A stretch of DNA of 63,978 nucleotides from Niastella vici. GTDB lineage: Bacteria > Bacteroidota > Bacteroidia > Chitinophagales > Chitinophagaceae. This document shows positions 1-63,978 of this stretch, one piece after another; the stretch's first letter is position 1; every line of letters begins with the position of its first letter. Location of the stretch: the NCBI RefSeq assembly GCF_002077945.1, contig NZ_LVYD01000047.1:1-63978 (forward strand), written 5' to 3'. Both the position numbers and the translations under genes were made by a program. The notes under the pieces are model-generated. The model did not search any database, was not told where the DNA came from, and saw nothing but the letters and a program-made list of their open reading frames with translations.

Positions 1-354
1 TGAATATACTTCTGTAGTACCGTTGATCTTTGATTTTACTACTACATTCAAAGCAGCATCACCGAAATCTTCTGTTTTCAACATGAACTTTTTAGTAAGA
101 CCAGCACCTTTGAATTTTTCAGTGTACAGTACATTACCATACTCATCGCGGAAGGTAACAGTGTACTCATCTTCTACAGTAGAAGTCAGGTTCAGTTCAA
201 ATACAGGTTGATTTTCTTTATTGCCGATGAACTTTAATTCAGTAACGTGTTTTTTGGGACCTTCTTCATTAGCCACTGCTGTGTTAGAGAATGCGAAGGT
301 TAAAGCGATTAAAGCGATAGCGATAAATCCGTAGTTCCTCATTGCCATTTTCAT
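1..354 (-). CDS. small secreted protein of unknown function, partial (C-terminus outside window)
   Basis: Reading the minus strand from ATG at 354 gives an open frame of 118 codons that is still open at base 1. It starts MKMAMRNYGFIAIALIAL and has a clear Sec signal peptide ending near AVA-NEEG. The mature part is rich in beta-type sequence with alternating charged and hydrophobic residues (VTELKFIGN, FELNLTS, YTVTFRDEYG). I do not recognise a named family. Small secreted proteins of this type are common in Chitinophagaceae. The gene points away from paaA, so the 355-820 gap holds its promoter. An inner ATG at 348 (MAMRN) is an equally possible start. Confidence 0.7.
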   Translation of the reverse strand, partial: MKMAMRNYGFIAIALIALTFAFSNTAVANEEGPKKHVTELKFIGNKENQPVFELNLTSTVEDEYTVTFRDEYGNVLYTEKFKGAGLTKKFMLKTEDFGDAALNVVVKSKINGTTEVYS

Positions 355-820
355 AAATGTGTATTTTATAGATTTTGATATTTCGTTTCTATTTTTTGCT
401 ATGGGATCACAATCGTGGCAGGCAGGCAATTCGTACGTCTTTTCGAAGAGAGAAGCAACTTACTTTTTGAAGTAACACCCCCTGGTGTTGTTGTTTGTTG
501 CGTTTCGTAATGCAAACATAAGACGGGTTCCATCGCTGAAAAAATCAACTCAACAGCAGTTATAGGATGCTAAAGGCCTGTATGAAATGTTAAAACCCGC
601 TATCAGCAAGGGTTTTGTAAGGTAATGCCCATGATGCCCAACCCTTTTTCACGTGTCTTAAATGGGCTGCTGGTAATGATTTCTTAACGCTAAAACCGGT
701 TTTAAGCTCATTTTTCCCGCTTTTGGGGCCAGTAATTGGCCTCTTTTGGCGTGCGACGAAGCCGTCTTTTTGCATTGAGCAGGTTGTCAGCAGAATATAC
801 TTTAATTTCGGCGCTAACGA
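355..820. other. non-coding divergent intergenic region
   Basis: This gap separates two divergent genes and I see no convincing gene in it. It contains short dyads only: AAACCGGTTT near 691 and GGCCA-GTAAT-TGGCC near 729. A 61-codon minus-strand frame at 590-775 has no family resemblance and is probably chance. The regulatory signals for both flanking genes should lie here; the recognisable paaA promoter is annotated separately. Confidence 0.5.
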
Positions 821-854
821 TTGTTAGCATTTATGGCAAAAAAAGTTATCTTTG
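821..854 (+). promoter_or_regulatory. Bacteroidota-type promoter of the paa operon
   Basis: A TATCTTTG box at 847-854 matches the Bacteroidota -7 consensus TAnnTTTG. ATTG ends at 823 as a -33 element, with a 23-nt spacer, slightly longer than the usual 19-21. Transcription would start near 861. That rules out a TTG start at 852 and supports initiation of paaA at ATG 867 or 876. Confidence 0.55.
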
Positions 855-866
855 ATACCACTAAAA

Positions 867-1823
867 ATGTTTCCCATGTCGGTGCAGGAATTAGAACAAA
901 TCTTTCTGGCTAAAATTGAACAGGAGATCAGGATAGAACCTAAGGACTGGATGCCGGATGCCTACCGCAAAACCCTGATCAGGCAGATCTCGCAGCATGC
1001 GCACAGCGAAATTGTAGGCATGTTGCCCGAAGGCAACTGGATCAGCCGGGCGCCCAGCCTGAAACGGAAAGCCATATTACTGGCCAAGGTGCAGGACGAA
1101 GCCGGCCATGGCCTTTACCTGTATTCGGCTGCCGAAACGTTGGGCACTACCCGCGAGCAAACCATTAACGACCTGCACAGCGGCAAAGCCAAGTATTCTT
1201 CCATCTTTAATTATCCCACGCTTACCTGGGCCGATATTGGCGCCATTGGCTGGCTGGTTGATGGAGCCGCCATCTTAAACCAGGTGATGCTTTGCCGTAC
1301 CTCGTATGGTCCGTACGCACGCGCTATGGTGCGTATATGTAAGGAAGAGAGTTTTCACCAGCGCCAGGGGTTCGATATACTGATGGTGCTTTCGAAGGGT
1401 ACACCCGAACAACGCGCCATGTGCCAGGATGCCATTAACCGCTGGTGGTGGCCATCGTTGATGATGTTTGGTCCGCACGATAGTGAATCAACACACAGTG
1501 AACAAAGCACCCAATGGAAAATAAAACGCATGAGCAATGACGAGCTGCGTCAGAAGTTTGTTGATATGATCGCCGAACAGGTAAAAGTGTTGAATATGAC
1601 GCTGCCCGATGAACACCTGAAATGGAATGAAGAAACCAAACATTATGATTTTGGGGGAATTAACTGGACCGAATTCTGGAACGTAGTGAAAGGGAACGGT
1701 CCCTGCAATAAGCAACGCCTCGACGCACGGCGCAAGGCCTGGGATGAAGGCGCCTGGGTTCGCGAAGCCGCCAGTGCACATGCCGCCAAACGAAAAATGC
1801 GTCAGGAGAAACAAATTGCATAA
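867..1823 (+). CDS. paaA: phenylacetyl-CoA 1,2-epoxidase catalytic subunit PaaA
   Basis: PaaA is the catalytic alpha subunit of the multicomponent oxygenase that epoxidises the aromatic ring of phenylacetyl-CoA, the committed step of aerobic phenylacetate degradation in the cytoplasm. The 318-aa product has the family length and both halves of the ferritin-like di-iron site: [13 protein letters not shown] in the first helix pair and [12 protein letters not shown] in the second. ATG 867 is chosen because the promoter -7 box covers the upstream TTG frame; ATG 876 is also possible. It is the first gene of paaABCDGI, all in one direction with short gaps (41 nt to paaB). Reduced electrons normally come from PaaE, which is not encoded next to it here. 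Confidence 0.95.
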
Positions 1824-1864
1824 CAGAGCGGATTAGCAAACAAGAATTAATTAAAACGATTGTA

Positions 1865-2254
1865 ATGAATATACGGCTTACAAAATATTATTACGGTGAT
1901 ATACCCGAGGACAAAGGCGGTGGTAGTTTACATACCCAGCGTAAAACCGGCTCGGGTAATGGGCAAGGCGCGGGCGCCGACTGGCCTTTGTGGGAAGTGT
2001 TTATCCGCAGCAAACAGGGCATCGATCATAAACATGTAGGCAGTTTGCATGCTGCCGATGCGCAAATGGCTATTGAAAATGCCCGGGATGTGTATACCCG
2101 CCGCATGGAAGGTGTAAGCATTTGGGTAGTGGAAAGCAAATACATTCATGCTTCCAACCCCGATGAAGCCGCTTCATTGTATGAACCGGCCAATGACAAA
2201 GTATACCGGCATCCTACGTTTTACGATCTGCCCGATGAATTGACCCATATGTAA
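1865..2254 (+). CDS. paaB: phenylacetyl-CoA epoxidase subunit PaaB
   Basis: This is the small non-catalytic subunit that bridges the PaaA-PaaC heterodimers of the epoxidase. The C-terminal two thirds match PaaB well: WPLWEVFIRSKQGIDHKHVGSLHAADAQMAIENARDVYTRR, then SIWVVESKYI and a tail ending YRHPTFYDLPDE. At 129 aa it is longer than proteobacterial PaaB (about 95 aa). The extra N-terminal stretch (MNIRLTKYYYGDIPED..., Gly/Ser rich) looks like the Bacteroidota form. It lies between paaA and paaC with a 17-nt gap to the latter's ATG, so coexpression is expected. Confidence 0.93.
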   Translation: MNIRLTKYYYGDIPEDKGGGSLHTQRKTGSGNGQGAGADWPLWEVFIRSKQGIDHKHVGSLHAADAQMAIENARDVYTRRMEGVSIWVVESKYIHASNPDEAASLYEPANDKVYRHPTFYDLPDELTHM

Positions 2255-2271
2255 ATTCAATAGAATTGGAA

Positions 2272-3039
2272 ATGACAAAAGACGCAACATATAACTACCT
2301 ACTTCACCTGGCCGATAATGCACTCATTCTGGCGCAACGCAACAGTGAATGGTGTGGGCATGGGCCGGTGCTGGAACAGGATATCGCCATCACCAATATT
2401 TCGCTCGATCTTATTGGGCAATCAAGAAGTTTATATCAATACGCTGCTGAGCTGATCAATGAAGGAACCGGCGCAGCAACAGAAGATACCTTGGCTTATT
2501 TGCGCGATACGCGTGACTTCAAAAATTGCCTGCTGGTTGAACAACCCAATGGCGATTGGGCGCAAACCATATTGCGGCAATTCTTTTTTAGTACGTATCA
2601 GTTCTTTTTATACCAACGGCTACAGCAATCAGGCGACGCACACCTCGCTGCCATTGCAGAAAAATCGTTGAAAGAGGTCACTTATCATGTACGTTGGAGC
2701 AGCGAATGGGTGATACGTTTGGGCGATGGTACCGAAGAAAGCCGTAACCGCCTGCTGAATGCACTGGATGAACTGTGGATGTTCACCGGCGAATTATTTG
2801 TACCATCTGCGTATGAATCAGAAGCATTTAAAGCCGGTATTGGCGTTGATGTAAGCGCTTTAAAAGCCAACTGGGAACAACGGGTGAATGAGGTATTCGA
2901 AGAAGCGACCATCAGCATAGTTTCAACAAGCGCCTGGATGCAAAGCGGTGGCAAAGAAGGCGCACATACCGAACACCTGGGGTTTATACTGGCCGAAATG
3001 CAATATATGCAGCGCGTGTATCCCGGTTGTGAATGGTAG
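2272..3039 (+). CDS. paaC: phenylacetyl-CoA epoxidase structural subunit PaaC
   Basis: PaaC is the ferritin-fold partner of PaaA. It binds no metal but is needed for the active heterodimer. The 255-aa sequence has the PaaC signature HLADNALILAQRNSEWCGHGPVLEQDIA followed by NISLDLIGQSRSLYQYA and, near the end, GKEGAHTEHLGFILAEMQYMQRVYPGCEW. The frame is open upstream to a TTG at 2266, but ATG 2272 is the natural start 17 nt after paaB. The 87-nt gap to paaD contains GC-rich inverted words (ggctttcggctcttcggctttccgc), perhaps a small intergenic repeat. Confidence 0.93.
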   Translation: MTKDATYNYLLHLADNALILAQRNSEWCGHGPVLEQDIAITNISLDLIGQSRSLYQYAAELINEGTGAATEDTLAYLRDTRDFKNCLLVEQPNGDWAQTILRQFFFSTYQFFLYQRLQQSGDAHLAAIAEKSLKEVTYHVRWSSEWVIRLGDGTEESRNRLLNALDELWMFTGELFVPSAYESEAFKAGIGVDVSALKANWEQRVNEVFEEATISIVSTSAWMQSGGKEGAHTEHLGFILAEMQYMQRVYPGCEW

Positions 3040-3126
3040 GCTTTCGGCTCTTCGGCTTTCCGCCGGCAGGCGAACACGCGCTCATCGCAAGCCCGCTCAG
3101 GGTCAATAAATAACGAGGAAAAGGCA

Positions 3127-3642
3127 ATGCATACGACAGACAACATATCAGTGAAGAATATATGGAGCATACTCTCAGCAGTATGTGACCCCGAAGTGCC
3201 CGTATTGTCGGTGATTGACCTGGGAATAATAAGAGATGTGAAGATAATACCGGCAAATGGTGAAGAAGGAATTGAAGTGGTGATCACGCCCACTTACTCA
3301 GGTTGCCCGGCCATGGATGTCATTCGCATGAACATTCGCATGGAATTATTGCAGCATGGGTATAAAAATGTACAGATCACAACGGTGCTGTCACCTGCCT
3401 GGACAACCGACTGGATGACCGATAGCGGTAAACAAAAATTAAAAGACTTCGGCATTGCGCCACCCAATCCCAAACAACAGGTTTGCAATACTCAATTGTT
3501 TGCAGAAGACGAAGCGGTTCAATGCCCGCATTGCCAATCGTATAATACGCGACGCATCAGTGAATTTGGGTCAACCGCCTGTAAGGCCTTGTTTCAGTGT
3601 AACGACTGCCAGGAACCGTTCGACTATTTTAAATGCCATTAA
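3127..3642 (+). CDS. paaD: phenylacetate epoxidase-associated protein PaaD (PaaJ)
   Basis: PaaD is a MIP18/DUF59 family protein thought to help assemble the metal centre of the PaaABCE oxygenase. Residues about 10-100 carry the DUF59 core (CDPEVPVLSVIDLGIIRDV, PTYSGCPAMDVI). Residues about 132-171 form a zinc-ribbon-like tail with CPHC, CKALFQC and CNDC cysteines, typical of the long PaaD form. The length of 171 aa is normal. It directly follows paaC and precedes paaG, where other operons often carry paaE. Confidence 0.92.
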   Translation: MHTTDNISVKNIWSILSAVCDPEVPVLSVIDLGIIRDVKIIPANGEEGIEVVITPTYSGCPAMDVIRMNIRMELLQHGYKNVQITTVLSPAWTTDWMTDSGKQKLKDFGIAPPNPKQQVCNTQLFAEDEAVQCPHCQSYNTRRISEFGSTACKALFQCNDCQEPFDYFKCH

Positions 3643-3686
3643 TAACTTTCCAATCATACATTGTTCTGCCTAAATAATCGAATACT

Positions 3687-4463
3687 ATGTTGCCTATTCT
3701 TTTTGCCATTGAAGGGGGTATTGCCACTATTACGTTGAACCGGCCCGATAAATTAAATTCTTTTAACCGCGAAATGGCTTTGCTGTTGCAGCAAAAGCTC
3801 GATGAGTGTGCTTCTTTACATACTGTTCGCTGTGTGTACATTACCGGCGCCGGAAAAGGATTTTGTGCCGGCCAGGACCTGGCCGAAGTAGTTGACCCGC
3901 AAGGACCGGGCATGCAACGGATATTGAGTGAACATTACAATCCCATTATTACCCGCATCCGCAATTTGCCCAAACCTGTGGTAGCTGCCGTTAATGGCGT
4001 GGCTGCCGGCGCCGGCGCTAACATTGCACTGGCTTGCGATATAGTAGTAGCCACGCAATCAGCTTCATTCATACAGGCGTTTTCAAAGTTGGGTTTAATA
4101 CCCGACAGCGGCGGTACGTTTATGTTGCCCCGCCTTATCGGCTGGCAAAAAGCAAGCGCCATTATGATGCTCGGCGATAAGATCCCGGCTCAGCAGGCTG
4201 AACAAATGGGAATGATATATAAAGTATTTTCTGATGAAGATTTCGTGGCTGAAAGTAAAAAGATAGCCCTTACCTTATCGCAAATGCCTACAAAAGGCCT
4301 CGCTTATACCAAGCATATTCTCAGCTATTCAATGACTAATAATTTGGAGCAGCAATTACTGTTGGAAGATGAATTTCAGCAAAAAGCGGCGAACACCTGG
4401 GATTTCAAAGAAGGCATTCAGTCGTTCCTTGAAAAGCGGGCACCGAAGTTTAAAGGCGAATAA
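3687..4463 (+). CDS. paaG: enoyl-CoA hydratase/isomerase PaaG (1,2-epoxyphenylacetyl-CoA isomerase)
   Basis: This crotonase-fold enzyme of 258 aa probably isomerises ring-1,2-epoxyphenylacetyl-CoA to the oxepin. Crotonase motifs are visible: ITLNRPDKLNSF, the oxyanion-hole segments GAGKGFCAGQDL and AAVNGVAAGAGANIALACDIV, then FSKLGLIPDSGGTFMLPRLIG. The Asp of PDSGG is the catalytic acid position of PaaG-type isomerases, where hydratases carry Glu. Placement between paaD and paaI supports PaaG over PaaF or a fatty-acid hydratase. No second crotonase (paaF) or paaH/paaZ lies in the window, so the pathway must be completed elsewhere. Confidence 0.88.
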   Translation: MLPILFAIEGGIATITLNRPDKLNSFNREMALLLQQKLDECASLHTVRCVYITGAGKGFCAGQDLAEVVDPQGPGMQRILSEHYNPIITRIRNLPKPVVAAVNGVAAGAGANIALACDIVVATQSASFIQAFSKLGLIPDSGGTFMLPRLIGWQKASAIMMLGDKIPAQQAEQMGMIYKVFSDEDFVAESKKIALTLSQMPTKGLAYTKHILSYSMTNNLEQQLLLEDEFQQKAANTWDFKEGIQSFLEKRAPKFKGE

Positions 4464-4481
4464 TACTATTAAATAACAACT

Positions 4482-4907
4482 ATGTCTGCCAGTAAAACAA
4501 AAGCCACGGCCATTATTGATGCCATGATGCATAAAGATTATTTCAGCCAGTGGCTGGGCATTGAAAGGCTGGAAGAAACCGATGGGTTTTGCAAACTGAA
4601 AATGATCATAAGGCCCGAGATGTGCAATGGTTTTGAAATTGCACATGGCGGCATTAGTTATTCATTCGCCGACAGTGCGCTTGCTTTTGCCTCGAACAGT
4701 CATGGCCGCCAGGCCGTTTCGGTAGAAACTTCTATTTCTCATATAAAACCGCTTAAGGCAGGCGATATTATCATTGCCACAGCAGAGGAGAAAAGCCGCA
4801 GCAATAAAATTGCTATTTATGAAGTGCGCGTTGAGAAAGAGAATGGGGAGCTGGCAGCGCTTTTCAAAGGCACGGTATTCAGAAAAGAAACCGAATGGAA
4901 CGTTTGA
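4482..4907 (+). CDS. paaI: hydroxyphenylacetyl-CoA thioesterase PaaI
   Basis: This hotdog-fold thioesterase of 141 aa resembles PaaI, which hydrolyses stalled hydroxylated phenylacetyl-CoA intermediates to rescue CoA. The signature CNGFEIAHGGISYSFADSALAFASN holds the conserved H-G-G and the catalytic acidic residue, and VSVETSISHIKPLKAGD follows as in PaaI. The 18-nt gap after paaG makes it the last gene of the operon. The next gene converges from the other strand 22 nt away. Confidence 0.9.
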   Translation: MSASKTKATAIIDAMMHKDYFSQWLGIERLEETDGFCKLKMIIRPEMCNGFEIAHGGISYSFADSALAFASNSHGRQAVSVETSISHIKPLKAGDIIIATAEEKSRSNKIAIYEVRVEKENGELAALFKGTVFRKETEWNV

Positions 4908-4929
4908 GGTTCCATCCGGTTCGCAATAA

Positions 4930-5937
<1,008 letters not shown>

Positions 5938-6129
5938 AAAAAATTGTGTTTAGGAAACAAAATTAAACCGGTTGATTATCCGGTGTTTTGTCTTTATCAA
6001 ACCATTAATTGCGAAATTCAAACAACTGAATAGTAAACACCAGGAAGCAGAAATGGTTTTCTGCGCCGTGGTAAGTCAGGTTATTCCAATAGGAACAACA
6101 AAACTATCTTTATAAAAAACTCGGGCCAT

Positions 6130-6726
6130 ATGATCTATTCATTTAAAGGCTTTATACCTGTAGTTCATCCCTCTTCTTTTATTCATCCGCAAGCGGCGGT
6201 TACCGGCAATGTTATCATTGGTAAAAATGTATATGTGGGGCCGGGCGCTGCCATTCGTGGCGATTGGGGTGCCATTGTGATCGAAGATGGCTGTAATGTG
6301 CAGGAAAATTGTACCATTCATATGTTTCCGGGCGTAACAGTGTTGTTGAAAGAAAGCGCGCATATTGGTCATGGTGCAGTGATCCATGGCGCCACCATTG
6401 GCAGGAATTGCCTGGTGGGAATGAACAGCGTGATCATGGATAATGTGGAGCTGGGTGACGAATGTATTGTTGGCGCGCTCAGTTTAATAAAAGCCGATGA
6501 AAAGGTGCCGGCCCGCAGTTTACTGGTGGGCAATCCGGCAAAGATCATAAAGCAGGTATCAGACGAAATGATACAATGGAAAACCGATGGCACCCGCCTG
6601 TACCAGGCATTACCCGGCGAAATGCAGTCGCAATGGACCCCCTGCGAGCCGTTGCCGGAATTACCCCCCGACCGGCCCGCGCAAAGCGCCCTGTATAAAA
6701 CCTGGAATGATATAAGGAAGGGTTAA
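6130..6726 (+). CDS. paaY: PaaY-like gamma-carbonic anhydrase fold protein
   Basis: This 198-aa left-handed beta-helix protein carries many hexapeptide repeats (HPQAAVTGNVIIGKNVYVGPGAAIRGDWGAIVIEDGCNVQENCTIH). The three metal-binding histidines of the gamma-carbonic anhydrase family appear in IHMFPG, AHIGHG and VIHGA. PaaY is a thioesterase/carbonic anhydrase homologue that protects phenylacetate metabolism. CaiE of carnitine metabolism is a close alternative, but proximity to the paa operon favours PaaY. A TATCTTTA box at 6105-6112 lies just upstream as a likely -7 element. The 28-nt gap to obg carries a separate promoter. Confidence 0.82.
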   Translation: MIYSFKGFIPVVHPSSFIHPQAAVTGNVIIGKNVYVGPGAAIRGDWGAIVIEDGCNVQENCTIHMFPGVTVLLKESAHIGHGAVIHGATIGRNCLVGMNSVIMDNVELGDECIVGALSLIKADEKVPARSLLVGNPAKIIKQVSDEMIQWKTDGTRLYQALPGEMQSQWTPCEPLPELPPDRPAQSALYKTWNDIRKG

Positions 6727-6728
6727 GC

Positions 6729-6736
6729 TATCTTTG
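6729..6736 (+). promoter_or_regulatory. -7 promoter box for obg
   Basis: TATCTTTG at 6729-6736 fits TAnnTTTG and lies 17 nt before the GTG start of obg. It begins within a few bases of the paaY stop codon. Transcription would begin near 6743 with a leader of about 10 nt. I see no strong -33 TTTG at 19-21 nt spacing. Confidence 0.45.
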
Positions 6737-6753
6737 CTGCCAATTTTAAAGTA

Positions 6754-7767
6754 GTGGAAAAGTCAAACTTTGTAGATCAGATCCGGATTTTCTGCCGCAG
6801 CGGGCATGGCGGCGCTGGCAGTAAGCACTTTATGCGTACCAAATTCAACCCACAGGCCGGTCCCGATGGCGGCGATGGCGGCCGGGGTGGACATATTATT
6901 CTTCGTGGTAATAAGAACATGTGGACGCTGTTACACCTTCGTTATTATAAGAACGTACTGGCCGAGAACGGCCAGGGCGGTAATAAAAACAATATGACCG
7001 GGCGCGATGGCAAGGACATTATCATTGAAGTGCCCCTTGGCACTATTGCCTACGATGAGGAAACTGAGGAAAATCAGGCCGAGATCCTGGAGCACGGCCA
7101 GGAGATCGTTTGGATAAAAGGCGGCCGTGGTGGTCTTGGAAACGCCCGTTTTGCCACGCCTACCAACCAGGCGCCCGAATATGCCCAACCCGGTGAACCG
7201 GGCGAAGAAGGCTGGAAGGTGCTGGAACTGAAAGTGCTGGCCGATGTAGGGCTTGTTGGTTTTCCCAACGCCGGTAAATCGACCCTGCTCTCGGTTATTA
7301 CGGCAGCTAAACCCAAGATCGCCGATTATGCGTTCACCACTATCAATCCGAATTTAGGCATCGTTGCCTACCGCGATAGCAAAAGCTTTTGCGTGGCCGA
7401 CCTTCCGGGAATTATTGAAGGGGCTGCCGAAGGCAAAGGATTGGGCCACCGGTTCCTGCGTCATATTGAACGCAACTCGGTATTGTTATTTGTTATTCCC
7501 GCCGACAGCAATGATCATAGAAAGGAGTTCAACATCCTGTTGAATGAACTGGAACAATACAATCCGGAGTTGTTGCATAAACAGTTCCTTATTGCCGTCA
7601 GCAAAAGCGAAATGCTCGATGAAGAGTTGAGGACCGCTATTGAAAAAGAATTACCCACTGAAATACCGCATGTGTTTATCTCCTCCTTTACACAACAGGG
7701 ACTTACCGAATTGAAAGATATGTTGTGGAAAGCGCTGAATGAGGGGCAGGAAGTGGCAAGCAAATAG
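6754..7767 (+). CDS. obg: GTPase Obg/CgtA
   Basis: Obg is a conserved ribosome-associated GTPase acting in 50S assembly and the stringent response. The 337-aa protein has the Gly-rich Obg fold (about 1-158; GGHGGAGS-type motifs) and a G domain (about 159-330) with G1 GFPNAGKST, the switch I Thr in [11 protein letters not shown] and G3 [17 protein letters not shown]. The G4 motif reads SKSE rather than NKxD. Ser for Asn is usual in Bacteroidota Obg, but Glu for Asp is not something I expect. No C-terminal OCT domain is present, as in related phyla. The start is GTG, supported by the promoter box 17 nt upstream and by the conserved [12 protein letters not shown] beginning. Confidence 0.95.
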
Positions 7768-7786
7768 CAACAACCGTTATATAACG

Positions 7787-7820
7787 GGGTGCCTGAGCCA
7801 TTTTATTAGGCACCCTTTGT
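7787..7820 (+). terminator. rho-independent-type terminator after obg
   Basis: GGGTGCCT (7787-7794) pairs perfectly with AGGCACCC (7808-7815) across a 13-nt loop, followed by TTTGT. The T-run is short, so termination efficiency is uncertain. Confidence 0.6.
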
Positions 7821-7906
7821 GACAAAACAACACACCCATTACAACTATTAGGGTATTGAAATTGCCGCCGATATAGTTACCTTAGGTTCCCCTAAAACTG
7901 TTAACT

Positions 7907-10183
7907 ATGTCGGCTATAACCGTACTATTAACGCGCCTGGCTACCCATATGCGCAATATTTTTCATGCAATATGGGTTTTCTTTCCGGGCATTCTCTTCC
8001 TCGTATTAACCCTCGTTTGTTTCTGGAACCTTGCTCAGGGTAAAGACCTGATGGTGCTGGCCACTGAGCATCGGGGCTTCTTCCTGTTGTTTCAGTCGTT
8101 TCTTGGCTTTCTGGTGTTGGTAAGCTGGTATGCTACCCGCACAGTTGCCATCGCCAAAAAGCAAAGTCCGCATACAGCGCCGGGTTATTTGCAGGATGGC
8201 TACTATAAGCACATGCCCCGTTTTATAGGGTTTTCGCTGTTTACCATAATTATACTGGCCTTTTTACAGACCCCGTTGTTTGGCAGCAGTATTGAAGAAG
8301 ACAATAAAATATATTATGGTTTGCTGGTCGTTTCCATCCCTTATTATTTTTGGATGAATAAATTCTTCGAGAAACGGTTTAAAGTGATCAGGGTGAACAA
8401 ACTGTTTTTGATAACCCTGCTGATTGTAATAACCGGTTCAACCCTCATTACGCTTAATATACAACGTTATTCCTGGATGGTCATTGTGATGTTGTTGGTA
8501 CTGCAGGCATGTTTTATAATTCTGGTAGTTACGCGGCGCGAAGCCATTCAACAACAAAAAAAGGGTCAGAAAAATACAGCTGCGGCAACGGTTACCAGAA
8601 CAGAACGGCTGGCTGAATTCCTCGGCATTCCCCGGGAAGAAATACGCTTTCATGTTTCATTTTTGTTGATCAGCCTGGTGGCGCTCTCAGTTTATTTGGC
8701 CTGCACGCTCGATGTGGCCTTTGCAGTGAGCCTCGGTTCTTTCCCCTTCGTGCTACTGGCCTTTGCTGTATTCATGGGGTTTGGATTTATTCTCACCTTT
8801 TTTTCTATTCGCATTGGCATCAATATTCATCTTATTTTTTTGCTCATTGTTTTCGTGTTTGGTCAATGGACAGAACGTCATGATGTGGCTCTCGTTGAAA
8901 AGAAACCGGCCATAAAAGAAAGCCTGGCCAATAAGGCCAGCGTGCGGGATTATTTTATTCAATGGGTAAAAGACAGGGATACGCTGATCAGGAAATCGAA
9001 AGAATTCCCGGTATACTTTGTATTATCCGATGGCGGCGCTTCGCGTTCAGGGTACTGGGTGGCCTCGGTATTGGGAAAGCTGGAAGATACTTCGCAACAC
9101 GATTTTTCGAAGCACCTGTTTTGTTTGTCGGGCGCTTCGGGTGGCAGTGTAGGCAATGCCGCCTTTTATACGCTATTGAAAAACGCAGCCGACCAACCAG
9201 ATAAAAAACTTCCCAACAATCAGCTATTCTATCAGGCCGGGAAAGAATACCTGCGCAGCGACTTCCTTACGTATACACTCAGCCGTATGTTGGGGCATGA
9301 CTTCTTTGTGGCCATGTTCCCATTCAGTACCCGCGGCGACCGCGCCAAGGCATTAACCGATGCGCTGGAGCAGGCGCCAAAGGATAGCGTATTATTGAAG
9401 AACCAGCTGGAGGTGCCTTTTTCAGAACTGGCGGTGTACAAGGACAGTGTGAATACAAAACTGCCCATTCTTTGTGTGAATACTACACGCATGCAGGATG
9501 GAGCCCCTTCGGTTATCAGCACTATAGCCATTGACCCGCTTACATTCAATAACCGGGTCGATGTGCTGGCCCGGCTTGCCGATGGCCGCGATATGAAGTT
9601 GAGCACGGCAGTTGTACTGGGCGCCAGTTTTCCGTATGTGAGCCCTGCCGGCCGTATTGACTGTTTACGTTTTCTTAGTAAGGGGCCGCAGGAATTTCCC
9701 TTTTATTTTGTGGATGGCGGATATGTAGATAATTCCGGCGCCGGCGTGGTGCATGAAATGATCATTAAATTGAGTTCCCTGCGCGATTCCATTTGCAAGT
9801 CGAACAGTGATACCGTTTTGCGGAATAATTGCGGGAAGATCAACTTTTACGTAATGCACATCAGCAATGGGCCTGAAGGTGATATATTATTAAAAAAAGT
9901 AAATCCATTTGTGAACGACCTGGCGGCTCCGCTGCAAACCCTGATGGGTGCGTACGGCGTACAAACAAGTATCAACGACAGCCGCCTGAAGAGTTACCTG
10001 CGGAACCTGTATGGCAATGAACTCCATTATAAACCTATTAACCTTTACCGGCCGAAAGAGCCATTGAAATATTCCATGAACTGGGTTATTTCGCGACGAA
10101 CGCTGGATAGTATGGACAAGCGGTTGTATTCCCCGGATGTGCGGGCATACATGGTGAAGATCATGCAGGAACTAAAACGATAG
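7907..10183 (+). CDS. membrane-anchored patatin-like phospholipase
   Basis: A 758-aa protein with two parts. Residues 1-310 contain about eight hydrophobic segments (FPGILFLVLTLVCFW, FIGFSLFTIIILAF, LITLLIVITGSTLI, MLLVLQACFIILVV and others), so the N-terminal half is a polytopic membrane domain. Residues about 355-740 are a patatin-type lipase: oxyanion-loop-like SDGGASRSGYW, nucleophile motif GASGG in FCLSGASGGSVGNA, and catalytic Asp in FVDGGYVDNSG. The Ser-Asp dyad is thus intact. Known patatins cleave acyl chains from phospholipids; the substrate here is unknown. The TACCTTAG sequence about 30 nt before the ATG may be its -7 box. It stands alone between obg and the peptidase gene. Confidence 0.82.
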   Translation: MSAITVLLTRLATHMRNIFHAIWVFFPGILFLVLTLVCFWNLAQGKDLMVLATEHRGFFLLFQSFLGFLVLVSWYATRTVAIAKKQSPHTAPGYLQDGYYKHMPRFIGFSLFTIIILAFLQTPLFGSSIEEDNKIYYGLLVVSIPYYFWMNKFFEKRFKVIRVNKLFLITLLIVITGSTLITLNIQRYSWMVIVMLLVLQACFIILVVTRREAIQQQKKGQKNTAAATVTRTERLAEFLGIPREEIRFHVSFLLISLVALSVYLACTLDVAFAVSLGSFPFVLLAFAVFMGFGFILTFFSIRIGINIHLIFLLIVFVFGQWTERHDVALVEKKPAIKESLANKASVRDYFIQWVKDRDTLIRKSKEFPVYFVLSDGGASRSGYWVASVLGKLEDTSQHDFSKHLFCLSGASGGSVGNAAFYTLLKNAADQPDKKLPNNQLFYQAGKEYLRSDFLTYTLSRMLGHDFFVAMFPFSTRGDRAKALTDALEQAPKDSVLLKNQLEVPFSELAVYKDSVNTKLPILCVNTTRMQDGAPSVISTIAIDPLTFNNRVDVLARLADGRDMKLSTAVVLGASFPYVSPAGRIDCLRFLSKGPQEFPFYFVDGGYVDNSGAGVVHEMIIKLSSLRDSICKSNSDTVLRNNCGKINFYVMHISNGPEGDILLKKVNPFVNDLAAPLQTLMGAYGVQTSINDSRLKSYLRNLYGNELHYKPINLYRPKEPLKYSMNWVISRRTLDSMDKRLYSPDVRAYMVKIMQELKR

Positions 10184-10263
10184 ATTGCTGCAAGCTCGCC
10201 CTGATGGCTGGTCGAACGGGGGGTGGAAATAAGCCTCCTGAGTCATTTATTCATTTTTTTCAA

Positions 10264-10271
10264 TAGGTTTG
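10264..10271 (+). promoter_or_regulatory. -7 promoter box for the S46 peptidase gene
   Basis: TAGGTTTG at 10264-10271 matches TAnnTTTG and ends 22 nt before the ATG at 10294. No clear -33 TTTG was found. Confidence 0.4.
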
Positions 10272-10293
10272 CCGCCACAAAAGCTATCATAAT

Positions 10294-12459
10294 ATGAAGA
10301 AAATTCTTTTAACGGTTGCGTTAGCCGTTACCATGGTGCGCAGCTTTGCCGATGAAGGCATGTGGCTGCCACTATTGCTTGGACAACAGGTGTATAACGA
10401 CATGGTGAAGCGCGGTTTAAAGCTTACCAAGGAACAGTTGTACAGCGTCAACAAGGCCTCTATCAAAGATGCGATCATTATTTTCGGTGGATTTTGCACC
10501 GGAGAAATTGTAAGTAGTGAAGGGCTTATTTTTACCAACCACCACTGCGGTTACGATGCCACGGCCAATGCCAGCACAGTAGAACATAACTACCTGAAGA
10601 ACGGTTTCTGGTCAAAAAGCAAACAGGAAGAAATTCCCTCTGCCGGTTTATATGCAGAGTTCCTGACCAAAATAGAAGACGTTACGGCCGAAGTGTTGGA
10701 CTCGGCGAAAGGATTGAGCGGGTTGGACCGTGTATCGAAAGTAACAGCAGTTACAGCGGCTATCAATAAGCGCTATTCCGATGAAGCTACCAGTACCATT
10801 GCCCGGGTAAGCTCTTTATTCAAAGGTAACCAGTACCTGGTATTTGTTTACCGCCGTTATTCCGACATTCGCCTGGCTGGCGTTCCGCCCGAAAGCATTG
10901 GCAAATATGGTGGCGATACTGATAACTGGGAATGGCCACGCCATACCGGCGACTTTTCTATCTTTCGCGTTTATATGAGCAAGGATGGAAAGCCGGCCGA
11001 ATATTCTCCCGAAAACATTCCTTTAAAACCAAAATATTTCCTGCCGGTTTCTATCAAAGGAATTAAAGATGGGGATTATGCCATGATCTATGGTTACCCC
11101 GGTGGTACCAATCGTTACGAAACTTCATACGGCATCAAACAAAAAATTGATATCGACAATCCCACGCTGGTAAAGCTGCGCGATATGCGGTTGAAATATA
11201 TGTTTGAGCAAATGAAGAACGACCCCGCTATTAAACTGCAACTGGCAGCCGATTATGCCAGCATCGCCAACTACTGGAAATTTTTTGATGGCGAAAGCAA
11301 GCAGCTGGTCAAATACAATGTATACGATCAGAAAAAAGCAGCCGAAGCAAAATTCCAGACCTGGGCCAACGGTAAACCTGAATATGAGAACATCTTCAAA
11401 GACTGGGGAACTGCATACGATCAATGGCGTCCTTTTTCAAAACACCGCATGTACATCAATGAAGGTATTTTCGGTTCACCCCTGTTGGCCTATGCGGCCT
11501 CCTTACAACAGGTTGAAAATGCCATTGTGAAAAAAGGCAGCAGCGCCGATATCAAGAAAGCGCTGGATGCAACCAGGGAAGCAAGAACCGAATTGCTGAA
11601 AAGTGAGAACAAGGTATCTGATCAGAATATTGTAGCTGCGGTATTGAAGATGTATTATACCGATATTGATAAAGCGCAGCACCCGATCGGTTTTTATGAT
11701 GCTATAAAGTCTAATTATGGCGACCTGAGCGATGAGGCTACTTATAAGAAATATGCAGCCAGTATTTTCGCCAACACCATGATACTGGATAATGCAAAAT
11801 GGGATGCCTTTGCAGCAAATCCCGATGCTACGGTGTTGCAGGCCGACCCGGCTTATGCGGTGGCCAGCGCCTTTTTAAAGAACTGGCAGGGCAAGTTTTT
11901 ACAGAATTACCAACAGTTCACGCTTAAGAATAATGAATTTGGCCGCCTGTACCTGAAAGGCATCAGGCAAATGGATACAGCGAAAGCCAAAAAAATGTAT
12001 CCCGATGCCACCTTCACCATGCGCGTAAGTTTTGGAAATGTAAAAAGCTACGCTCCTCGTGACGCTGTTAAATACGACTATGTGACCACCATGAAAGGCA
12101 TCCTGGAAAAATACCAGCCTGGTGATTATGAGTTTGACCTGCCTGAAAAATTACTGGAACTGGCCAGGAAAAAAGATTTCGGCCAGTACATCGATAAACA
12201 ACGCAACGACCTGGTGGTTGGTTTCATTACTACCAATGATATCACTGGCGGTAACTCCGGTTCACCGGTGATCGATGGCAGCGGCAACCTCATTGGGCTG
12301 GCATTTGATGGCAACTATGAAGCATTGAGCCATAAGATCTCTTTTGATCCTGTTTATAACCGTACCATTTGTGTTGACGTTCGGTACGTGTTATGGTGTA
12401 TTGATAAGTTGGGCGGCGCTACCAACCTCATCAATGAGTTGAAACTGGTAAAATTATAA
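10294..12459 (+). CDS. S46 family dipeptidyl-peptidase, DPP7-like
   Basis: A 721-aa periplasmic serine exopeptidase removing dipeptides from the N-terminus of peptides, as in amino-acid-fermenting and protein-degrading Bacteroidota. A signal peptide occupies residues 1-19 (MKKILLTVALAVTMVRSFA). The chymotrypsin-type triad is readable: His84 in TNHHCGYDA, Asp220 in WPRHTGDFS and Ser655 in TGGNSGSPV. The residue 18 after the catalytic Ser, which is Arg673 in acidic-specific DPP11 and Gly in DPP7, is Gly673 here (FDGN). A DPP7-like preference for hydrophobic P1 residues is therefore inferred. It is monocistronic, with its own -7 box and terminator. Confidence 0.92.
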   Translation: MKKILLTVALAVTMVRSFADEGMWLPLLLGQQVYNDMVKRGLKLTKEQLYSVNKASIKDAIIIFGGFCTGEIVSSEGLIFTNHHCGYDATANASTVEHNYLKNGFWSKSKQEEIPSAGLYAEFLTKIEDVTAEVLDSAKGLSGLDRVSKVTAVTAAINKRYSDEATSTIARVSSLFKGNQYLVFVYRRYSDIRLAGVPPESIGKYGGDTDNWEWPRHTGDFSIFRVYMSKDGKPAEYSPENIPLKPKYFLPVSIKGIKDGDYAMIYGYPGGTNRYETSYGIKQKIDIDNPTLVKLRDMRLKYMFEQMKNDPAIKLQLAADYASIANYWKFFDGESKQLVKYNVYDQKKAAEAKFQTWANGKPEYENIFKDWGTAYDQWRPFSKHRMYINEGIFGSPLLAYAASLQQVENAIVKKGSSADIKKALDATREARTELLKSENKVSDQNIVAAVLKMYYTDIDKAQHPIGFYDAIKSNYGDLSDEATYKKYAASIFANTMILDNAKWDAFAANPDATVLQADPAYAVASAFLKNWQGKFLQNYQQFTLKNNEFGRLYLKGIRQMDTAKAKKMYPDATFTMRVSFGNVKSYAPRDAVKYDYVTTMKGILEKYQPGDYEFDLPEKLLELARKKDFGQYIDKQRNDLVVGFITTNDITGGNSGSPVIDGSGNLIGLAFDGNYEALSHKISFDPVYNRTICVDVRYVLWCIDKLGGATNLINELKLVKL

Positions 12460-12481
12460 TCAACATTCTATATAAGTTTAG

Positions 12482-12515
12482 GGGTGGTTCGCCAATTGGT
12501 TGACCACCCTTTTTC
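12482..12515 (+). terminator. terminator after the S46 peptidase gene
   Basis: GGGTGGT (12482-12488) pairs with ACCACCC (12503-12509), followed by TTTTTC. The loop contains the small palindrome CCAATTGG (12492-12499), which could form an inner hairpin. Confidence 0.7.
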
Positions 12516-12610
12516 TTTTAATGACTTGTTATTTCAAAAAGGGGTTCCCCCGATTATACGCGGGGAATGCATTTCTTTCGTTTATTTTGCACCCTAAAAT
12601 TCCAATTTCC

Positions 12611-13084
12611 ATGGAACAAAACAACCAGGCCGACTTATTACAGGATATTCAGGATGAAAATTATGTAGACCCCGTTTCAAAGTGGATACGATTAGCCAAT
12701 TATATTGTTGATCAAATCGTTACGGGTGTAATTGTAAATGCTATTGAGTACGGGTTGGGAATTCTCAATAAGGGAGGAACCTATAACGATCTTATTTTGA
12801 GCCAGGACGGTATGTCGACACTTTTGTATAGCTTTCTGATCTCATTTGGCGTAATGTTCACTTATTATACGGTTTTTGAAACTGCTACCAATGGTAGAAC
12901 TATTGGTAAAATATTGACCGGAACGATCGCTATTAACCAGGATGGCAGTCCGTTTACATTTAAGCAGGCCTTACTGCGCACTTTATGCCGGTTTATTCCT
13001 CTTGAGCCAATAGGTGCATTATTTGCTTACATGCCCTGGCACGATAGTATAACAAAAACAGCCGTAGTGAAAAAGACCTGGTAA
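12611..13084 (+). CDS. RDD family membrane protein
   Basis: A 157-aa protein with three hydrophobic segments and the RDD-family pattern: the Arg/Asp pair in SKWIRLANYIVDQIVTGVIV (first helix), then TATNGRTIGKILTGTIAINQDGSPFTFKQALLRTLCRFIPLEP. The frame is open upstream to an ATG at 12500, but the first 37 codons there overlap the preceding terminator region and lack family similarity, so ATG 12611 (MEQNNQ) is chosen. RDD proteins are thought to be ion or small-molecule transporters; the specific role is unknown. Confidence 0.82.
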   Translation: MEQNNQADLLQDIQDENYVDPVSKWIRLANYIVDQIVTGVIVNAIEYGLGILNKGGTYNDLILSQDGMSTLLYSFLISFGVMFTYYTVFETATNGRTIGKILTGTIAINQDGSPFTFKQALLRTLCRFIPLEPIGALFAYMPWHDSITKTAVVKKTW

Positions 13085-13108
13085 AATATTATTACCGATA
13101 AAAGGAAA

Positions 13109-13135
13109 GGGCTCCGGTCAACCGGAGCCCTTTTT
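13109..13135 (+). terminator. terminator between convergent RDD and ndh genes
   Basis: GGGCTCCGG (13109-13117), loop TCAA, CCGGAGCCC (13122-13130), then TTTTT. The stem is a perfect 9 bp. It lies between two converging genes and could serve the plus-strand gene mainly. Confidence 0.85.
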
Positions 13136-13140
13136 ATTAG

Positions 13141-14448
13141 TTAGCTTTTAACCTCTATTAACTTTTCTTGTTCTGAATGCACATCCTCTTTGCGCGGCCT
13201 GATGATCAACCGCAGCGTGGGGTCATTGGTCATGAACGACCAGAACCAGCTAAAGGCCAGTTTCACTTTATTGCGGAAACCTATCAACGGAATAATGTGG
13301 ATGAACAACCAGATAAACCAGGCGCCAAAACCTTTGAAGAACAATTTGGGAAGGTCAACCACGGCCTTGTATTTTGAAATAATGGCCATGCTGCCCTTAT
13401 CGTTATAAGCAAAGGCTTTCATAGGTTTGCCGTTGGCCTGTTTAATGAGGTTATGAGCTAGCAATGTACCCTGTTGAATAGCCACCTGTGCTAATTGCGG
13501 GTGGCCGTTGGGAAATTTTTGGTCGGCCGACATAAAACAAAGATCGCCCAGTGCGAAAATGTTTTCGGAGTCCTGCACTTTATTGAATTCATCAACCAGT
13601 ATTCTTCTGCCCCGGGTAATAACAGCAGCCGGCAAACCAGGCGCCTCGCGGCCGATTACACCAGAAGCCCAGATGAGCACATTGGTAGCAATGGTGCGGC
13701 CATCGGCCAGGTACACGGTTTCATCGTGATAATCCTTAACAGCTGTATTATTGATCACATGTACACCCAGTTTTCTTAAAACCCTGGTGGCTTCTTCCTG
13801 CGACTTATGGCTCATGGGGCCAAGCAGCGCTTTGCCGGCATCGATGAGGTACAGGTGTGAACGCAGGTCTTTTATTTCGGGATATTCTTTTCGCGCAATA
13901 TTTCGGCCCAACTCTGCCAGCATACCGGCTAACTCTACGCCCGTTGGACCACCACCACAGATCACAATATTCAAATACTTTTCTTTTTCTTTAAGATCGG
14001 TAGTTCGTACTGCTTCTTCCATGTTCAGCAGTAAATGGTTGCGCAGGTTAAGGGCATCATCGATGGTTTTCATGGGCAGCGAATCTGCTTTTACGCGTTC
14101 CATGCCAAAGTAATTGCTTTCAGTTCCCATGGCCAGTACCAGGTAATCGTATTCCACTACACCGGTATCGGTTTCAATATTATTCTTTTCAGGATTTACT
14201 TTCTTTAAGCTGCCCATGTGAAAGCGCAAATTGGCTTCCTCCTGAAATAACCGGCGAAATGGATAACTGATGTTGGAAGGTTCAATGAAAGCGGTTGCAA
14301 CCTGGTATAAGAGTGGAGGAAAGAAGTGGTAGTTATTCTTATCTACCAGGGTAATGTGAAAACGTTTGTCTTTTCTAAGCTTTTTGATAAGGTTAATGCC
14401 GGCAAATCCACCACCGACAATAACTACTTTTTTAACTGGTTGTTCCAT
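13141..14448 (-). CDS. ndh: type II NADH:quinone oxidoreductase (NDH-2)
   Basis: A 435-aa single-subunit, non-proton-pumping NADH dehydrogenase on the cytoplasmic face of the membrane. The FAD-binding Rossmann motif VVIVGGGFAGINLIKKL lies at the N-terminus. The NADH-binding motif is IVICGGGPTGVELAGMLAEL, and the quinone-site region is NGHPQLAQVAIQQGTLLAHNL. The C-terminus (FKGFGAWFIWLFIHIIPLIGFRNKVKLAFSWFWSF) holds the hydrophobic and amphipathic membrane anchor of the family. The upstream 14449-14716 gap contains GCTCCC/GGGAGC arms (14471-14493), a possible leader hairpin of this gene. Confidence 0.93.
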   Translation of the reverse strand: MEQPVKKVVIVGGGFAGINLIKKLRKDKRFHITLVDKNNYHFFPPLLYQVATAFIEPSNISYPFRRLFQEEANLRFHMGSLKKVNPEKNNIETDTGVVEYDYLVLAMGTESNYFGMERVKADSLPMKTIDDALNLRNHLLLNMEEAVRTTDLKEKEKYLNIVICGGGPTGVELAGMLAELGRNIARKEYPEIKDLRSHLYLIDAGKALLGPMSHKSQEEATRVLRKLGVHVINNTAVKDYHDETVYLADGRTIATNVLIWASGVIGREAPGLPAAVITRGRRILVDEFNKVQDSENIFALGDLCFMSADQKFPNGHPQLAQVAIQQGTLLAHNLIKQANGKPMKAFAYNDKGSMAIISKYKAVVDLPKLFFKGFGAWFIWLFIHIIPLIGFRNKVKLAFSWFWSFMTNDPTLRLIIRPRKEDVHSEQEKLIEVKS

Positions 14449-14716
14449 AACTCGTTCTTCTTATTAACATTAATGAACAATTACGCTCCCTTATTGTATA
14501 TGGGAGCACCTTTTTGCCTGACTAACTTTTTCAGGTTATGGCAAGTGTTTAAAAAAGCAAGGATGGAGAATGATAGACGCAGCAAAGTTCGTTACTATTA
14601 TTGAAATAGCATAAAAAACATGAACGCGCATGTGGGTGCCTTTATTTCAACCAGTTATCAGTTTGCAGAAACGCAAGCGTGAATGTCACTTTCCCTGTTT
14701 GGCAGGGTAAGGAAGC

Positions 14717-17700
14717 TTAATATTGTAATTCGGGGTAGTCTGTTTTAATTAACGGTATCACTTCATCAATGACCTTTTTAAATGCAAGGATCTGACCGGC
14801 CAGGGTGGGGTATTGCTGTTCCTCCCATTGTGCCTTCTCTATTTTTTCAGCAATGCCGGCTGCCGAAAAAATATTCAGGTTGTTGAGAGATGATTTCATC
14901 CGGTGCGCCAGGAATTTTACCTGTTTAATATCTTTTTCTTCAAAGGCGCGTTCGAGGTTGGCAGTACCAGTCATGGTTTCGGTGATGAAGACCTGCAGCA
15001 TTTTAACGATGAATTTTTCATCACCGCGGGTGATCTGTTTCAGTTTGGCCAAATCGTACAAAGGTGTATCTGTAGCTGCGGTTGTTTTGGCCGGGCCAAA
15101 ATGCGTTTCGCGCCCCAGCCATTTGGCAATAAGGCGAATGAGGTCTTCTTCATCAAAGGGTTTGCTTAAATAATCGTTCATGCCTGCCTGTATGCACTTT
15201 TCCATTTCGCCTTTTACGGCATTGGCGGTTAGTGCAATGATGGGAATATTCGATTGTATCTCTTTCCTGATGACGCGCGTTGCTTCCAGTCCGTCCATCA
15301 CCGGCATTTGAATATCCATTAAAACGATATCATACTGCCTGGCCCTGATGGCGTCAACGGCTTCAACCCCATTCACTGCTTCAGTCATGGTGGCTCCATA
15401 TTGCTTCAAAATTGTTTCTGCCACCACGCGGTTCATTTCATTATCTTCTACAAGGAGTATTTTTTTGTCGGCCAGAATATGGGCTTCCACATGGCTGTTA
15501 TCTTTTTTGGGCAGGTCGCTTTCCTGGCCTGTTTCAAAACTTAATTGAATATTTACCTGTGTGCCTTCGCCTTTTTTGCTTTTAACAGTTATGGAGCCGT
15601 TCATTAGTTCAACCAGTTGTTTTACGATGCTCATACCGAGGCCGGTTCCGCCATAACTGCGGGCAATGCTGTCATCTTCCTGACTGAATTTATTAAAGAG
15701 GTTTTTCAGGTAACCTTCATCCATGCCCTTGCCGGTGTCGCTAATGATGATCTCGAGCTTTTGCCAACCGGGCAGATCTTTATTAAGCAAACACTGCAAC
15801 GTAACCTGGCCCCGTTTGGTGAATTTTATTGAGTTACTCAACAGGTTCATCAACACCTGGTTAATTCGGAAAGGATCGCCTTTTAATACTTTACAAACGT
15901 CAGGGGCTACCGAAACATCGAATTGCAGTCCTTTTTCTTCTGCTTTCATTTTCAGTACCCGGCTTGAATTGGTTACCAGGTCGTGCATATTGAAACCGAT
16001 CTCTTCAAGAGTGACCCTGCCGGCTTCCAGCTTTGAGAAGTCGAGAATATCGTTGATGATCACCAGCAGGTTTTCGGCCGCCGTGCCAATGATCTCTAAA
16101 AAAGATTGTTGTTGTTGATTGAGTGTAGTTTTTTGTAATTGCCTGCTCATACCCAGGATAGCGTTCATAGGGGTTCTTATTTCATGGCTCATATTGGCCA
16201 GGAACAGGTCTTTGGCATGAACCGATTTTTCGGCGATCAGTTTGGCTTCTACCAGTTGCCGTTGCAGTATTTTTTGCTCAGTAATATCAAGGTGAATGCC
16301 AATGGAGCCAATATGTTGTTGTTTGTCGTTGTACAGCGGGGCGCCGCAAACCAGCCACCAGTTGGTATCGCTGCTTTTTGTTTTAACATTCATTTCATAC
16401 GCATCTGACAATCCTTTTTGCCGCGAGCTGTTCTTTTCTTCGATCAGATCTTTGTATTCGTCTTTCACAAAAAGGGTTGAAGCGTTTTGGCCGATCAATT
16501 CATGTTCTTCATACCCGCTCATGAGGCAAAAGCTCTGGTTCACATACCTGATATTTTCTTCCAGGTCAACCTCAATGAGCCCGAGATTCATGTTGGCGAT
16601 AATACTTCTGTATTTTTCTTCCTGTTTTTTGAGTTTGACCTCTGAGCGCTTTCTTTCGGTAATGTCGTTATACGTCCATAAATGGCCGCGGTAAATATCA
16701 TCAATGAATAAGGGAATGTAATTTCTTTCCAGTACCCGGCCATCGGCCATTTTCAGTTCCTCTGTATTGACCGGCGTACGGTTCTTTAAATGATTTTCGG
16801 TAGTGGTTCTAAATTCATCGGGATATTTAAAGAGGGGCGTACTGCTTTCATAAAGGTCTGTACACTCTATGCCAACCAGGGTTTCGGGAGAACCGGGATA
16901 GCCAAAGAATTCGGTGAATTTTTTATTGGTGAGCACAACATGTCCATTCTCATCTTCGAGCAACACCCCGGTTTGCAGATTTTTTAGCAGGTGCGTTAGC
17001 CGGTTGGCGGTTGCCGTTAATTCGCCCTGGATGTCTTTATAATTTTGAATGTCGGTCAGGGTGCCGATGATCGTAATAGGCTTTCCGCTTTTAGATATGC
17101 TGATGACGCCGCCGCGGTTCAGGATCCAGCGGGTTTTTCCATCTTTCAGTTTTACGCGGTATTCAACACAATGTTTGGTTATTTCGCCATTCATGTACCG
17201 GCGAAATGTTTCTATGGCTATGTGCCGGTCTTCTTCCAGGATCGAATGCCACCAGACCAGGTTCTCTTTTCCTTCAAATACTGTTTGGTCAAGGTCAAGG
17301 ATCGATTTTTCATTGACGGCAAAGGTCATGGTCTGGGTGGGGAAATGGTATTCCCATACATTGTCGTCGATGGTGGAAAGCGCCAGGCGTAGCCGTTTTT
17401 CTGATTGTTGCAGCAGATCATCGGCTTTCTTTTTTTCCTGCAGTTCGTGTTCGAGGTAATTGATAACATCCGACAGGTCGTCTGAATCGTTATACGACAG
17501 GTTGTTATTGCCCTTGAATTTATTGATGGTTTCTTTTAATTGCTTGATGGAAGCATGTTTTAGCTTCGCTTCTTTCTTTAATTTTTCATTTATTTGTATA
17601 TATTCATTCTCGCTGCAGGCAAAGGCATGATTGAACAATTTGCGGTCCCGTTCATATTCTTCATAGGAGTCGTGCACCGCCTGAATAAACCGGGCGAGGT

Positions 17701-17770
17701 TTTCCTGCAAATAATAATCTTCAGGAAGGTACTTTTTAATTTGCCGTTCAAGCAATTTATTAAAGCTCAT
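14717..17770 (-). CDS. PAS-rich hybrid sensor histidine kinase with REC and HPt domains
   Basis: A protein of about 1017 aa without transmembrane segments, so a cytoplasmic sensor. Domain order: N-terminal helical region with a coiled coil (about 70-125), three PAS/PAC units (about 130-255, 265-380, 385-505), HisKA (HEIRTPMNAILGM), HATPase (N box MNLLSNSIKFT, G1 DTGKGM, G2 GGTGLGMSIVKQL), a receiver (phospho-Asp in VLMDIQMPVMDG, Lys in LSKPFD) and a C-terminal HPt domain (LAHRMKSSLNNL). All phosphorelay residues are present. ATG 17770 starts 7 nt after the FIST gene; ATG 17791, overlapping that gene, is an alternative. No response regulator with an output domain is adjacent. Confidence 0.9.
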   Translation of the reverse strand: MSFNKLLERQIKKYLPEDYYLQENLARFIQAVHDSYEEYERDRKLFNHAFACSENEYIQINEKLKKEAKLKHASIKQLKETINKFKGNNNLSYNDSDDLSDVINYLEHELQEKKKADDLLQQSEKRLRLALSTIDDNVWEYHFPTQTMTFAVNEKSILDLDQTVFEGKENLVWWHSILEEDRHIAIETFRRYMNGEITKHCVEYRVKLKDGKTRWILNRGGVISISKSGKPITIIGTLTDIQNYKDIQGELTATANRLTHLLKNLQTGVLLEDENGHVVLTNKKFTEFFGYPGSPETLVGIECTDLYESSTPLFKYPDEFRTTTENHLKNRTPVNTEELKMADGRVLERNYIPLFIDDIYRGHLWTYNDITERKRSEVKLKKQEEKYRSIIANMNLGLIEVDLEENIRYVNQSFCLMSGYEEHELIGQNASTLFVKDEYKDLIEEKNSSRQKGLSDAYEMNVKTKSSDTNWWLVCGAPLYNDKQQHIGSIGIHLDITEQKILQRQLVEAKLIAEKSVHAKDLFLANMSHEIRTPMNAILGMSRQLQKTTLNQQQQSFLEIIGTAAENLLVIINDILDFSKLEAGRVTLEEIGFNMHDLVTNSSRVLKMKAEEKGLQFDVSVAPDVCKVLKGDPFRINQVLMNLLSNSIKFTKRGQVTLQCLLNKDLPGWQKLEIIISDTGKGMDEGYLKNLFNKFSQEDDSIARSYGGTGLGMSIVKQLVELMNGSITVKSKKGEGTQVNIQLSFETGQESDLPKKDNSHVEAHILADKKILLVEDNEMNRVVAETILKQYGATMTEAVNGVEAVDAIRARQYDIVLMDIQMPVMDGLEATRVIRKEIQSNIPIIALTANAVKGEMEKCIQAGMNDYLSKPFDEEDLIRLIAKWLGRETHFGPAKTTAATDTPLYDLAKLKQITRGDEKFIVKMLQVFITETMTGTANLERAFEEKDIKQVKFLAHRMKSSLNNLNIFSAAGIAEKIEKAQWEEQQYPTLAGQILAFKKVIDEVIPLIKTDYPELQY

Positions 17771-17777
17771 GGCGCAA

Positions 17778-18917
17778 TTATAACTCATCAAAAGTGGTTA
17801 TAGTCATTGTTTGATTATGTAACTCACATTTCGCATTATCATTGAAAGGAGAAATTTCGCCATAGGAGTAAAAGCCGGTAAGCAATGTTTGATTGCCGAA
17901 TGTGCCGGCCACTGCTTCAACTTCTTCTTCTGTACGTTTTCCTAAAATGATCTTGCGGCCTACGCAACTGATCAATAAAGCCAGCTGAGGTGCGGCAGGC
18001 AATTTTTGAAAAGCCTGACCTGCTGCGTTTGTAGCGGCATCAACCAGTTTATCAAAATTGGCTTTCATGAACCGTACTTTTGCTCCATTGGGAATATCAC
18101 CGGCAAATACCATGCTGCCGGTTTCCTGGTCAATGGAAAGTATGGTCCTTACGATAGGTTCATCTTCTTCATTTATTTTAATGCCCAATGGGAACAGCAG
18201 GGCCGATCCGGGCAATTCATCAGCATAAGGGCCAAGATAGGTTTTATACAGGTCGAGCGCTTTTTGACCTTCTATTTCAAACAACTGGTTGGCTACAGAT
18301 TTGGTAACGGTACGTTCGGGACCAAATATTTCCCAGCCACCCATGGAAGCATGAGAAACAACAAAATGTTTACCGTAAAAAGGAATGGCGACTATGTTGC
18401 CGCCAGATGGTTTTTCATTCAGGCCAACTACGGTCGATTGAAAATTTGTACCATCACCGGCAAGACCACCCGTAACCGGTACGCGGTTATTAACCAGTTC
18501 GTTGATGCCACGAACCAGTTCGCTGCCATTTACATTACTGCCATCAGAAATAACCAGGATATAGGAAAGGTTGTTAAAATTGATCAGTTTGATCAATGCC
18601 TTGCCCGCCTCATAGCTGTTTTCGTAATCGCGGATGTTAACCATTACTGGCTGAATGGAAGTTTTTTCGAGCTCTATGGCAGCGATGGATACAGAGTTAT
18701 CGTTTACCCGGTTATTGATGATTTCTCCTGCGGTGGAGCAAAGCACAATATCCGCTTCGGGGAATTTCGACTTCAGCTCTTCGTACAAAGGTTGCGTGCT
18801 GATTACCTCTTTACCGCCAAAACCCAGTACCAGTTTGGTTTTTGAAAGATCGGCCAGGGCGGTTTCGTTTTGCATTTGCAATTTATTGTCGTCGAATAAC
18901 AGTAAGGTAGTTTGCAT
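17778..18917 (-). CDS. FIST domain sensor protein (NosP-like)
   Basis: A 379-aa protein made of FIST_N (about 30-215; CSTAGEI, VTGGLAGDG, SHASMGGWEIFGP) and FIST_C (about 220-365; ending TGFYSYGEISPF then CELHNQTMT). FIST proteins are sensory. Some, named NosP, bind haem and report nitric oxide to a cotranscribed hybrid histidine kinase. Here the gene precedes a PAS-rich hybrid kinase with a 7-nt gap or a short overlap, so the two should be translated together. The His of LHNQTMT is well conserved and a candidate ligand. NO sensing itself is inference. Confidence 0.85.
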   Translation of the reverse strand: MQTTLLLFDDNKLQMQNETALADLSKTKLVLGFGGKEVISTQPLYEELKSKFPEADIVLCSTAGEIINNRVNDNSVSIAAIELEKTSIQPVMVNIRDYENSYEAGKALIKLINFNNLSYILVISDGSNVNGSELVRGINELVNNRVPVTGGLAGDGTNFQSTVVGLNEKPSGGNIVAIPFYGKHFVVSHASMGGWEIFGPERTVTKSVANQLFEIEGQKALDLYKTYLGPYADELPGSALLFPLGIKINEEDEPIVRTILSIDQETGSMVFAGDIPNGAKVRFMKANFDKLVDAATNAAGQAFQKLPAAPQLALLISCVGRKIILGKRTEEEVEAVAGTFGNQTLLTGFYSYGEISPFNDNAKCELHNQTMTITTFDEL

Positions 18918-19160
18918 ATGGAAAGCGTTTAAGGTTAGTTATAATGAATTCGATTATGCTGGTTATATTGATTAGCGGGAGGATTAAAAAAGCCCTTCAA
19001 ATAAAACGAAAGGTGAAACATTTTATTCACAAACAAATCAGGGGGGTATAGATTAACCCCTATATAATTTAGGCTAAATTTTTAAAACAGCAACTTTGTT
19101 GTTCTACTAAGTTATCCTGAAATAAGCTTTCCGTGAAACATATGTGGTGTAACCGTGAGT

Positions 19161-19180
19161 TTATTGACAAAAGTCAATAA
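19161..19180. promoter_or_regulatory. perfect inverted repeat in the gap upstream of the FIST gene
   Basis: TTATTGACAAAAGTCAATAA has perfect 8-nt arms around AAAA. It lies in the 320-nt gap between the start of the FIST gene (18917) and the end of the patatin gene (19238). No T-run follows, so an operator is more likely than a terminator. Nothing else recognisable lies in this gap. Confidence 0.35.
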
Positions 19181-19237
19181 GGGTGCGGGTTTTAGTTATA
19201 TGGTTTGAAGGAATACCGGGGGATTTTGATAAGGGTT

Positions 19238-20005
19238 TTATTGTAGAAGGCTTACCAGTTTGTTTTTATGCTTCATGGCGGCGCGGTAGCCGGCTTCATA
19301 AATGAGGTCGGCTTTGTTTACATCGAACATGCCAAATTCGTGCAGGTCGGGTTCAATGAAGAGGCTGAGTTTTTCGACCTTGCTGTACACAATTGGGGCA
19401 ATGGCCATGTGGAAGCTTTTTTCGATCATGTTCATTTTGCCAAATCGTTTGCCATTGCCGGTACCCCTGGGAATGCTATTGACGTAACAACCAATGAGCA
19501 CGTCGCATTTCTTTTCGAGCGGTTCAACGGGAAAGTTGTTTAACAGGCCACCATCAACAAGTATATGATCGTCTATTTTAACCGGTTCAAAGATGGCGGG
19601 AACCGAGGCCGAAGCGATCACTGCATCAATGAGTTTGCCTTTGGAGAAAGTAATGGTTTCGTTGCTGGCAAAATCGGTAGCGGTTATGTACAGTTTTTTA
19701 TTGAGGCTTTCAAAGGAGTTGCCGGGAATATAAGTTTGCAAAACCTTACGCAGCACTTTCATGGAAAACAGGCCATCCTTATTCAGCAAAAAGCTCGACC
19801 AGCCGAAGTAGGAATTTTTTTTAAGGATATCGCGGATGAGGGCAGGCGAATGGCCGGCAGCGTAAAAAGCACCTACGATGGCGCCGGCGCTAACACCGGA
19901 GATAGCGTAGGGTTGAATTCCCAGTTCTTCCAGAACCTGTAACAGTCCCAAATGAGCAAAACCTCTAACCCCGCCGCCACTTAATACAATGCCTGTTTTT
20001 ATCAT
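19238..20005 (-). CDS. patatin-like phospholipase, RssA type
   Basis: A compact 255-aa cytoplasmic patatin. The oxyanion loop is GIVLSGGGVRGFAHLGLL, the nucleophile elbow GVSAG in AISGVSAGAIVGAFYAAG, and the catalytic Asp lies in LVDGGLLNNFPVEPL. It is close in length and motif layout to RssA/YjjU-type single-domain patatins. The frame begins MIKTGIVLSGGG, so the start is well fixed. It is the second patatin of the window and differs clearly from the 758-aa membrane form. Confidence 0.9.
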   Translation of the reverse strand: MIKTGIVLSGGGVRGFAHLGLLQVLEELGIQPYAISGVSAGAIVGAFYAAGHSPALIRDILKKNSYFGWSSFLLNKDGLFSMKVLRKVLQTYIPGNSFESLNKKLYITATDFASNETITFSKGKLIDAVIASASVPAIFEPVKIDDHILVDGGLLNNFPVEPLEKKCDVLIGCYVNSIPRGTGNGKRFGKMNMIEKSFHMAIAPIVYSKVEKLSLFIEPDLHEFGMFDVNKADLIYEAGYRAAMKHKNKLVSLLQ

Positions 20006-20190
20006 TGATCAGTAATTTATAACGGCGGCAAAGTAGGCGCTTTTGACGTTAATTGCAATAGCGGCGTTGATTATTTTGACCTTCGGGATTAATAATTTTT
20101 ATTAAGGTTGATTTAACATTTTTATGAGGGTTATTCAGGGCTTAAAAAGAAATATACCGGAGGTATTTCCGTTAGCGGGTTATAACGCTT

Positions 20191-20982
20191 ATGACAATGA
20201 ACAGAACCCTCTTTTACCCTGCAATAATGGCTTTATTGCTGGTTGGTTGCCGGCCCGAGGAAAACCCCGGTCAGTTAAATGCGGTCAATCAGAGCCTGGA
20301 GCGTGTCAATAAGACTATTAATGATGAAAACAATTTGATTAGTCAACATTTACTGAACACGCAAGCGGATCCCCAGACAGCTGATATTGTTACAAAATGG
20401 GTGCAAAGGGCGGATCGGATAAATCGAAATGCCGATAGCGTACGAGTTATGATAAAAGAGTTGAAAGAGGAATTAATTAGCCAATCAGATAGTTTGAAGA
20501 GGGAATATGTTACGGTGATAAGGCAGTTGTATGATGACAATGGAGTGGGAAATCAATTATTGAAGAAGCTGGCTGCATTTAAAGATAGTATTCCGGTAAT
20601 CATGTATGGTGAGGGAGGAAGGGATAGCTCGGTTGCACAAGGGCGCGTAAGTAGATATCTTAATACTTTGCTTGATTCTATTCCGTTGTTGCCGGGTTAT
20701 GTGGATAGTTTATCGGCCGATCAAAGGATACAATATGGTAAGAAATGGTTGAATGAAAACTTTGGCCGAAGTTCTTCATTAATGGCGATGATCATGCTAA
20801 ATAAGATAGAGAATGATTTGTTGCTAACCCAAAAAATCTTGATTGAGTACTGCAATATGAAAGTTGCTTCCTCTTTTTGCGGTTATAATGTCTTTCATGT
20901 AATAACATCTTTGAGTAGTAGTTATGTTAAACGAGGACAAGAAATCGAGGGGAAAATTAAAATTGAACAACCTGCTTCATAA
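20191..20982 (+). CDS. lipoprotein resembling the first periplasmic domain of gliding protein GldM
   Basis: The 263-aa product begins MTMNRTLFYPAIMALLLVGC with lipobox LVGC (Cys20), so it is a predicted lipoprotein. Residues 30-175 are mostly helical. Residues about 185-260 resemble the end of the GldM D1 domain: W-x-x-x-x-F..., then MAMIMLNKIENDLLLTQKILIEY (GldM: hydrophobic residues, Leu-x-Lys-x-Gln-Asn-Asp) and SSSYVKRGQEIEGKIKI (GldM: SSYVxxGxxYEA). GldM has a transmembrane anchor and four domains; here only a D1-like part with a lipid anchor remains. No gldKLN genes are nearby. The relationship is judged by eye. An alternative start is ATG 20197. Confidence 0.55.
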   Translation: MTMNRTLFYPAIMALLLVGCRPEENPGQLNAVNQSLERVNKTINDENNLISQHLLNTQADPQTADIVTKWVQRADRINRNADSVRVMIKELKEELISQSDSLKREYVTVIRQLYDDNGVGNQLLKKLAAFKDSIPVIMYGEGGRDSSVAQGRVSRYLNTLLDSIPLLPGYVDSLSADQRIQYGKKWLNENFGRSSSLMAMIMLNKIENDLLLTQKILIEYCNMKVASSFCGYNVFHVITSLSSSYVKRGQEIEGKIKIEQPAS

Positions 20983-21215
20983 AAAGGACCGCCTCAAATT
21001 TCTTTCTATATGGATTCAAAAAGATACAACAAGGAAATCGCCTTTATAATAATTTTTTTTAATTCGAAGCTAAGTCGTAAATTAGATGTACAACACTATC
21101 GGACAGACGCATTGCGCATTGCAGACGTTCGATTAGGGTTGAGACAATTAACTGTGTTCTCTGCATCCGGTTCATGAGATCGTTCATAGGTGATAGTTGA
21201 CATTATTTATTATGA

Positions 21216-21428
21216 ATGATGGCAAAAGTGCCAACACCCACTCATAGGCTAATAGTTGATGTAAAAGCGGTATCAAGACTCACTCATCTGTCGATGCGCG
21301 CTTCCCGCGACTTCCTAACCGATATTCGTAAAAAGTTAGGTAAAGCCAAACGTGAGTGGATTACTTTAAGGGAATTTTGCGAGATGACACCTTTTAAAAT
21401 AGAAGATGTCATACCGTATTTGGAGTGA
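21216..21428 (+). CDS. small helical protein, possible DNA-binding, unknown function
   Basis: A 70-aa protein MMAKVPTPTHRLIVDVKAVS.... The segment about 20-68 (LTHLSMRASRDFLTDIRKKLGK, then WITLREFCEMTPFKIEDVIPYLE) looks like a short helix-turn-helix domain. Similar 'LSxxxAxxLxxxIRxxLGK...VTxxEFCxYT' proteins occur in Bacteroidota mobile or accessory loci; this is from memory, not a search. A strong terminator follows 4 nt after the stop. Downstream come a block of short repeats and a DUF6266-like gene, so the 70-aa protein may act at those repeats. ATG 21219 is an equivalent start. Confidence 0.6.
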   Translation: MMAKVPTPTHRLIVDVKAVSRLTHLSMRASRDFLTDIRKKLGKAKREWITLREFCEMTPFKIEDVIPYLE

Positions 21429-21432
21429 TGAA

Positions 21433-21457
21433 GGAGGTCATGACGACCTCCTTTTTT
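21433..21457 (+). terminator. terminator after the 70-aa gene
   Basis: GGAGGTC (21433-21439), loop ATGAC, GACCTCC (21445-21451), TTTTTT (21452-21457). It is a perfect 7-bp GC-rich stem with a clear T-run. Confidence 0.85.
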
Positions 21458-21578
21458 GTTCCCATACACCCAAAAATTTTCCCTGCACTCCATGCAACGG
21501 GAATCCGATGTCGATCCGGTCTTGTTCCGGTATTACTACTTACTTTGTTCGGACTTTCTTCGCATTTCTCCTGAGTGC

Positions 21579-21621
21579 ACCCGAACATTCCCCCGGAAGA
21601 TCCGAACAACATCCGAACAAC
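21579..21621. repeat. 11-nt tandem words, CCGAAC type
   Basis: ATCCGAACAAC occurs twice in exact tandem (21600-21610, 21611-21621). A degenerate copy ACCCGAACATT lies at 21579-21589 in the same 10-11 nt phase, and GTCCGGCAC follows. The block is non-coding on inspection. Reverse words (gttcgga at 21547) lie just upstream. Confidence 0.7.
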
Positions 21622-21738
21622 GTCCGGCACAATACCTTCCTCATACCGGCACTATCCCGAAAAAACACCCCATTTCCCCATGGCCATTCAAGACGCTTGT
21701 AGACTACTGTAGACATATACAGGGAACTGTAGGCGCAC

Positions 21739-21778
21739 ATAGAACAACCTGGAACAAGATAGAACAAGATAGAACATG
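21739..21778. repeat. four 10-nt tandem words, TAGAACA type
   Basis: ATAGAACAAC, CTGGAACAAG, ATAGAACAAG and ATAGAACATG run head to tail without a gap. They are preceded by two TGTAGAC words (21699-21705, 21709-21715) and followed by GGATAGGATAGG. Units share GAACA with the CCGAAC block 120 nt upstream. The gap 21458-21922 has no other feature I can support. Confidence 0.75.
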
Positions 21779-21922
21779 TTGGGATAGGATAGGCATGCCA
21801 GTGATTTATTCTACAAAAATCCATCTTACTTTTATATCGCACAAGGCAACTGATCAAATACCGGTTATGATCATTCGTCAGGTGCAGGTTCTTTTTTTAT
21901 TAACACTTAAAATCGATTCTTT

Positions 21923-22558
21923 ATGGGCAAAATGAAAAACGGTATCCTGGATGCATTTTCAGGAACCATCGGAAGAGTGGTTGGTACATCCTGGCGCGGA
22001 GTGGCTGTAATGCGCAGCAAGGCACATTCCCGCAAAAATGCCAATACTCCAAAACAGCAGGAACAAAAAGCAAAGTTTAAAGTTGCTGCTGACTTTACAC
22101 AAACCATACATGATCTGTTGATTCTTGGTTTCAGGGATCAGGCTGTTCAGATGACGGGGGCAAACTATGGTTTGTCGCTGATATTAACAGAAGCCATCGA
22201 CGGCACCTATCCCGATTTCAAGATCGCCTATGATCGTGTTAAGATCAGCAAGGGCTTATTGCTTAACGTAGAAGGGTTGGCAGTAACTTCCCCCAAGGCC
22301 GGCGCTATCCTTTTCACCTGGACTGGCACCGATGAAAATAACAGGGAAAAACCAACTGACGTGGCAATTCTCGTTGCTCACTGCCCCGATCTGAACAGAA
22401 CAGTGTTTAAATCGATAGGCAGTCGTGACAGCATGTCTGGAGAACTCCCGGTACCTAAATTCGCTGGTAAAGTGGCGCACACCTGGATCACTTTTGTGTC
22501 GGCCAACGGCAAGTTCATTGCCAACAGCGAGTACATCGGCACCGTAAACGTTAGCTAA
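21923..22558 (+). CDS. DUF6266-like protein
   Basis: A 211-aa protein beginning MGKMKNGILDAFSGTIGRVVG, with SWRGVAVMRSKAHSRKNANTPKQQEQ next. This N-terminal pattern, in which the segment reads like a virion or surface-protein arm, is characteristic of the Bacteroidota family annotated DUF6266. The rest (residues about 70-211) has beta-rich segments (GAILFTWTGTDENN, DVAILVAHCPD, HTWITFVSANGKFIANSEYIG) that look like an immunoglobulin-like fold. There is no signal peptide. Function unknown. The gene has its own terminator at 22661 and lies directly after the repeat block. Confidence 0.7.
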   Translation: MGKMKNGILDAFSGTIGRVVGTSWRGVAVMRSKAHSRKNANTPKQQEQKAKFKVAADFTQTIHDLLILGFRDQAVQMTGANYGLSLILTEAIDGTYPDFKIAYDRVKISKGLLLNVEGLAVTSPKAGAILFTWTGTDENNREKPTDVAILVAHCPDLNRTVFKSIGSRDSMSGELPVPKFAGKVAHTWITFVSANGKFIANSEYIGTVNVS

Positions 22559-22617
22559 CGAGAAACGTTCCCGTATCACTAAGAAAACCACTTGCTGGTT
22601 AAATCCCGGCTATTAAG

Positions 22618-22633
22618 CCCGATGCGTATCGGG
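22618..22633. repeat. small palindromic hairpin
   Basis: CCCGATGCGTATCGGG forms a 6-bp stem with loop GCGT. It is followed by a GGGC-AAAGC-GCCC mini-hairpin (22635-22647). No T-run follows; it looks like a short intergenic palindrome of the kind scattered in related genomes. Confidence 0.45.
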
Positions 22634-22660
22634 AAGGGCAAAGCGCCCACCTACATTAAA

Positions 22661-22693
22661 ATGCTACCCCGAGGGCCCCGGGGGCGCATTTTT
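22661..22693 (+). terminator. terminator after the DUF6266-like gene
   Basis: ATGC-TA-CCCCG (22661-22671) pairs with CGGGG-GC-GCAT (22679-22689) around loop AGGGCCC, followed by TTTT. The two stem blocks are separated by a 2x2 internal loop. Confidence 0.75.
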
Positions 22694-23335
22694 AAAAACG
22701 GCATACCATTCCTTCAAATGCTGTATGTAAAGAGGTACTGCGATTAGTTTATCTCCCGTATTAATTTTTGCAACAAGCCCTAAGTATGCGTGTCGGAAAA
22801 AAATATTTCTGCATCAAAAAAAGTAAACCGATAGCAAAACTTTTTTTCTGCTACAGAAAGAAAATAATTGATGCATGAAAAATTTTAGGTCAAAAAAAAA
22901 TTAAGAGACGTGCTTTTCAAATTTTTGTTATAAGAAATACTTTCAACCCCAATGGCTGAATCCAATTCTTCAATCGATAAGGATTCCTTATGAACTATTT
23001 CGGTTTCATTTAGCTGCAAATGTTTCCGGGAACGATTGCACAGAAAAAAAGCCCTGATCCTGCCCGTTTTATTTTATCTGTTCCTAAATTTAGGAACTAT
23101 ATTTTCAGAGCTACTCTAACGATTGCTACTTATGTTCAGCCATTTTAATTTGTACCCGCTTTTTTCCTATCTTACCTTTTTCCCAATCTATTATTACTGA
23201 CAGCCAGGCATCAGGCCCGGCATTGGAAAAATTGATCAGGGCAGTAATGCATTTAGCTTAAATTTACGAGCGGCGTAGTTGCGGGCTGTTGAGCGGCCGA
23301 AAGCTATGCTTTTAATTTATTATAATATAACCAAC
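22694..23335. other. long AT-rich non-coding gap
   Basis: About 640 nt without a supportable gene. It holds a 9-bp inverted pair AAAAAAAGT (22816-22824) / ACTTTTTTT (22839-22847), several poly-A runs and the perfect palindrome at 23080-23097. The last part should carry the promoter of the deacetylase gene. It may be decayed coding sequence, but no frame gives a recognisable remnant. Confidence 0.4.
23080..23097. promoter_or_regulatory. perfect 18-bp palindrome, operator-like
   Basis: GTTCCTAAATTTAGGAAC is its own reverse complement over all 18 bases. It has no T-run and no adjacent regulator gene. A dimeric repressor site is the simplest reading. The nearest start codon is the deacetylase at 23336, 239 nt away. 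Confidence 0.4.
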
Positions 23336-24136
23336 ATGGCAACTATAAAGGCCACAGCTATAATGCTGTTATGTATTGCACTTTCCTTTTCAACAATTGC
23401 ACAAACCAGTAATCCCTGGAAGGGAAAAAAATGCGCAGTAGTGTTAACTTATGACGATGGCCTGGATGTGCACCTTACCAACGCAATTCCCGCCCTCGAT
23501 TCATTGGGACTGAAAGCAACCTTTTATATTGCCAATTATAACGGAAAATTGCAGTCGCAGATACCCGGTTGGCGTGCAGCTGCGGCCAAAGGACATGAGC
23601 TGGCGAATCACACCATTTTCCATCCCTGTGAAGGAGGGCGCGCGGGACGGGAATTTGTCACGGCCGATTATGATCTGAACAATTATTCCATGCGACGGAT
23701 AACGAATGAGATCCGCGCCATGAACGCCGTGCTGTTTGCCATTGACGGAAAAACCAACCGAACCTTTGCATTTCCCTGCGGTGATAACAAAGTGCACGAT
23801 ACTGCCTATATCGATTCTTTACATAAAGAGTTTATAGCCGCCCGCGGTGTGGTGGGCACCATCCCTACTATCGACAAAGTAAATCTGTACGACTTCCCTG
23901 CTTATGGCGTTCTCAATCATTCTGGTGATGCCATGATCGAATGGGTAAAGGAAGCCCAGGCAAAGCAAGGGTTGTTAGTTATCTTGTTTCATGGCGTTGG
24001 CGGCGAGCATGATCTCAATGTTTCTCTGCAGGCGCATAGTCAGCTCCTGCATTATTTGAAACAACATGAAAAGGAGATCTGGGTAGCTCCACTGGTTGAA
24101 GTGGCAGCGTTTGTGAAGGAGAGACAGGGAAAATAA
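23336..24136 (+). CDS. secreted polysaccharide deacetylase (NodB/CE4 fold)
   Basis: A 266-aa product. The Sec signal peptide (MATIKATAIMLLCIALSFSTIAQ) fixes ATG 23336; the frame is open further upstream to a TTG at 23279. CE4 motif 1 is VVLTYDDGLDVH (catalytic Asp and metal Asp), motif 2 is ANHTIFHP (the His pair, H-x3-H), and later FAFPCGDNK and VILFHGVGGEHD give the other two active-site walls. Such enzymes de-N-acetylate chitin, peptidoglycan or similar sugars, or act on other esters. The gene is isolated, with no glycoside hydrolase next to it. Confidence 0.88.
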   Translation: MATIKATAIMLLCIALSFSTIAQTSNPWKGKKCAVVLTYDDGLDVHLTNAIPALDSLGLKATFYIANYNGKLQSQIPGWRAAAAKGHELANHTIFHPCEGGRAGREFVTADYDLNNYSMRRITNEIRAMNAVLFAIDGKTNRTFAFPCGDNKVHDTAYIDSLHKEFIAARGVVGTIPTIDKVNLYDFPAYGVLNHSGDAMIEWVKEAQAKQGLLVILFHGVGGEHDLNVSLQAHSQLLHYLKQHEKEIWVAPLVEVAAFVKERQGK

Positions 24137-24198
24137 TGGGTATTGGTTTAAATAAATCTTTTTAAAGATATTTATGCCAAAATTAATTAATTCTTCAA

Positions 24199-24546
24199 AT
24201 GCAACTCCATCTCCTCGTTATACGCACACCAGACATGCCAAAACTGGCAGATTTTTATTCGCATCTCGGTTTAACTTTCGAATATCACAAACACGGAAAA
24301 TCTCCTTACCATTATTCTGCAACAATAGGTTCAACTACTTTGGAAATTTACCCATTATCAAAAGATCAAACAGAAGCCGATAAAGATTTAAGATTGGGGT
24401 TTGCTGTAGACAATTTTGAAAGCACCATTCAGGTATTAAGAGAAAAGAATGCAGAATTTTTATCGGAACCGCTGCAAACGGAATATGGCTTTATGACTAT
24501 TGTTAAAGACCCCGATGGAAGGAAGATAGAATTATATAAAAAGTAG
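24199..24546 (+). CDS. VOC family (glyoxalase/bleomycin-resistance fold) protein
   Basis: A 115-aa single-copy vicinal-oxygen-chelate protein. The pattern is typical: LHLLVIRTPDMPKLADFYSHLGLTF at the start, TLEIYPLS in the middle, and FMTIVKDPDGRKIELYKK at the end with the metal-ligand Glu. Substrate unknown; VOC proteins include glyoxalases, dioxygenases and antibiotic-binding proteins. The gene is probably transcribed from the deacetylase side or its own promoter; the gap is 62 nt. Confidence 0.85.
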   Translation: MQLHLLVIRTPDMPKLADFYSHLGLTFEYHKHGKSPYHYSATIGSTTLEIYPLSKDQTEADKDLRLGFAVDNFESTIQVLREKNAEFLSEPLQTEYGFMTIVKDPDGRKIELYKK

Positions 24547-24575
24547 GTTCCTCTCGTTCTGTAACCATAACTTAT

Positions 24576-24713
24576 ATGTACACAAAAATCTACTGGATCC
24601 ACAATTTTGCCAATGGTGCAAAATTGGGTATCATGCCCCGCCCACGTGGGGACGACTGGCTGGAAGAAGAGATCATCAAACTAAAAAAACAACATATTGG
24701 GCTAACGAGGTAA
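24576..24713 (+). pseudogene. N-terminal fragment resembling a tyrosine phosphatase-type protein
   Basis: ATG 24576 opens a 45-codon frame MYTKIYWIHNFANGAKLGIM followed by PRPRGDDWLEEEIIKLKKQ and a TAA at 24711. The opening strongly resembles Bacteroidota protein-tyrosine-phosphatase-like proteins that start 'xxIYWIxxFENGAKLGIMPRPRGxDWLEDEI' (from memory). The catalytic Cys-x5-Arg loop is absent, so this is a broken copy. The frame passes an A7 run at 24684-24690; a -1 shift there continues into the 24737 frame, giving TYWANEVTPEEPNSS before its Met. Confidence 0.5.
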
Positions 24714-24736
24714 CGCCTGAGGAGCCTAATTCATCA

Positions 24737-25063
24737 ATGGGAGTTGCAACAACTCCTTATAATGAGAAGAAGAAAACTTTTGAACTATATACTTTCGGTT
24801 CTTTACGCCCACAGTTTACATTGTATAATGCCCTCTTAAACGGACAATTCAGAAAAAGTGCGCACACCATTGACTTTCATGATATGCGTCACCTGATTCT
24901 TGAATTTGATGGCGGGGTTGCTGTTAGTATTCCCATTCAGAAAAGAAACTTGCTGGAGTTCAAGCTGCGGCTTAGCGGAAGATCACCGGAGTTTAAGCTA
25001 CCAAAAAGACTGCCCAGATGGCACTACTGGGGCGGACTGGAACTTTCATTTTCCCATTACTAA
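24737..25063 (+). CDS. hypothetical protein, possibly the rear part of a frameshifted or fused gene
   Basis: A 108-aa frame MGVATTPYNEKKKTFELYTF... with no signal peptide. The sequence looks protein-like: beta-strand stretches LILEFDGGVAVSIPI and LEFKLRLSGRSPEFKLP, ending GGLELSFSHY. I do not recognise a family. The frame stays open upstream of its ATG to the A-run at 24684, in the -1 frame relative to the phosphatase-like fragment, so the true protein may begin there. Its stop overlaps by 4 nt the stop of the convergent exonuclease gene. Confidence 0.45.
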   Translation: MGVATTPYNEKKKTFELYTFGSLRPQFTLYNALLNGQFRKSAHTIDFHDMRHLILEFDGGVAVSIPIQKRNLLEFKLRLSGRSPEFKLPKRLPRWHYWGGLELSFSHY

Positions 25064-25578
25064 AGTTTGATCTTTAGTCCATACTCCCCTTTCAATGTCA
25101 ATAAGGCTTCGGCATTTCCCTTAGCATCATCAACCGGGTTGTGCGTATGTTTTGTTCTGCGAAGATGTTTGAAATTCTGAAAGGTGTCTTTTACCAGACC
25201 TTTATACAGGCTGCCTAAATTCTGGGAACTAAATCCAAACGGATTGGTCCCGGTGAAATGATGAAAATACCAGCAGATAAACATCCAGTCGAAACCGTTA
25301 TTGTCACTGATAAAAACCGGCCTGTCTTTGGCTACTTTTTTTATCCAGTTGGCAAAGTCGTTCATGACTGTTGCCGCATCATCGAATGCAAGGGTTTCTT
25401 CCCGCGAAAAGCCTGAAACGGCCAACGCCTCAGGAATATATTTTTCAGAGATAGGTTTCAGCTTTGCATAAAAGGTTTTATTCAGCTGTTCATCTACCAG
25501 TACAGCGCCAAAACAGATCATGGAATAATCTCCCGGAATAGGCCCATCGCTTTCTATATCTACCATGATATAGGCCAT
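25060..25578 (-). CDS. DEDDh-family 3'-5' exonuclease
   Basis: A 172-aa RNase T/DnaQ-fold exonuclease. Exo I is IMVDIESDGP (Asp-Glu), Exo II SDNNGFDWMF (Asp), and Exo III HNPVDDAKGNAEAL with the His-x4-Asp of DEDDh enzymes. All four metal ligands are present, so it should be active on DNA or RNA ends. It lies 20 nt after a PP2C-like gene on the same strand, suggesting a two-gene transcript. It could be a free proofreading-type or RNA-trimming enzyme; the substrate is unknown. Confidence 0.85.
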   Translation of the reverse strand: MAYIMVDIESDGPIPGDYSMICFGAVLVDEQLNKTFYAKLKPISEKYIPEALAVSGFSREETLAFDDAATVMNDFANWIKKVAKDRPVFISDNNGFDWMFICWYFHHFTGTNPFGFSSQNLGSLYKGLVKDTFQNFKHLRRTKHTHNPVDDAKGNAEALLTLKGEYGLKIKL

Positions 25579-25598
25579 AAAATGTGTTTGTTTCTAAG

Positions 25599-26330
25599 TT
25601 AAAAAATAATTCTAATGATCGCCAGGTCGTCACCTGGCTTTAATCCCCAATTGGTTTGAATGTCATAAAGCTTCCGGTTCAACATATTGCTATTATTGCT
25701 CCCTGCTGTATCAGCAAGCAGAAATTCTAAAACATCACCATGTTCTTCATAGGGTTTGCTATCAAATTTTTTAAAAGTAAATATACCATCAGTTGCCAGG
25801 CTAAAGTCTTGCAGGTCCTGCGCAAAGATCCTTTGTTGTTGTTTCCCATACCAGCTATCAAAGTCCTCATGAAGGTGATACCCTAAATAATCTGGTTTAT
25901 TGTCCTGTTCAAATTCAAACAGCCGGTTATTAATACAGATCAACCCATCACCTATGCATAGGAATTCACCTGTGCGTTGGTTGGTATCAATAATACCGAT
26001 CAACAAGGTATTCAACACTTCTTCCCTTTCTAACTGAAGTATATTTTGGGCACTCCGCAATTCCTCAAATAACTGCTTTGTTATCCTTTCCAGTATAAGC
26101 TGTAAACCCACGGATTCTTTTGAAAAGAATTCTTTATAGCTGTATTCTTTGGAAATTTTTCTTAGCAATTTACCGGTTAAAGTAGCCGCGAAGTAGCTCT
26201 CCGTCCCCATTGTGCAGCCGTCAATTACAGCACACAGGAGCTTATGTTTTCCAATTTCTGCAGTGATTAAATAGTCTTCGCAATGGTTGGTGTGAAGCTC
26301 ACCGATTTGTAGCGTAGTATAGATCCTCAT
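25599..26330 (-). CDS. PP2C-like protein phosphatase
   Basis: A 243-aa protein with the PPM/PP2C layout: NHCEDYLIT near the start (Glu/Asp of motif 1), CAVIDGCTMG (metal Asp of motif 2), LCIGDGLICI in the middle (GDG), SLATDGIFTF and the final GDDLAIIRI (metal Asp). It is a short, soluble member without sensory domains. The target is unknown. It starts opposite the 26431 gene and precedes the exonuclease gene by 20 nt. Confidence 0.72.
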   Translation of the reverse strand: MRIYTTLQIGELHTNHCEDYLITAEIGKHKLLCAVIDGCTMGTESYFAATLTGKLLRKISKEYSYKEFFSKESVGLQLILERITKQLFEELRSAQNILQLEREEVLNTLLIGIIDTNQRTGEFLCIGDGLICINNRLFEFEQDNKPDYLGYHLHEDFDSWYGKQQQRIFAQDLQDFSLATDGIFTFKKFDSKPYEEHGDVLEFLLADTAGSNNSNMLNRKLYDIQTNWGLKPGDDLAIIRIIF

Positions 26331-26430
26331 TCAGAAATACGCGACAAAATTAATAAAAATTGACAAACCCCAAACTCTCGGTCCCTTTTCTTTCGATTTT
26401 CTTTAATTTCAGGAAAACCTTATTTGTTCC

Positions 26431-27264
26431 ATGAGAAAATTATATAATAAAACAACCTGGTTTTTAATCTTCCTGTTCTTTCCCGTTCTTGGCTACTCGC
26501 AATTCCCTGTCAGAAAATATATTGCCGGTGAAACCTATAAGTATAAATTAACTACAGATACCTGGCAGAACGATAAATACACAGGTGAAGCTGTCTCCAT
26601 TTCTGAACACCGTGTTATTAATGATGGTGGCGCATTTGCCGAAGAAATAAAATGGTTAAATAAAACGGCTAAAGATGCTTCCGATACCATTCGGGTTATT
26701 AGCATAGCACGCATGGTCCCGGCTTACCGCATCTCGTTGGCCCCTGAGGGTAAGGTGCTGTTGCCTAAACTATTTATTCCGGAAATGGTGGGCGAAATAA
26801 CAGACCTGAATACGTTTTTTGTCGCCATTTCGCCAGCATTGAATGCGCAGAAATTGACAGCTGAAAACCGCGATTTCAAAAACGCTGGCTTACAGCAGGG
26901 ACATTTTGCCGATAGTATCAGCATTTTATATGGTACGGATTGTATTCAGGTTTCCCAACATTTACTCAGCTCAAATAAAAAGTATACCACTATCAGGACC
27001 AATTTTACACCGCCCGATTCCTTTTGCCTGTCACCCTTGCTCGATACCGTGACAAAGAAGTTGTATGACCTGCCGAATAATTTTCAAATGATCAGAAAAG
27101 GAAACGGTGATAAAGTGAATTTTTTCTGGGGCATTGAGTCCTTTACCATTACTTCAAAGCTTGATAACAAAACAGGGGCTATCCAGGAAGCCAGTATGGA
27201 GAATATATTGACCCTTCAAATGCGCTACAATGCTTCCTCCGATCTTAAAACATACGCCGTGTAA
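26431..27264 (+). CDS. secreted protein of unknown function
   Basis: A 277-aa product with a signal peptide (MRKLYNKTTWFLIFLFFPVLGYSQ). The mature part looks like an all-beta protein (AGETYKYKLTTDTWQNDKYTG, EEIKWLNKT, KVNFFWGIESFTITSKLD). I do not recognise the family; a lipid- or surface-associated beta domain would fit but is not shown. The 122-nt gap to the AraC gene and the change of neighbours suggest it is transcribed alone. Confidence 0.6.
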   Translation: MRKLYNKTTWFLIFLFFPVLGYSQFPVRKYIAGETYKYKLTTDTWQNDKYTGEAVSISEHRVINDGGAFAEEIKWLNKTAKDASDTIRVISIARMVPAYRISLAPEGKVLLPKLFIPEMVGEITDLNTFFVAISPALNAQKLTAENRDFKNAGLQQGHFADSISILYGTDCIQVSQHLLSSNKKYTTIRTNFTPPDSFCLSPLLDTVTKKLYDLPNNFQMIRKGNGDKVNFFWGIESFTITSKLDNKTGAIQEASMENILTLQMRYNASSDLKTYAV

Positions 27265-27386
27265 ATGCCGGTAAAAATTAAAAGAGTGGTGAAGCTGGAG
27301 TTAATGACTGAATAGCTTTCATTATCTGTCTAAATGTAACGAGGGCTGGCTTCTGCCAAAATACAAAACTTCTGTAATTTTATCCC

Positions 27387-28253
27387 ATGAAACAGAAAAT
27401 GCTTCAACGGTCTTTTGAGCTGTATGTGGCAGATATGGAAGCCTGGTATGAACGCCCTCTGATCTATCATTTCTTTGAGATTGTTCAAATTCTTGATGGT
27501 GAAGGCGTGCGTGTGGTGAACGATAACCGTTTTCCTTACAGCAAAGGCAGCATCTTTCTGTTCACCCCACTCGATTGCCGGGGTTTCGAAATGACCACAC
27601 CTACCCGTTTCTGCTCCATCAGGTTTTCTGAAGTGTTCCTTGGCAAATGCAAAAATGTAGCGGAGCGTGAACGGATCTCACAATGGCTTCATCAGCTCGA
27701 ACACATCTTCTATCATCATAATCGGTTTGAACGTGTACTCATAAAACATATAACCGACTGCCAGTTGATCTCCACGCTCATTGGTAATATGATACACGAA
27801 TACGAAGCCCAGCAGCCTTATTATGAAGAGAACCTGCAACATTTTATTGCCCTCGTGCTGAATATTCTGGCTCGCAATGTAGCTGAAACTAAGGTCAATG
27901 TTCCTGCTGAACCGCAACCGGAACCACTCATTAATCGCATGCTGCTGCATGTGCATGAAAACATCAATAATCCCGGTAAACTGCGCATCAGTTACCTCGC
28001 CAGCGAGTTTAACCTGTCGGCTAATTATGTGGGTGAATATTTCAGAAAACTTACCGGTGAAAGCCTGCAGCAATATATTACACAATATAAAATGCAACTG
28101 GTTCAACACCGCCTGGCCAACAGCTCCCTCACTGTGAGCCAAATCGCCAATGAACTGGGCTTTACCGACGAAAGCCATTTGAACCGCCAATTCAGAAAAC
28201 ACAGCGGGGTTAGCCCCGTCGAATACCGGAAGAATGCCAAACAACGGGCATAG
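27387..28253 (+). CDS. AraC-family transcriptional regulator
   Basis: A 288-aa regulator. The N-terminal half is a cupin-like sensor region (FEIVQILDGEGVRVVNDNRFPYSKGSIFLFTP). The C-terminal 100 residues hold two HTH units: ISYLASEFNLSANYVGEYFRKLTGESLQQYI and VSQIANELGFTDESHLNRQFRKHSGVSPVEYRK, the AraC signature. A TAATTTTAT sequence about 12 nt before the ATG could be its -7 box. The OYE gene 103 nt downstream, same strand, is its likely target or operon partner. Confidence 0.92.
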   Translation: MKQKMLQRSFELYVADMEAWYERPLIYHFFEIVQILDGEGVRVVNDNRFPYSKGSIFLFTPLDCRGFEMTTPTRFCSIRFSEVFLGKCKNVAERERISQWLHQLEHIFYHHNRFERVLIKHITDCQLISTLIGNMIHEYEAQQPYYEENLQHFIALVLNILARNVAETKVNVPAEPQPEPLINRMLLHVHENINNPGKLRISYLASEFNLSANYVGEYFRKLTGESLQQYITQYKMQLVQHRLANSSLTVSQIANELGFTDESHLNRQFRKHSGVSPVEYRKNAKQRA

Positions 28254-28329
28254 CTCCTTCTTTCTACCCAACCTTGAATTATACAGAACAAACCTTTCTT
28301 TGTCACTGTTCGGGCGTGGCAGCTGCTGC

Positions 28330-28337
28330 TAATTTTG
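28330..28337 (+). promoter_or_regulatory. -7 promoter box for the Old Yellow Enzyme gene
   Basis: TAATTTTG fits TAnnTTTG and ends 19 nt before ATG 28357. TTTG at 28299-28302 is 27 nt upstream, too far for a standard -33, which would fit a promoter needing an activator such as the AraC protein encoded upstream. Confidence 0.4.
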
Positions 28338-28356
28338 GTGTCAAATATTGTCACTC

Positions 28357-29469
28357 ATGCAACCAAATAAGTTATTGTCTCCTTTAGTTTCGAACAACCT
28401 CACTTTAAATAACCGGGTAGTGATGGCGCCTATGAGCCGTCGCCGTGCAGTATATAATATACCGGCTGCTTCAACTGCTTTATACTATGCGCAACGTGCC
28501 AGCGCCGGTTTGATCATTGCTGAAAATACTGGCGTAAGCCCCAATGGGGTTGGCTACCTGCACGTGCCTGGTATTTATAACGAAGTGCAAAAGCAAGCTT
28601 GGAGAAATGTAGTAGATGCAGTTCATGCACGGGGTGGAAAAATATTCATCCAGCTGGTGCACGCCGGCCGTATTGGTCATCCGTTGATCTTTGATACAGA
28701 GGCGCCGCTGGTAGCGCCTTCGGCCGTGCAGGCCAGAGGCGAAGTTCGTATTCCGGGTGATATTCATGTACCCCTGCCCCAGCCGGAAGCGCTCACTACC
28801 GCCGGTGCAAATGCCTTGATCGATGCACATATTCAGGCTGCTGTCAATGCTGTAGAAATAGGTTTTGATGGTGTAGAGATCCATGGCGCTCATGGGTTCC
28901 TGCCTGAACAGTTTTTAAATCCTCACACCAACCGAAGAACCGACGAATACGGCGGCAGTATAGAAAGCAGAGGCCGCTTTTTGCTGCAGATCATGAAAGG
29001 AGTGGCAGCTGCTATTGGCAAAGAAAAAACTGGTGTCCGATTGTCGCCTTTTGCGCACATCAATGACCTGCCTGCTTTTGATGAAGAAACGGCTACCTAT
29101 AAATATATCATCGATGCCCTGCAAAAACTCGATATCCTTTATATCCATCTCTCGGCAGTGGTGGCAAATGATAAATCTTCTATTCCTACTGAATTCCTGC
29201 AATACGTTCGTAAGCGTTTTGATAATCTCCTGATATTGGCTGGTGGTCATACCGCTGCTTCTGCTGAAGCCCTGGTGCAACAGGGCCTGGTTGATCTGAT
29301 TGCTTTTGGTAAACCTTTCATTGCCAACCCCGATCTGGTTGAACGCTTTCAGCACAATAAAGAATTGGCCATACCTGATCCCGAAACATTTTACCAGGGT
29401 GGCGATACCGGTTACATCGATTACCCCGCCCTATATTCGAATTCGCGTTCTGCCTGTTCCGCTTTATAA
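28357..29469 (+). CDS. Old Yellow Enzyme family alkene reductase (NemA-like)
   Basis: A 370-aa FMN-dependent TIM-barrel oxidoreductase. It begins KLLSPLVSNNLTLNNRVVMAPMSRRRA, has IQLVHAGRIGHP and the substrate-binding pair in VEIHGAHGFLPEQFLNPHTNRRTDEYGGSIESRGRF (His-x2-His type), then the phosphate-binding ILAGGHTAASAEALV. It should reduce activated C=C bonds of enones, maleimides or nitro compounds, with NADPH. ATG 28357 is chosen; an in-frame TTG lies at 28348. Regulation by the upstream AraC protein is inferred from the gene order. Confidence 0.92.
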   Translation: MQPNKLLSPLVSNNLTLNNRVVMAPMSRRRAVYNIPAASTALYYAQRASAGLIIAENTGVSPNGVGYLHVPGIYNEVQKQAWRNVVDAVHARGGKIFIQLVHAGRIGHPLIFDTEAPLVAPSAVQARGEVRIPGDIHVPLPQPEALTTAGANALIDAHIQAAVNAVEIGFDGVEIHGAHGFLPEQFLNPHTNRRTDEYGGSIESRGRFLLQIMKGVAAAIGKEKTGVRLSPFAHINDLPAFDEETATYKYIIDALQKLDILYIHLSAVVANDKSSIPTEFLQYVRKRFDNLLILAGGHTAASAEALVQQGLVDLIAFGKPFIANPDLVERFQHNKELAIPDPETFYQGGDTGYIDYPALYSNSRSACSAL

Positions 29470-29764
29470 GATTCTTTTACACGAAGGAATATCAATACCC
29501 TTATAATTATACTACCCAATGGGGATGGATCATTCCATTCCCATTTTTCGTTGATGCCTAGCTGCCATTATTTTCAATTTATCCTGGTTATGAGCGCGGC
29601 ACCTTAATGATAATATTGTTTACTAAAAAGATAATTCCAGAAAAAACGACGGATTAAATCGGCGGTAGCTTTATTGTACAAACCTTACAGCTTAGTAAAC
29701 TCATCTTGTTAACCAAGGCCGGCTCTTTCTTTACAGAAAGCAGCTGTAGCCAATTATTGCTTTT
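29470..29764. other. intergenic region before susC 1
   Basis: No gene seen in 295 nt. It contains an imperfect dyad AATGGG-GATGGA-TC-ATTCCAT-TCCCATT at 29519-29544, possibly a weak terminator for the oxidoreductase gene. A clear TAnnTTTG box is not apparent, and the susC promoter remains unassigned. Confidence 0.35.
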
Positions 29765-32700
29765 ATGAAAAAGAATTTTGATTGCGGAATAAAACCCGCC
29801 GGCCGTTTTATTTTTTCATTACTTATCTTTTTTACTGTTTTCCAATGCATAATTCCGGGCACCGCGCATGCACAATCTATTATTGTAAACGGTACCATTA
29901 AAGATGATAAGGGTAGTCCGTTGGAAGGCGCTGTGGTAAGAGTGAAAGGTGCTGCCAAATCAGTAGTGGCAGATAACAATGGGCGTTACTCGATTGCTGT
30001 GCCAGGGCCCGAAGCTGTGCTGGTGTTTTCTTTTGTCGGCTACAAGGGAGTGGAAGAAACGGTTGGCCAGCGGAAACAAATTGATATTTCCATGGAATCA
30101 ACCGGTGGCAAGCTCGACGATATTGTAGTTGTTGGCTACGGAACACAGAAGAAAAAAGATCTCACCGGCGCCGTTGCCACAGTAGGCAGTGCTGAACTGA
30201 ATAAGCGTGTGGCCACGGACCCCACGCAATTATTGCAGGGAAAACTGCCAGGCCTTTCCTTAACACAAGGCACAGGTGAAGCAGGCAACGAAAACTTTGT
30301 GTTGCGCATTAGAGGATTGGGTACTAACAGTTCGGCCGGAAGCAGTCCGCTAATTATTGTCGATGGTTTACCGGGAAGCCTTACCAACCTCGATCCGCAG
30401 AATATTGAATCAATTACCTTGTTAAAGGATGCCGCTTCGGCCGCTATTTATGGTACCCGGGCGGCCAATGGTGTTATTCTGGTAACCACCAAACAAGGTA
30501 TCAATGGAAAATTCCAGTTAAGCTATGATTTGAACGTTGGTATCACCAGGCCAACTGCGTTGCCAAATAACCTGGTCTATAATTCAGAACTTTACATGGA
30601 GATGTATAACCAGGCCGCCATCAACTCAGGCATTACAAACCGGTATACCCAGGCGCAGATCGATGCGTATAAAAACCCGTCTGATCCCAATTTATATCCT
30701 AACGTGAACTGGCTCGATATTGTAATGCGCACCGTCACTACACAAACGCATCATATAGGAATGACGGGCGGCCGCAATGGTACTACCTACAATATCGGCT
30801 TGGGCTATGTAGATCAACCCGACATCATGATCGGTTTTTCATACAAAAAATATAACCTCCAGTTCAACCTCAATTCAAAAATAAACGACTGGGCTACCAT
30901 CGGCGGTAGTATGACGTTCAACTATGGTAAAAGGCTGTATGCATCGCGCGGCAGCCAGGACCAGTTTTTATCGACCCTGTCGCAGGAACCTATGACCGGC
31001 CCCACCTTGCCCGATGGCAGTGGCCGCTATGTAAATTCGGTATATCCCAATGTACAGGGACCTAATAAAAACCCTGTGGCCATTGCTGAAAATGCATTGG
31101 TAAATAACATGGATTATTATTTCCAAAACAACATATATATAAACATTCGCTTGTTGAAGGGATTAGAGTGGAGAACAAGTGGCGGCTTCAACTACGATTT
31201 TCAGAAAACAAAAGACTATAAACCGGTCATTTACCAGTATAACTGGTTTGCCGGTCCCAATGATGCATTTGAACGTGCACTCGATGTAAATGGACAGGGC
31301 ATGACGGTAACCGATAATAATTATATTTACCCGGTTGGTTATACGCAGTTAACATACAGCAAAGAGATCGGTAATCATAATTTCAAAGCGTTAGCCGGTA
31401 CACAGGCTGAATACAATAAAACGGAAGTATTGGTTGGCAGTCGTAATACGCCTTATTCTACCAATGAATTGGAAGAGTTGAGTGCAGGCCCATTGGGTTC
31501 CCAGTTGGCAAGCGGTACAACATTTGAATGGTCGTTGCGTTCATATTATGGCCGGTTGAATTATGATTACGATGGCAAATATCTGTTTGAGGCCAATGCC
31601 CGTTACGATGCTTCTTCCCGCTTTCCGCCAGAAAATAAATGGGCTTTCTTCCCCTCTTTGTCGGCCGGCTGGGTGATCTCCCGCGAAAAATTCATGGAAA
31701 CTATTCCCTGGATGAATTTATTAAAGCTTCGTGGGTCATGGGGAAGATTAGGTAATCAGAACATTACAAATTATCCTTATCAGCTGGTATATTCGAATTT
31801 GAACGCTTACAATAGTGGCATTCAATACGCGTACTCCTTCTCTGGTAGCTCGTTGAACTCAGGGGCAGCAATAAACGCATTGACAGATAGAAATATTCAC
31901 TGGGAAAATACCCGCGTTGTTGACTTTGGTTTTGATGTAACCGTGTTTAAGTCCCTGAACGTAACGTTCGATTGGTACAATAAATTCACCTACGATATTC
32001 TGGCTACACCAGCCATACCGGCCTATGTGGGTCTTAGCGCGCCTACCATTAATAACGGGCAAATGCGGAATACTGGTTTTGAAGCATCGGCACAATATAC
32101 GGGTAAAGCAGGCGAGGTGAACTACTCAGTAGGCGGTACTTTTCAGGCCAATAAAAATACGCTCGTAAAATATGGCGCTCAGCAGGTCAATACCGGCAAC
32201 AACACCATTAACATGGAAGGTAAGCCTTACGGTAGTTTTTATATGTATAAATATGCCGGCATTTTCCAAAGTACTGATGAAGTTAATAAATCGCCTAAAC
32301 AACAGTTCAATCCCAGGCCGGGCTTTTTAAAGTTTGAAGATGTGGTTCAGGATGGGGTAATAGATGCGAAAGACCGGGTGATAGTACCCGGTGTGTTTCC
32401 CAAATTCGATTATTCCTTCAATGCCAGCGCTTCCTGGAAAAATTTTGATATGACCATTTTCCTGTACGGTTCGTACGGACAAAAAATATATTCGAACGGC
32501 TGGGGGGTACAGCCTTTCAACCAGGGTTCACCCCCAACTTATGATTGGTTAAATGCCTGGACGCCTTCGAACCCAAGTACTACTATGCCCCTGATATATA
32601 TAACAGGCCAGAGCGATGCCAGCAACAATATAAGTACTGCCTCTACCTATTATTTAAAAGACGGTTCCTTTTTACGGATCAAAAACCTGCAGGTAGGCTA

Positions 32701-32893
32701 TACATTGCCGCAAAACATTGTAAAGCGTATTGCGATGAACAGCTTGCGGGTGTTTGCCTCCGGCGACAATTTGGCCACCTTTACCAAATTCAAAGGGCTT
32801 GATCCGGAACGGGTTCCCAGCAGCAGCAACACCCGGTATGTGGTGCATCCGCAGAACCAGGTATTTTCTTTTGGTGTAAAAGCTGTTTTTTAA
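29765..32893 (+). CDS. susC: SusC/RagA-family TonB-linked outer membrane transporter (pair 1)
   Basis: A 1042-aa TonB-dependent receptor that would import oligosaccharides, or possibly other polymers, with its SusD partner. Order: signal peptide (ending AHA-QSIIV), CarboxypepD_reg-like beta domain (about 30-115; VNGTIKDDKGSPLEGAVVRVKG), TonB-box-like segment DIVVVGYGTQKKKDLTGAV, plug (LRIRGLGTNSSAGSSPLIIVDGLPG, LKDAASAAIYGTRAANGVILVTTK), then the 22-strand barrel and C-terminal FSFGVKAVF. There is no N-terminal STN domain, so signalling through FecR/ECF sigma is not expected. The susD partner follows after 20 nt. No hydrolase gene is attached to this pair, so the substrate is unknown. Confidence 0.93.
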   Translation: MKKNFDCGIKPAGRFIFSLLIFFTVFQCIIPGTAHAQSIIVNGTIKDDKGSPLEGAVVRVKGAAKSVVADNNGRYSIAVPGPEAVLVFSFVGYKGVEETVGQRKQIDISMESTGGKLDDIVVVGYGTQKKKDLTGAVATVGSAELNKRVATDPTQLLQGKLPGLSLTQGTGEAGNENFVLRIRGLGTNSSAGSSPLIIVDGLPGSLTNLDPQNIESITLLKDAASAAIYGTRAANGVILVTTKQGINGKFQLSYDLNVGITRPTALPNNLVYNSELYMEMYNQAAINSGITNRYTQAQIDAYKNPSDPNLYPNVNWLDIVMRTVTTQTHHIGMTGGRNGTTYNIGLGYVDQPDIMIGFSYKKYNLQFNLNSKINDWATIGGSMTFNYGKRLYASRGSQDQFLSTLSQEPMTGPTLPDGSGRYVNSVYPNVQGPNKNPVAIAENALVNNMDYYFQNNIYINIRLLKGLEWRTSGGFNYDFQKTKDYKPVIYQYNWFAGPNDAFERALDVNGQGMTVTDNNYIYPVGYTQLTYSKEIGNHNFKALAGTQAEYNKTEVLVGSRNTPYSTNELEELSAGPLGSQLASGTTFEWSLRSYYGRLNYDYDGKYLFEANARYDASSRFPPENKWAFFPSLSAGWVISREKFMETIPWMNLLKLRGSWGRLGNQNITNYPYQLVYSNLNAYNSGIQYAYSFSGSSLNSGAAINALTDRNIHWENTRVVDFGFDVTVFKSLNVTFDWYNKFTYDILATPAIPAYVGLSAPTINNGQMRNTGFEASAQYTGKAGEVNYSVGGTFQANKNTLVKYGAQQVNTGNNTINMEGKPYGSFYMYKYAGIFQSTDEVNKSPKQQFNPRPGFLKFEDVVQDGVIDAKDRVIVPGVFPKFDYSFNASASWKNFDMTIFLYGSYGQKIYSNGWGVQPFNQGSPPTYDWLNAWTPSNPSTTMPLIYITGQSDASNNISTASTYYLKDGSFLRIKNLQVGYTLPQNIVKRIAMNSLRVFASGDNLATFTKFKGLDPERVPSSSNTRYVVHPQNQVFSFGVKAVF

Positions 32894-32913
32894 AAATTTA
32901 AATTCTCCCGACA

Positions 32914-34461
32914 ATGAAATATTTCATTCGATATAGTGCGCTCTTTGTTAGTGTATTGATATTAATAGTAAGCTGTAAAAAAGATTTTTTAGATAAGAAT
33001 CCGCCAGATCAACTTTCCAGTGATAAGTTCTGGAAAACGCAAGCCGATGCCGATATAGCGCTTACCGCTATTTACAGTTATTTGATCCAGGGATATAATT
33101 ACACCAATGCAAACAATACCGGTCAGGGCTGGGGTTCAGGTACGCCCTATTGGGAAACGCTTACTGATAATGCTGTCAGCAGTGCGTTTCAGAACGTAGC
33201 CAATGGCGCTATAGAAGCTACAACAGGTACCATTCAGTCTGATGCATACAACACTTCCTATAAAGCAATACAGGCATGTAATATTTTTCTGGCCAATATC
33301 GGTAATGTGCCCTTGCAAACAGCTGCCATGAATCATTATTTGGGTGAAGTACGATTCATTCGCGGGTATTACTATTTCTTACTGGCACAATTATATGGCG
33401 ATGTGGTATACTACACCCGGCCAATTGGTAACGCTTCAGCAGATCCTGAAAGTTACCAGTTGGGAAGAATGCCAAAAGCGCAGGTGATCGATTCTGTAAT
33501 AAGCGATTTCAATTTCGCAGTGAATAATCTTGCCGATACTGCGTACACCGGCCATGTGGTAAAAGGAACTGCCTTAGGTTACCTGGCAAAACTATATATA
33601 ACGCAGGGGAACTGGCAAATGGCTGCCACCACAGCGAAGACTATTATGAATAGTAACAAGTTCAGCCTGTTTACCGGTGGTTACCGCGGTTTATTTCTGA
33701 AACCTTCGCAAATCAATAATCCCGAGATCCTGTTCTCGGGTCGTTACCAGGTACCCAATGCGTACAGTCCGGCCGATTACCTGTATACTTACAGTGCCAG
33801 CTTTCAGCCGTTGAAATACCTGGTTGATGATTATGAATGCACCGATGGTTTCCCCATCACTTCTTCTCCCTTATATGATAAGAACGCGCCTTATAATAAT
33901 AGAGACCCACGCCTGCTGGCTACCGTATTAACGCCCGGGGTATTGTATAAAGGCGGCATTCCATTTGTGCCTACCCAGATAGCCGCTCAATCTGGCTTCC
34001 TGAATAAAAAAGGGGTCGATAGTACCCGCGCCACCGTGATTGGCACCCAAAGTGATCAGGACTGGGTGTATTTACGATATGCTGAAATTTTATTATTATA
34101 TGCAGAAGCCCAGAATGAGTTGACTGGCCCCGATGCTACAGTATATAGTGCAATAAACTCAATAAGGGCAAGGCCTGGCGTAAACATGCCGGCATTGCCG
34201 GCAGGTTTGTCGCAGGCTGATATGCGCACCCGCATTCGACATGAAAGAAGAATTGAACTGGCGCTGGAGGGTCAACGGTATTTCGATTTGAAGCGATGGA
34301 AGACCGACAGAACCGTTATCCCTACCATCAAAGACCCAACAGCTAGTAATAACAGAACATTCCCCTTGCGCGATACCTTATGGCCGATACCGCAAATGGA
34401 AATGGATGTAGCCAATTCGTACGGAAATACAAATTTTAAACAAACGCCGGGATGGCAATAA
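32914..34461 (+). CDS. susD: SusD/RagB-family surface glycan-binding lipoprotein (pair 1)
   Basis: A 515-aa outer-membrane lipoprotein. MKYFIRYSALFVSVLILIVSC gives a lipobox ending at the Cys, followed by KKDFLDKNP, the SusD start signature. TPR-like helical region: YNTSYKAIQACNIFLANI and LGEVRFIRGYYYFLLAQLYGDVV. The C-terminal part has LRYAEILLLYAEAQNEL, RIRHERRIELALEGQRYFDLKRWK and LWPIPQMEMDVANSYGNTNFKQTPGW, all standard. It forms the lid over SusC 1. A long inverted repeat follows, separating it from the convergent regulator. Confidence 0.93.
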   Translation: MKYFIRYSALFVSVLILIVSCKKDFLDKNPPDQLSSDKFWKTQADADIALTAIYSYLIQGYNYTNANNTGQGWGSGTPYWETLTDNAVSSAFQNVANGAIEATTGTIQSDAYNTSYKAIQACNIFLANIGNVPLQTAAMNHYLGEVRFIRGYYYFLLAQLYGDVVYYTRPIGNASADPESYQLGRMPKAQVIDSVISDFNFAVNNLADTAYTGHVVKGTALGYLAKLYITQGNWQMAATTAKTIMNSNKFSLFTGGYRGLFLKPSQINNPEILFSGRYQVPNAYSPADYLYTYSASFQPLKYLVDDYECTDGFPITSSPLYDKNAPYNNRDPRLLATVLTPGVLYKGGIPFVPTQIAAQSGFLNKKGVDSTRATVIGTQSDQDWVYLRYAEILLLYAEAQNELTGPDATVYSAINSIRARPGVNMPALPAGLSQADMRTRIRHERRIELALEGQRYFDLKRWKTDRTVIPTIKDPTASNNRTFPLRDTLWPIPQMEMDVANSYGNTNFKQTPGWQ

Positions 34462-34467
34462 GACACA

Positions 34468-34540
34468 GAAGTAGGAAATAAGAAGTAGGAAGTAAGATGA
34501 ACCCCCATTTTCGGATTTCCTACTTCCTACCTCCTATTTC
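34468..34540. terminator. long imperfect inverted repeat of GAAGTAGGAA words between convergent genes
   Basis: The left arm (34468-34496) and right arm (34513-34540) match over about 28 nt with roughly six mismatches, mostly G/A or C/T changes that still pair as G-U in RNA. The arms consist of repeated AGTAGGAA words. It separates susD 1 from the opposing regulator gene and probably acts as a bidirectional terminator. Confidence 0.55.
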
Positions 34541-34564
34541 ATACCCATATTTTTTGACGTTGCT

Positions 34565-37519
34565 CTAATCTATCTCTGAATGAAAGTTCAATAAGAAATT
34601 AACCAGGTTCACTTCAGGTTGAATACCTAATTTCTTGCGCAAGCGGTGACGGCCTAATTCAACCCCTTTAATAGTAATGTTCATGATCTGCGCTATTTCC
34701 TTACTGGTCAAATTCAATCGTAAATAAGCGCACAGTTTCAGGTCACTGGCCGTAAGGTATGGATAGGTGCTCTTTAAAGATACCAGGAAGTTGCTGTGCA
34801 CCTTATCGAAATGCACGGCAAATTGCTCCCAGTTCTTTTTCATTTTATCATCGCCCAACATGCGCAGGATCTTTTTATAATCATCCGTATCCTTATCAAT
34901 ATCACTTGATTTTTTCATGCGCACAAATTCTTCCTTCACTTTCATGAGCATCTCCCCTTTTTGCACCAGGTTAAAAGTGGTGGATGCCAGTTCTGTATTT
35001 TTTACCTGTATTTCCGATTGCAGTTTTTCGTTTTGTAAACGGATGATCTCTTTTTCATTGCGTTCCAGCTTCAACTGGTGCAGGTACGTAAGTTGTTTTT
35101 GTTCTTCCTGATGTTTCTCTATTTCCAGCTGGTGTAAATATTCCATACGCCGGCGTTCTTCATCGTGCTTTTGCTGTTGCAATATGAATTTTTTCTTTTG
35201 CCACATGTATATAGCATATACAAACAGCATCGCCAGCAGGGTATATATACTATAGGCCCAGGTAGTGCGGTACCAGGGCGCCAGTATGGTGAACCGGTAA
35301 ACAGCTACTTTCGATTCCTGCCCTTCATGCGTTCTTGCTTTTACCCGGAAAGTATACGTGCCAGGTGAAAGATAAGTGTAATCTTTCTCATTTTTCTTTG
35401 TCCAGGCCGACCAGCTATTTTCGAAATCTTCCAGGTAATAAGCATATTCAATACTCGATTGTTTGCCATACAGCGGGGAAGAATAATCGAAGTGGATCGA
35501 GTTCCAGGCATATTGTATATTCGGAACTTCTTCATTCGTTAACCGCGGCTGCTCGCCTTCTTTATTATAATAACCGCCAAAAATGATGCTGTCGCGTTTA
35601 TTTACAATGTGTACATCACTTATTTGTATGGGTATCTCTTCTTTGAATTGTTTGTACTGATCATAATTTACCAGGTAAAAACCTTCTTCAGCCGCAATAA
35701 AAATATTGTTGTTGTTAAAGGGGTAAATGTATTCCAGGCCGTTCCCGGTTATTTTGCCATTGAGCTCAGGAAAATAAATGATCTGCGGTTGCCTGCCGCT
35801 CAGGTCTACCACACCCAGTTGCCTGTCATGAACAAACCAGATATTTCCATTGCTGTCTTCTTTCATGTACCGGATGGGCGCTTTAGGCAATAACTTTTGC
35901 AACAGCGTGCTGGGCTCAAAGTCGCCGCTCTTTTCATTGTATTCGAATATTCCTTTGTCATTACTAAGAACAACGCGGCTCTTTACTTTAAAAATATGGT
36001 TGTTATTAGGGGAGAGAATATGCTTTGTGTCTTTATAGGCAACGTTGGTGGGCTTTACCCCGTCATTCAGCGTAATTTTGTATAAGCCTTTATACGGATG
36101 CGCTGCCCAGGCAATGTTGTTGTCAAGTGCTACAAACCGCGCCGATTCAAAATGCGAATGTATTTCCGGGTTAGTGAAGTGGCCGTTTATAAAATTGTAA
36201 AAGTTCAGTCCGTTATAGGTTCCAGCCACTATAACCGGTGAGGGCGCCACATTGCTTAAGGGAAGAAATGTCCAGAAGCCTGAACTACTGTCGATCTTTT
36301 TGGCAGCGCCGTTCTCAATAATAAAAAAGCCATCATTATGCCCCATCGCCAGTTGACCATTTAATTCACTCAGGTTCCAAACCTGTCCCTTGGGACCTCG
36401 TATCAACTCAAATTTGCTTTTTATAAAACCAATATCGGGTTCATTGGCCAGGCCCGCCTGGTACACACCGTTGGAAGTGCCGATGTATAAATTGTTCTTA
36501 TAAATAATTGCGGCTTTACCGGCGCTGTGTTCCTGGTAATCGGGGTAAATATGTTTGATGGCATTGTTGTAGGCAATAAAGTCGATCCCGTTATCGAGTC
36601 CCAGCCAGATATTTTTCTTGCGGTCAATAAATACACAGAGGATATTATTGCTTTGCAGTCCGTCGAGTTTGGAAAGCCGTTGTACCAGCTCCCCTTTTTC
36701 ATTAATGATAAAACACCCCGCCAGGTTCGTGATAATAGCGATCTGGTCTTTATTGATCACGGCGGCGCTGTAGGGATTTTTTTCATCGATCAGCCGCATA
36801 TCGGGGGTTTCGAAAGGAGTAATGGTTTCACCATTTAAGATATAGGAGCCATGATGTTTGGTGAGCAGCAGCGAGCTGTCGCCGGTAAGCGGAACGATGG
36901 CCGTGATCTCAGCCTTCTCGGGAAAATAATCGGCTTTGGAAAAGGGCACCCAGGTACCGTTTTGAAATTGCAGCAATCCCTTTTGCCAGGCTTTGCTGAT
37001 GAGTGTGTGATGATGTAAGCCCAGAAAGCTCCAGGCTGCGTTGCCGAAAACGGTAATCTTATCATTTTGCAGTTGGAAGATCTTGCGGTAAGCGCGAAAG
37101 AAAACCTCATTGCCAACCGGAACAACATCCCAGATGTCGGTAAAATCCTTTTCATTTTCCGGGATCAGGTCGTTCAGCGATCTGTATTGAAGCCTGCCAT
37201 TCTTCCCCGGTTCAAAAAATCCAATTTCGCCCTGCGAGCCAATGTAGATGCGGCCGTCGTTCCCGATGGCCACCGAGCGCACCCCCGTACCGCCGGGCAG
37301 GGTGTATTTTTTCCAGAAACTTCCGTCGAAACTCAGCAGGCCTTCATCGTTGGCCGCGTACATAATCCCTTTTTTATCCTGCACGATCTTCCAGTTTTGG
37401 GTACCGGCATTATAAACCTGTTTGGGATAGTTGACGATCTCGGGCAGCGCAATGGTGTTTTGGGCAAACCCTTTAAGCATACTAAGGCAGCATATGGTAA
37501 GCAATAATCTTCTCATCAT
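34565..37519 (-). CDS. propeller-sensor transcriptional regulator with LuxR-type HTH
   Basis: A 984-aa one-protein membrane regulator. A signal peptide (about 1-19) is followed by about 680 residues of two-component-regulator propeller repeats (VVPVGNEVFFRAY, LIYIGTSNGVYQAG, NGNIWFVHDRQLGVVDLSG), a Y_Y_Y domain (FDYSSPLYGKQSSIEYAYYLEDF, LSPGTYTFRVKARTHEG), one transmembrane helix (about 770-790), a coiled coil rich in Gln/Glu/Lys, and a LuxR-type HTH (YLRLNLTSKEIAQIMNITIKGVELGRHRLRKKLG). There is no histidine kinase or receiver. It differs from the usual hybrid systems (HTCS) that join the propeller to kinase and AraC domains. It lies divergent to the GH5 gene and is the likely regulator of this PUL. 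Confidence 0.87.
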   Translation of the reverse strand: MMRRLLLTICCLSMLKGFAQNTIALPEIVNYPKQVYNAGTQNWKIVQDKKGIMYAANDEGLLSFDGSFWKKYTLPGGTGVRSVAIGNDGRIYIGSQGEIGFFEPGKNGRLQYRSLNDLIPENEKDFTDIWDVVPVGNEVFFRAYRKIFQLQNDKITVFGNAAWSFLGLHHHTLISKAWQKGLLQFQNGTWVPFSKADYFPEKAEITAIVPLTGDSSLLLTKHHGSYILNGETITPFETPDMRLIDEKNPYSAAVINKDQIAIITNLAGCFIINEKGELVQRLSKLDGLQSNNILCVFIDRKKNIWLGLDNGIDFIAYNNAIKHIYPDYQEHSAGKAAIIYKNNLYIGTSNGVYQAGLANEPDIGFIKSKFELIRGPKGQVWNLSELNGQLAMGHNDGFFIIENGAAKKIDSSSGFWTFLPLSNVAPSPVIVAGTYNGLNFYNFINGHFTNPEIHSHFESARFVALDNNIAWAAHPYKGLYKITLNDGVKPTNVAYKDTKHILSPNNNHIFKVKSRVVLSNDKGIFEYNEKSGDFEPSTLLQKLLPKAPIRYMKEDSNGNIWFVHDRQLGVVDLSGRQPQIIYFPELNGKITGNGLEYIYPFNNNNIFIAAEEGFYLVNYDQYKQFKEEIPIQISDVHIVNKRDSIIFGGYYNKEGEQPRLTNEEVPNIQYAWNSIHFDYSSPLYGKQSSIEYAYYLEDFENSWSAWTKKNEKDYTYLSPGTYTFRVKARTHEGQESKVAVYRFTILAPWYRTTWAYSIYTLLAMLFVYAIYMWQKKKFILQQQKHDEERRRMEYLHQLEIEKHQEEQKQLTYLHQLKLERNEKEIIRLQNEKLQSEIQVKNTELASTTFNLVQKGEMLMKVKEEFVRMKKSSDIDKDTDDYKKILRMLGDDKMKKNWEQFAVHFDKVHSNFLVSLKSTYPYLTASDLKLCAYLRLNLTSKEIAQIMNITIKGVELGRHRLRKKLGIQPEVNLVNFLLNFHSEID

Positions 37520-37581
37520 GACAGCAATTGAGGGCGATAGAATACTAAGTTAGGTAATAACATGATAACAAAAAGGGAGTG

Positions 37582-37600
37582 GATGGGGCATTAATGGGGT
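37582..37600. promoter_or_regulatory. direct-repeat site GATGGGG-N4-AATGGGG in the divergent promoter region
   Basis: GATGGGGCATTAATGGGGT holds two ATGGGG words with an 11-nt period. It lies 63 nt before the regulator start and about 117 nt before the GH5 start. It matches 16 of 19 positions with the site at 39724, upstream of susC 2. A common regulator is inferred. Confidence 0.45.
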
Positions 37601-37716
37601 AAAGTTGCTGTTATTTAAGCATTTATGTTCTTTATGATGTGGTATTGATGTGGTGCCGGATAGCAAATTTTTTGGGCAGAATTCTAATTTAGTAGCAAAA
37701 TCAAACGGAACGCCCC

Positions 37717-39462
37717 ATGCGACACCCCCGACTAACGAGTTTGCTCTTACTCCTTATTATAATGGTACCCCCACAAACCAATGCCCAGGGTTTTTTACGG
37801 GCCAGCGGCAAACAGCTGGTTAATGAGAAGAACGAAAATGTTTTGCTGCGGGGTGTTGGATTGGGCGGCTGGATGCTTCAGGAAGGCTACATGTTGCAGG
37901 TGAACGGCCCCGGCATGCAGCACATGATCCGCGCACGAATTGCCGAACTGATAGGTGAAGACAGCACCCGTGCTTTTTACAATTCCTGGCTGGCCAACCA
38001 TACCCGCAGGATCGACATCGACTCCATGAAAGCCTGGGGATTTAATTCGGTACGCCTGCCCATGCATTACAATTTATATACGCTGCCGGTTGACAAAGAA
38101 CCCGAACCGGGAAAACAAACCTGGCTCGAAAAAGGCTTTCAACTGACCGACAGCCTGCTGGCCTGGTGTAAAGCCAACCACATGTACCTCATTCTGGACC
38201 TGCACGCTGCACCTGGCGGACAAGGAAACGACAACAATATTTCTGACCGCGACCCTTCAAAACCATCGCTTTGGGATAGCGAGGCCAACCGGCAAAAGAC
38301 GATCGCTTTATGGAAAAAACTGGCCGAACGCTATGCCAATGAACCCAACATAGGCGGTTACGATATTTTGAATGAACCCAACTGGGGATTTGAAGATCCT
38401 GCCAATGATAAAAATGGGTTGAAGGAAAGCGGCAACCAGCCACTCAGGCAATTGATGATGGATATTACCACTGCCATTCGCTCGGTTGACAAAAAACACC
38501 TCATCATAATAGAAGGAAATGGCTGGGGTAATAATTATAATGGTGTACTGCCGCCGTGGGATAATAATATGGCGTTGAGCTTTCATAAGTACTGGAACTT
38601 TAATAACACCGCAGCTATTCAACACATACTCGACACACGCAATACCTACAATGTGCCGGTGTGGTTAGGTGAAACCGGCGAAAACTCGAATGTATGGTTT
38701 ACTGAAGCTGTTCGTTTACTCGAAACCAATAACATTGGCTGGGCCTGGTGGCCGTTGAAAAAATTAGGGAATAACAATCCCATGCAGGTGAAAACGAATA
38801 AGGAATATGAAAAGGTACTTGCGTTTTGGAGTGGTAATGCACCAAAGCCCTCAGCGGCAGAGGCGTGTAAAGGGTTGATGGAACTCGCAGCTGCTACCAG
38901 GTTGGAAAATACGATCATAAAACGGGATGTGCTTGACGCACTTTTCAGACAGCCTTATTCGCAGGCCACCATTCCGTTTAAAGCTAATGTGATCAGAAGC
39001 GGCAGCGTGGTAAAAGCAGTTGATTATGATCTGGGCAGAAATGGCGCCGCCTATTTTGACACCGATTCTGCCGATTACCACATCTCAAATGGTAAAAGGG
39101 GTGGGAACCGTGGCCGGGTATACCGGAATGATGGGGTAGATATAGCCGTAGACCCCTCTATAGCAGATGGTTATATTGTTACCAATACAGAACCTGGCGA
39201 ATGGTTACAATACACCATCAATGTAGTAAAGGCCGGCCACTATCACATTAAATTGAATTATAATCTGGAAAAAGAAAACGCAAAGTTTTCTTTACAGATA
39301 AACAACAGCGAAACAAAAAAACTGACCGTACCAAAAGCAACCGGTTGGCAATCGCTGGAAATAAAAGATATAACCCTGAAAGAAGGTTCAAATAATATTA
39401 GGATATATATTGACTCAGGAGAAATGAGTCTCCGCGAAATGCAGTTTACAGCGATTGAGTAA
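37717..39462 (+). CDS. glycoside hydrolase family 5 enzyme with C-terminal CBM6-like domain
   Basis: A 581-aa secreted enzyme. Signal peptide ends near NA-QGF. GH5 TIM barrel about 30-385: GVGLGGWMLQEGYM, HHAPGG-type loop as LDLHAAPGGQGND, acid/base Glu in GGYDILNEPNWGF, nucleophile Glu in VWLGETGENSN, and WAWWPLKKLGNNNP after it. Residues about 430-580 form a CBM6-like carbohydrate-binding domain (YDLGRNGAAYFDTDSADYHI, TNTEPGEWLQYTINVVKAGHYHIKLNYN). The substrate is likely a beta-glucan; subfamily assignment is not possible here. A TAATTTAG box at 37685-37692 may be its -7 element. It is transcribed away from the propeller regulator. Confidence 0.87.
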   Translation: MRHPRLTSLLLLLIIMVPPQTNAQGFLRASGKQLVNEKNENVLLRGVGLGGWMLQEGYMLQVNGPGMQHMIRARIAELIGEDSTRAFYNSWLANHTRRIDIDSMKAWGFNSVRLPMHYNLYTLPVDKEPEPGKQTWLEKGFQLTDSLLAWCKANHMYLILDLHAAPGGQGNDNNISDRDPSKPSLWDSEANRQKTIALWKKLAERYANEPNIGGYDILNEPNWGFEDPANDKNGLKESGNQPLRQLMMDITTAIRSVDKKHLIIIEGNGWGNNYNGVLPPWDNNMALSFHKYWNFNNTAAIQHILDTRNTYNVPVWLGETGENSNVWFTEAVRLLETNNIGWAWWPLKKLGNNNPMQVKTNKEYEKVLAFWSGNAPKPSAAEACKGLMELAAATRLENTIIKRDVLDALFRQPYSQATIPFKANVIRSGSVVKAVDYDLGRNGAAYFDTDSADYHISNGKRGGNRGRVYRNDGVDIAVDPSIADGYIVTNTEPGEWLQYTINVVKAGHYHIKLNYNLEKENAKFSLQINNSETKKLTVPKATGWQSLEIKDITLKEGSNNIRIYIDSGEMSLREMQFTAIE

Positions 39463-39483
39463 TACAGTTGGTTAAAGCTTGAA

Positions 39484-39515
39484 AAAGGCCTTCCCGGTTT
39501 GCCGGGAGGGCCTTT
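39484..39515 (+). terminator. hairpin after the GH5 gene
   Basis: AAAGGCCTTCCCGG (39484-39497), loop TTTG, CCGGGAGGGCCTTT (39502-39515). The stem is long and GC-rich with one mismatch pair; the T-run is short. It is the likely end of the GH5 transcript. Confidence 0.65.
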
Positions 39516-39520
39516 GTCGT

Positions 39521-39618
39521 CCTGAGCGTAGTCGAAGGATGAGCTGAAACAAAGGATGAGCTGAGTCGAAGGATGAACTGAACGGAAGGATGAGGGGCTT
39601 GCCCTGAGCGTAGTCGAA
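39521..39618. repeat. 17-nt tandem repeat (four copies) flanked by 16-nt direct repeats
   Basis: Four consecutive 17-nt units start at 39534, 39551, 39568 and 39585: GAAGGATGAGCTGAAAC, AAAGGATGAGCTGAGTC, GAAGGATGAACTGAACG, GAAGGATGAGGGGCTTG. CCTGAGCGTAGTCGAA flanks the array at 39521-39536 and again at 39603-39618. The block is non-coding and of the type found as intergenic repeats in Bacteroidota. Confidence 0.7.
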
Positions 39619-39670
39619 AGGTGAGCAAAGTCGAAGGGTCGAAGGAAGCGATTGAATTGATCTATCCCAT

Positions 39671-39689
39671 GATGGGGTAAAGAGGGGGT
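39671..39689. promoter_or_regulatory. direct-repeat site GATGGGG-N4-GAGGGGG upstream of susC 2
   Basis: GATGGGGTAAAGAGGGGGT repeats a GATGGGG-like word with an 11-nt period. It lies 53 nt upstream of the second copy at 39724, about five helical turns, so both face the same side of the DNA. Confidence 0.4.
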
Positions 39690-39723
39690 GAAAACCACGC
39701 CTGACAGCATACATCCCCTATTT

Positions 39724-39742
39724 GATGGGGTATTGATGGGGC
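39724..39742. promoter_or_regulatory. direct-repeat site GATGGGG-N4-GATGGGG upstream of susC 2
   Basis: GATGGGGTATTGATGGGGC is a clean direct repeat with 11-nt period, ending 31 nt before a TACTTTAG box (39773-39780). It differs from the 37582 site at three positions. The distance suits an activator site upstream of the promoter. Confidence 0.5.
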
Positions 39743-39818
39743 GCCTTATTAGGCCAGGGCTTGTCAACATTCTACTTTAGATTCTGATTTGAATTATTAA
39801 CTAACAACTGACTTGCGT

Positions 39819-42800
39819 ATGAAAATTCTGCGAATTGTTCTCGTAGTGCTGGTATTGCAGGCCCTCTTCTTTCCTGCAATAGCACAGGATATTGTAGTAA
39901 CTGGTAAGGTGAGCGGCAAAACCGGTGAGCCTTTGATAGGTGCTACAGTATCAGTAAAAGGAACGAATGAAGCCGCAACAACCGATCACAGCGGCAACTT
40001 CACCATTCATGTTCCCAATCGGAAAGCTTTATTGGTCATTTCTTATGTGGGCATGGCCAACAAGGAATTATCTATTCCTGAAAATGGTACGCTGAGCGTA
40101 CAACTCGATGAAGTAGGGGCAGTGGGCCTCGATGAAGTAGTGGTGATAGGGTATGGAACCCAAACCAAAAAGGTGGTTACAGGCGCCATCTCCAGTGTAA
40201 AAGCGAAAGACCTGGAAAATGTACCCAGCAACCGTATTGAACAAACCCTGCAGGGAAGAGTGGCTGGTGTAACCATTGCACAAAACAACGGTCAGCCGGG
40301 CTCTGCCTCCACCATCAGGGTACGGGGTATGACCACTTTTGGCGAAGGCGGTAACAATCCGTTATGGGTAGTTGACAACGTGGTGGTTGATCAGGGCGGC
40401 ATTGGTTACCTGAACCAAAGCGATATTGAATCAATTGAAGTATTGAAAGATGCCGCTTCCGCTGCTATTTACGGAACGCGGGCCGCTACCGGTGTAATTC
40501 TGGTAACAACTAAAAAAGGCAAAAGCGGCAAACTATCGGTGAACTATAATGGGTTTTATGGTATTTCCCGGGCCAACAAAAAGCTCGACCTGTTAAATGC
40601 TACCCAGTACGCCACTATTATAAATGAGAAATCAGTAAATGGTGGTGGCGCCAATGTGTTTGCTGATCCCGCGGCACTGGGCGCAGGCACCGATTGGCAG
40701 GATGCTATTTTTAATGATAAGGCTTCCCGCTTTTCGCATGAAATGAGCCTGAGCGGTGGTAATGAAAGATCAACATTTTATTTGTCGTTCGGTTACCAGG
40801 ACCAGGAAGGTATTGTTGCCGGACCGATCTCAAACTATACGCGCAAGAACCTGCGTATTAATTCTACCCATAAATTTCTCGATATCTTCACCTTCGGGGA
40901 AAACGTAGGGTATTCGCATCAGAAATCGGTTGGTCTCGGTAATACCAACAGCGAATTCGGTGGTCCTTTATCATCTGCCATCAACCTCGATCCCATAACA
41001 CCACTGGTAATTACAGATCCGGCCATTGCTAACGCCAACCCATACAGCAACAACCCGGTGATAAAAGATCCTAATGGAAATCCTTACGGTATTTCGTCAC
41101 TGGTGGGGCAGGAAATGAGTAACCCCGCAGCTTATATTCAAACCAAATTGGGACAATATGGCTGGTCCGACGATTTTGTGGGCAGCACCTATTTAGAAGC
41201 AGCGCTTGGAAAACATATTAAATTAAGATCAAGCCTCGGTGGTAAATTATCTTATTGGGGCGGCCAGGGTTTCACCCCTTATTATTATTTGAGCGCAACA
41301 GTGAAAACCTCCCAGAATAATTTCAATAAATCGAATAACAACAGCCTCAACTGGAATGTTGAAAATACGTTGACGTACACCAACAGCATCGATAAACATA
41401 ATTTCACGGTGTTGCTGGGCCAGGGTTCGTATGTAGAGAATATTGGCGGTGGTTCAAGTGTAACCCTGTTCAATTTGCCCATCACCAGTTATAAAGATGC
41501 GTCATTCAACTTTGATATACCACAGGCAAACCGCAATTCAACATCGTCTGATCTTACCCAACATAAATTATCATCGCTGTTCACCCGCGTGAATTATAAC
41601 TACGATGAAAAATACCTGTTCACCGGTATCCTCCGCCGCGATGGTTCATCAAGATTTGGTTTGAATCATAAATATGGTGTATTCCCCTCCTTCTCATTAG
41701 GTTGGAATGTTTCGAATGAAGCGTTCTGGCCGGGCAATCAGGTGGTTGACAGGCTGAAACTCCGCGGCGGTTACGGTGTGGTGGGTAACGATGCCATCAG
41801 GGACTTTGGTTACCTGTCGGTTGTTTCAGGTGGTTTCAATTATACCCTGGGCAATGCAGATAATATTACCACTGGCTATGCGCCACAATCGCTCGACAAC
41901 CCCGATCTGCGTTGGGAAGAAACATCACAAACAAACATTGGTTTAGAAGCGCAATTGATCAAATCGCTGACCCTGAATGTTGACTACTTTATTAAGAAGA
42001 CCTCAGGCATTTTGCGTCCTGTTACCATTCCCGGTTATGTAGGCGTATCTACCTCACCGGTAGCAAATATTGCCGACATGGAAAACCGTGGTATCGATGT
42101 TGAATTAGGATATCATAAAAGCTTTGGCGATTTTAACCTGGGTGTGAACGCCAATTTCTCTTACCTGAAAAATAAAGTTACCTACGTTGCATCAGATGCT
42201 GATTTTATTACCGGTGATGCCAGCTTTCAAACCATGGGCGCCATAACCCGCACCCAGAAAGGCCAGTCGTACAACTCCTTTTTTGGTTTTCAAACGGCAG
42301 GAATTTTCCAAAACCAGGCTGAGATCGATGCCTATAAAAATAAGAACGGTGATTTAATGCAGCCCAAAGCCAAACCTGGCGATTTCAAATGGGTAGATAT
42401 CAATGGCGATGGCAAGATCACCAATGATAACCTCGATAAAACTTTCCTCGGCAGCAGCATTCCCAAATACACATATGGTTTCACGGTGAATGGCAGTTAC
42501 AAAGATTTCGACCTCATGGTCTTTGTACAGGGTACGGCCGGCAGCAAAATATTCCAGGGATTGCGCCGCCTCGATATTGGCAATGCCAATTACCAAACTA
42601 AAGTGCTGGGCCGCTGGACCGGCGAAGGTTCAACCAACGATTATCCGCGCCTCACTACAAAGGATGATAATGGCAACTTCACCAACATGTCTAATTTCTA
42701 TCTCGAAAGTGGCAGTTATGCCCGCGTTAAACTGGTACAGTTGGGCTATACGTTGCCTTCAAAACTGGTTAATAGAATTAAGGCCAGCAGGCTGCGGTTT

Positions 42801-42941
42801 TATTTAACCTCCGAGAACCTGTTCACCATAACAAAGTATACTGGTTATGATCCTGAAATTGGCGGTGCCGTATTGGGAGTTGACAGGGGTGTTTACCCAC
42901 AGGCCCGTTCATTTATTGGCGGTGTTCAGTTGCAATTCTAA
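39819..42941 (+). CDS. susC: SusC/RagA-family TonB-linked outer membrane transporter (pair 2)
   Basis: About 1040 aa. Signal peptide (LVLQALFFPAIAQ), CarboxypepD_reg-like domain (VTGKVSGKTGEPLIGATVSVKG), TonB-box-like DEVVVIGYGTQTKKVVTGAI, plug (IRVRGMTTFGEGGNNPLWVVDNVVV, LKDAASAAIYGTRAATGVILVTTKKG) and barrel ending FIGGVQLQF. ATG 39819 is taken as the start, with an in-frame TTG at 39813 less likely. It is followed by susD 2 and two GH30 genes in the same direction, so this pair should import the products of their beta-glucan substrate. Clear sequence difference from pair 1 shows the two transporters serve different ligands. Confidence 0.93.
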   Translation: MKILRIVLVVLVLQALFFPAIAQDIVVTGKVSGKTGEPLIGATVSVKGTNEAATTDHSGNFTIHVPNRKALLVISYVGMANKELSIPENGTLSVQLDEVGAVGLDEVVVIGYGTQTKKVVTGAISSVKAKDLENVPSNRIEQTLQGRVAGVTIAQNNGQPGSASTIRVRGMTTFGEGGNNPLWVVDNVVVDQGGIGYLNQSDIESIEVLKDAASAAIYGTRAATGVILVTTKKGKSGKLSVNYNGFYGISRANKKLDLLNATQYATIINEKSVNGGGANVFADPAALGAGTDWQDAIFNDKASRFSHEMSLSGGNERSTFYLSFGYQDQEGIVAGPISNYTRKNLRINSTHKFLDIFTFGENVGYSHQKSVGLGNTNSEFGGPLSSAINLDPITPLVITDPAIANANPYSNNPVIKDPNGNPYGISSLVGQEMSNPAAYIQTKLGQYGWSDDFVGSTYLEAALGKHIKLRSSLGGKLSYWGGQGFTPYYYLSATVKTSQNNFNKSNNNSLNWNVENTLTYTNSIDKHNFTVLLGQGSYVENIGGGSSVTLFNLPITSYKDASFNFDIPQANRNSTSSDLTQHKLSSLFTRVNYNYDEKYLFTGILRRDGSSRFGLNHKYGVFPSFSLGWNVSNEAFWPGNQVVDRLKLRGGYGVVGNDAIRDFGYLSVVSGGFNYTLGNADNITTGYAPQSLDNPDLRWEETSQTNIGLEAQLIKSLTLNVDYFIKKTSGILRPVTIPGYVGVSTSPVANIADMENRGIDVELGYHKSFGDFNLGVNANFSYLKNKVTYVASDADFITGDASFQTMGAITRTQKGQSYNSFFGFQTAGIFQNQAEIDAYKNKNGDLMQPKAKPGDFKWVDINGDGKITNDNLDKTFLGSSIPKYTYGFTVNGSYKDFDLMVFVQGTAGSKIFQGLRRLDIGNANYQTKVLGRWTGEGSTNDYPRLTTKDDNGNFTNMSNFYLESGSYARVKLVQLGYTLPSKLVNRIKASRLRFYLTSENLFTITKYTGYDPEIGGAVLGVDRGVYPQARSFIGGVQLQF

Positions 42942-42966
42942 TTATTCAACAATCTAATTACCTGTT

Positions 42967-44481
42967 ATGCGAAACATAAAAATAAATTACCTCATAATAG
43001 CAGCTCTCATTATAAACTTCGGGGCATCATGTAAGAAAAGCTTTGTTGATGTAACGCCCCAGGGACAATTCCTGTCTGATTTTTATTATGCCAACCAGGA
43101 CCAGGCCTACTCTGCCCTGATCGCAGTGTATGATCCGCTCCGTAAAAATGCAGGTGGCTTTGAAAATATGCTCGCCCTCATGAACTCAGGTTCCGACGAT
43201 CATTATACTGGTGGCGGCGGTGCAACAGATGGCACACAACTGCAGGCTTTCAGCAACTATACCATGACCTCGAACCTCATGGCCAGCAGTTACTGGAACG
43301 ATCCATACCAGGGTATTTTCAGGGCCAACGTGCTCCTGAAAAAACTGCCCGGTGTACCAATGGATGATAATTTGAAAGCCCGCTTCGGTGCAGAATCAAA
43401 AGCCTTACGCGCCTTTTATTATTTCAACCTCGTGCGCATGTTCAAAAATGTTCCGCTGTTGCTGGAACCGTTAAATACTTCAAATATGTACCAGGTTGAA
43501 CAGGCCAAACCCGAAGATGTATATGCGCAAATAGAAAAAGACCTTACAGATGCGATTGGGGTGTTGCCCACAACCGTTGCCAGCTCAACAGAATCAGGCC
43601 GGTTTACCAAAGGCGCAGCCAAAGCATTGTTGGGAAAAGTATACCTGTATGAGAAAAAGAATGCACAGGCGGCACAACAACTGGCTGATGTAAATGGACC
43701 CACACCCGGCGCAACAAGTTCGTACGGGTATAAGCTGTTGGCTAATTTCAGCGATCTGTGGGTTGTTACCAACAAATTTAACAGCGAGTCTATTCTGGAA
43801 GAAACACATAGTGCTGCCGGTAACTCCGATTGGGGCTTCTGGGGTAGTGGTCGCGATGAAGGCAACACCGTAAACGTAATGGTTGGGCCCAGAAGTTATG
43901 AAAGAATAGATGCCAGTGCGCCAGACCTGCCATCTGGTTGGAGCTTTATGGTATTCACGCAGGACTTTTTTAATTTCATAAAGAATGACCCCCGCAAAGA
44001 TGCCACCCTCCTCGATCTGAATGTGCTGCAAACTGCCGGCAAAATAAAATACATCGCGGGTTACATGAATACAGGTTATTTCCTGAATAAATTCCTGCCC
44101 CGCAAGCCAGATGTATCAAAAGGCGGTGGCGCTTCAGAGCTCAACTATCGCCAGAACACCTATATCATTCGCCTTGCCGATACTTATTTAATGGAAGCCG
44201 AAGCATTGGGTGGAACCGGAGCGAGGGCGCAGGCTTTACTAGATGCCGTTAGGGCTCGCGTGGGATTGACCTCTGTACCTGTTTCCATGGCTGCTATTAA
44301 AAATGAACGCCGCGCCGAACTCGCCGGTGAAGGCCACCGCTGGTTCGACCTCGTAAGATGGGGCGATGCGCCTGCCGTTTTGGGAAGCCGCGGTTTCGTA
44401 GCAGGAAAACACGAAGTATTCCCCATTCCGTTCAGGGAATTGCAGGGAACCAAACTTCAACAAAATAAAGATTACAACTAG
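42967..44481 (+). CDS. susD: SusD/RagB-family surface glycan-binding lipoprotein (pair 2)
   Basis: A 504-aa lipoprotein, MRNIKINYLIIAALIINFGASC then KKSFVDVTPQG, the SusD N-terminal signature. The SusD helical repeats include YWNDPYQGIFRANVLLKKL and GAESKALRAFYYFNLVRMFKNVPLL, and the C-terminus RRAELAGEGHRWFDLVRWG and FPIPFRELQGTKLQQNKDYN. It follows susC 2 by 25 nt and precedes the first GH30 gene by 93 nt, consistent with one operon. Confidence 0.93.
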   Translation: MRNIKINYLIIAALIINFGASCKKSFVDVTPQGQFLSDFYYANQDQAYSALIAVYDPLRKNAGGFENMLALMNSGSDDHYTGGGGATDGTQLQAFSNYTMTSNLMASSYWNDPYQGIFRANVLLKKLPGVPMDDNLKARFGAESKALRAFYYFNLVRMFKNVPLLLEPLNTSNMYQVEQAKPEDVYAQIEKDLTDAIGVLPTTVASSTESGRFTKGAAKALLGKVYLYEKKNAQAAQQLADVNGPTPGATSSYGYKLLANFSDLWVVTNKFNSESILEETHSAAGNSDWGFWGSGRDEGNTVNVMVGPRSYERIDASAPDLPSGWSFMVFTQDFFNFIKNDPRKDATLLDLNVLQTAGKIKYIAGYMNTGYFLNKFLPRKPDVSKGGGASELNYRQNTYIIRLADTYLMEAEALGGTGARAQALLDAVRARVGLTSVPVSMAAIKNERRAELAGEGHRWFDLVRWGDAPAVLGSRGFVAGKHEVFPIPFRELQGTKLQQNKDYN

Positions 44482-44574
44482 GTTATAGGTGAAAGACCAG
44501 TTGGGTGCATCTTGAGCAATGTGCATGCGTTGCCTCAAGTGCACCTGACAGGTTTATAGTAACAACTTATTACA

Positions 44575-46038
44575 ATGAAGTCATTAAAAAGAAACTACCT
44601 ATTTGTTATGTTCAATAGTGTTGGATTCTGGTTGGTGTGGATGATGCTGACCGGCAGTTGCAAAAAAAATAAAGTTACCGAAAGCCAGCCACCACCTCCA
44701 ACGCCGCCGGTAGCAACAGATGTTCAGTTTTATTTAACACAGGGCGATCAGTTCGTGCTGTTCAAAAAGCAAAACACCGCACTGAATTTTTCGAGTACAG
44801 GCAACGCCAGTAATACCATTGTAGTTGACACCACGCAAACATTTCAATCGATCGATGGCTTTGGCTATACTTTAACCGGCGGAAGCGCTTCTTTATTAAA
44901 TTCACTGCCTGCCGCTACCCTTGACCCATTATTAAAAGAACTCTTTTTGTGGGACAGCACAAATATTGGTGTCAGTTATTTACGCATCAGTATCGGCGCT
45001 TCTGACCTCAGCGCAACTACTTTCACTTATGATGATGTGCCTTCAGGCCAAACCGATATTAACCTCACCCAGTTCAGCATCGATAAAGAAAGGCAGGACC
45101 TGATACCCATCCTTAAAAAGATCGTTGCACTGAATCCCGCTATAAAGATATTAGGCTCGCCCTGGTCGGCCCCGGTTTGGATGAAGAGCAATGGCAGCTT
45201 TGTAGGCGGTGGCCTGAAACCGGAATATTATGCAACCTATGCGAATTATTTTGTGAAGTACATCCAGGCTATGAAAGCAGAAGGCATCACCATCGATGCC
45301 ATTACCCCACAAAACGAACCATTGCATGGTGGTAATAATCCCAGTATGGTGATGCAGGCCACCGAACAGGCAACGTTCATAAAAAATAATTTGGGGCCCG
45401 CATTTGCTGCAGCAGGTATTAACACCAAGATCATTGCCTGGGATCACAATTGCGACAATCCTGGCTACCCGATAACCGTTTTAAATGATGCGGCCGCCAA
45501 ACCTTTTGTAGATGGTTCGGCTTTTCACCTGTATAATGGCAGCATCACAGCCCTTTCACAAGTGCACAATGCTTACCCCGACAAGAATGTTTATTTCACT
45601 GAACAATGGGTAGGAGGACCCGGCAATTTCCCCACCGATCTGCAATGGCATGTGGAGAACCTCATTATTGGCGCTACCCGTAACTGGAGCCGGAATGTGC
45701 TGGAATGGAACCTGGCGTCGGATCCCGGATATAATCCACATACAGCAGGCGGTTGTACAACCTGTTTAGGAGCGATCACCATTGGTTCGGGCGTAACCAG
45801 AAATGTATCGTATTATATTATTGCGCATGCTTCCAAATTTGTTCGCCCCGGTTCGGTACGTATTGCCTCAGACAATGCAGGAAATATCGTTACCGTGGCC
45901 TTTAAAAACCCCGAAGGAAAAAAAGTGTTGATCGCCCTGAATAAAGGAACGAACACGGAATCGTTCAACATTAAATTTAACGGCAAAATAGTGACTACCA
46001 ATCTGAGTGCTGGTGCGGTAGGAACCTATGTATGGTAA
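44575..46038 (+). CDS. GH30 glycoside hydrolase lipoprotein
   Basis: A 487-aa GH30 enzyme, lipid-anchored (hydrophobic segment ending TGSC, then KKNKV and a Pro/Thr linker). GH30 motifs: FQSIDGFGYTLTGGSA, YLRISIGASDLS, LGSPWSAPVWMKSNG, acid/base Glu in ITPQNEPLHGGNN, nucleophile Glu in VYFTEQWVGGPG, and the beta-sandwich end. The family includes beta-1,6-glucanases, beta-glucosylceramidases and xylanases. With its neighbours, an endo-acting surface beta-1,6-glucanase is a reasonable inference. Its stop overlaps the possible ATG (46032) of the next GH30 gene. Confidence 0.87.
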   Translation: MKSLKRNYLFVMFNSVGFWLVWMMLTGSCKKNKVTESQPPPPTPPVATDVQFYLTQGDQFVLFKKQNTALNFSSTGNASNTIVVDTTQTFQSIDGFGYTLTGGSASLLNSLPAATLDPLLKELFLWDSTNIGVSYLRISIGASDLSATTFTYDDVPSGQTDINLTQFSIDKERQDLIPILKKIVALNPAIKILGSPWSAPVWMKSNGSFVGGGLKPEYYATYANYFVKYIQAMKAEGITIDAITPQNEPLHGGNNPSMVMQATEQATFIKNNLGPAFAAAGINTKIIAWDHNCDNPGYPITVLNDAAAKPFVDGSAFHLYNGSITALSQVHNAYPDKNVYFTEQWVGGPGNFPTDLQWHVENLIIGATRNWSRNVLEWNLASDPGYNPHTAGGCTTCLGAITIGSGVTRNVSYYIIAHASKFVRPGSVRIASDNAGNIVTVAFKNPEGKKVLIALNKGTNTESFNIKFNGKIVTTNLSAGAVGTYVW

Positions 46039-46055
46039 ATCGTAAAACTGATAAA

Positions 46056-47510
46056 ATGACGAAAATTCCTGTCCCGTTTTTAATACTCGTTACCCTGGTT
46101 ATTAATACGCAGGCCCGGCAAAAAAGTACCAATGCGAAAGCAACTTATAAAACGGTTACGGTTTATACCACTGCAGAGAAAACAGATTACAGGCTTACAA
46201 AAACAGCCACACTCAACCTCACTCCTTTTGGCCAGCCATTGGAAACACAGCCTTGCGTGTTTCTGGATGCTACCAGAAAATTTCAAACCATTGTGGGTAT
46301 TGGCGGCGCCATTACCGATGCCAGCGCTGAAACCTTTGCCAAACTGCCCGCTGCCGGTCAGGATGAATTGATAAATGCGTACTTCAATACAGAAAAAGGC
46401 ATTGGTTATTCGTTGATACGAACGAATATGAACAGCTGCGATTTTTCGAGTGACAGCTATGCGTACGTTGCCGATAATGATGTGGCCTTGAAAACATTCA
46501 ATATTGCGCACGATGAAACGTACCGCATTCCCATGATAAAACGGGCAATGGCAACAGCAGGCGGCCGGGTACCATTGTTCATTAGTCCATGGAGCCCGCC
46601 CGCCTGGATGAAAGATAACAACAGCCTGTTACAGGGCGGAAAATTAAAAGAACCATACAAACAAAGCTGGGCGAATTATTATGTGAAATATATAAAAGCT
46701 TATGAGGCCAAAGGTATTCCCGTATGGGGGCTTACGGTGCAAAACGAACCCATGGCAAAACAGCGGTGGGAGTCGTGCCTATTTACTGCAGAAGAAGAAC
46801 GGGATTTTATAAAGAAATACCTGGGCCCCACGTTGCAACAACAGGGCTTGGCCAGTAAAAAACTGATTGCCTGGGACCATAATCGCGATCTGTTGTACCA
46901 GCGCGCTACCACCATATTAAATGATCCGGCTGCAGCAAAATATGTTTGGGGAATAGGCTATCACTGGTATGAAACCTGGACAGGCAGCGCCATGCAATTT
47001 GAAAACCTGAAAAGAGTACACGAAACATTTCCCGACCGTAACCTGATCTTTACCGAAGGATGTGTGGAGAAATTTGATCTGAACCGCATACAGGAATGGT
47101 CGATCGGAGAACGTTATGGTTTTTCTATGGTCAACGATTTTAATAGCGGCACCGTAGCCTGGACCGACTGGAATATTCTGCTTGATGAAACCGGTGGGCC
47201 CAACCATGTAGGCAATTTTTGTTTTGCCCCTGTACATGCCGATACAAAAACGGGAAAATTGATCTATACGAATGCGTATTATTATCTGGGTCATTTCTCG
47301 AAGTTCATTAAAGCAGGCGCCCGCCGCATCGGCACAGCAGCGAGCCGCGATAAACTGTCAACCACCGCATTTATGAATCCCGATGGCAGGCTGGTGGTAA
47401 TTGTCTTAAACTTATCGAACGACGAGCTGCCATATAAGGTATGGCTGCAGGGAACTGCGGCTGAGCTCACCAGTTTACCCCATTCTATCGCTACGTTGAT
47501 TATTGAATGA
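46056..47510 (+). CDS. GH30 glycoside hydrolase, secreted
   Basis: About 484 aa, a second GH30 member distinct from its neighbour. Signal peptide MTKIPVPFLILVTLVINTQA, so ATG 46056 is preferred over ATG 46032, which overlaps the upstream stop by 7 nt. Motifs: FQTIVGIGGAITDASAETFAKL, YSLIRTNMNSCDFS, LFISPWSPPAWMKDNNSLL, acid/base Glu in GLTVQNEPMAKQRWE, nucleophile Glu in LIFTEGCVEKFD. It lacks a lipobox, so it is probably periplasmic and acts on oligosaccharides after import. It is the last gene of the PUL as read here. Confidence 0.87.
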   Translation: MTKIPVPFLILVTLVINTQARQKSTNAKATYKTVTVYTTAEKTDYRLTKTATLNLTPFGQPLETQPCVFLDATRKFQTIVGIGGAITDASAETFAKLPAAGQDELINAYFNTEKGIGYSLIRTNMNSCDFSSDSYAYVADNDVALKTFNIAHDETYRIPMIKRAMATAGGRVPLFISPWSPPAWMKDNNSLLQGGKLKEPYKQSWANYYVKYIKAYEAKGIPVWGLTVQNEPMAKQRWESCLFTAEEERDFIKKYLGPTLQQQGLASKKLIAWDHNRDLLYQRATTILNDPAAAKYVWGIGYHWYETWTGSAMQFENLKRVHETFPDRNLIFTEGCVEKFDLNRIQEWSIGERYGFSMVNDFNSGTVAWTDWNILLDETGGPNHVGNFCFAPVHADTKTGKLIYTNAYYYLGHFSKFIKAGARRIGTAASRDKLSTTAFMNPDGRLVVIVLNLSNDELPYKVWLQGTAAELTSLPHSIATLIIE

Positions 47511-47704
47511 TCATACTTCCTTGAATAATCATACATTTCTTTTTAAAAAGTGAACACCTGCTGTAACATTACCGAACACCTGAGTTTCTAACAGCAACTG
47601 TAAGTTGTTGGTTAGTAGTAGGTAGAAAATCTGGCATTTTTTAGGTTACAAATGCCTGGCAGGTAGTGATCTGGCTGCGGTTCAAACAGGATAAAAAGAA
47701 ATGT

Positions 47705-50038
47705 ATGATTAAAAACTACTTTTTAATAGCTGTCCGGAATCTTTTTAAAAATCCCTTATTTTCTTTTATCAATATTTCAGGGCTGGCATTAGGAATGGCC
47801 GGTGCAGGTATACTCTTGTTGAATATTCAATATGAATTCAGTGTTGATCAGTTTCATGAAAAGAAAGACAGGGTATTCAAGGTATATAACAAAATCGTAT
47901 CGAATGGCCGGCTCCAATGCTATGACCTTACATCGGCTCCATTAGGCCCGGCGTTGAAAAATGATTTCCCGAACATAAAGCAAATGACCCGGGTGGTGAG
48001 TACGGGAAAATTATTTAATTATAAGGATAAAAAATTTGAGGCCCAGGGTTCTTATGCCGATGAAGCCTTTCTCAACATGTTTAGCTTCCCGTTAGTAAGC
48101 GGGAACAGGCAAACTGCATTAAAAGATCAGCATTCGATAATTCTTACACAACAACTGGCAAAAAAGATCTTTGGCGATGAAGACCCTGTAAATAAGGTCA
48201 TCAGGCTCGATAGTGCCGATAACCGAACTGTTACGGGTGTGTTGAAAGACATACCGTTGAACAGCTCCTTGAAATTTGATTACCTGCTGCCCTGGTATGA
48301 TAATAAAAGTAAGTGGGATAATTATTATGCTACTACCTATGTTGAATTAGCAAGTGCCGGTGAGGTAAACAGTGTTAACAAACAGATAAGTGATGTGATC
48401 AGCAGGCATAGCAAAAATGAAGAAGGCACCCAGATCTTTTTGCATCCGGTAAGTAAAATGCATATACAACATCACTTTGATGAAAAGGGCAGGCCTGAAA
48501 CCGAATCAGATATTTATTTTCTTTCCGTACTGGCGGCTGTGATGTTAATGATCGGTTGTATAAATTTCATGAACCTGAGCACCGCACGCAGCGGCAAAAG
48601 AGCAAAAGAAGTAGGAGTACGAAAAATAATGGGTGCCATAAAACAATCATTGATACTACAGTTTATAACTGAATCAACCCTGATCACCTGTATTGCAGGC
48701 AGTATAGCCCTCCTTATAGTTCAGCTGGCCTGGCCTGTATTTAGCATAATGGCAAAAATACCAGTGAATATTCCCTGGCAATCGCCGGCTTTCTGGCTGT
48801 CAATATTGGCCTTTATTCTTTTTACCGGGTTATTGGCTGGTAGTTACCCGGCTTTTTATTTATCGGCCTTTAAACCGGTAAAGGTGTTGAAAGGTATATT
48901 TAACAATAAGAGCACACTGTTAACTCCACGCCGCATATTGGTAGTGGTACAATTTATAATTGCCATTTCACTCATCAACTTTGCCATCATCTTTCGCAAG
49001 CAGGCAAATTTTACCGAGAACCGCGATCCGGGATTTATGAGAGCCGGTTTGCTGTTTCATTCCATAACCAACGATCTGCGTAGGAATTATGCAGTTGTTG
49101 AGCAGGAGCTAATGAATACCGGAATGGTTGAGGCCGTTTGTAAAACCAATATGCCGTTGACAAGAGCCGGCATCTGGATAAGTGGATTTGAATGGGCTGG
49201 TGGCGAAAACAGTAAAAGCATAAACTTCAGTGTGTTTACTACAACGGGAAATTTTGTAAATACAAATGGGCTTACTTTATTAAAAGGAAGAGATATTGAT
49301 TATAATACTTTTCATACAGATACCGCTTCCGTCGTAATTAATGAAAGCGCCAGTAAGGAATTAGGTTTCGCCAACCCGGTAGGCCAGACAATAAAAGACG
49401 GAAATTTTAACTGGAAGATAGTAGGGGTGGTAAAGGATTTTTATCAGAGCAATCCTGGTGATCTTGTACGGCCCGCCATGATACAATATGGCCGAAGTGA
49501 TGGTATAATTAATATAAGAATGAAAACCGGCAGCGCGTCGGTGCAAAGCATTAAAAAAATTGAAGAAATATTAAAAAGGAATAACCCCGGTTATCTCACC
49601 GAGCTGCAATTTGCTGATGTGGATTTTGCCAATACCTTTACACAACGTAAAAATACATCTGGTTTAATAAACACGTTTACTTTCATTGCTATTTTCATTG
49701 CCTGCATGGGTCTGTTGGGGCTTACTGTGTATATGACTGAACTTAGAAAGCGGGAAGTTGGCATCCGAAAAGTGCTGGGAGCAAGCGTAGCAAAGGTCAC
49801 TACATTATTAACAAAAGAGTTTATAAAGTTGGTCGTTATTGCAATGATCATCGCATCACCATTGGCCTGGCTTTTCATGAACTCCTTTCTACAGCAATTT
49901 GGTTACAGAACTAACCTGAGTTGGTGGATATTACCGGCATCAGGCGCTGTAGCCCTGCTGATTGCAATTGTTACTATAGGTTTTCAGGCAATAAAAGCGG
50001 CGGTTGCCAACCCGGTTAAAACGCTGAGAAGTGAATAG
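47705..50038 (+). CDS. ABC transporter permease, MacB/FtsX type
   Basis: A 777-aa double-unit permease: MIKNYFLIAVRNLFKNPLFSFINISGLALGMAGAGILLL at the N-terminus, a long periplasmic region with a MacB core domain (FSVDQFHEKKDRVFKVYN...), an FtsX block with four helices (VMLMIGCINFMNLSTARSGKRAKEVGVRKIMGA), and a second half ending ELRKREVGIRKVLGASVAKVTTLL... and VANPVKTLRSE. ATG 47705 is chosen over a GTG at 47666. No ATPase gene lies next to it, as is common for these repeated Bacteroidota permeases. Substrate unknown; efflux or lipoprotein-linked export is possible. Confidence 0.87.
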   Translation: MIKNYFLIAVRNLFKNPLFSFINISGLALGMAGAGILLLNIQYEFSVDQFHEKKDRVFKVYNKIVSNGRLQCYDLTSAPLGPALKNDFPNIKQMTRVVSTGKLFNYKDKKFEAQGSYADEAFLNMFSFPLVSGNRQTALKDQHSIILTQQLAKKIFGDEDPVNKVIRLDSADNRTVTGVLKDIPLNSSLKFDYLLPWYDNKSKWDNYYATTYVELASAGEVNSVNKQISDVISRHSKNEEGTQIFLHPVSKMHIQHHFDEKGRPETESDIYFLSVLAAVMLMIGCINFMNLSTARSGKRAKEVGVRKIMGAIKQSLILQFITESTLITCIAGSIALLIVQLAWPVFSIMAKIPVNIPWQSPAFWLSILAFILFTGLLAGSYPAFYLSAFKPVKVLKGIFNNKSTLLTPRRILVVVQFIIAISLINFAIIFRKQANFTENRDPGFMRAGLLFHSITNDLRRNYAVVEQELMNTGMVEAVCKTNMPLTRAGIWISGFEWAGGENSKSINFSVFTTTGNFVNTNGLTLLKGRDIDYNTFHTDTASVVINESASKELGFANPVGQTIKDGNFNWKIVGVVKDFYQSNPGDLVRPAMIQYGRSDGIINIRMKTGSASVQSIKKIEEILKRNNPGYLTELQFADVDFANTFTQRKNTSGLINTFTFIAIFIACMGLLGLTVYMTELRKREVGIRKVLGASVAKVTTLLTKEFIKLVVIAMIIASPLAWLFMNSFLQQFGYRTNLSWWILPASGAVALLIAIVTIGFQAIKAAVANPVKTLRSE

Positions 50039-50065
50039 CACGACGCGCGGGCTGGTACAAGAAAA

Positions 50066-50950
50066 CTATTCACCCATTTTCTGTTTCAGCGTGGCGAGTT
50101 CCGCTTCAATGTTTACGAGACGTTTATAAATTTCACCGGGGCCGGGCAGTTGCCTTGTCCAACGTTCAACTACATACCATATTTCGGCCACTTCTTCAAC
50201 GTCGAGCACGATGGTAGGAAATTCAATGGAACCACCGTGATTGTTATCACTTTTTACAATGATCTTTCCTTCGTGATGACGGTTGATCAGCCGTTTTATC
50301 AATACACCCTGCGTACGGGTCACCAGCACATACACCCGGTCGTCACGAACTTCTGAAATATCGGCCCAACGTGCGATCACGCGGTCTGCATCCTGCAAGG
50401 TGGGAAACATGGAATGCCCTTCTACTTCAAATATGCGGTAAGTGCCATTGGTATAACCAGGCAAACGATAAGCCGATAAAGATTGAATAAATTGCGGATC
50501 ACCATAGCCCGACATATAACCAGCCCTGGCTTTTACCGGTACATAAATAATATTCTCTTCACCCTGACTATCTATAGTAATAATTTTTGGCGCCTGGAAC
50601 CGCCGGTAAGGAAATAGCGTACTGCCTACCACCGAAACGGGCAGGTCATCATCATCAGGTGGTAAAAGGGCAGCGCTACTCTCAGCTACCATACTGGTAT
50701 CCTTGTTTTCCTCCTGTTCCTTGTATTCAACCAGGTTTCCTTTCGAAAGATCAACACTTAAGAGCTCATCAATCGAAATGTCGAAAAATGAGGCAATTTT
50801 TTCTAATGTACCAAGGTCTGGCTCAGAATGGGTTGTCTCGTAATTAGAGAAGGTATTTCGCTTCAAACCCAATGCAGTGGCCACTTCGGCCTGGGTTTGC
50901 CCTTTCTTTTTCCTTAAAAAGGCCAGATTCTGTGCAAAAAAAGTTGGCAT
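50066..50950 (-). CDS. XRE-family repressor with S24 peptidase domain (LexA/CI-like)
   Basis: A 294-aa repressor. Residues 10-65 form a Xre HTH (LRKKKGQTQAEVATALGLKRNTFSNYETTHSEPDLGTLEKIASFFDIS). Residues about 135-255 are an S24 self-cleaving domain with cleavage bond Ala143-Gly144 (VKARAGYMSG), nucleophile Ser180 (EGHSMFPTL) and Lys219 (GVLIKRL). A short coiled coil (IYKRLVNIEAELATLKQKMGE) ends the protein. ATG 50950 is the start; the longer frame upstream reads through operator DNA. It is divergent from the Cro-like/Gam operon, whose promoter it should repress until RecA-stimulated cleavage (family knowledge). Confidence 0.9.
   Translation of the reverse strand: MPTFFAQNLAFLRKKKGQTQAEVATALGLKRNTFSNYETTHSEPDLGTLEKIASFFDISIDELLSVDLSKGNLVEYKEQEENKDTSMVAESSAALLPPDDDDLPVSVVGSTLFPYRRFQAPKIITIDSQGEENIIYVPVKARAGYMSGYGDPQFIQSLSAYRLPGYTNGTYRIFEVEGHSMFPTLQDADRVIARWADISEVRDDRVYVLVTRTQGVLIKRLINRHHEGKIIVKSDNNHGGSIEFPTIVLDVEEVAEIWYVVERWTRQLPGPGEIYKRLVNIEAELATLKQKMGE
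50778..50795. promoter_or_regulatory. 18-nt operator-like word inside the repressor gene
   Basis: ATGTCGAAAAATGAGGCA is identical over 18 nt to 50981-50998. It lies in codons for KIASFFDIS of the repressor HTH domain, about 200 nt downstream of the promoter copy in genome terms. It could be a second binding site permitting loop repression. Confidence 0.45.
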
Positions 50951-50963
50951 AGAGTAAATTTTT

Positions 50964-50998
50964 TGCCTCAAAAATTGGTTATGTCGAAAAATGAGGCA
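50964..50998. promoter_or_regulatory. operator region of the S24/Cro module
   Basis: TGCCTCA (50964-50970) and TGAGGCA (50992-50998) form an inverted pair over a 21-nt spacer. The right half belongs to the 18-nt word ATGTCGAAAAATGAGGCA. It covers the start of the repressor gene and overlaps the operon promoter, so binding would affect both genes. Confidence 0.55.
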
Positions 50999-51006
50999 TA
51001 TATTTG
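50975..51006 (+). promoter_or_regulatory. promoter of the Cro-like/Gam operon
   Basis: TTG at 50975-50977 (-33) and TATATTTG at 50999-51006 (-7, fits TAnnTTTG) are separated by 21 nt, the expected spacing. The 18-nt operator word fills the gap between them. Transcription would start near 51013, before ATG 51029. Confidence 0.65.
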
Positions 51007-51007
51007 C

Positions 51008-51026
51008 TGTATCGAAAAGCGATACA
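51008..51026. promoter_or_regulatory. inverted repeat at the operon start site
   Basis: TGTATCG-AAAAG-CGATACA has perfect 7-nt arms. It lies between the -7 box and ATG 51029, at the expected transcription start, a good position for a Cro-like repressor site or a leader hairpin. Confidence 0.5.
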
Positions 51027-51028
51027 AT

Positions 51029-51271
51029 ATGCATGGGGCTAAAAGTAGGCAAAAAAACAAAGAAAATGTGCTTCGGAGGCGAGATGTGCCCGCTTTGGTG
51101 GCAGAAATTCACGGAGTTACCGCCGATCATGTCAGAAAAGTGGTCAGAGGCGATCGGGAGAACCAGGAGATACTGGCAACCTACATGCAAATAATAAAGA
51201 ACGACAACCTGCTTTTGCAGGCCGTGAAAAATGTGATCCCTGAAAATACCAATACCGACCCTGAAAAATGA
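51029..51271 (+). CDS. small Cro-like helix-turn-helix protein
   Basis: An 80-aa protein with HTH-like segment RRRDVPALVAEIHGVTADHVRKVVRGDRENQEILATYMQII at about 17-56. It lacks any other domain. Position and size fit a Cro/Ner-type antirepressor next to an S24 repressor. ATG 51029 follows the start-site inverted repeat directly; the frame upstream (from 50963) crosses the promoter. Its stop overlaps the ATG of the next gene (ATGA), giving coupled translation. The spacing and motif resemble small regulators of Bacteroidota Mu-like phages (recalled). Confidence 0.7.
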   Translation: MHGAKSRQKNKENVLRRRDVPALVAEIHGVTADHVRKVVRGDRENQEILATYMQIIKNDNLLLQAVKNVIPENTNTDPEK

Positions 51272-51681
51272 AAAGCCCGGTCATGACCCATAATCCAATG
51301 CAAAATGATCTGGCGCCTTATCTAAAATCGCTTATCTGCCATATGCTGGGTTGGGACGAACTGCAGTATGGAGATTTTCAGTATCAAAGTGGCTGTTTGT
51401 ATCTACAATATTATATCTCGAAAGATCCAGCGGCTATCGATGAAGTATTGCAGCACCAGCTGTATTGGAATTGGTGGAAGAGCGAATGGTTCGACAGAGA
51501 TTATGTTCTTGCCGGCACCCTGCTGAAATGTGATAACCTTTCTATGAATGAGAAGAGAATGTTGTATCAGAAATGGCATGATGCCCGTGTATTGGCCGAT
51601 GAATGTTCGCCGGTAGGATCAATTATGAGCAATGGTTATAAAACAATGATTAGCGAAATTATAAAATCGGAAGTATTATGA
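51268..51681 (+). CDS. unknown protein of the Gam module
   Basis: A 137-aa acidic, Trp/Tyr-rich protein (LYLQYYISKDPAA, HQLYWNWWKSEWFDRDYVLAGTLLKC, RMLYQKWHDARVLA). No signal peptide, membrane segment or known motif is seen. The 4-nt overlaps (ATGA) at both ends show tight translational coupling with its neighbours, so it belongs to the same operon and probably the same process. Confidence 0.6.
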   Translation: MKSPVMTHNPMQNDLAPYLKSLICHMLGWDELQYGDFQYQSGCLYLQYYISKDPAAIDEVLQHQLYWNWWKSEWFDRDYVLAGTLLKCDNLSMNEKRMLYQKWHDARVLADECSPVGSIMSNGYKTMISEIIKSEVL

Positions 51682-52115
51682 ATGTACTCACAAGAAAAGA
51701 ACTCTCGATCGTAAGCCATGTAATTACACGCGCCCAATTTGAGATTCAACAGCAGGCGGGTATTGATGTAGTATTGGTTCCACGTTACTCGAACAAAATG
51801 CTCGAAGATGATCTTCGGCAATTGTTCGAAGCAATGTGCGACTGCTGGAATGTTCAACTATCATGGGTAAGTGATAAAAGCCGTGCAAACGACCGGCCCG
51901 TGATGCGGAAGCTGTTGTGGATGGCAGGCAAAAAAAGATTTCCTCACGTCCCTTATTCACTGTTGGCAAACCTTACAGGCGCTACCGACCACGCCGGTGT
52001 AATTAAAGGTATCAGAAGCGGATACGACTGGCTGAAGGTGCGTGATGAAAAGATCCTGAAATACTATGAGCCCGTAAAAAGTTATTTCAGTGAACTGGAA
52101 GCAGAGCCTGCATAG
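51678..52115 (+). CDS. DnaA domain IV-like DNA-binding protein without AAA+ domain
   Basis: A 145-aa protein. The segment at about 70-130 (NDRPVMRKLLWMAGKKRFPHVPYSLLANLTGATDHAGVIKGIRSGYDWLKVRDEKILKYY) follows the DnaA C-terminal pattern of R-x-x-x-x-L, a bent helix, then T/G-x-x-DHxxVxxxxxxxxx. The central DHAGVIKGIR aligns with the DnaA signature (RDHSTVxxAxxK). There is no Walker A motif, so it is a DNA-binding domain alone, with an N-terminal helical region of unknown role. Its ATG overlaps the preceding stop (ATGA). Confidence 0.6.
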   Translation: MNVLTRKELSIVSHVITRAQFEIQQQAGIDVVLVPRYSNKMLEDDLRQLFEAMCDCWNVQLSWVSDKSRANDRPVMRKLLWMAGKKRFPHVPYSLLANLTGATDHAGVIKGIRSGYDWLKVRDEKILKYYEPVKSYFSELEAEPA

Positions 52116-52164
52116 ATCAATTTGCAACAACAACCTATTTAACTAACAAATAAAAGCTAAACGT

Positions 52165-52689
52165 ATGTTCCGTGAAAAAAAGAAAGTGATCAATAATGTT
52201 GATTACGACCAGGCCCAGGATGCTTCTGCCCGATATGCTGAAATTTCTGCCCGCCTTGGCTTTATAGAAGCCCAAATGAACGAGCGCATCAATAGTATAA
52301 AAGATGAATACGCCGATGAGATCATTCATTTGTCACGTGAAAAAGAAAAGCAATTTGAAGTGTTGGAAGTGTATGCCAAAGAGCAAAAAGACAATTGGGG
52401 CCGCCGCAAAAGCCTGGATATGTTACACAGTGTGATCGGCTTTCGTACAGGAACACCCAGGGTTACCAAAGACAAAATGCTTTCCTGGGATAATATACTC
52501 GACATGGTGAAAGAAAGATTCCCATCATTGATACGCGTAAAATGCGAGCTCGATAAAGAAGCGATCATTGCCATGCGCGACGATGCAGAATTTCTCGAGC
52601 TGCAAAAGCAATGTTATGTAGATGTGGTGCAGAACGAAACATTTTTTGTGGAGACCAAAATGCTGGAATTGCAACGCCAACGCGCCTAG
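52165..52689 (+). CDS. gam: Mu Gam-like host-nuclease inhibitor (DNA-end-binding protein)
   Basis: A 174-aa protein of the phage Mu Gam family. The long helix YAEISARLGFIEAQMNERINSIKDEYADEI is followed by a coiled-coil stretch (about 50-80) and FRTGTPRV at about 93-100, matching the conserved GxRxxTP turn of Gam. Mu Gam binds double-stranded DNA ends as a dimer and blocks exonucleases, and it is structurally related to Ku. The gene follows the DnaA-like gene by 49 nt and ends the operon. No other Mu genes (transposase A/B, morphogenesis) occur in the window. Confidence 0.85.
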   Translation: MFREKKKVINNVDYDQAQDASARYAEISARLGFIEAQMNERINSIKDEYADEIIHLSREKEKQFEVLEVYAKEQKDNWGRRKSLDMLHSVIGFRTGTPRVTKDKMLSWDNILDMVKERFPSLIRVKCELDKEAIIAMRDDAEFLELQKQCYVDVVQNETFFVETKMLELQRQRA

Positions 52690-52743
52690 GCTCTATTATA
52701 TAAGGTTCAGGCTCTGATTAAATATTTTTTTTTAGTGTCATAG

Positions 52744-53817
52744 CTAGTAAGTAAGCCGTTCTGTTTCCACAGAGGGGCCTTTAATAAGACCTGAAGAAAG
52801 ATCATAATAATTAGTAAGGCGCCGGATGTGCCCCAGCCATTTCCTCTTTTGCTGAAAACTATCCATATCGCATATCAGGGTCTTCCTGCTCAATGCGCGA
52901 AGGGCCGCAATTGAATGAATTTCTGCAGTAACATCTTTCAACTGTTCCAACGACATCCAGCCCATGGCGTGCAAAGAGTGTATGGTTATGGCATAATCCT
53001 GTTTGTTTTTTGACGCATAGGGCATTTGCCATATTTTATAATTGATGCTGGCTATTTCAGCCATAAAATGCTGTTGCAACTGCCCAAAGTTCCGGTACAG
53101 GTTGGGCAACGTATAAACGCCGTTATGCACATCTTTATACACGTCGAAAGCATCATTGGTCAACTGCATAAGGCCCGCAACGGGATACAGCATCTCCAGT
53201 ATTTCCTGGCCGGGATAATGATCGAGCACCGCACAAAATAACAATACGGCATAATAGCTTTTGTTATAGGTGATGCGGTACAATTCATTTTCTGTGATTT
53301 GCCCGTTTAATTGTTTCAGGGATTCTTTTTGCCAGAAAAAAACTGCCTTCAGTTGCTCAACAAATAATTCGCGTTGCGGTGTAAGCCTTAATATTTCCAG
53401 GTATAATTTTATTACAAGCCGGTCTGTATTATTAACGGCCACATATGCTTCCGGGTTTTCAACCAGCGAGGCTATTTGTTCGTGGTCAAGTAATTTGTCA
53501 TCAAAAAGATCATCGAACAGCGGCCCGAAAACACTAAGTAAAATGATCCGGTGGCGTTCTTCCGCATTCAATTGTTTTCCCGTTAAATGGTACAGGTTCT
53601 CGCAAATGAGGTTCAGCCCCAGTTGCCAGTATTTAGTGATCCTTTTTATGTGCTGCGCAGAAAATGTTTGCGCATGCCCGGGCGCTACTTTGTTCAGCAA
53701 CTCCGGTAGGTGTTGCTGTAAGGATCGTTCCTGTTTCTTCACCAGCCGGTATAAGGCAAGCATCCTGCGCAGGATGCGGTAATTACTTACAGAAGAAGGA
53801 TGGCTATTTTGATGCAT
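52744..53817 (-). CDS. class 1 isoprenoid biosynthesis-type enzyme
   Basis: A 357-aa all-helical protein. It has a first Asp-rich motif DDLFDD (102-107) and a second motif NDAFDVYKDVHNGVYTLPN (221-239), matching the metal-binding layout of isoprenoid synthases (a DDxxD motif and an NDxxD-x2-KD-x4-G motif). The rest lacks obvious similarity to farnesyl- or geranylgeranyl-diphosphate synthases. It may be a terpene synthase, a prenyltransferase or a non-classical member. ATG 53817 is chosen; a longer frame begins at a TTG. It follows the dehydrogenase gene on the same strand with an 11-nt gap, so the two are probably cotranscribed. Confidence 0.65.
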   Translation of the reverse strand: MHQNSHPSSVSNYRILRRMLALYRLVKKQERSLQQHLPELLNKVAPGHAQTFSAQHIKRITKYWQLGLNLICENLYHLTGKQLNAEERHRIILLSVFGPLFDDLFDDKLLDHEQIASLVENPEAYVAVNNTDRLVIKLYLEILRLTPQRELFVEQLKAVFFWQKESLKQLNGQITENELYRITYNKSYYAVLLFCAVLDHYPGQEILEMLYPVAGLMQLTNDAFDVYKDVHNGVYTLPNLYRNFGQLQQHFMAEIASINYKIWQMPYASKNKQDYAITIHSLHAMGWMSLEQLKDVTAEIHSIAALRALSRKTLICDMDSFQQKRKWLGHIRRLTNYYDLSSGLIKGPSVETERLTY

Positions 53818-53828
53818 TCCAGGCAAAT

Positions 53829-54683
53829 TTATTGCTCATCTTCCCGTTTTCCAATCACCGTCCAGTCATAATTGCCCAAACCTTTGCTGATAAATTCATC
53901 CATCAGGTTGGCGATAGCAGGCATCAGTACCAAATGGTTACCGGTTTGTTGAGTGGCATCAAGAAATAATTGGGTGTCTTTGCGCGCCATATTCAATTCC
54001 CAGGAAGGTTGGGTGTGATCGGCACCGGTCATGCGTTTCAAACGGGCCGCTACATGGGCACCGGGATTCCACTCATTGAAGAGAGTGAGCAGGTCTGTTA
54101 CAGAAATATCAAGTGAATTTGATAAGGTCAGCGTGTCTTTCAATCCCACGGTAAGGCAAACCAGGAAAGCGTTACCGGCGAGTTTCATGGCGGCCGCTTT
54201 TCCCACTTCAGTACCAAAATTTAATAGTTTACCAGTCATTTTTGAAAGGGCAGGCGAAAGCGCATTGATTATGGACTCGTCGCCCGATAACAGCATAAAT
54301 CCGGTTCCATCCAAAGCATTGGCGGGTCCCATAAATACAGGTGCATGCAGATAGGTAAAACCTTTCTCTTTCCAGCGTTGGGTCCTTTTTATGGCGCCTT
54401 CCTTTGAAGTGGTGGTATGATCAATGATAATAGCGCCAGGTGTAAGGCCGGGCTCCGCAGCTTTCAAAACCTCATCAACAGCCACATCATCTTTCAGGGT
54501 AAGATGTATTTCGGTGGCTCCCTTTACAGCATCGGGTGCCTGAACGAATGCCCGGGCGCCGTCTTTTTCCAGATCCTGCGCTTTTGAAGCGGTGCGGTTC
54601 CAAACCTGTACTGATTCTCCCCGTTTAAGCAGGGCCCGAACAAAATTCGACCCTAATAAGCCCATTCCTAAAAATGCTTTCAT
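53829..54683 (-). CDS. NAD(P)-dependent beta-hydroxyacid dehydrogenase family oxidoreductase
   Basis: A 284-aa Rossmann protein of the 6-phosphogluconate/3-hydroxyisobutyrate dehydrogenase family: FLGMGLLGSNFVRALLKRG (NADP motif; the family's GxGxMG region), HAPVFMGPANALDGTGFMLLSGD (substrate-binding GGxxGA-like), GKAAAMKLAGNAFLVC (catalytic Lys in the KLxxN motif), and NMARKDTQLFLDATQQTG. ATG 54683 is the proper start; the longer upstream frame is spurious. It lies first in a two-gene unit with the isoprenoid-type enzyme, which suggests oxidoreduction of its product or substrate, but this is only a contextual guess. Confidence 0.85.
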   Translation of the reverse strand: MKAFLGMGLLGSNFVRALLKRGESVQVWNRTASKAQDLEKDGARAFVQAPDAVKGATEIHLTLKDDVAVDEVLKAAEPGLTPGAIIIDHTTTSKEGAIKRTQRWKEKGFTYLHAPVFMGPANALDGTGFMLLSGDESIINALSPALSKMTGKLLNFGTEVGKAAAMKLAGNAFLVCLTVGLKDTLTLSNSLDISVTDLLTLFNEWNPGAHVAARLKRMTGADHTQPSWELNMARKDTQLFLDATQQTGNHLVLMPAIANLMDEFISKGLGNYDWTVIGKREDEQ

Positions 54684-54869
54684 GATAATGTTTTTGCAAA
54701 GATTGGTGATTTTGACTAACTGTGATAAAGGTATTATTTGTATTAAAAAAGTACGGAAAGTATATTCGTATGTCAATAAATGAACTGAAATATGTCAAAT
54801 ATGAACTTTTATATGTAGTTGTTTGACATAATTAATGCAGATTGCGCGCTTTGCCTATTTCTTTGCAAT

Positions 54870-55148
54870 ATGGCGAAGGACAAGCGCTACGCGACTGTTA
54901 AAAAACTCATCGAAAGCGGCTATATAGAAAGCTTTGCGGGTGTATTGGAAAATATACCCAAGACGAATGTAGCACGTGATCTGGGCATGCATCACCAGAC
55001 TTTTGCCAAATTAATAAAATCCCCCGAAAAATTTGCTTTTAAAGATGCTATCAGGATTGCCTCACTGATTGATGTGGATGATATGACTATAATAAACCTG
55101 ATCTACAAGCAGTATGTTATAGAAAAGAAACACAAACGAAAGAAATAG
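54870..55148 (+). CDS. small HTH DNA-binding protein
   Basis: A 92-aa protein beginning MAKDKRYATVKKLIESGYIESF. The HTH-like part is VARDLGMHHQTFAKLIKSPEKFAFKDAIRIASLIDVDDMTIINLIYKQ at about 32-80, followed by a basic tail (KKHKRKK). The frame runs upstream to an ATG at 54819, but MAKDK is a better start. Similar small Xre-like proteins are widespread in Bacteroidota (recalled). It is divergent from the dehydrogenase gene and may control it. Confidence 0.7.
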   Translation: MAKDKRYATVKKLIESGYIESFAGVLENIPKTNVARDLGMHHQTFAKLIKSPEKFAFKDAIRIASLIDVDDMTIINLIYKQYVIEKKHKRKK

Positions 55149-55451
55149 CGCCAGTACGCAAAAAAGATAGTACAGGATACACACAAAGAAAAATAGGTCC
55201 CGGTTAATGCCAGGGCCTTTTTTTGTTGCCGCTGATATATTGGAATCTACCGGTATAATTTCTACATTAGCGTTATATTAAACCTCAGATAAGTTGCTGC
55301 ACAGCAATATGGCGACAGGGTAACAGCCCATGGCTGAAAATTATTTCTTCAGGGCATATTTGTTAAAAATAAAAGTGACGCAACGTTCCCGTTTCAGCAG
55401 GCGATCATTGCATAAGACAGGAAAATTAACCCTAACCTTTTAAAAAGCAAC
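55149..55451. other. intergenic region, mostly empty
   Basis: This region of 303 nt contains the terminator at 55196-55224. Beyond it I see only AT-rich sequence, presumably carrying the promoter of the next gene. No repeat or small gene is apparent. Confidence 0.4.
55196..55224 (+). terminator. terminator after the small HTH gene
   Basis: GGTCCCGG (55196-55203), loop TTAATG, CCAGGGCC (55210-55217), then TTTTTTT. The stem has one mismatch and one G-U pair; the T-run is strong. Confidence 0.75.
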
Positions 55452-56120
55452 ATGAAGGAACGTTTTGTCCTGCTTGTAACTATTTGCATCTTTATTTTTC
55501 TGGAAGGAAGATCACAACGGGTAATGGAATTTGGAATTAAGCCAACAGAAGCTGCTTTTTTAAACTTTGAGGCAAATGCTGCCATCGGGAATAAAAAAAC
55601 GCGTTACGGCATCCTGCTATCCTACAGGCCCAGCACCCAGGATTCTGGAAGGGTAAATAGTGGAGGCAGCGGTGCTGCCGGTGGATATGGACATCGCTAC
55701 TTAAATAAATTATACAAGTCTTATACGATAGGATTTTACCAAAAAACTTACGTCAACAAGGCTTTGGATACATACCTTGAAGCAGATGTCTTTTATCGAA
55801 ACTGGCGTTTTAAAAACAAGCATGCCTCATTTCAGGATGTAGAGGGGTACAACTTCCAGGGATTGCGTACTGAAAATGTTGATGTTTACTGCCTGAAACT
55901 TTTAATTGGACAAACAATTTTTCTTACACCGGCAACCAGGAAGGTCCGGCTGTATCTTGATGTATACGGCGGGCTGGGCTATCGTTACCAGGAAGAAACT
56001 TATGAAACCTTTGATGGTTATGTAAATGATGATTACTATAGTTATAAAAAGGATAAATTCAATTATAGACGCATTACACCGCAGGGAGGCGTAAAGTTTG
56101 GATTGATGATCTTTAAATAA
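55452..56120 (+). CDS. secreted outer-membrane-like protein of unknown function
   Basis: A 222-aa product with a signal peptide (MKERFVLLVTICIFIFLEGRSQ). The mature part is rich in aromatic residues in alternating patterns (KSYTIGFYQKTYV, LEADVFYRNWRFK, RLYLDVYGGLGYRYQEETYETF), a pattern of beta-barrel strands ending in a basic RITPQGGVKFGLMIFK segment. It looks like a small porin-like or DUF3575-like barrel; I cannot assign a family. It is transcribed alone. Confidence 0.6.
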   Translation: MKERFVLLVTICIFIFLEGRSQRVMEFGIKPTEAAFLNFEANAAIGNKKTRYGILLSYRPSTQDSGRVNSGGSGAAGGYGHRYLNKLYKSYTIGFYQKTYVNKALDTYLEADVFYRNWRFKNKHASFQDVEGYNFQGLRTENVDVYCLKLLIGQTIFLTPATRKVRLYLDVYGGLGYRYQEETYETFDGYVNDDYYSYKKDKFNYRRITPQGGVKFGLMIFK

Positions 56121-56304
56121 TAGTATGGCAAGCCGTTCTTTCAATAGAGAGCGGCTTTCAAATTATACCTGGGTTGGATACTCGCCTAACCGTCATTTTC
56201 TCATTTCATACATCGGTTACTTCAATACAATCAGGCTGCAGGAGTACAAATAAGCGGCTCCTTCTAATTTGCACCCTGATTAATAACCTTTTCAAAACTT
56301 ATGT

Positions 56305-57726
56305 ATGAAAAAATTTCTGTTGGCGGGTTGTGTGCTGGTCCCCCTCCTTATTAACTCCTGCACCAAGGGCAGGGAAGAGGCGCCTGGTGGTAGCGGTAAT
56401 GATCCAAATACTAATCCAGGTCAGGAACTTCCTGAAGGTGTGCAACGAAAGGCCGGCTCAATTATACCCGGTACCCTGGTACAGAAAGAGATCGGCACGC
56501 AGGGTGGGGAAATTGTATTGGGGAAAGTGAAATTTGTTTTTCCTGCCGGTGCATTGGACAAACCGGTTTCTTTCAAAGTACAACAATTAACAAATACTGC
56601 GCCCAATGGCATCGACAGTTTGGCTTACCGCTTTGAAGCAGCAACAGATGTACAAACCGCAAAGCCGGTTAAAATAGTATATACTTTTCCAAAAGATGAG
56701 GATGGCAAGCCCTTTATTCCCGGGGGTAGCCTCAATGGTTTGGGTGGCGCGGCCTATCTTAAAACGGAGAATGGCAGCAGCACAGGCGTATATAATAAAC
56801 TGCCTGGCAAACCTGTAGTTGATGCAAATGCCGGTACAGCCTCGCAGGATTTTACTTTGAAAATTTCCAACGGCAAGCTCGACATTGCGAATTTTCTCAA
56901 ATATAAATTATGGATCAATCGGCAAAATGGGGATACGGTGAGCAGTACTACAGTTATTTGTAGTGATAAAATTGATTATCGGGTTACCTATCTTGGAATT
57001 GATGACATTAACGACGATCTGTTTATACCATTGCCGGGCGAGAAACCGGTTTCAAATGATACAAGAAGTTATATTACCGAAATCTATATTAACGGGGTAG
57101 CCATGGGGCTTGGTAAACCATATGGAGAGATCTTGTCTGTTCGTGGTGAAAACTACTTTACCTACCTGGCGCCGGATATAGTGCCCGGTGGCGCCGATAA
57201 AACCAGCCTATCCTTTACCATCAGTGTCGACATCACAGCTATCAAAGGCGATGTGTCGAAATATTACCTGGTGTCGCATGTTAAACTGATCAACGAAAAC
57301 ACCATAAAGATCGGAGGTAGAACGGTAGTGAACGTACGTGGCCAGGCCATGAATGAAGCGGGCCGGGATCACATTGACATCGATCTTAGTAATTTTTTAT
57401 CTGGAGGCGTAATGGCCCAGGCTGGAATAGTTGTCAATGATGTATTTACAGGCACCGGTAACTATGCCATAAACCTTCCGGCCAACTCCCATTGTTTGGC
57501 AGAGGCCATAGATGGTAAATACAACTGGAATTCATCTGCCAACGATCCGCAAACGAACGGACTTCATCAATATGGCAGCGGCAGTGTCACCATTACTTCC
57601 TACGACAAGATCAGTAAAATTGTCAAGGGAACCTATTCATTCATTCTGGTGCGCGAAGAAATTTCGAGTGTAGTACGAACACCTGTTTCTGGCACGTTTC
57701 ATATACCAATGAGTATTTCGGAGTAG
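56305..57726 (+). CDS. lipoprotein with ZU5-like domain
   Basis: A 473-aa lipoprotein: MKKFLLAGCVLVPLLINSC with the lipobox Cys at 19, then a Gly/Asn/Pro-rich linker. Residues about 58-130 resemble a ZU5 domain: IGTQGGEIVLGKVKFVFPAGALDKPVSFKVQQLTN, with the PAGAL turn. The remaining part holds beta-sandwich-like strands (VDITAIKGDVSKYYLVSHVKLINENTIKIGGRT). Function unknown; surface display is likely. A strong terminator follows. Confidence 0.65.
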   Translation: MKKFLLAGCVLVPLLINSCTKGREEAPGGSGNDPNTNPGQELPEGVQRKAGSIIPGTLVQKEIGTQGGEIVLGKVKFVFPAGALDKPVSFKVQQLTNTAPNGIDSLAYRFEAATDVQTAKPVKIVYTFPKDEDGKPFIPGGSLNGLGGAAYLKTENGSSTGVYNKLPGKPVVDANAGTASQDFTLKISNGKLDIANFLKYKLWINRQNGDTVSSTTVICSDKIDYRVTYLGIDDINDDLFIPLPGEKPVSNDTRSYITEIYINGVAMGLGKPYGEILSVRGENYFTYLAPDIVPGGADKTSLSFTISVDITAIKGDVSKYYLVSHVKLINENTIKIGGRTVVNVRGQAMNEAGRDHIDIDLSNFLSGGVMAQAGIVVNDVFTGTGNYAINLPANSHCLAEAIDGKYNWNSSANDPQTNGLHQYGSGSVTITSYDKISKIVKGTYSFILVREEISSVVRTPVSGTFHIPMSISE

Positions 57727-57745
57727 TATCTATATATAAATTTCA

Positions 57746-57778
57746 ATACCCTCTGGCAAATAACCGGAGGGTATTTTT
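57746..57778. terminator. bidirectional terminator between the ZU5 lipoprotein and GH28 genes
   Basis: ATACCCTCTGG (57746-57756), loop CAAATAA, CCGGAGGGTAT (57764-57774), then TTTTTA. One mismatch (T/G) in an 11-bp stem. The genes on both sides converge on it. Confidence 0.8.
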
Positions 57779-57785
57779 ATATATG

Positions 57786-59459
57786 CTATTTTACTACTAC
57801 GGCAGAAGTGGTAGCCCCATTTGTACAATTCAGTGCGGTTTTTGCTTTTCGCAGATCGCCTCCTTCTACCATAATACCGTCACTGGCGGCGCCTTCAATC
57901 TGTACAAATATAGCGGCCGGTGTTAATACTCTTGTTGCAGTGAGCAAAACATCTTTGGTATTGATGAACCGTAGCAATTCGGCTCCTTCACTACCCTTTG
58001 CGCTAAGTCCGTTGATACTGGCATCCTGAACGTTATCAAAAACAACAGCGGGTCTTGCATCTGCCTGGTCATATTCAAAGCGTACATTGTGCAGCGTGAG
58101 CCCTTTTACATTACGCGCGTACATACCATAGGCCGGCGGGCCGGCCGGCGCGGTTTCCCAAACCCCAAAATATTCTGCGGCTACTTCCGGTATTGAACGT
58201 TTGGCAGCCTGTTCGGCAGTACCGCCGCCTGCATACTGTATATGTACATCAGTAAAACTTATGTTCTCCAGGTAATATGCACCCATGGCGTTCAGCGTGA
58301 TACACGAATTTGACTCCCCCGGTCTTACGCTTACCCCAAAATGAATATCGGGGTGATCAACCGGTTTGGCTACCACTGTAGCGCGAATGGCATTGAAAAC
58401 AATATTACGGATAAACGGTTTTTGTGTGTCGGGGGTATTATTATTATCCGTTCCGCCGAATCCAATCCCTATAGGGCCTGTAACGTTCCGCATAATGATA
58501 TTGGAAAAAATAAGGTTTTCAATATTGGCTTTACCGGCGCTTATTTTTATGGGGCATCCATACGTTTCATAAATAAGGCAATTGGTTATGGCAATGTTTT
58601 GTGATTGACCCCCTCCGAAGCGGAATACCGACCAGCGGGTGCTGAAGGTGCAATTGTTTATAGTCACAAATTTATTACTGCCAAAAAGGGCGCAGGCATC
58701 GTCCTGGCATTGTACATCACTGTTTACGAGGTGAACATATTCATTGTTGTTAAAATGAAAGCCGTCGTTGTTTTTGTTCACCCTGTTATAGATCCTTACC
58801 CCATCAATATGTACCTGTTTGCAACCCAATATGCGAAAGCAATGATAGGCGCTGGCTGTACAAAAAACACTGTGAAGGCTTAACCGGGTGCATTGATAAA
58901 AAATGCCGAGATGTGGCCGGTCGAAGTTGCCGCCAACGCCGTGCTGGCCGGGGCCGGTATTGTCGCCCTTGCCATTATAAAATGCAAGCCCGTTTCCGTC
59001 GATGGTGCCATTACCTTCTATAGAAACATTGTTTGCATTAGCCGCATACAGGAAAACAATATTGCCATTACCGGGGGGAACCCCTTTTCCTGCCGTATAA
59101 TCTTCACGCTTGGGGCTACCCAATAATTTGGCTGCTGCCGACAGGTGAAGCGTAACATTCGATTTTAATTCAAGTGTGCCTGAAAGAAAATTGCCTGGGG
59201 GTATCAATACGGTTCCACCATTATTGTTAAAGCATTTATCGATGGCATTCTGGATCGCTTTTGTATCCAGGGTGGTTCCATCGCCTTTTGCTCCGTAATC
59301 ACGAATATTATAAATATTAGTGCCGGCAACCTCATCCTTTTCCTTTTTACGGGGCGTTCCTTTTGCTTCGAGGCCAATCATGGTTCCGGCGCCTGCCAGT
59401 GCCGGAACTGCCATTCGTTCCAGCCATTGACGACGCGACAACGGGTTTGTTTCTTTCAT
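57786..59459 (-). CDS. GH28-like pectin-degrading enzyme, Tat-exported
   Basis: A 557-aa right-handed beta-helix protein. The N-terminus SRRQWLERMAVPALAGAGTM is a twin-arginine signal. YNIRDYGAKGDGTTLDTKAIQNAIDKC is the typical GH28/pectate-lyase-like start. Repeated strands follow (NVSIEGNGTIDGNGLAFYNGKGD, NGDGFHFNNNEYV-like NNDGFHFNNNE, DVQCQDDACALFGSNKF, which carries the Asp pair of the GH28 active site). The sequence QDDACAL with NNCTF supports a polygalacturonase or a related lyase. The next plus-strand gene starts 145 nt upstream, in divergent orientation. Fold is secure, the precise activity less so. Confidence 0.78.
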   Translation of the reverse strand: MKETNPLSRRQWLERMAVPALAGAGTMIGLEAKGTPRKKEKDEVAGTNIYNIRDYGAKGDGTTLDTKAIQNAIDKCFNNNGGTVLIPPGNFLSGTLELKSNVTLHLSAAAKLLGSPKREDYTAGKGVPPGNGNIVFLYAANANNVSIEGNGTIDGNGLAFYNGKGDNTGPGQHGVGGNFDRPHLGIFYQCTRLSLHSVFCTASAYHCFRILGCKQVHIDGVRIYNRVNKNNDGFHFNNNEYVHLVNSDVQCQDDACALFGSNKFVTINNCTFSTRWSVFRFGGGQSQNIAITNCLIYETYGCPIKISAGKANIENLIFSNIIMRNVTGPIGIGFGGTDNNNTPDTQKPFIRNIVFNAIRATVVAKPVDHPDIHFGVSVRPGESNSCITLNAMGAYYLENISFTDVHIQYAGGGTAEQAAKRSIPEVAAEYFGVWETAPAGPPAYGMYARNVKGLTLHNVRFEYDQADARPAVVFDNVQDASINGLSAKGSEGAELLRFINTKDVLLTATRVLTPAAIFVQIEGAASDGIMVEGGDLRKAKTALNCTNGATTSAVVVK

Positions 59460-59604
59460 AGTATTAATATTTTATTGATATCAGGTGTTAATCAGTAAAT
59501 AGCTTAACAAAGAAAACGTGTTAGGCTAAAAGGGGCTACTTAGTGGTTGCCTGTTTATTCAATCATATTGGCGTATTTTTATAGCCGCACTAATAGAGCC
59601 CAAT

Positions 59605-60114
59605 ATGGATACCGCCATAGTTCCTGTTACGCATAGTGACTTTGAGATTATTTATGAGATCATTAATGATGGGGCCTCGGCCTATAAAGGCATTATACCC
59701 GGCGACAGATGGCATGAACCTTATATGTCAAAGGAAGAATTGCAGGTCCAGATAGTCGATGGTGTAGAATTTTGGGGTTATCATGAAAAAGAAGAATTGA
59801 TTGCAGTAATGGGAATTCAGGATAAGGGGGATATCACATTAATCAGGCACGCCTATGTTCGCACCACGGCCAGGAATAAAGGGATTGGCGGAAAATTATT
59901 GCAACATTTATCTACATTGACGGCAAAGCCCATATTAATTGGTACCTGGGCCGATGCAAGCTGGGCAATTAGCTTTTATATAAAGCATGGTTTCCGGCAG
60001 GTATCGTTTAATGAAAAAGAACAATTATTAAGAAAATACTGGAATATTCCCCTCAGGCAGATCGACACTTCGGTTGTGCTGGTAAGTGCAAACTGGATCG
60101 GCACCACTTCTTAA
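59605..60114 (+). CDS. GNAT family N-acetyltransferase
   Basis: A 169-aa acetyltransferase: acetyl-CoA motif A is HAYVRTTARNKGIGGKLLQHL (R-x-x-G-x-G), with IGTWADASWAISFYIKHGFRQV as motif B. The N-terminus (TAIVPVTHSDFEIIYEIIND) starts the GNAT fold. It has an 8-nt gap to the sulfotransferase gene on the same strand and so belongs to the same unit. The substrate is unknown; it could modify an amine group of the same compound. Confidence 0.85.
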   Translation: MDTAIVPVTHSDFEIIYEIINDGASAYKGIIPGDRWHEPYMSKEELQVQIVDGVEFWGYHEKEELIAVMGIQDKGDITLIRHAYVRTTARNKGIGGKLLQHLSTLTAKPILIGTWADASWAISFYIKHGFRQVSFNEKEQLLRKYWNIPLRQIDTSVVLVSANWIGTTS

Positions 60115-60122
60115 ACTACTAA

Positions 60123-61070
60123 ATGGTTCATATGGAAGCCAGGATATCATCAGCGTTGGCAAACTGGATACCTTATAAACTTTCCTTTGCTGAAGGCGAG
60201 CCATATTGTGAATGGTTGTATACAGGCGATGAAGATTTTACAGAACCATTTTTTGATGACACCATTGCCAAATGCCTGCAATACAACAACCGCGGCCATA
60301 AAAGCATAAGTAGTTTGGATGTGTTGCCACAATGGTCCAATGAAATTGAAAGCATTCCGCCTTCAGCATTTATCTTCCATGTGTCAAGGTGCGGTTCTAC
60401 CCTGGCTTCGCAACTGCTGGCTTTAGATAGCGGTAACATTGTACTTTCAGAAGTTCCTTTTTTTGATGCCTTACTGCGGGCGAACAAAAATATACCGCAA
60501 CAATTGCTAAAAGCTGCAGTGGCATTCTACGCATCTGTAAAAAACAATAGAAAAAGATTGTTTATAAAAACTGATAGCTGGCATATCTTCTTTTATAAAC
60601 AGCTCAGGGAACTATACCCACTAACTCCTTTTATTTTATTGTACCGCCGGCCCGATGAAGTGATGCGGTCGCAACAAAAGCGAAGCGGGATGCATGCAAT
60701 ACCCGGGCTCATTGAACCTGCCCTGCTGGGATTTGCAGAAAATGAAGTGCAGTATATGGACCAGAATGAATACCTGGGCCGCTTGCTGGATAAATACTTT
60801 CAGGCTTTTGAACACATTCTCGAAGAAGACCCCCTTGCTATTCCTGTAAATTATAATGAAGGTCCCATTGCCATGGTAGAAAAGATAGCGGCCATAACCG
60901 GTACGCCTGTTGGCTTCGGGGAAATGGAAAGAATTAAAGACCGGGCCAGGTACCATGCAAAGTACCCTGCTCAGGTTTTTGCGGAAGCGGCGATCCGCGA
61001 TCCGGTGCCTGCTTATTGCAGAGCCGCCTATGAAAGATATGAAGCCCTGGAGCGAAGTAGGAATTCATAA
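60123..61070 (+). CDS. sulfotransferase-like protein
   Basis: A 315-aa protein. FHVSRCGSTLASQLLAL at about 85-101 is a PAPS-binding P-loop (5'-PSB) of sulfotransferases. A 3'-PB-like segment is FILLYRRPDEVMRSQQKR at about 175-192. The N-terminal 80 residues have no recognised domain. No transmembrane segment is seen, so it would be cytoplasmic. The gene ends 43 nt inside the convergent APS kinase gene, which makes the donor PAPS; this overlap ties the two functionally and perhaps in regulation. Acceptor unknown. Confidence 0.75.
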   Translation: MVHMEARISSALANWIPYKLSFAEGEPYCEWLYTGDEDFTEPFFDDTIAKCLQYNNRGHKSISSLDVLPQWSNEIESIPPSAFIFHVSRCGSTLASQLLALDSGNIVLSEVPFFDALLRANKNIPQQLLKAAVAFYASVKNNRKRLFIKTDSWHIFFYKQLRELYPLTPFILLYRRPDEVMRSQQKRSGMHAIPGLIEPALLGFAENEVQYMDQNEYLGRLLDKYFQAFEHILEEDPLAIPVNYNEGPIAMVEKIAAITGTPVGFGEMERIKDRARYHAKYPAQVFAEAAIRDPVPAYCRAAYERYEALERSRNS

Positions 61071-61573
61071 AAGGTCAAAACAGACTGCGATGCCGGTTCC
61101 CCGCTGGTATCGATGACCAGGTCGGGTGAAGCCGGAACTTCATATGTATCATTCACTCCCGTTAAATTAAAGAGCTTATCAGGGTGCTCGTCGTGCAACA
61201 ATGCCCGTTTGTATAAACCCTTGGTATCTCTTTTGAGGAGAACCGGGATTTCGCATTTGACCCAAATGGTCTTTGTGCCATATTTTTCTTTCAATTCATT
61301 TCTGATAGCTTCAAAAGGGTTAATAGCGGCGATCATAATGATATCTGCGCGGTTTTTAAAAGACCAGGCTACCTCACCAAGCCGCCTGATATTCTCCATT
61401 CTGTCTTCCTTTGAAAAGCCCAGGTCTTTGCAAAGGGTTTTCCTGTACACATCACCGTCAATGATCTCAACTTTCAGGGATTGCTTTTCCAGTAAGGGTT
61501 TTACACCCACTGCCAGCGTTGATTTCCCTGCGCCTGAAAGACCGGTTAATTGTATGATCATGATCCTGGTCAT
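61028..61573 (-). CDS. cysC: adenylylsulfate kinase (APS kinase)
   Basis: A 181-aa APS kinase, the enzyme that phosphorylates APS to PAPS. P-loop GLSGAGKST (11-19), DGDVYRKTL, the APS-binding part FSKEDRMENIRRLGEVAW and the lid-like KGLYKRALLHDEHPDKLFNLTGVNDTYEVP are present. Its gene lies between the sulfotransferase and beta-hydroxylase genes, opposite in strand. The start ATG 61573 is 4 nt from the opposing ATG 61577. No ATP sulfurylase or sulfite reductase gene is here, so this kinase seems devoted to sulfation rather than assimilation. Confidence 0.9.
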   Translation of the reverse strand: MTRIMIIQLTGLSGAGKSTLAVGVKPLLEKQSLKVEIIDGDVYRKTLCKDLGFSKEDRMENIRRLGEVAWSFKNRADIIMIAAINPFEAIRNELKEKYGTKTIWVKCEIPVLLKRDTKGLYKRALLHDEHPDKLFNLTGVNDTYEVPASPDLVIDTSGEPASQSVLTFYEFLLRSRASYLS

Positions 61574-61609
61574 TGAATGAATTCAGAAAATCTTTGTAGA
61601 TTTAGTAAC

Positions 61610-62338
61610 ATGAGCATCATTAAATATGCGTTATTGAAGATGCCAGTTGCCATCAAAAGTATTCAAAAAGAAATTGAAAAATTGCAATCAGATTACTGGC
61701 AACCGCATTTAAACCAACATGATTATGAAGGTGGGTGGGATGTTTTATCGTTCCGGTCGCCCGGTGGTGTACCGAATACATTGGCCGAATCGTTGAATAA
61801 GGAAGCGTTTGCAGATACGCCTTTATTGGCGCATTGTCCATCTGTTCAATTGCTCCTTGAAAGTCTGCAGTGCGAAAAATTATCTGCCCGGTTGTTGAAC
61901 CTGCAGGCCGGGGCTGTGATCAAAGAACATACGGATAAGGAGCTTTATTTTGAAAAAGGCGAGGCCCGGCTGCATTTTCCCATCATTACAAATCCTTTTG
62001 TTGAGTTCTACCTCGATAATGAAAGACTGCAGATGCAGGAAGGCGAATGCTGGTATATTAATGCCAACCTGCCGCACCGGTTGGCCAATAAGGGCAGCAG
62101 TAACAGGATACACCTTGTTGTGGATTGTAAAGTAAGTCATTGGCTGCATGAAGTATTCAATAAGGATTGCCTGGTGCAGCGTGAGCTGAAGGATACGGAA
62201 GTTTTTTTGCGTGACAGGAACACGATTGTGCAAACGATCAATGAATTGAGAAGGCAGCCTGGTAATAGCGCAGCTGAATTGGCGAATGAACTGGAGAGGC
62301 AGTTGAAGGAGGCGGAAGAAGAAGCTAATAAATATTGA
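61610..62338 (+). CDS. aspartyl/asparaginyl beta-hydroxylase-family dioxygenase
   Basis: A 242-aa Fe(II)/2-oxoglutarate oxygenase. The metal triad is visible: H107-x-D109 in IKEHTDKELY and H156 in NLPHRLANKG; R166 in NRIHLVVD is the likely 2-oxoglutarate contact. This follows the Asp/Asn hydroxylase pattern. ATG 61610 is preferred: AATCTTTG (61588-61595), a near -7 box, lies 15 nt upstream, whereas ATG 61577 overlaps the start of the divergent APS kinase gene. The C-terminus ends in a Glu-rich helix. Members hydroxylate peptides or free amino acids; the substrate is unknown. Confidence 0.8.
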   Translation: MSIIKYALLKMPVAIKSIQKEIEKLQSDYWQPHLNQHDYEGGWDVLSFRSPGGVPNTLAESLNKEAFADTPLLAHCPSVQLLLESLQCEKLSARLLNLQAGAVIKEHTDKELYFEKGEARLHFPIITNPFVEFYLDNERLQMQEGECWYINANLPHRLANKGSSNRIHLVVDCKVSHWLHEVFNKDCLVQRELKDTEVFLRDRNTIVQTINELRRQPGNSAAELANELERQLKEAEEEANKY

Positions 62339-62339
62339 A

Positions 62340-62428
62340 ATGGGGCTGACCAAAAAGGTTCATGAAGGCTTTGAGAATCGCGTAAACGACCTTTAGTCAC
62401 CATCACTACTTCCTTTAGTCAGCCCCAT
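62340..62428. terminator. long inverted repeat with alternate right arms
   Basis: ATGGGGCTGAC (62340-62350) pairs perfectly with GTCAGCCCCAT (62418-62428). The word CCTTTAGTCA occurs twice (62390-62399, 62412-62421), so the left arm and the adjoining AAAAAGG could pair in more than one way. It lies between two convergent genes; a terminator is the first guess. Confidence 0.45.
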
Positions 62429-62439
62429 AATACGTTGAA

Positions 62440-62781
62440 CTATTTTGCAACCAGGGCCTGTCCTTCAAAAACTACTCCTGGCCAGCCGTGGATCATAAAT
62501 TGTCTGATGTTTTGGTGATCAGCCCCGTTGGGATTATTTAATACTGATTGATAATGTTCTGCAAACAGGTAAAGAGTATCTTCCTTACTCAGGTTATTTA
62601 GTTGCGCGAAAGTAAAAACCTTTGCACTGCCCTGATTTTGTGTTGCCTCATTATAAACCTCCCCATTTTTAAAAGCTGCAGGTTGATGTTGATAGTAAGT
62701 TTCTATAAATTCAATCACTTCTTTGAATGGGAGTGAATTGTCTTTTGATCTTTTTATTAAACTGTTTAATTGATCTTTCAT
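62440..62781 (-). CDS. HopJ-type protein
   Basis: A 113-aa protein of the HopJ family: IEFIETYYQHQPAAFKNGEVYNEATQNQGSAKVFTFAQLNNLSKEDTLYLFAEHYQSVLNNPNGADHQNIRQFMIHGWPGVVFEG. The conserved HQNIRxFMxxGWxGIxF signature is clear. The family was named for a type III effector but is widespread in bacteria without T3SS, where its role is unknown. No secretion signal or T3SS gene is present here. Confidence 0.85.
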   Translation of the reverse strand: MKDQLNSLIKRSKDNSLPFKEVIEFIETYYQHQPAAFKNGEVYNEATQNQGSAKVFTFAQLNNLSKEDTLYLFAEHYQSVLNNPNGADHQNIRQFMIHGWPGVVFEGQALVAK

Positions 62782-62831
62782 TCGGGTTTTATCTATTTAA
62801 GGGCAAAAATAGATAACCTGCCATCATCATC

Positions 62832-63062
62832 CTAATAATGCGAAGGTTTTACAATCACCGTATCGTTCGGTAATTTTATTGTATCAGGTTTAAGCCGCAC
62901 ATTATTGTTTTTAGGTGGCATCTGCGTAGTCATCTTAGCCGAGCCGAGCGTACCGGCTGCATTGGTTTGGTCGTCGGGATTGGCGGTTATTGACATGGGG
63001 GGGTTACAATGAACCATAAACAGGAATACCAACCCGGGCCAATATGAAGAATTTTTATTCAT
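62832..63062 (-). CDS. small putative lipoprotein
   Basis: A 76-aa frame starting MNKNSSYWPGLVFLFMVHC, giving a lipobox-like end at Cys. The rest is polar (NPPMSITANPDDQTNAAGTL). A 12-residue longer reading from 63098 is less likely because it would bury the signal. Function unknown; the short, polar sequence could be a chance frame. Confidence 0.4.
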   Translation of the reverse strand: MNKNSSYWPGLVFLFMVHCNPPMSITANPDDQTNAAGTLGSAKMTTQMPPKNNNVRLKPDTIKLPNDTVIVKPSHY

Positions 63063-63180
63063 ATGAATAGTATTTAAGGCAGGCGCCTTATTTATCATAT
63101 GAAAAATCTGTTCCCGCCTGTAAACGCGGGCATGGATTTTAAGCTATAGATTGTGGGGAACTATGGCAACAGAAGAGGCT

Positions 63181-63855
63181 TTAATTGCCATCTTCTGCAA
63201 ATTGTTCATTTGAAACGTTTTTAGAAGGCATATACTGCTTTTTTCTTTTTCCTGCCAGGTAGAATGCAGCAAAAAGGAACATTGGCAGCTTAAAGAACAG
63301 GAATATAAAAGCAAGGATGGGAAGGAAAAAGGAAAGGATCACACAAACCAGGCTATTGATCATATCCAGGTTAAATGTAAGCCTGAAACGGCGTCTTGCA
63401 ATATCCGGGAGTTTGTCTTTATTTATATAATTCTTTGAATCGGCGTAATCCCAGATGTAATTCTGAAAAATGGCCAGTCCCAGCACATTCATACTATAAA
63501 GAAAGATCACAGGTGTTTCGGCGAAATGAGCACTGACCAATGTTGTTGCAAAAGGTAAAGTAACGATCAGGAACAGCCAACAGATGTTTAAAAACATCAT
63601 AAGATCATCCATTTTATAAATATGGATAAAAGCATTATGATGGGTTCTCCAAAAGCCGGCGATATTAATAAAAGAAAGAATAAAAGCCAGGTAATTTCTC
63701 CAGGGCAGTAGCAGGTCTGAAAAGCTTACATGGTGATCTGTAGGGATCTCCAGTTTTAAGTTCAATGCAAGCAGGGTGATGGCGATCGCTACGATAGCAT
63801 CGCTAAAGAAAATTACCCGTTCAAAAGCCACTTCCTTTTTTATAAAGTCTTTCAC
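63181..63855 (-). CDS. TMEM175-family potassium channel-like membrane protein
   Basis: A 224-aa protein with about five to six hydrophobic segments. The first helix carries the family signature RVIFFSDAIVAIAITLLALNL (R-x3-FSD-x6-TLL), the selectivity-filter helix of TMEM175 channels. FWRTHHNAFIHIYKMDDLMMFLNICWLF continues the first repeat. It is longer at the C-terminus than typical bacterial members, ending in a basic, soluble tail. Potassium conduction is known for the family, not shown here. Confidence 0.85.
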   Translation of the reverse strand: MKDFIKKEVAFERVIFFSDAIVAIAITLLALNLKLEIPTDHHVSFSDLLLPWRNYLAFILSFINIAGFWRTHHNAFIHIYKMDDLMMFLNICWLFLIVTLPFATTLVSAHFAETPVIFLYSMNVLGLAIFQNYIWDYADSKNYINKDKLPDIARRRFRLTFNLDMINSLVCVILSFFLPILAFIFLFFKLPMFLFAAFYLAGKRKKQYMPSKNVSNEQFAEDGN

Positions 63856-63914
63856 GGAACAAATTTATCTTTTTGGTTGATGCGGCGGGAATTTTTGAAT
63901 GGGACGGGAGAAAT

Positions 63915-63953
63915 AAAAAAAGCCAGCAAGTTGTTGACTTGCTGGCTTTTTTT
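63915..63953. terminator. strong bidirectional terminator
   Basis: AAAAAAA (63915-63921), GCCAGCAAG (63922-63930), loop TTGTTGA, CTTGCTGGC (63938-63946), TTTTTTT (63947-63953). The stem is 9 bp and perfect, with A- and T-runs on each side, so it can act on both strands. Confidence 0.88.
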
Positions 63954-63956
63954 GGT

Positions 63957-63973
63957 GCGCCCGGCACGGGCGC
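63957..63973. repeat. GC-rich palindrome at the window end
   Basis: GCGCCCG-GCA-CGGGCGC forms a perfect 7-bp stem. It lies 3 nt after the T-run, next to the window edge. The sequence is too short to tell whether it belongs to an RNA gene, a repeat or an unrelated gene that begins outside. Confidence 0.4.
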
Positions 63974-63978
63974 AAACT

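Follow-up and report, generated by a model that had tools for sequence, protein, structure and literature searches.

Why would a bacterial chromosome keep a phage-type repressor beside a Mu Gam-like protein with no transposase or structural gene in attendance? This question is raised by a module at 50066..52689 of the window, which is the entire contig C47 of Niastella vici (63,978 nucleotides). A preliminary description had read the module as a domesticated, damage-inducible device for protecting DNA ends, derived from a Mu-like early region. The reading that we consider probable after the present analysis is that a domesticated Mu-like early region serves the host as a closed switch, in which damage would cleave the S24 repressor and send a DnaA-IV protein and Gam onto DNA ends.

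Gene content of the module

The repressor gene (50066..50950, minus strand) encodes a LexA/CI-type S24 protein of 294 aa with an HTH and a peptidase domain (PF01381, 3.2e-11; PF00717, 1.6e-7). The self-cleavage residues had been numbered exactly in the preliminary description (Ala143-Gly144, Ser180, Lys219), and Ala-Gly, Ser and Lys are present in all ten S24 copies of the genus, including that of G007, which is cut by a contig end downstream of them. Together with the family, these residues suggest that the repressor undergoes RecA-triggered cleavage. A TTG start at 51190, taken from the ORF list, proved dispensable and was rejected; genus members share the ATG at 50950 as their start codon.

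On the plus strand lie a small gene in the Cro/Ner position (51029..51271, 80 aa), U1 (51268..51681, 137 aa, predicted all-helical), a stand-alone DnaA domain-IV-like protein (51678..52115, 145 aa) and a Mu Gam-like protein (52165..52689, 174 aa). Three genes had been said to be joined by ATGA, and we found two such overlaps, linking three module genes.

The DnaA-IV-like and Mu Gam-like identities proposed earlier were both borne out. The single-sequence match of the DnaA-IV protein had an E of 0.058, and a profile of 16 sequences (A2) matched DnaA in the PDB at 1.2e-9. Its signature has Ala-Gly as the two residues after Asp-His, a place where DnaA usually has Thr-Thr, so its DNA specificity may be changed. 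Gam matched PF07352 at 3.4e-24 over family positions 2-148 of 149, near the whole length, and PDB entry 2p2u at 3.3e-15; this family membership suggests that it binds linear DNA ends.

The remaining two genes gave little. The first does sit in the Cro position, but the label 'Cro-like' rests on that position, since no strong family match was found and the model is weakly HTH-like. Searches of Pfam, PHROGs and NCBIfam gave no family match below E 0.004 (the Pfam and PHROGs queries began at 51023); one PHROG DNA-binding match stood at 0.14, with no HTH family match. The best fold match of the model (pLDDT 75) was at E 0.67, to unrelated proteins, and HTH proteins appeared from E 1.7. For U1 none of these three databases gave a match, and no fold was assigned to its model (pLDDT 80.5; best PDB match E 2.9).

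Candidate operators of the repressor

Between the divergent genes lies O1 (50963..50998), a candidate promoter operator with the dyad TTGCCTCA...TGAGGCA, whose right half is a repeat of Oi, a candidate intragenic operator within the repressor gene (50778..50800). Oi is a 23-nt run invariant across nine genus copies, where the next-longest invariant run is 12; the truncated G007 copy was excluded from this analysis and from the S24 tree. The run covers seven consecutive identical codons in a gene with 40/209 identical overall (shuffle P 0.001), and its 17-mer core occurs with zero mismatches in all ten genomes.

We searched the ten genomes for the half-site TGTCNAAAAATGAGGCA with at most one mismatch and found two matches per genome in nine and three in G008. 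All but one of the 21 matches lay at the module, in the promoter or inside the repressor gene; the sole stray was in G008 (C6:209925), and a reversed-pattern control gave 2 matches across the ten genomes. Because the half-operator is almost confined to the module, the circuit appears to be closed, with its own operon the likely target of S24, and the phenotype of a deletion should be one that can be interpreted. S24 would be expected to bind at both O1 and Oi. Regulation of other host genes by S24 was considered and dropped, given one extra half-site in ten genomes.

Fixed place and selection in the genus

Gam is single copy, with S24 and DnaA-IV beside it, in all ten Niastella/Longitalea genomes examined, so the presence of the module is not a matter of chance. 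The right-hand neighbors Iso and HIBDH lie within ~1.5 kb in nine genomes and past tail genes in N. caeni; the left-hand GH30/permease genes are found in nine genomes, and in G007 the contig ends there. S24, DnaA-IV and Gam are at this fixed place in 10/10 genomes; the Cro-position gene and U1 are absent or broken in several. At the module, the Cro-position gene is near full length in 5/10 genomes, a 25-aa remnant in one and without a match in four, with a dN/dS of ~0.2; within the genus U1 occurs at the module in G000, G005 and G008 only, and it is present in many Mu-like relatives.

With dS near saturation, median dN/dS was 0.063 for S24 (45 pairs), 0.089 for Gam and 0.037 for DnaA-IV, where dS was finite in 22 of 45 pairs and the median is taken over these. 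Flanking medians were 0.089 (HIBDH, leaving out that of G001, which has a stop in the aligned stretch and was also excluded from the flank tree), 0.105 (Iso), 0.108 (ABC), 0.185 (HTH2) and, in sets where some rows pair paralogues, 0.055 (GH30b) and 0.075 (GH30a). The constraint on the three module genes is roughly that of their flanks. Values were similar for the six genomes that have neither MuA nor a tail sheath: 0.053 for S24, 0.046 for DnaA-IV and 0.105 for Gam, beside 0.116 for Iso, 0.095 for HIBDH and 0.109 for ABC. The module tree agrees with the flank tree, except for N. caeni, which is weakly placed in both.

A fixed chromosomal place, purifying selection and vertical inheritance strengthen the earlier proposal of domestication. 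Since place and selection have persisted despite the absence of a transposase beside nine of the ten copies, the host likely adopted the module. We consider it highly improbable that the module is a slowly decaying, neutral remnant of a prophage. Such decay predicts losses like those of the Cro-position gene and U1, which are missing or broken in some lineages, but the reading frames of S24, DnaA-IV and Gam are open in all ten species, with dN/dS at or below 0.16 in every finite-dS pair at a median dS above 1, and the operator candidate inside the repressor gene is invariant. Nor did we see a decayed scar in one strain, the case that the preliminary description had set against its own reading, since the module is found throughout the ten genomes.

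Probable Mu origin and split tail elements

MuA and MuB stand between S24 and Gam in N. caeni only, one of the ten genus genomes; there the module is joined to tail parts, in the order S24, Cro-position gene, MuA, MuB, DnaA-IV, Gam. In the closest viral relative (L159) the order is S24, MuA, MuB, U1, DnaA-IV, Gam. These two gene orders support the proposed origin from a Mu-like early region. As a control, viral Gam loci were checked where the sequence upstream exceeded 5.5 kb, and 37 of these 42 had a MuA match. In the window's own genome, searched whole since the contig ends with the window, we found no MuA homologue with the N. caeni query (E 1e-5) and no DUF2586 tail sheath with the N. caeni sheath and the sheath family as queries. 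These empty searches agree with the earlier report of no transposase or structural gene at the locus, and a full Mu-like prophage just outside it was likewise not seen, the genome having no MuA of the N. caeni family.

The genome of the window is among the six of ten with neither MuA nor sheath. G006, G007 and G009 carry, elsewhere in the genome, a contractile-tail element that is headless, includes MuA and MuB, and has no S24, DnaA-IV or Gam adjoining. End-like motifs are visible at the N. caeni locus and at these split tail elements; by eye, none was seen in the Gam-Iso gap (54 bp) or the S24-ABC gap (27 bp). The split tail elements also show 5-bp target duplications by eye, which are suggestive but were set aside, as the right ends disagree at one base.

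Module and tail elements have promoter sequences in common. The element TATATTTG (50999..51006, plus strand), which from its consensus we take to be a Bacteroidota-type -7 promoter element, is identical in all ten genus module copies and all three split tail elements. A second dyad, O2 (TGTATCG-N5-CGATACA, 51008..51026), is common to the promoters of the module and of the three relatives' tail elements. Searching with the O2/-7 block gave 27 matches, 12 of them with one mismatch or none (the promoters of nine modules and of the three tail elements) and 15 with three mismatches, for which the control gave 4. O2 is broken in G003 only, which also has no Cro-position gene match, and is kept in G004 although the full gene is absent; its distribution fits that of the Cro-position gene somewhat more closely than that of S24. 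As O2 and the -7 element are common to the tail elements, some of the circuit may have a different role in three species.

The module could then be the control half of a tailocin, regulating the headless Mu-derived tail element elsewhere in the genome. The -7 element and O2 at the tail promoters of those three genomes, tail elements without S24, DnaA-IV or Gam of their own and the joined parts of N. caeni would all fit. We nevertheless find this idea very doubtful: in the six genomes without MuA and sheath the module is still under selection, O1 and Oi, the likely S24 sites, are not in the tail-element promoters, and O2 goes somewhat more with the Cro-position gene than with the repressor. Regulation of the split tail element by S24 was dropped as the main reading once the tail promoters were found to have neither O1 nor Oi.

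Superinfection immunity, with S24 kept to block Mu-like phages or tail elements that have the same operators and the other genes as riders, is in our judgment unlikely. The strong constraint on S24 and the MuA-bearing relatives in the family with related S24 repressors agree with it, as does the proposal, made in a review, that lysogens with grounded prophages are favored because they are immune (PMC6379469). However, DnaA-IV and Gam are constrained too, even where MuA is absent, unlike riders, and tail-element promoters without O1 would not be expected to be silenced by S24 through it.

Ku and known defense systems

True Ku is encoded in all ten genus genomes, by two genes in nine and one in the tenth. 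Gam therefore hardly replaces Ku; a plain 'Ku-like repair' reading is weakened, end binding being partly redundant, and its action is probably alongside Ku or ahead of it. The idea of Gam as a stand-in for a missing Ku was dropped accordingly.

A PADLOC search with nine proteins (E 0.01) gave matches only for S24 and for the MuB of a second module class, described below. The S24 HTH region matched 13 regulator-type models, CapH included (best 6e-10), and this MuB weakly matched TnsC (8e-4) and PDC-S30 (5e-3). Membership in a known defense system was dropped on these results.

In a damage-triggered suicide or anti-phage device, Gam would block resection of the cell's own ends and stop repair or invading DNA. 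Mu Gam inhibits RecBCD, and control by S24 would presumably leave the gene silent in resting cells. One review also states that Gam shields Mu progeny from RecBCD (PMC8987985). We think such a device quite unlikely, because among the nine proteins the PADLOC matches are limited to the S24 HTH region and the second-class MuB, and no toxin partner was seen.

A second module class in other genera

The wider search suggested in the preliminary description turned up a module of similar kind in other genera. Among 27 other-genus Gam matches we examined 23 (G132, G152, G097 and G239 were left out): 12 loci belong to a second transposase-less class, 2 are minimal (S24, a ~105-aa gene and Gam), 7 have MuA and 2 are cut by contig ends. 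The second class, spread over seven other Chitinophagaceae genera, combines S24 with MuB, DnaA-IV, a ~105-aa protein and Gam, and the promoter layout of its 12 loci is similar to the O1 architecture of the genus module. It forms one clade in the S24 tree (support 100/99) and has low support in the Gam tree (71/61); its ancestry is likely separate from that of the genus module. DnaA-IV and Gam drift faster here, with dN/dS up to 0.28 and 0.19, respectively, in five pairs. An intragenic operator site in this class was set aside as weak, the sequence following conserved codons. Gam occurs in 5 of 395 genomes of the taxonomic class, two of them Chitinophagaceae, and this rarity indicates that its function is dispensable for most relatives.

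A model for the module and its relation to known systems

In the reading that we favor, a domesticated early region run by the host as a closed switch, the S24 repressor would use the two conserved operators to silence the operon to which it belongs. DNA damage would lead to RecA-dependent cleavage of S24 and release the DnaA-IV protein and Gam. Gam would bind linear ends, shielding them from nucleases of the AddAB/RecBCD type and directing the way in which breaks are dealt with, with the DnaA-IV protein bringing duplex binding; it would be an inducible end shield beside or before Ku and not its replacement. Both damage induction and end protection are suggested by the repressor's residues and the protein families, and the module perhaps guards the host's broken DNA ends. 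Far more tentatively, hosts may have made such a DNA-end operon from Mu-like phages at least twice, with a RecA-sensing, looped two-operator switch that frees Gam and DnaA-IV. These proteins, joined in the second class by a MuB-type AAA+ ATPase, might assemble on broken ends, which would thereby be shielded and marked for controlled repair or for the restart of replication.

The module is real and conserved, and most likely a variant form of phage domestication. What was retained after transposase loss looks like the phage decision switch with DNA-handling genes, not tail or lysis genes, and such retention seems to have arisen on more than one occasion. The long-standing idea that Gam is a Ku-like protein of phages and hosts becomes testable in cultivable bacteria that encode Ku.

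The early region of bacteriophage Mu reads c, ner, A, B ... gam, and the module follows this order with its divergent repressor, small gene in the Cro/Ner position and Gam. The module Gam is 32-33% identical to that of Porphyromonas gingivalis phage BK068089 and its relatives. Unlike Mu and the transposable phages of Bacteroidota, the window's locus has no MuA, MuB or structural genes and is inherited vertically at a fixed place. With Mu Gam and Ku-like end binders the module Gam shares the family match (PF07352) and PDB 2p2u, but it is chromosomal, linked to a repressor and found in genomes with true Ku. The repressor resembles others of LexA/CI type in its HTH and S24 domains and its Ala-Gly, Ser and Lys, and differs in that 20 of 21 matches to the likely half-operator lie at its own operon, one per genome inside its own gene. 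Like grounded or domesticated prophages, including BceTMilo, an R-type tailocin of P2 type (PMC5411513), the module consists of phage genes immobilized and kept; in contrast to such tailocins, most species of the genus keep the switch and DNA-handling genes and not the tail.

An S24–DnaA-IV–Gam core occupies a fixed place in the genus

Our window spans an entire contig (C47) from a genome of 10.06 Mb that is related to Niastella and Longitalea, in the Chitinophagaceae. To the right of an ABC permease gene (47666-50038) lies the leftward S24 repressor gene (50066-50950), followed by four rightward genes: the Cro-position gene (51029-51271, 80 aa), U1 (51268-51681), a DnaA-domain-IV-like gene (51678-52115) and Gam (52165-52689), the last matching PF07352 (3.4e-24) and PDB 2p2u (3.3e-15). 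The residues that the preliminary description had claimed for the repressor, Ala143-Gly144, Ser180 and Lys219, are all present. The DnaA-IV sequence from the window matched only weakly by itself (0.058), but a profile of 16 relatives firmly matched DnaA structures (1.2e-9). Family searches with the Cro-position protein returned no strong match, and its predicted fold is only weakly helix-turn-helix. U1 is predicted to be all-helical, and comparison of its predicted fold found no structural relative. The right-hand neighbor, Iso (52744-53826), has no match in Pfam. A small unassigned gene near HIBDH, the other right-hand flank gene, lies at 54819-55148; its relatives stand, inverted, left of the joined element of N. 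caeni described below, and two more occur in a Niastella MAG.

Each of the ten genus genomes examined has exactly one Gam homolog, 70-90% identical to the window copy in the other nine and accompanied in all ten by DnaA-IV and S24 (truncated at a contig end in the MAG). These three genes are the core kept in every genome; the Cro-position gene and U1 are absent or broken in several. Iso and HIBDH lie to the right of Gam, within about 1.5 kb in nine genomes and past tail genes in N. caeni, and the GH30/permease neighborhood lies to the left in nine, the MAG contig stopping there. Trees of S24+DnaA-IV+Gam and of Iso+HIBDH share one topology save for the placement of N. caeni, for which support is low in either tree (79 and 69). 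This agreement, with the shared neighbors, speaks for vertical inheritance of the module within the genus. By eye, species lacking U1 (e.g. at loci L028 and L034) have an in-frame leader, MTHMLLQKN..., ahead of DnaA-IV. It looks like the beginning of U1, which would fit an internal deletion of that gene.

Median dN/dS values, which as simple Nei-Gojobori counts over 45 pairs with median dS >1 indicate orders of magnitude only, were 0.063 for S24 (45 pairs), 0.037 for DnaA-IV (finite dS in only 22 pairs) and 0.089 for Gam (44 pairs). The flanking genes gave 0.055 for GH30b and 0.075 for GH30a (both sets including some mispaired rows), 0.089 for HIBDH, 0.105 for Iso, 0.108 for ABC and 0.185 for HTH2. 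At about 0.2, the values for the Cro-position gene and U1 show these two changing more quickly than the core.

The transposase and tail genes are joined, split or not found

The N. caeni locus, between GH30 on the left and Iso/HIBDH on the right, comprises S24, the Cro-position gene, the transposase MuA (PF09299), a MuB-like ATPase, DnaA-IV and Gam. Beyond Gam come genes for an endolysin and for tail sheath, tube, tape measure, baseplate and fiber-like proteins. By eye, the right end of this element (contig C13, about 138056) falls within what is elsewhere the 3' end of Iso; the joined state may thus either go back to the ancestor, a deletion having come later, or be secondary.

In N. soli (C1:2367557-2386335, L088/L089), N. 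yeongjuensis (C27:70033-89065, L090/L091) and the MAG (C306, L092), the Cro-MuA-MuB-tail part sits at a different site without S24, DnaA-IV or Gam, and the module itself is still at the original site. Searches for MuA and tail sheath found no match in the other six genomes, the window's own included; dN/dS among these six was 0.053 for S24, 0.046 for DnaA-IV and 0.105 for Gam, beside 0.116 for Iso, 0.095 for HIBDH and 0.109 for ABC. If the ancestor carried the MuA/tail part, the trees as we read them would require at least three separate losses, each leaving the module behind.

The split elements encode a headless contractile tail with MuA and MuB, have no adjoining repressor, and bear Mu-like inverted end motifs, both ends being found in N. 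soli and N. yeongjuensis, where their neighbors differ by eye. Among the 20 of 24 N. soli element ORFs scanned, directly or as N. caeni counterparts, none was recognized as a terminase, portal or capsid gene. The 144-aa tube protein had one match to a "major head protein" family, but only part of that family was covered, and size and position fit a tube. The split element is possibly a transposable tailocin.

A second transposase-less class in other genera

Of the 288 genomes in the family, 30 had a PF07352 match, five of these being Niastella/Longitalea. We examined 23 of the 27 Gam matches from other genera. Twelve of these loci (L135, L137, L138, L139, L140, L143, L145, L147, L148, L149, L150 and L153), spanning seven other Chitinophagaceae genera, have S24 divergent from MuB, with DnaA-IV (11/12), a gene of about 105 aa (9/12) and Gam. 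The S24-MuB gap, 62-351 bp as picked, leaves no room for MuA. Among the other loci examined, seven have MuA, two end at contig ends, and two (L141 and L154) show a minimal form with just three genes: S24, the ~105-aa gene and Gam. Six second-class loci that we read through have, by eye, bacterial-looking genes on either side; L139 and L143 have eight flanking gene pairs in common. The promoter layout resembles that of Niastella.

In the S24 tree the 12 loci form one clade (100/99); Niastella forms another (90/89), and loci bearing MuA lie between the two. The Gam tree is concordant (Niastella 100/99, the 12 just 71/61), with a long-branch warning from the tree tool. A transposase-less module thus likely arose twice.

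Candidate operators suggest a closed switch

The divergent promoter region holds three sequence blocks: O1 (dyad TTGCCTCA...TGAGGCA), a -7 element (TATATTTG) and O2 (TGTATCG-N5-CGATACA). The right half of O1 is repeated within the S24 gene, at Oi. Across nine S24 genes, Oi is a 23-nt run with zero changes, the next longest invariant run being 12. Of 209 degenerate codons with a conserved residue, just 40 are identical overall; for the Oi run of seven identical codons, shuffling gave P = 0.001. A genome-wide search with a 17-base half-site pattern (≤1 mismatch) found three matches in G008 and two in each of the other nine genomes; 20 of the 21 are O1 and Oi, spaced 203-204 bp, and the reversed pattern matched twice over all ten genomes. 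The sole match outside the module (one mismatch) lies at G008 C6:209925-209941. The probable sites of S24 are thus almost confined to its own operon, which would make this a closed switch in which the DNA may loop.

O2 and the -7 element are common to the module promoter and the three split tail-element promoters. Allowing ≤3 mismatches, they had 27 genome-wide matches, of which the 12 with ≤1 mismatch are nine module promoters and the three tail elements; the remaining 15 have three mismatches each, versus 4 control matches. O2 is broken only in genome G003, and the N. yeongjuensis module copy has one mismatch. Because the tail promoters lack O1 but come with a Cro copy of their own, O2 more likely belongs to the Cro-position protein; as an exception to this pairing, genome G004 retains O2 yet lacks a full Cro.

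Proposed mechanism and relation to known systems

In a resting cell, S24 would occupy O1 and Oi and keep the operon off. After damage, RecA filaments would stimulate cleavage at Ala143-Gly144, and DnaA-IV and Gam would be made. Gam would coat DNA ends and slow AddAB/RecBCD-type nucleases, with DnaA-IV contributing duplex binding. Passages of a review state that Gam shields Mu against RecBCD and that host DNA can undergo end joining mediated by Gam (PMC8987985). Ku is present in all ten genus genomes, in two copies in nine, so Gam is expected to work beside Ku.

Elsewhere Gam is scarce: among 395 genomes of the class it occurs in 5, and two of those five are Chitinophagaceae. The open-licence titles and abstract beginnings among the matches listed held no description of an S24-DnaA-IV-Gam module. 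From the best 80 of 285 viral Gam relatives, 42 loci had >5.5 kb upstream of Gam, with a MuA match in 37 and a MuB match in all 42. The closest relative among those 80 (L159, 54%) reads S24-MuA-MuB-U1-DnaA-IV-Gam. The best Gam matches among GenBank phages are unannotated fecal contigs (37-40%), and the nearest named phages are the transposable phages of P. gingivalis, at 32-33% in Gam.
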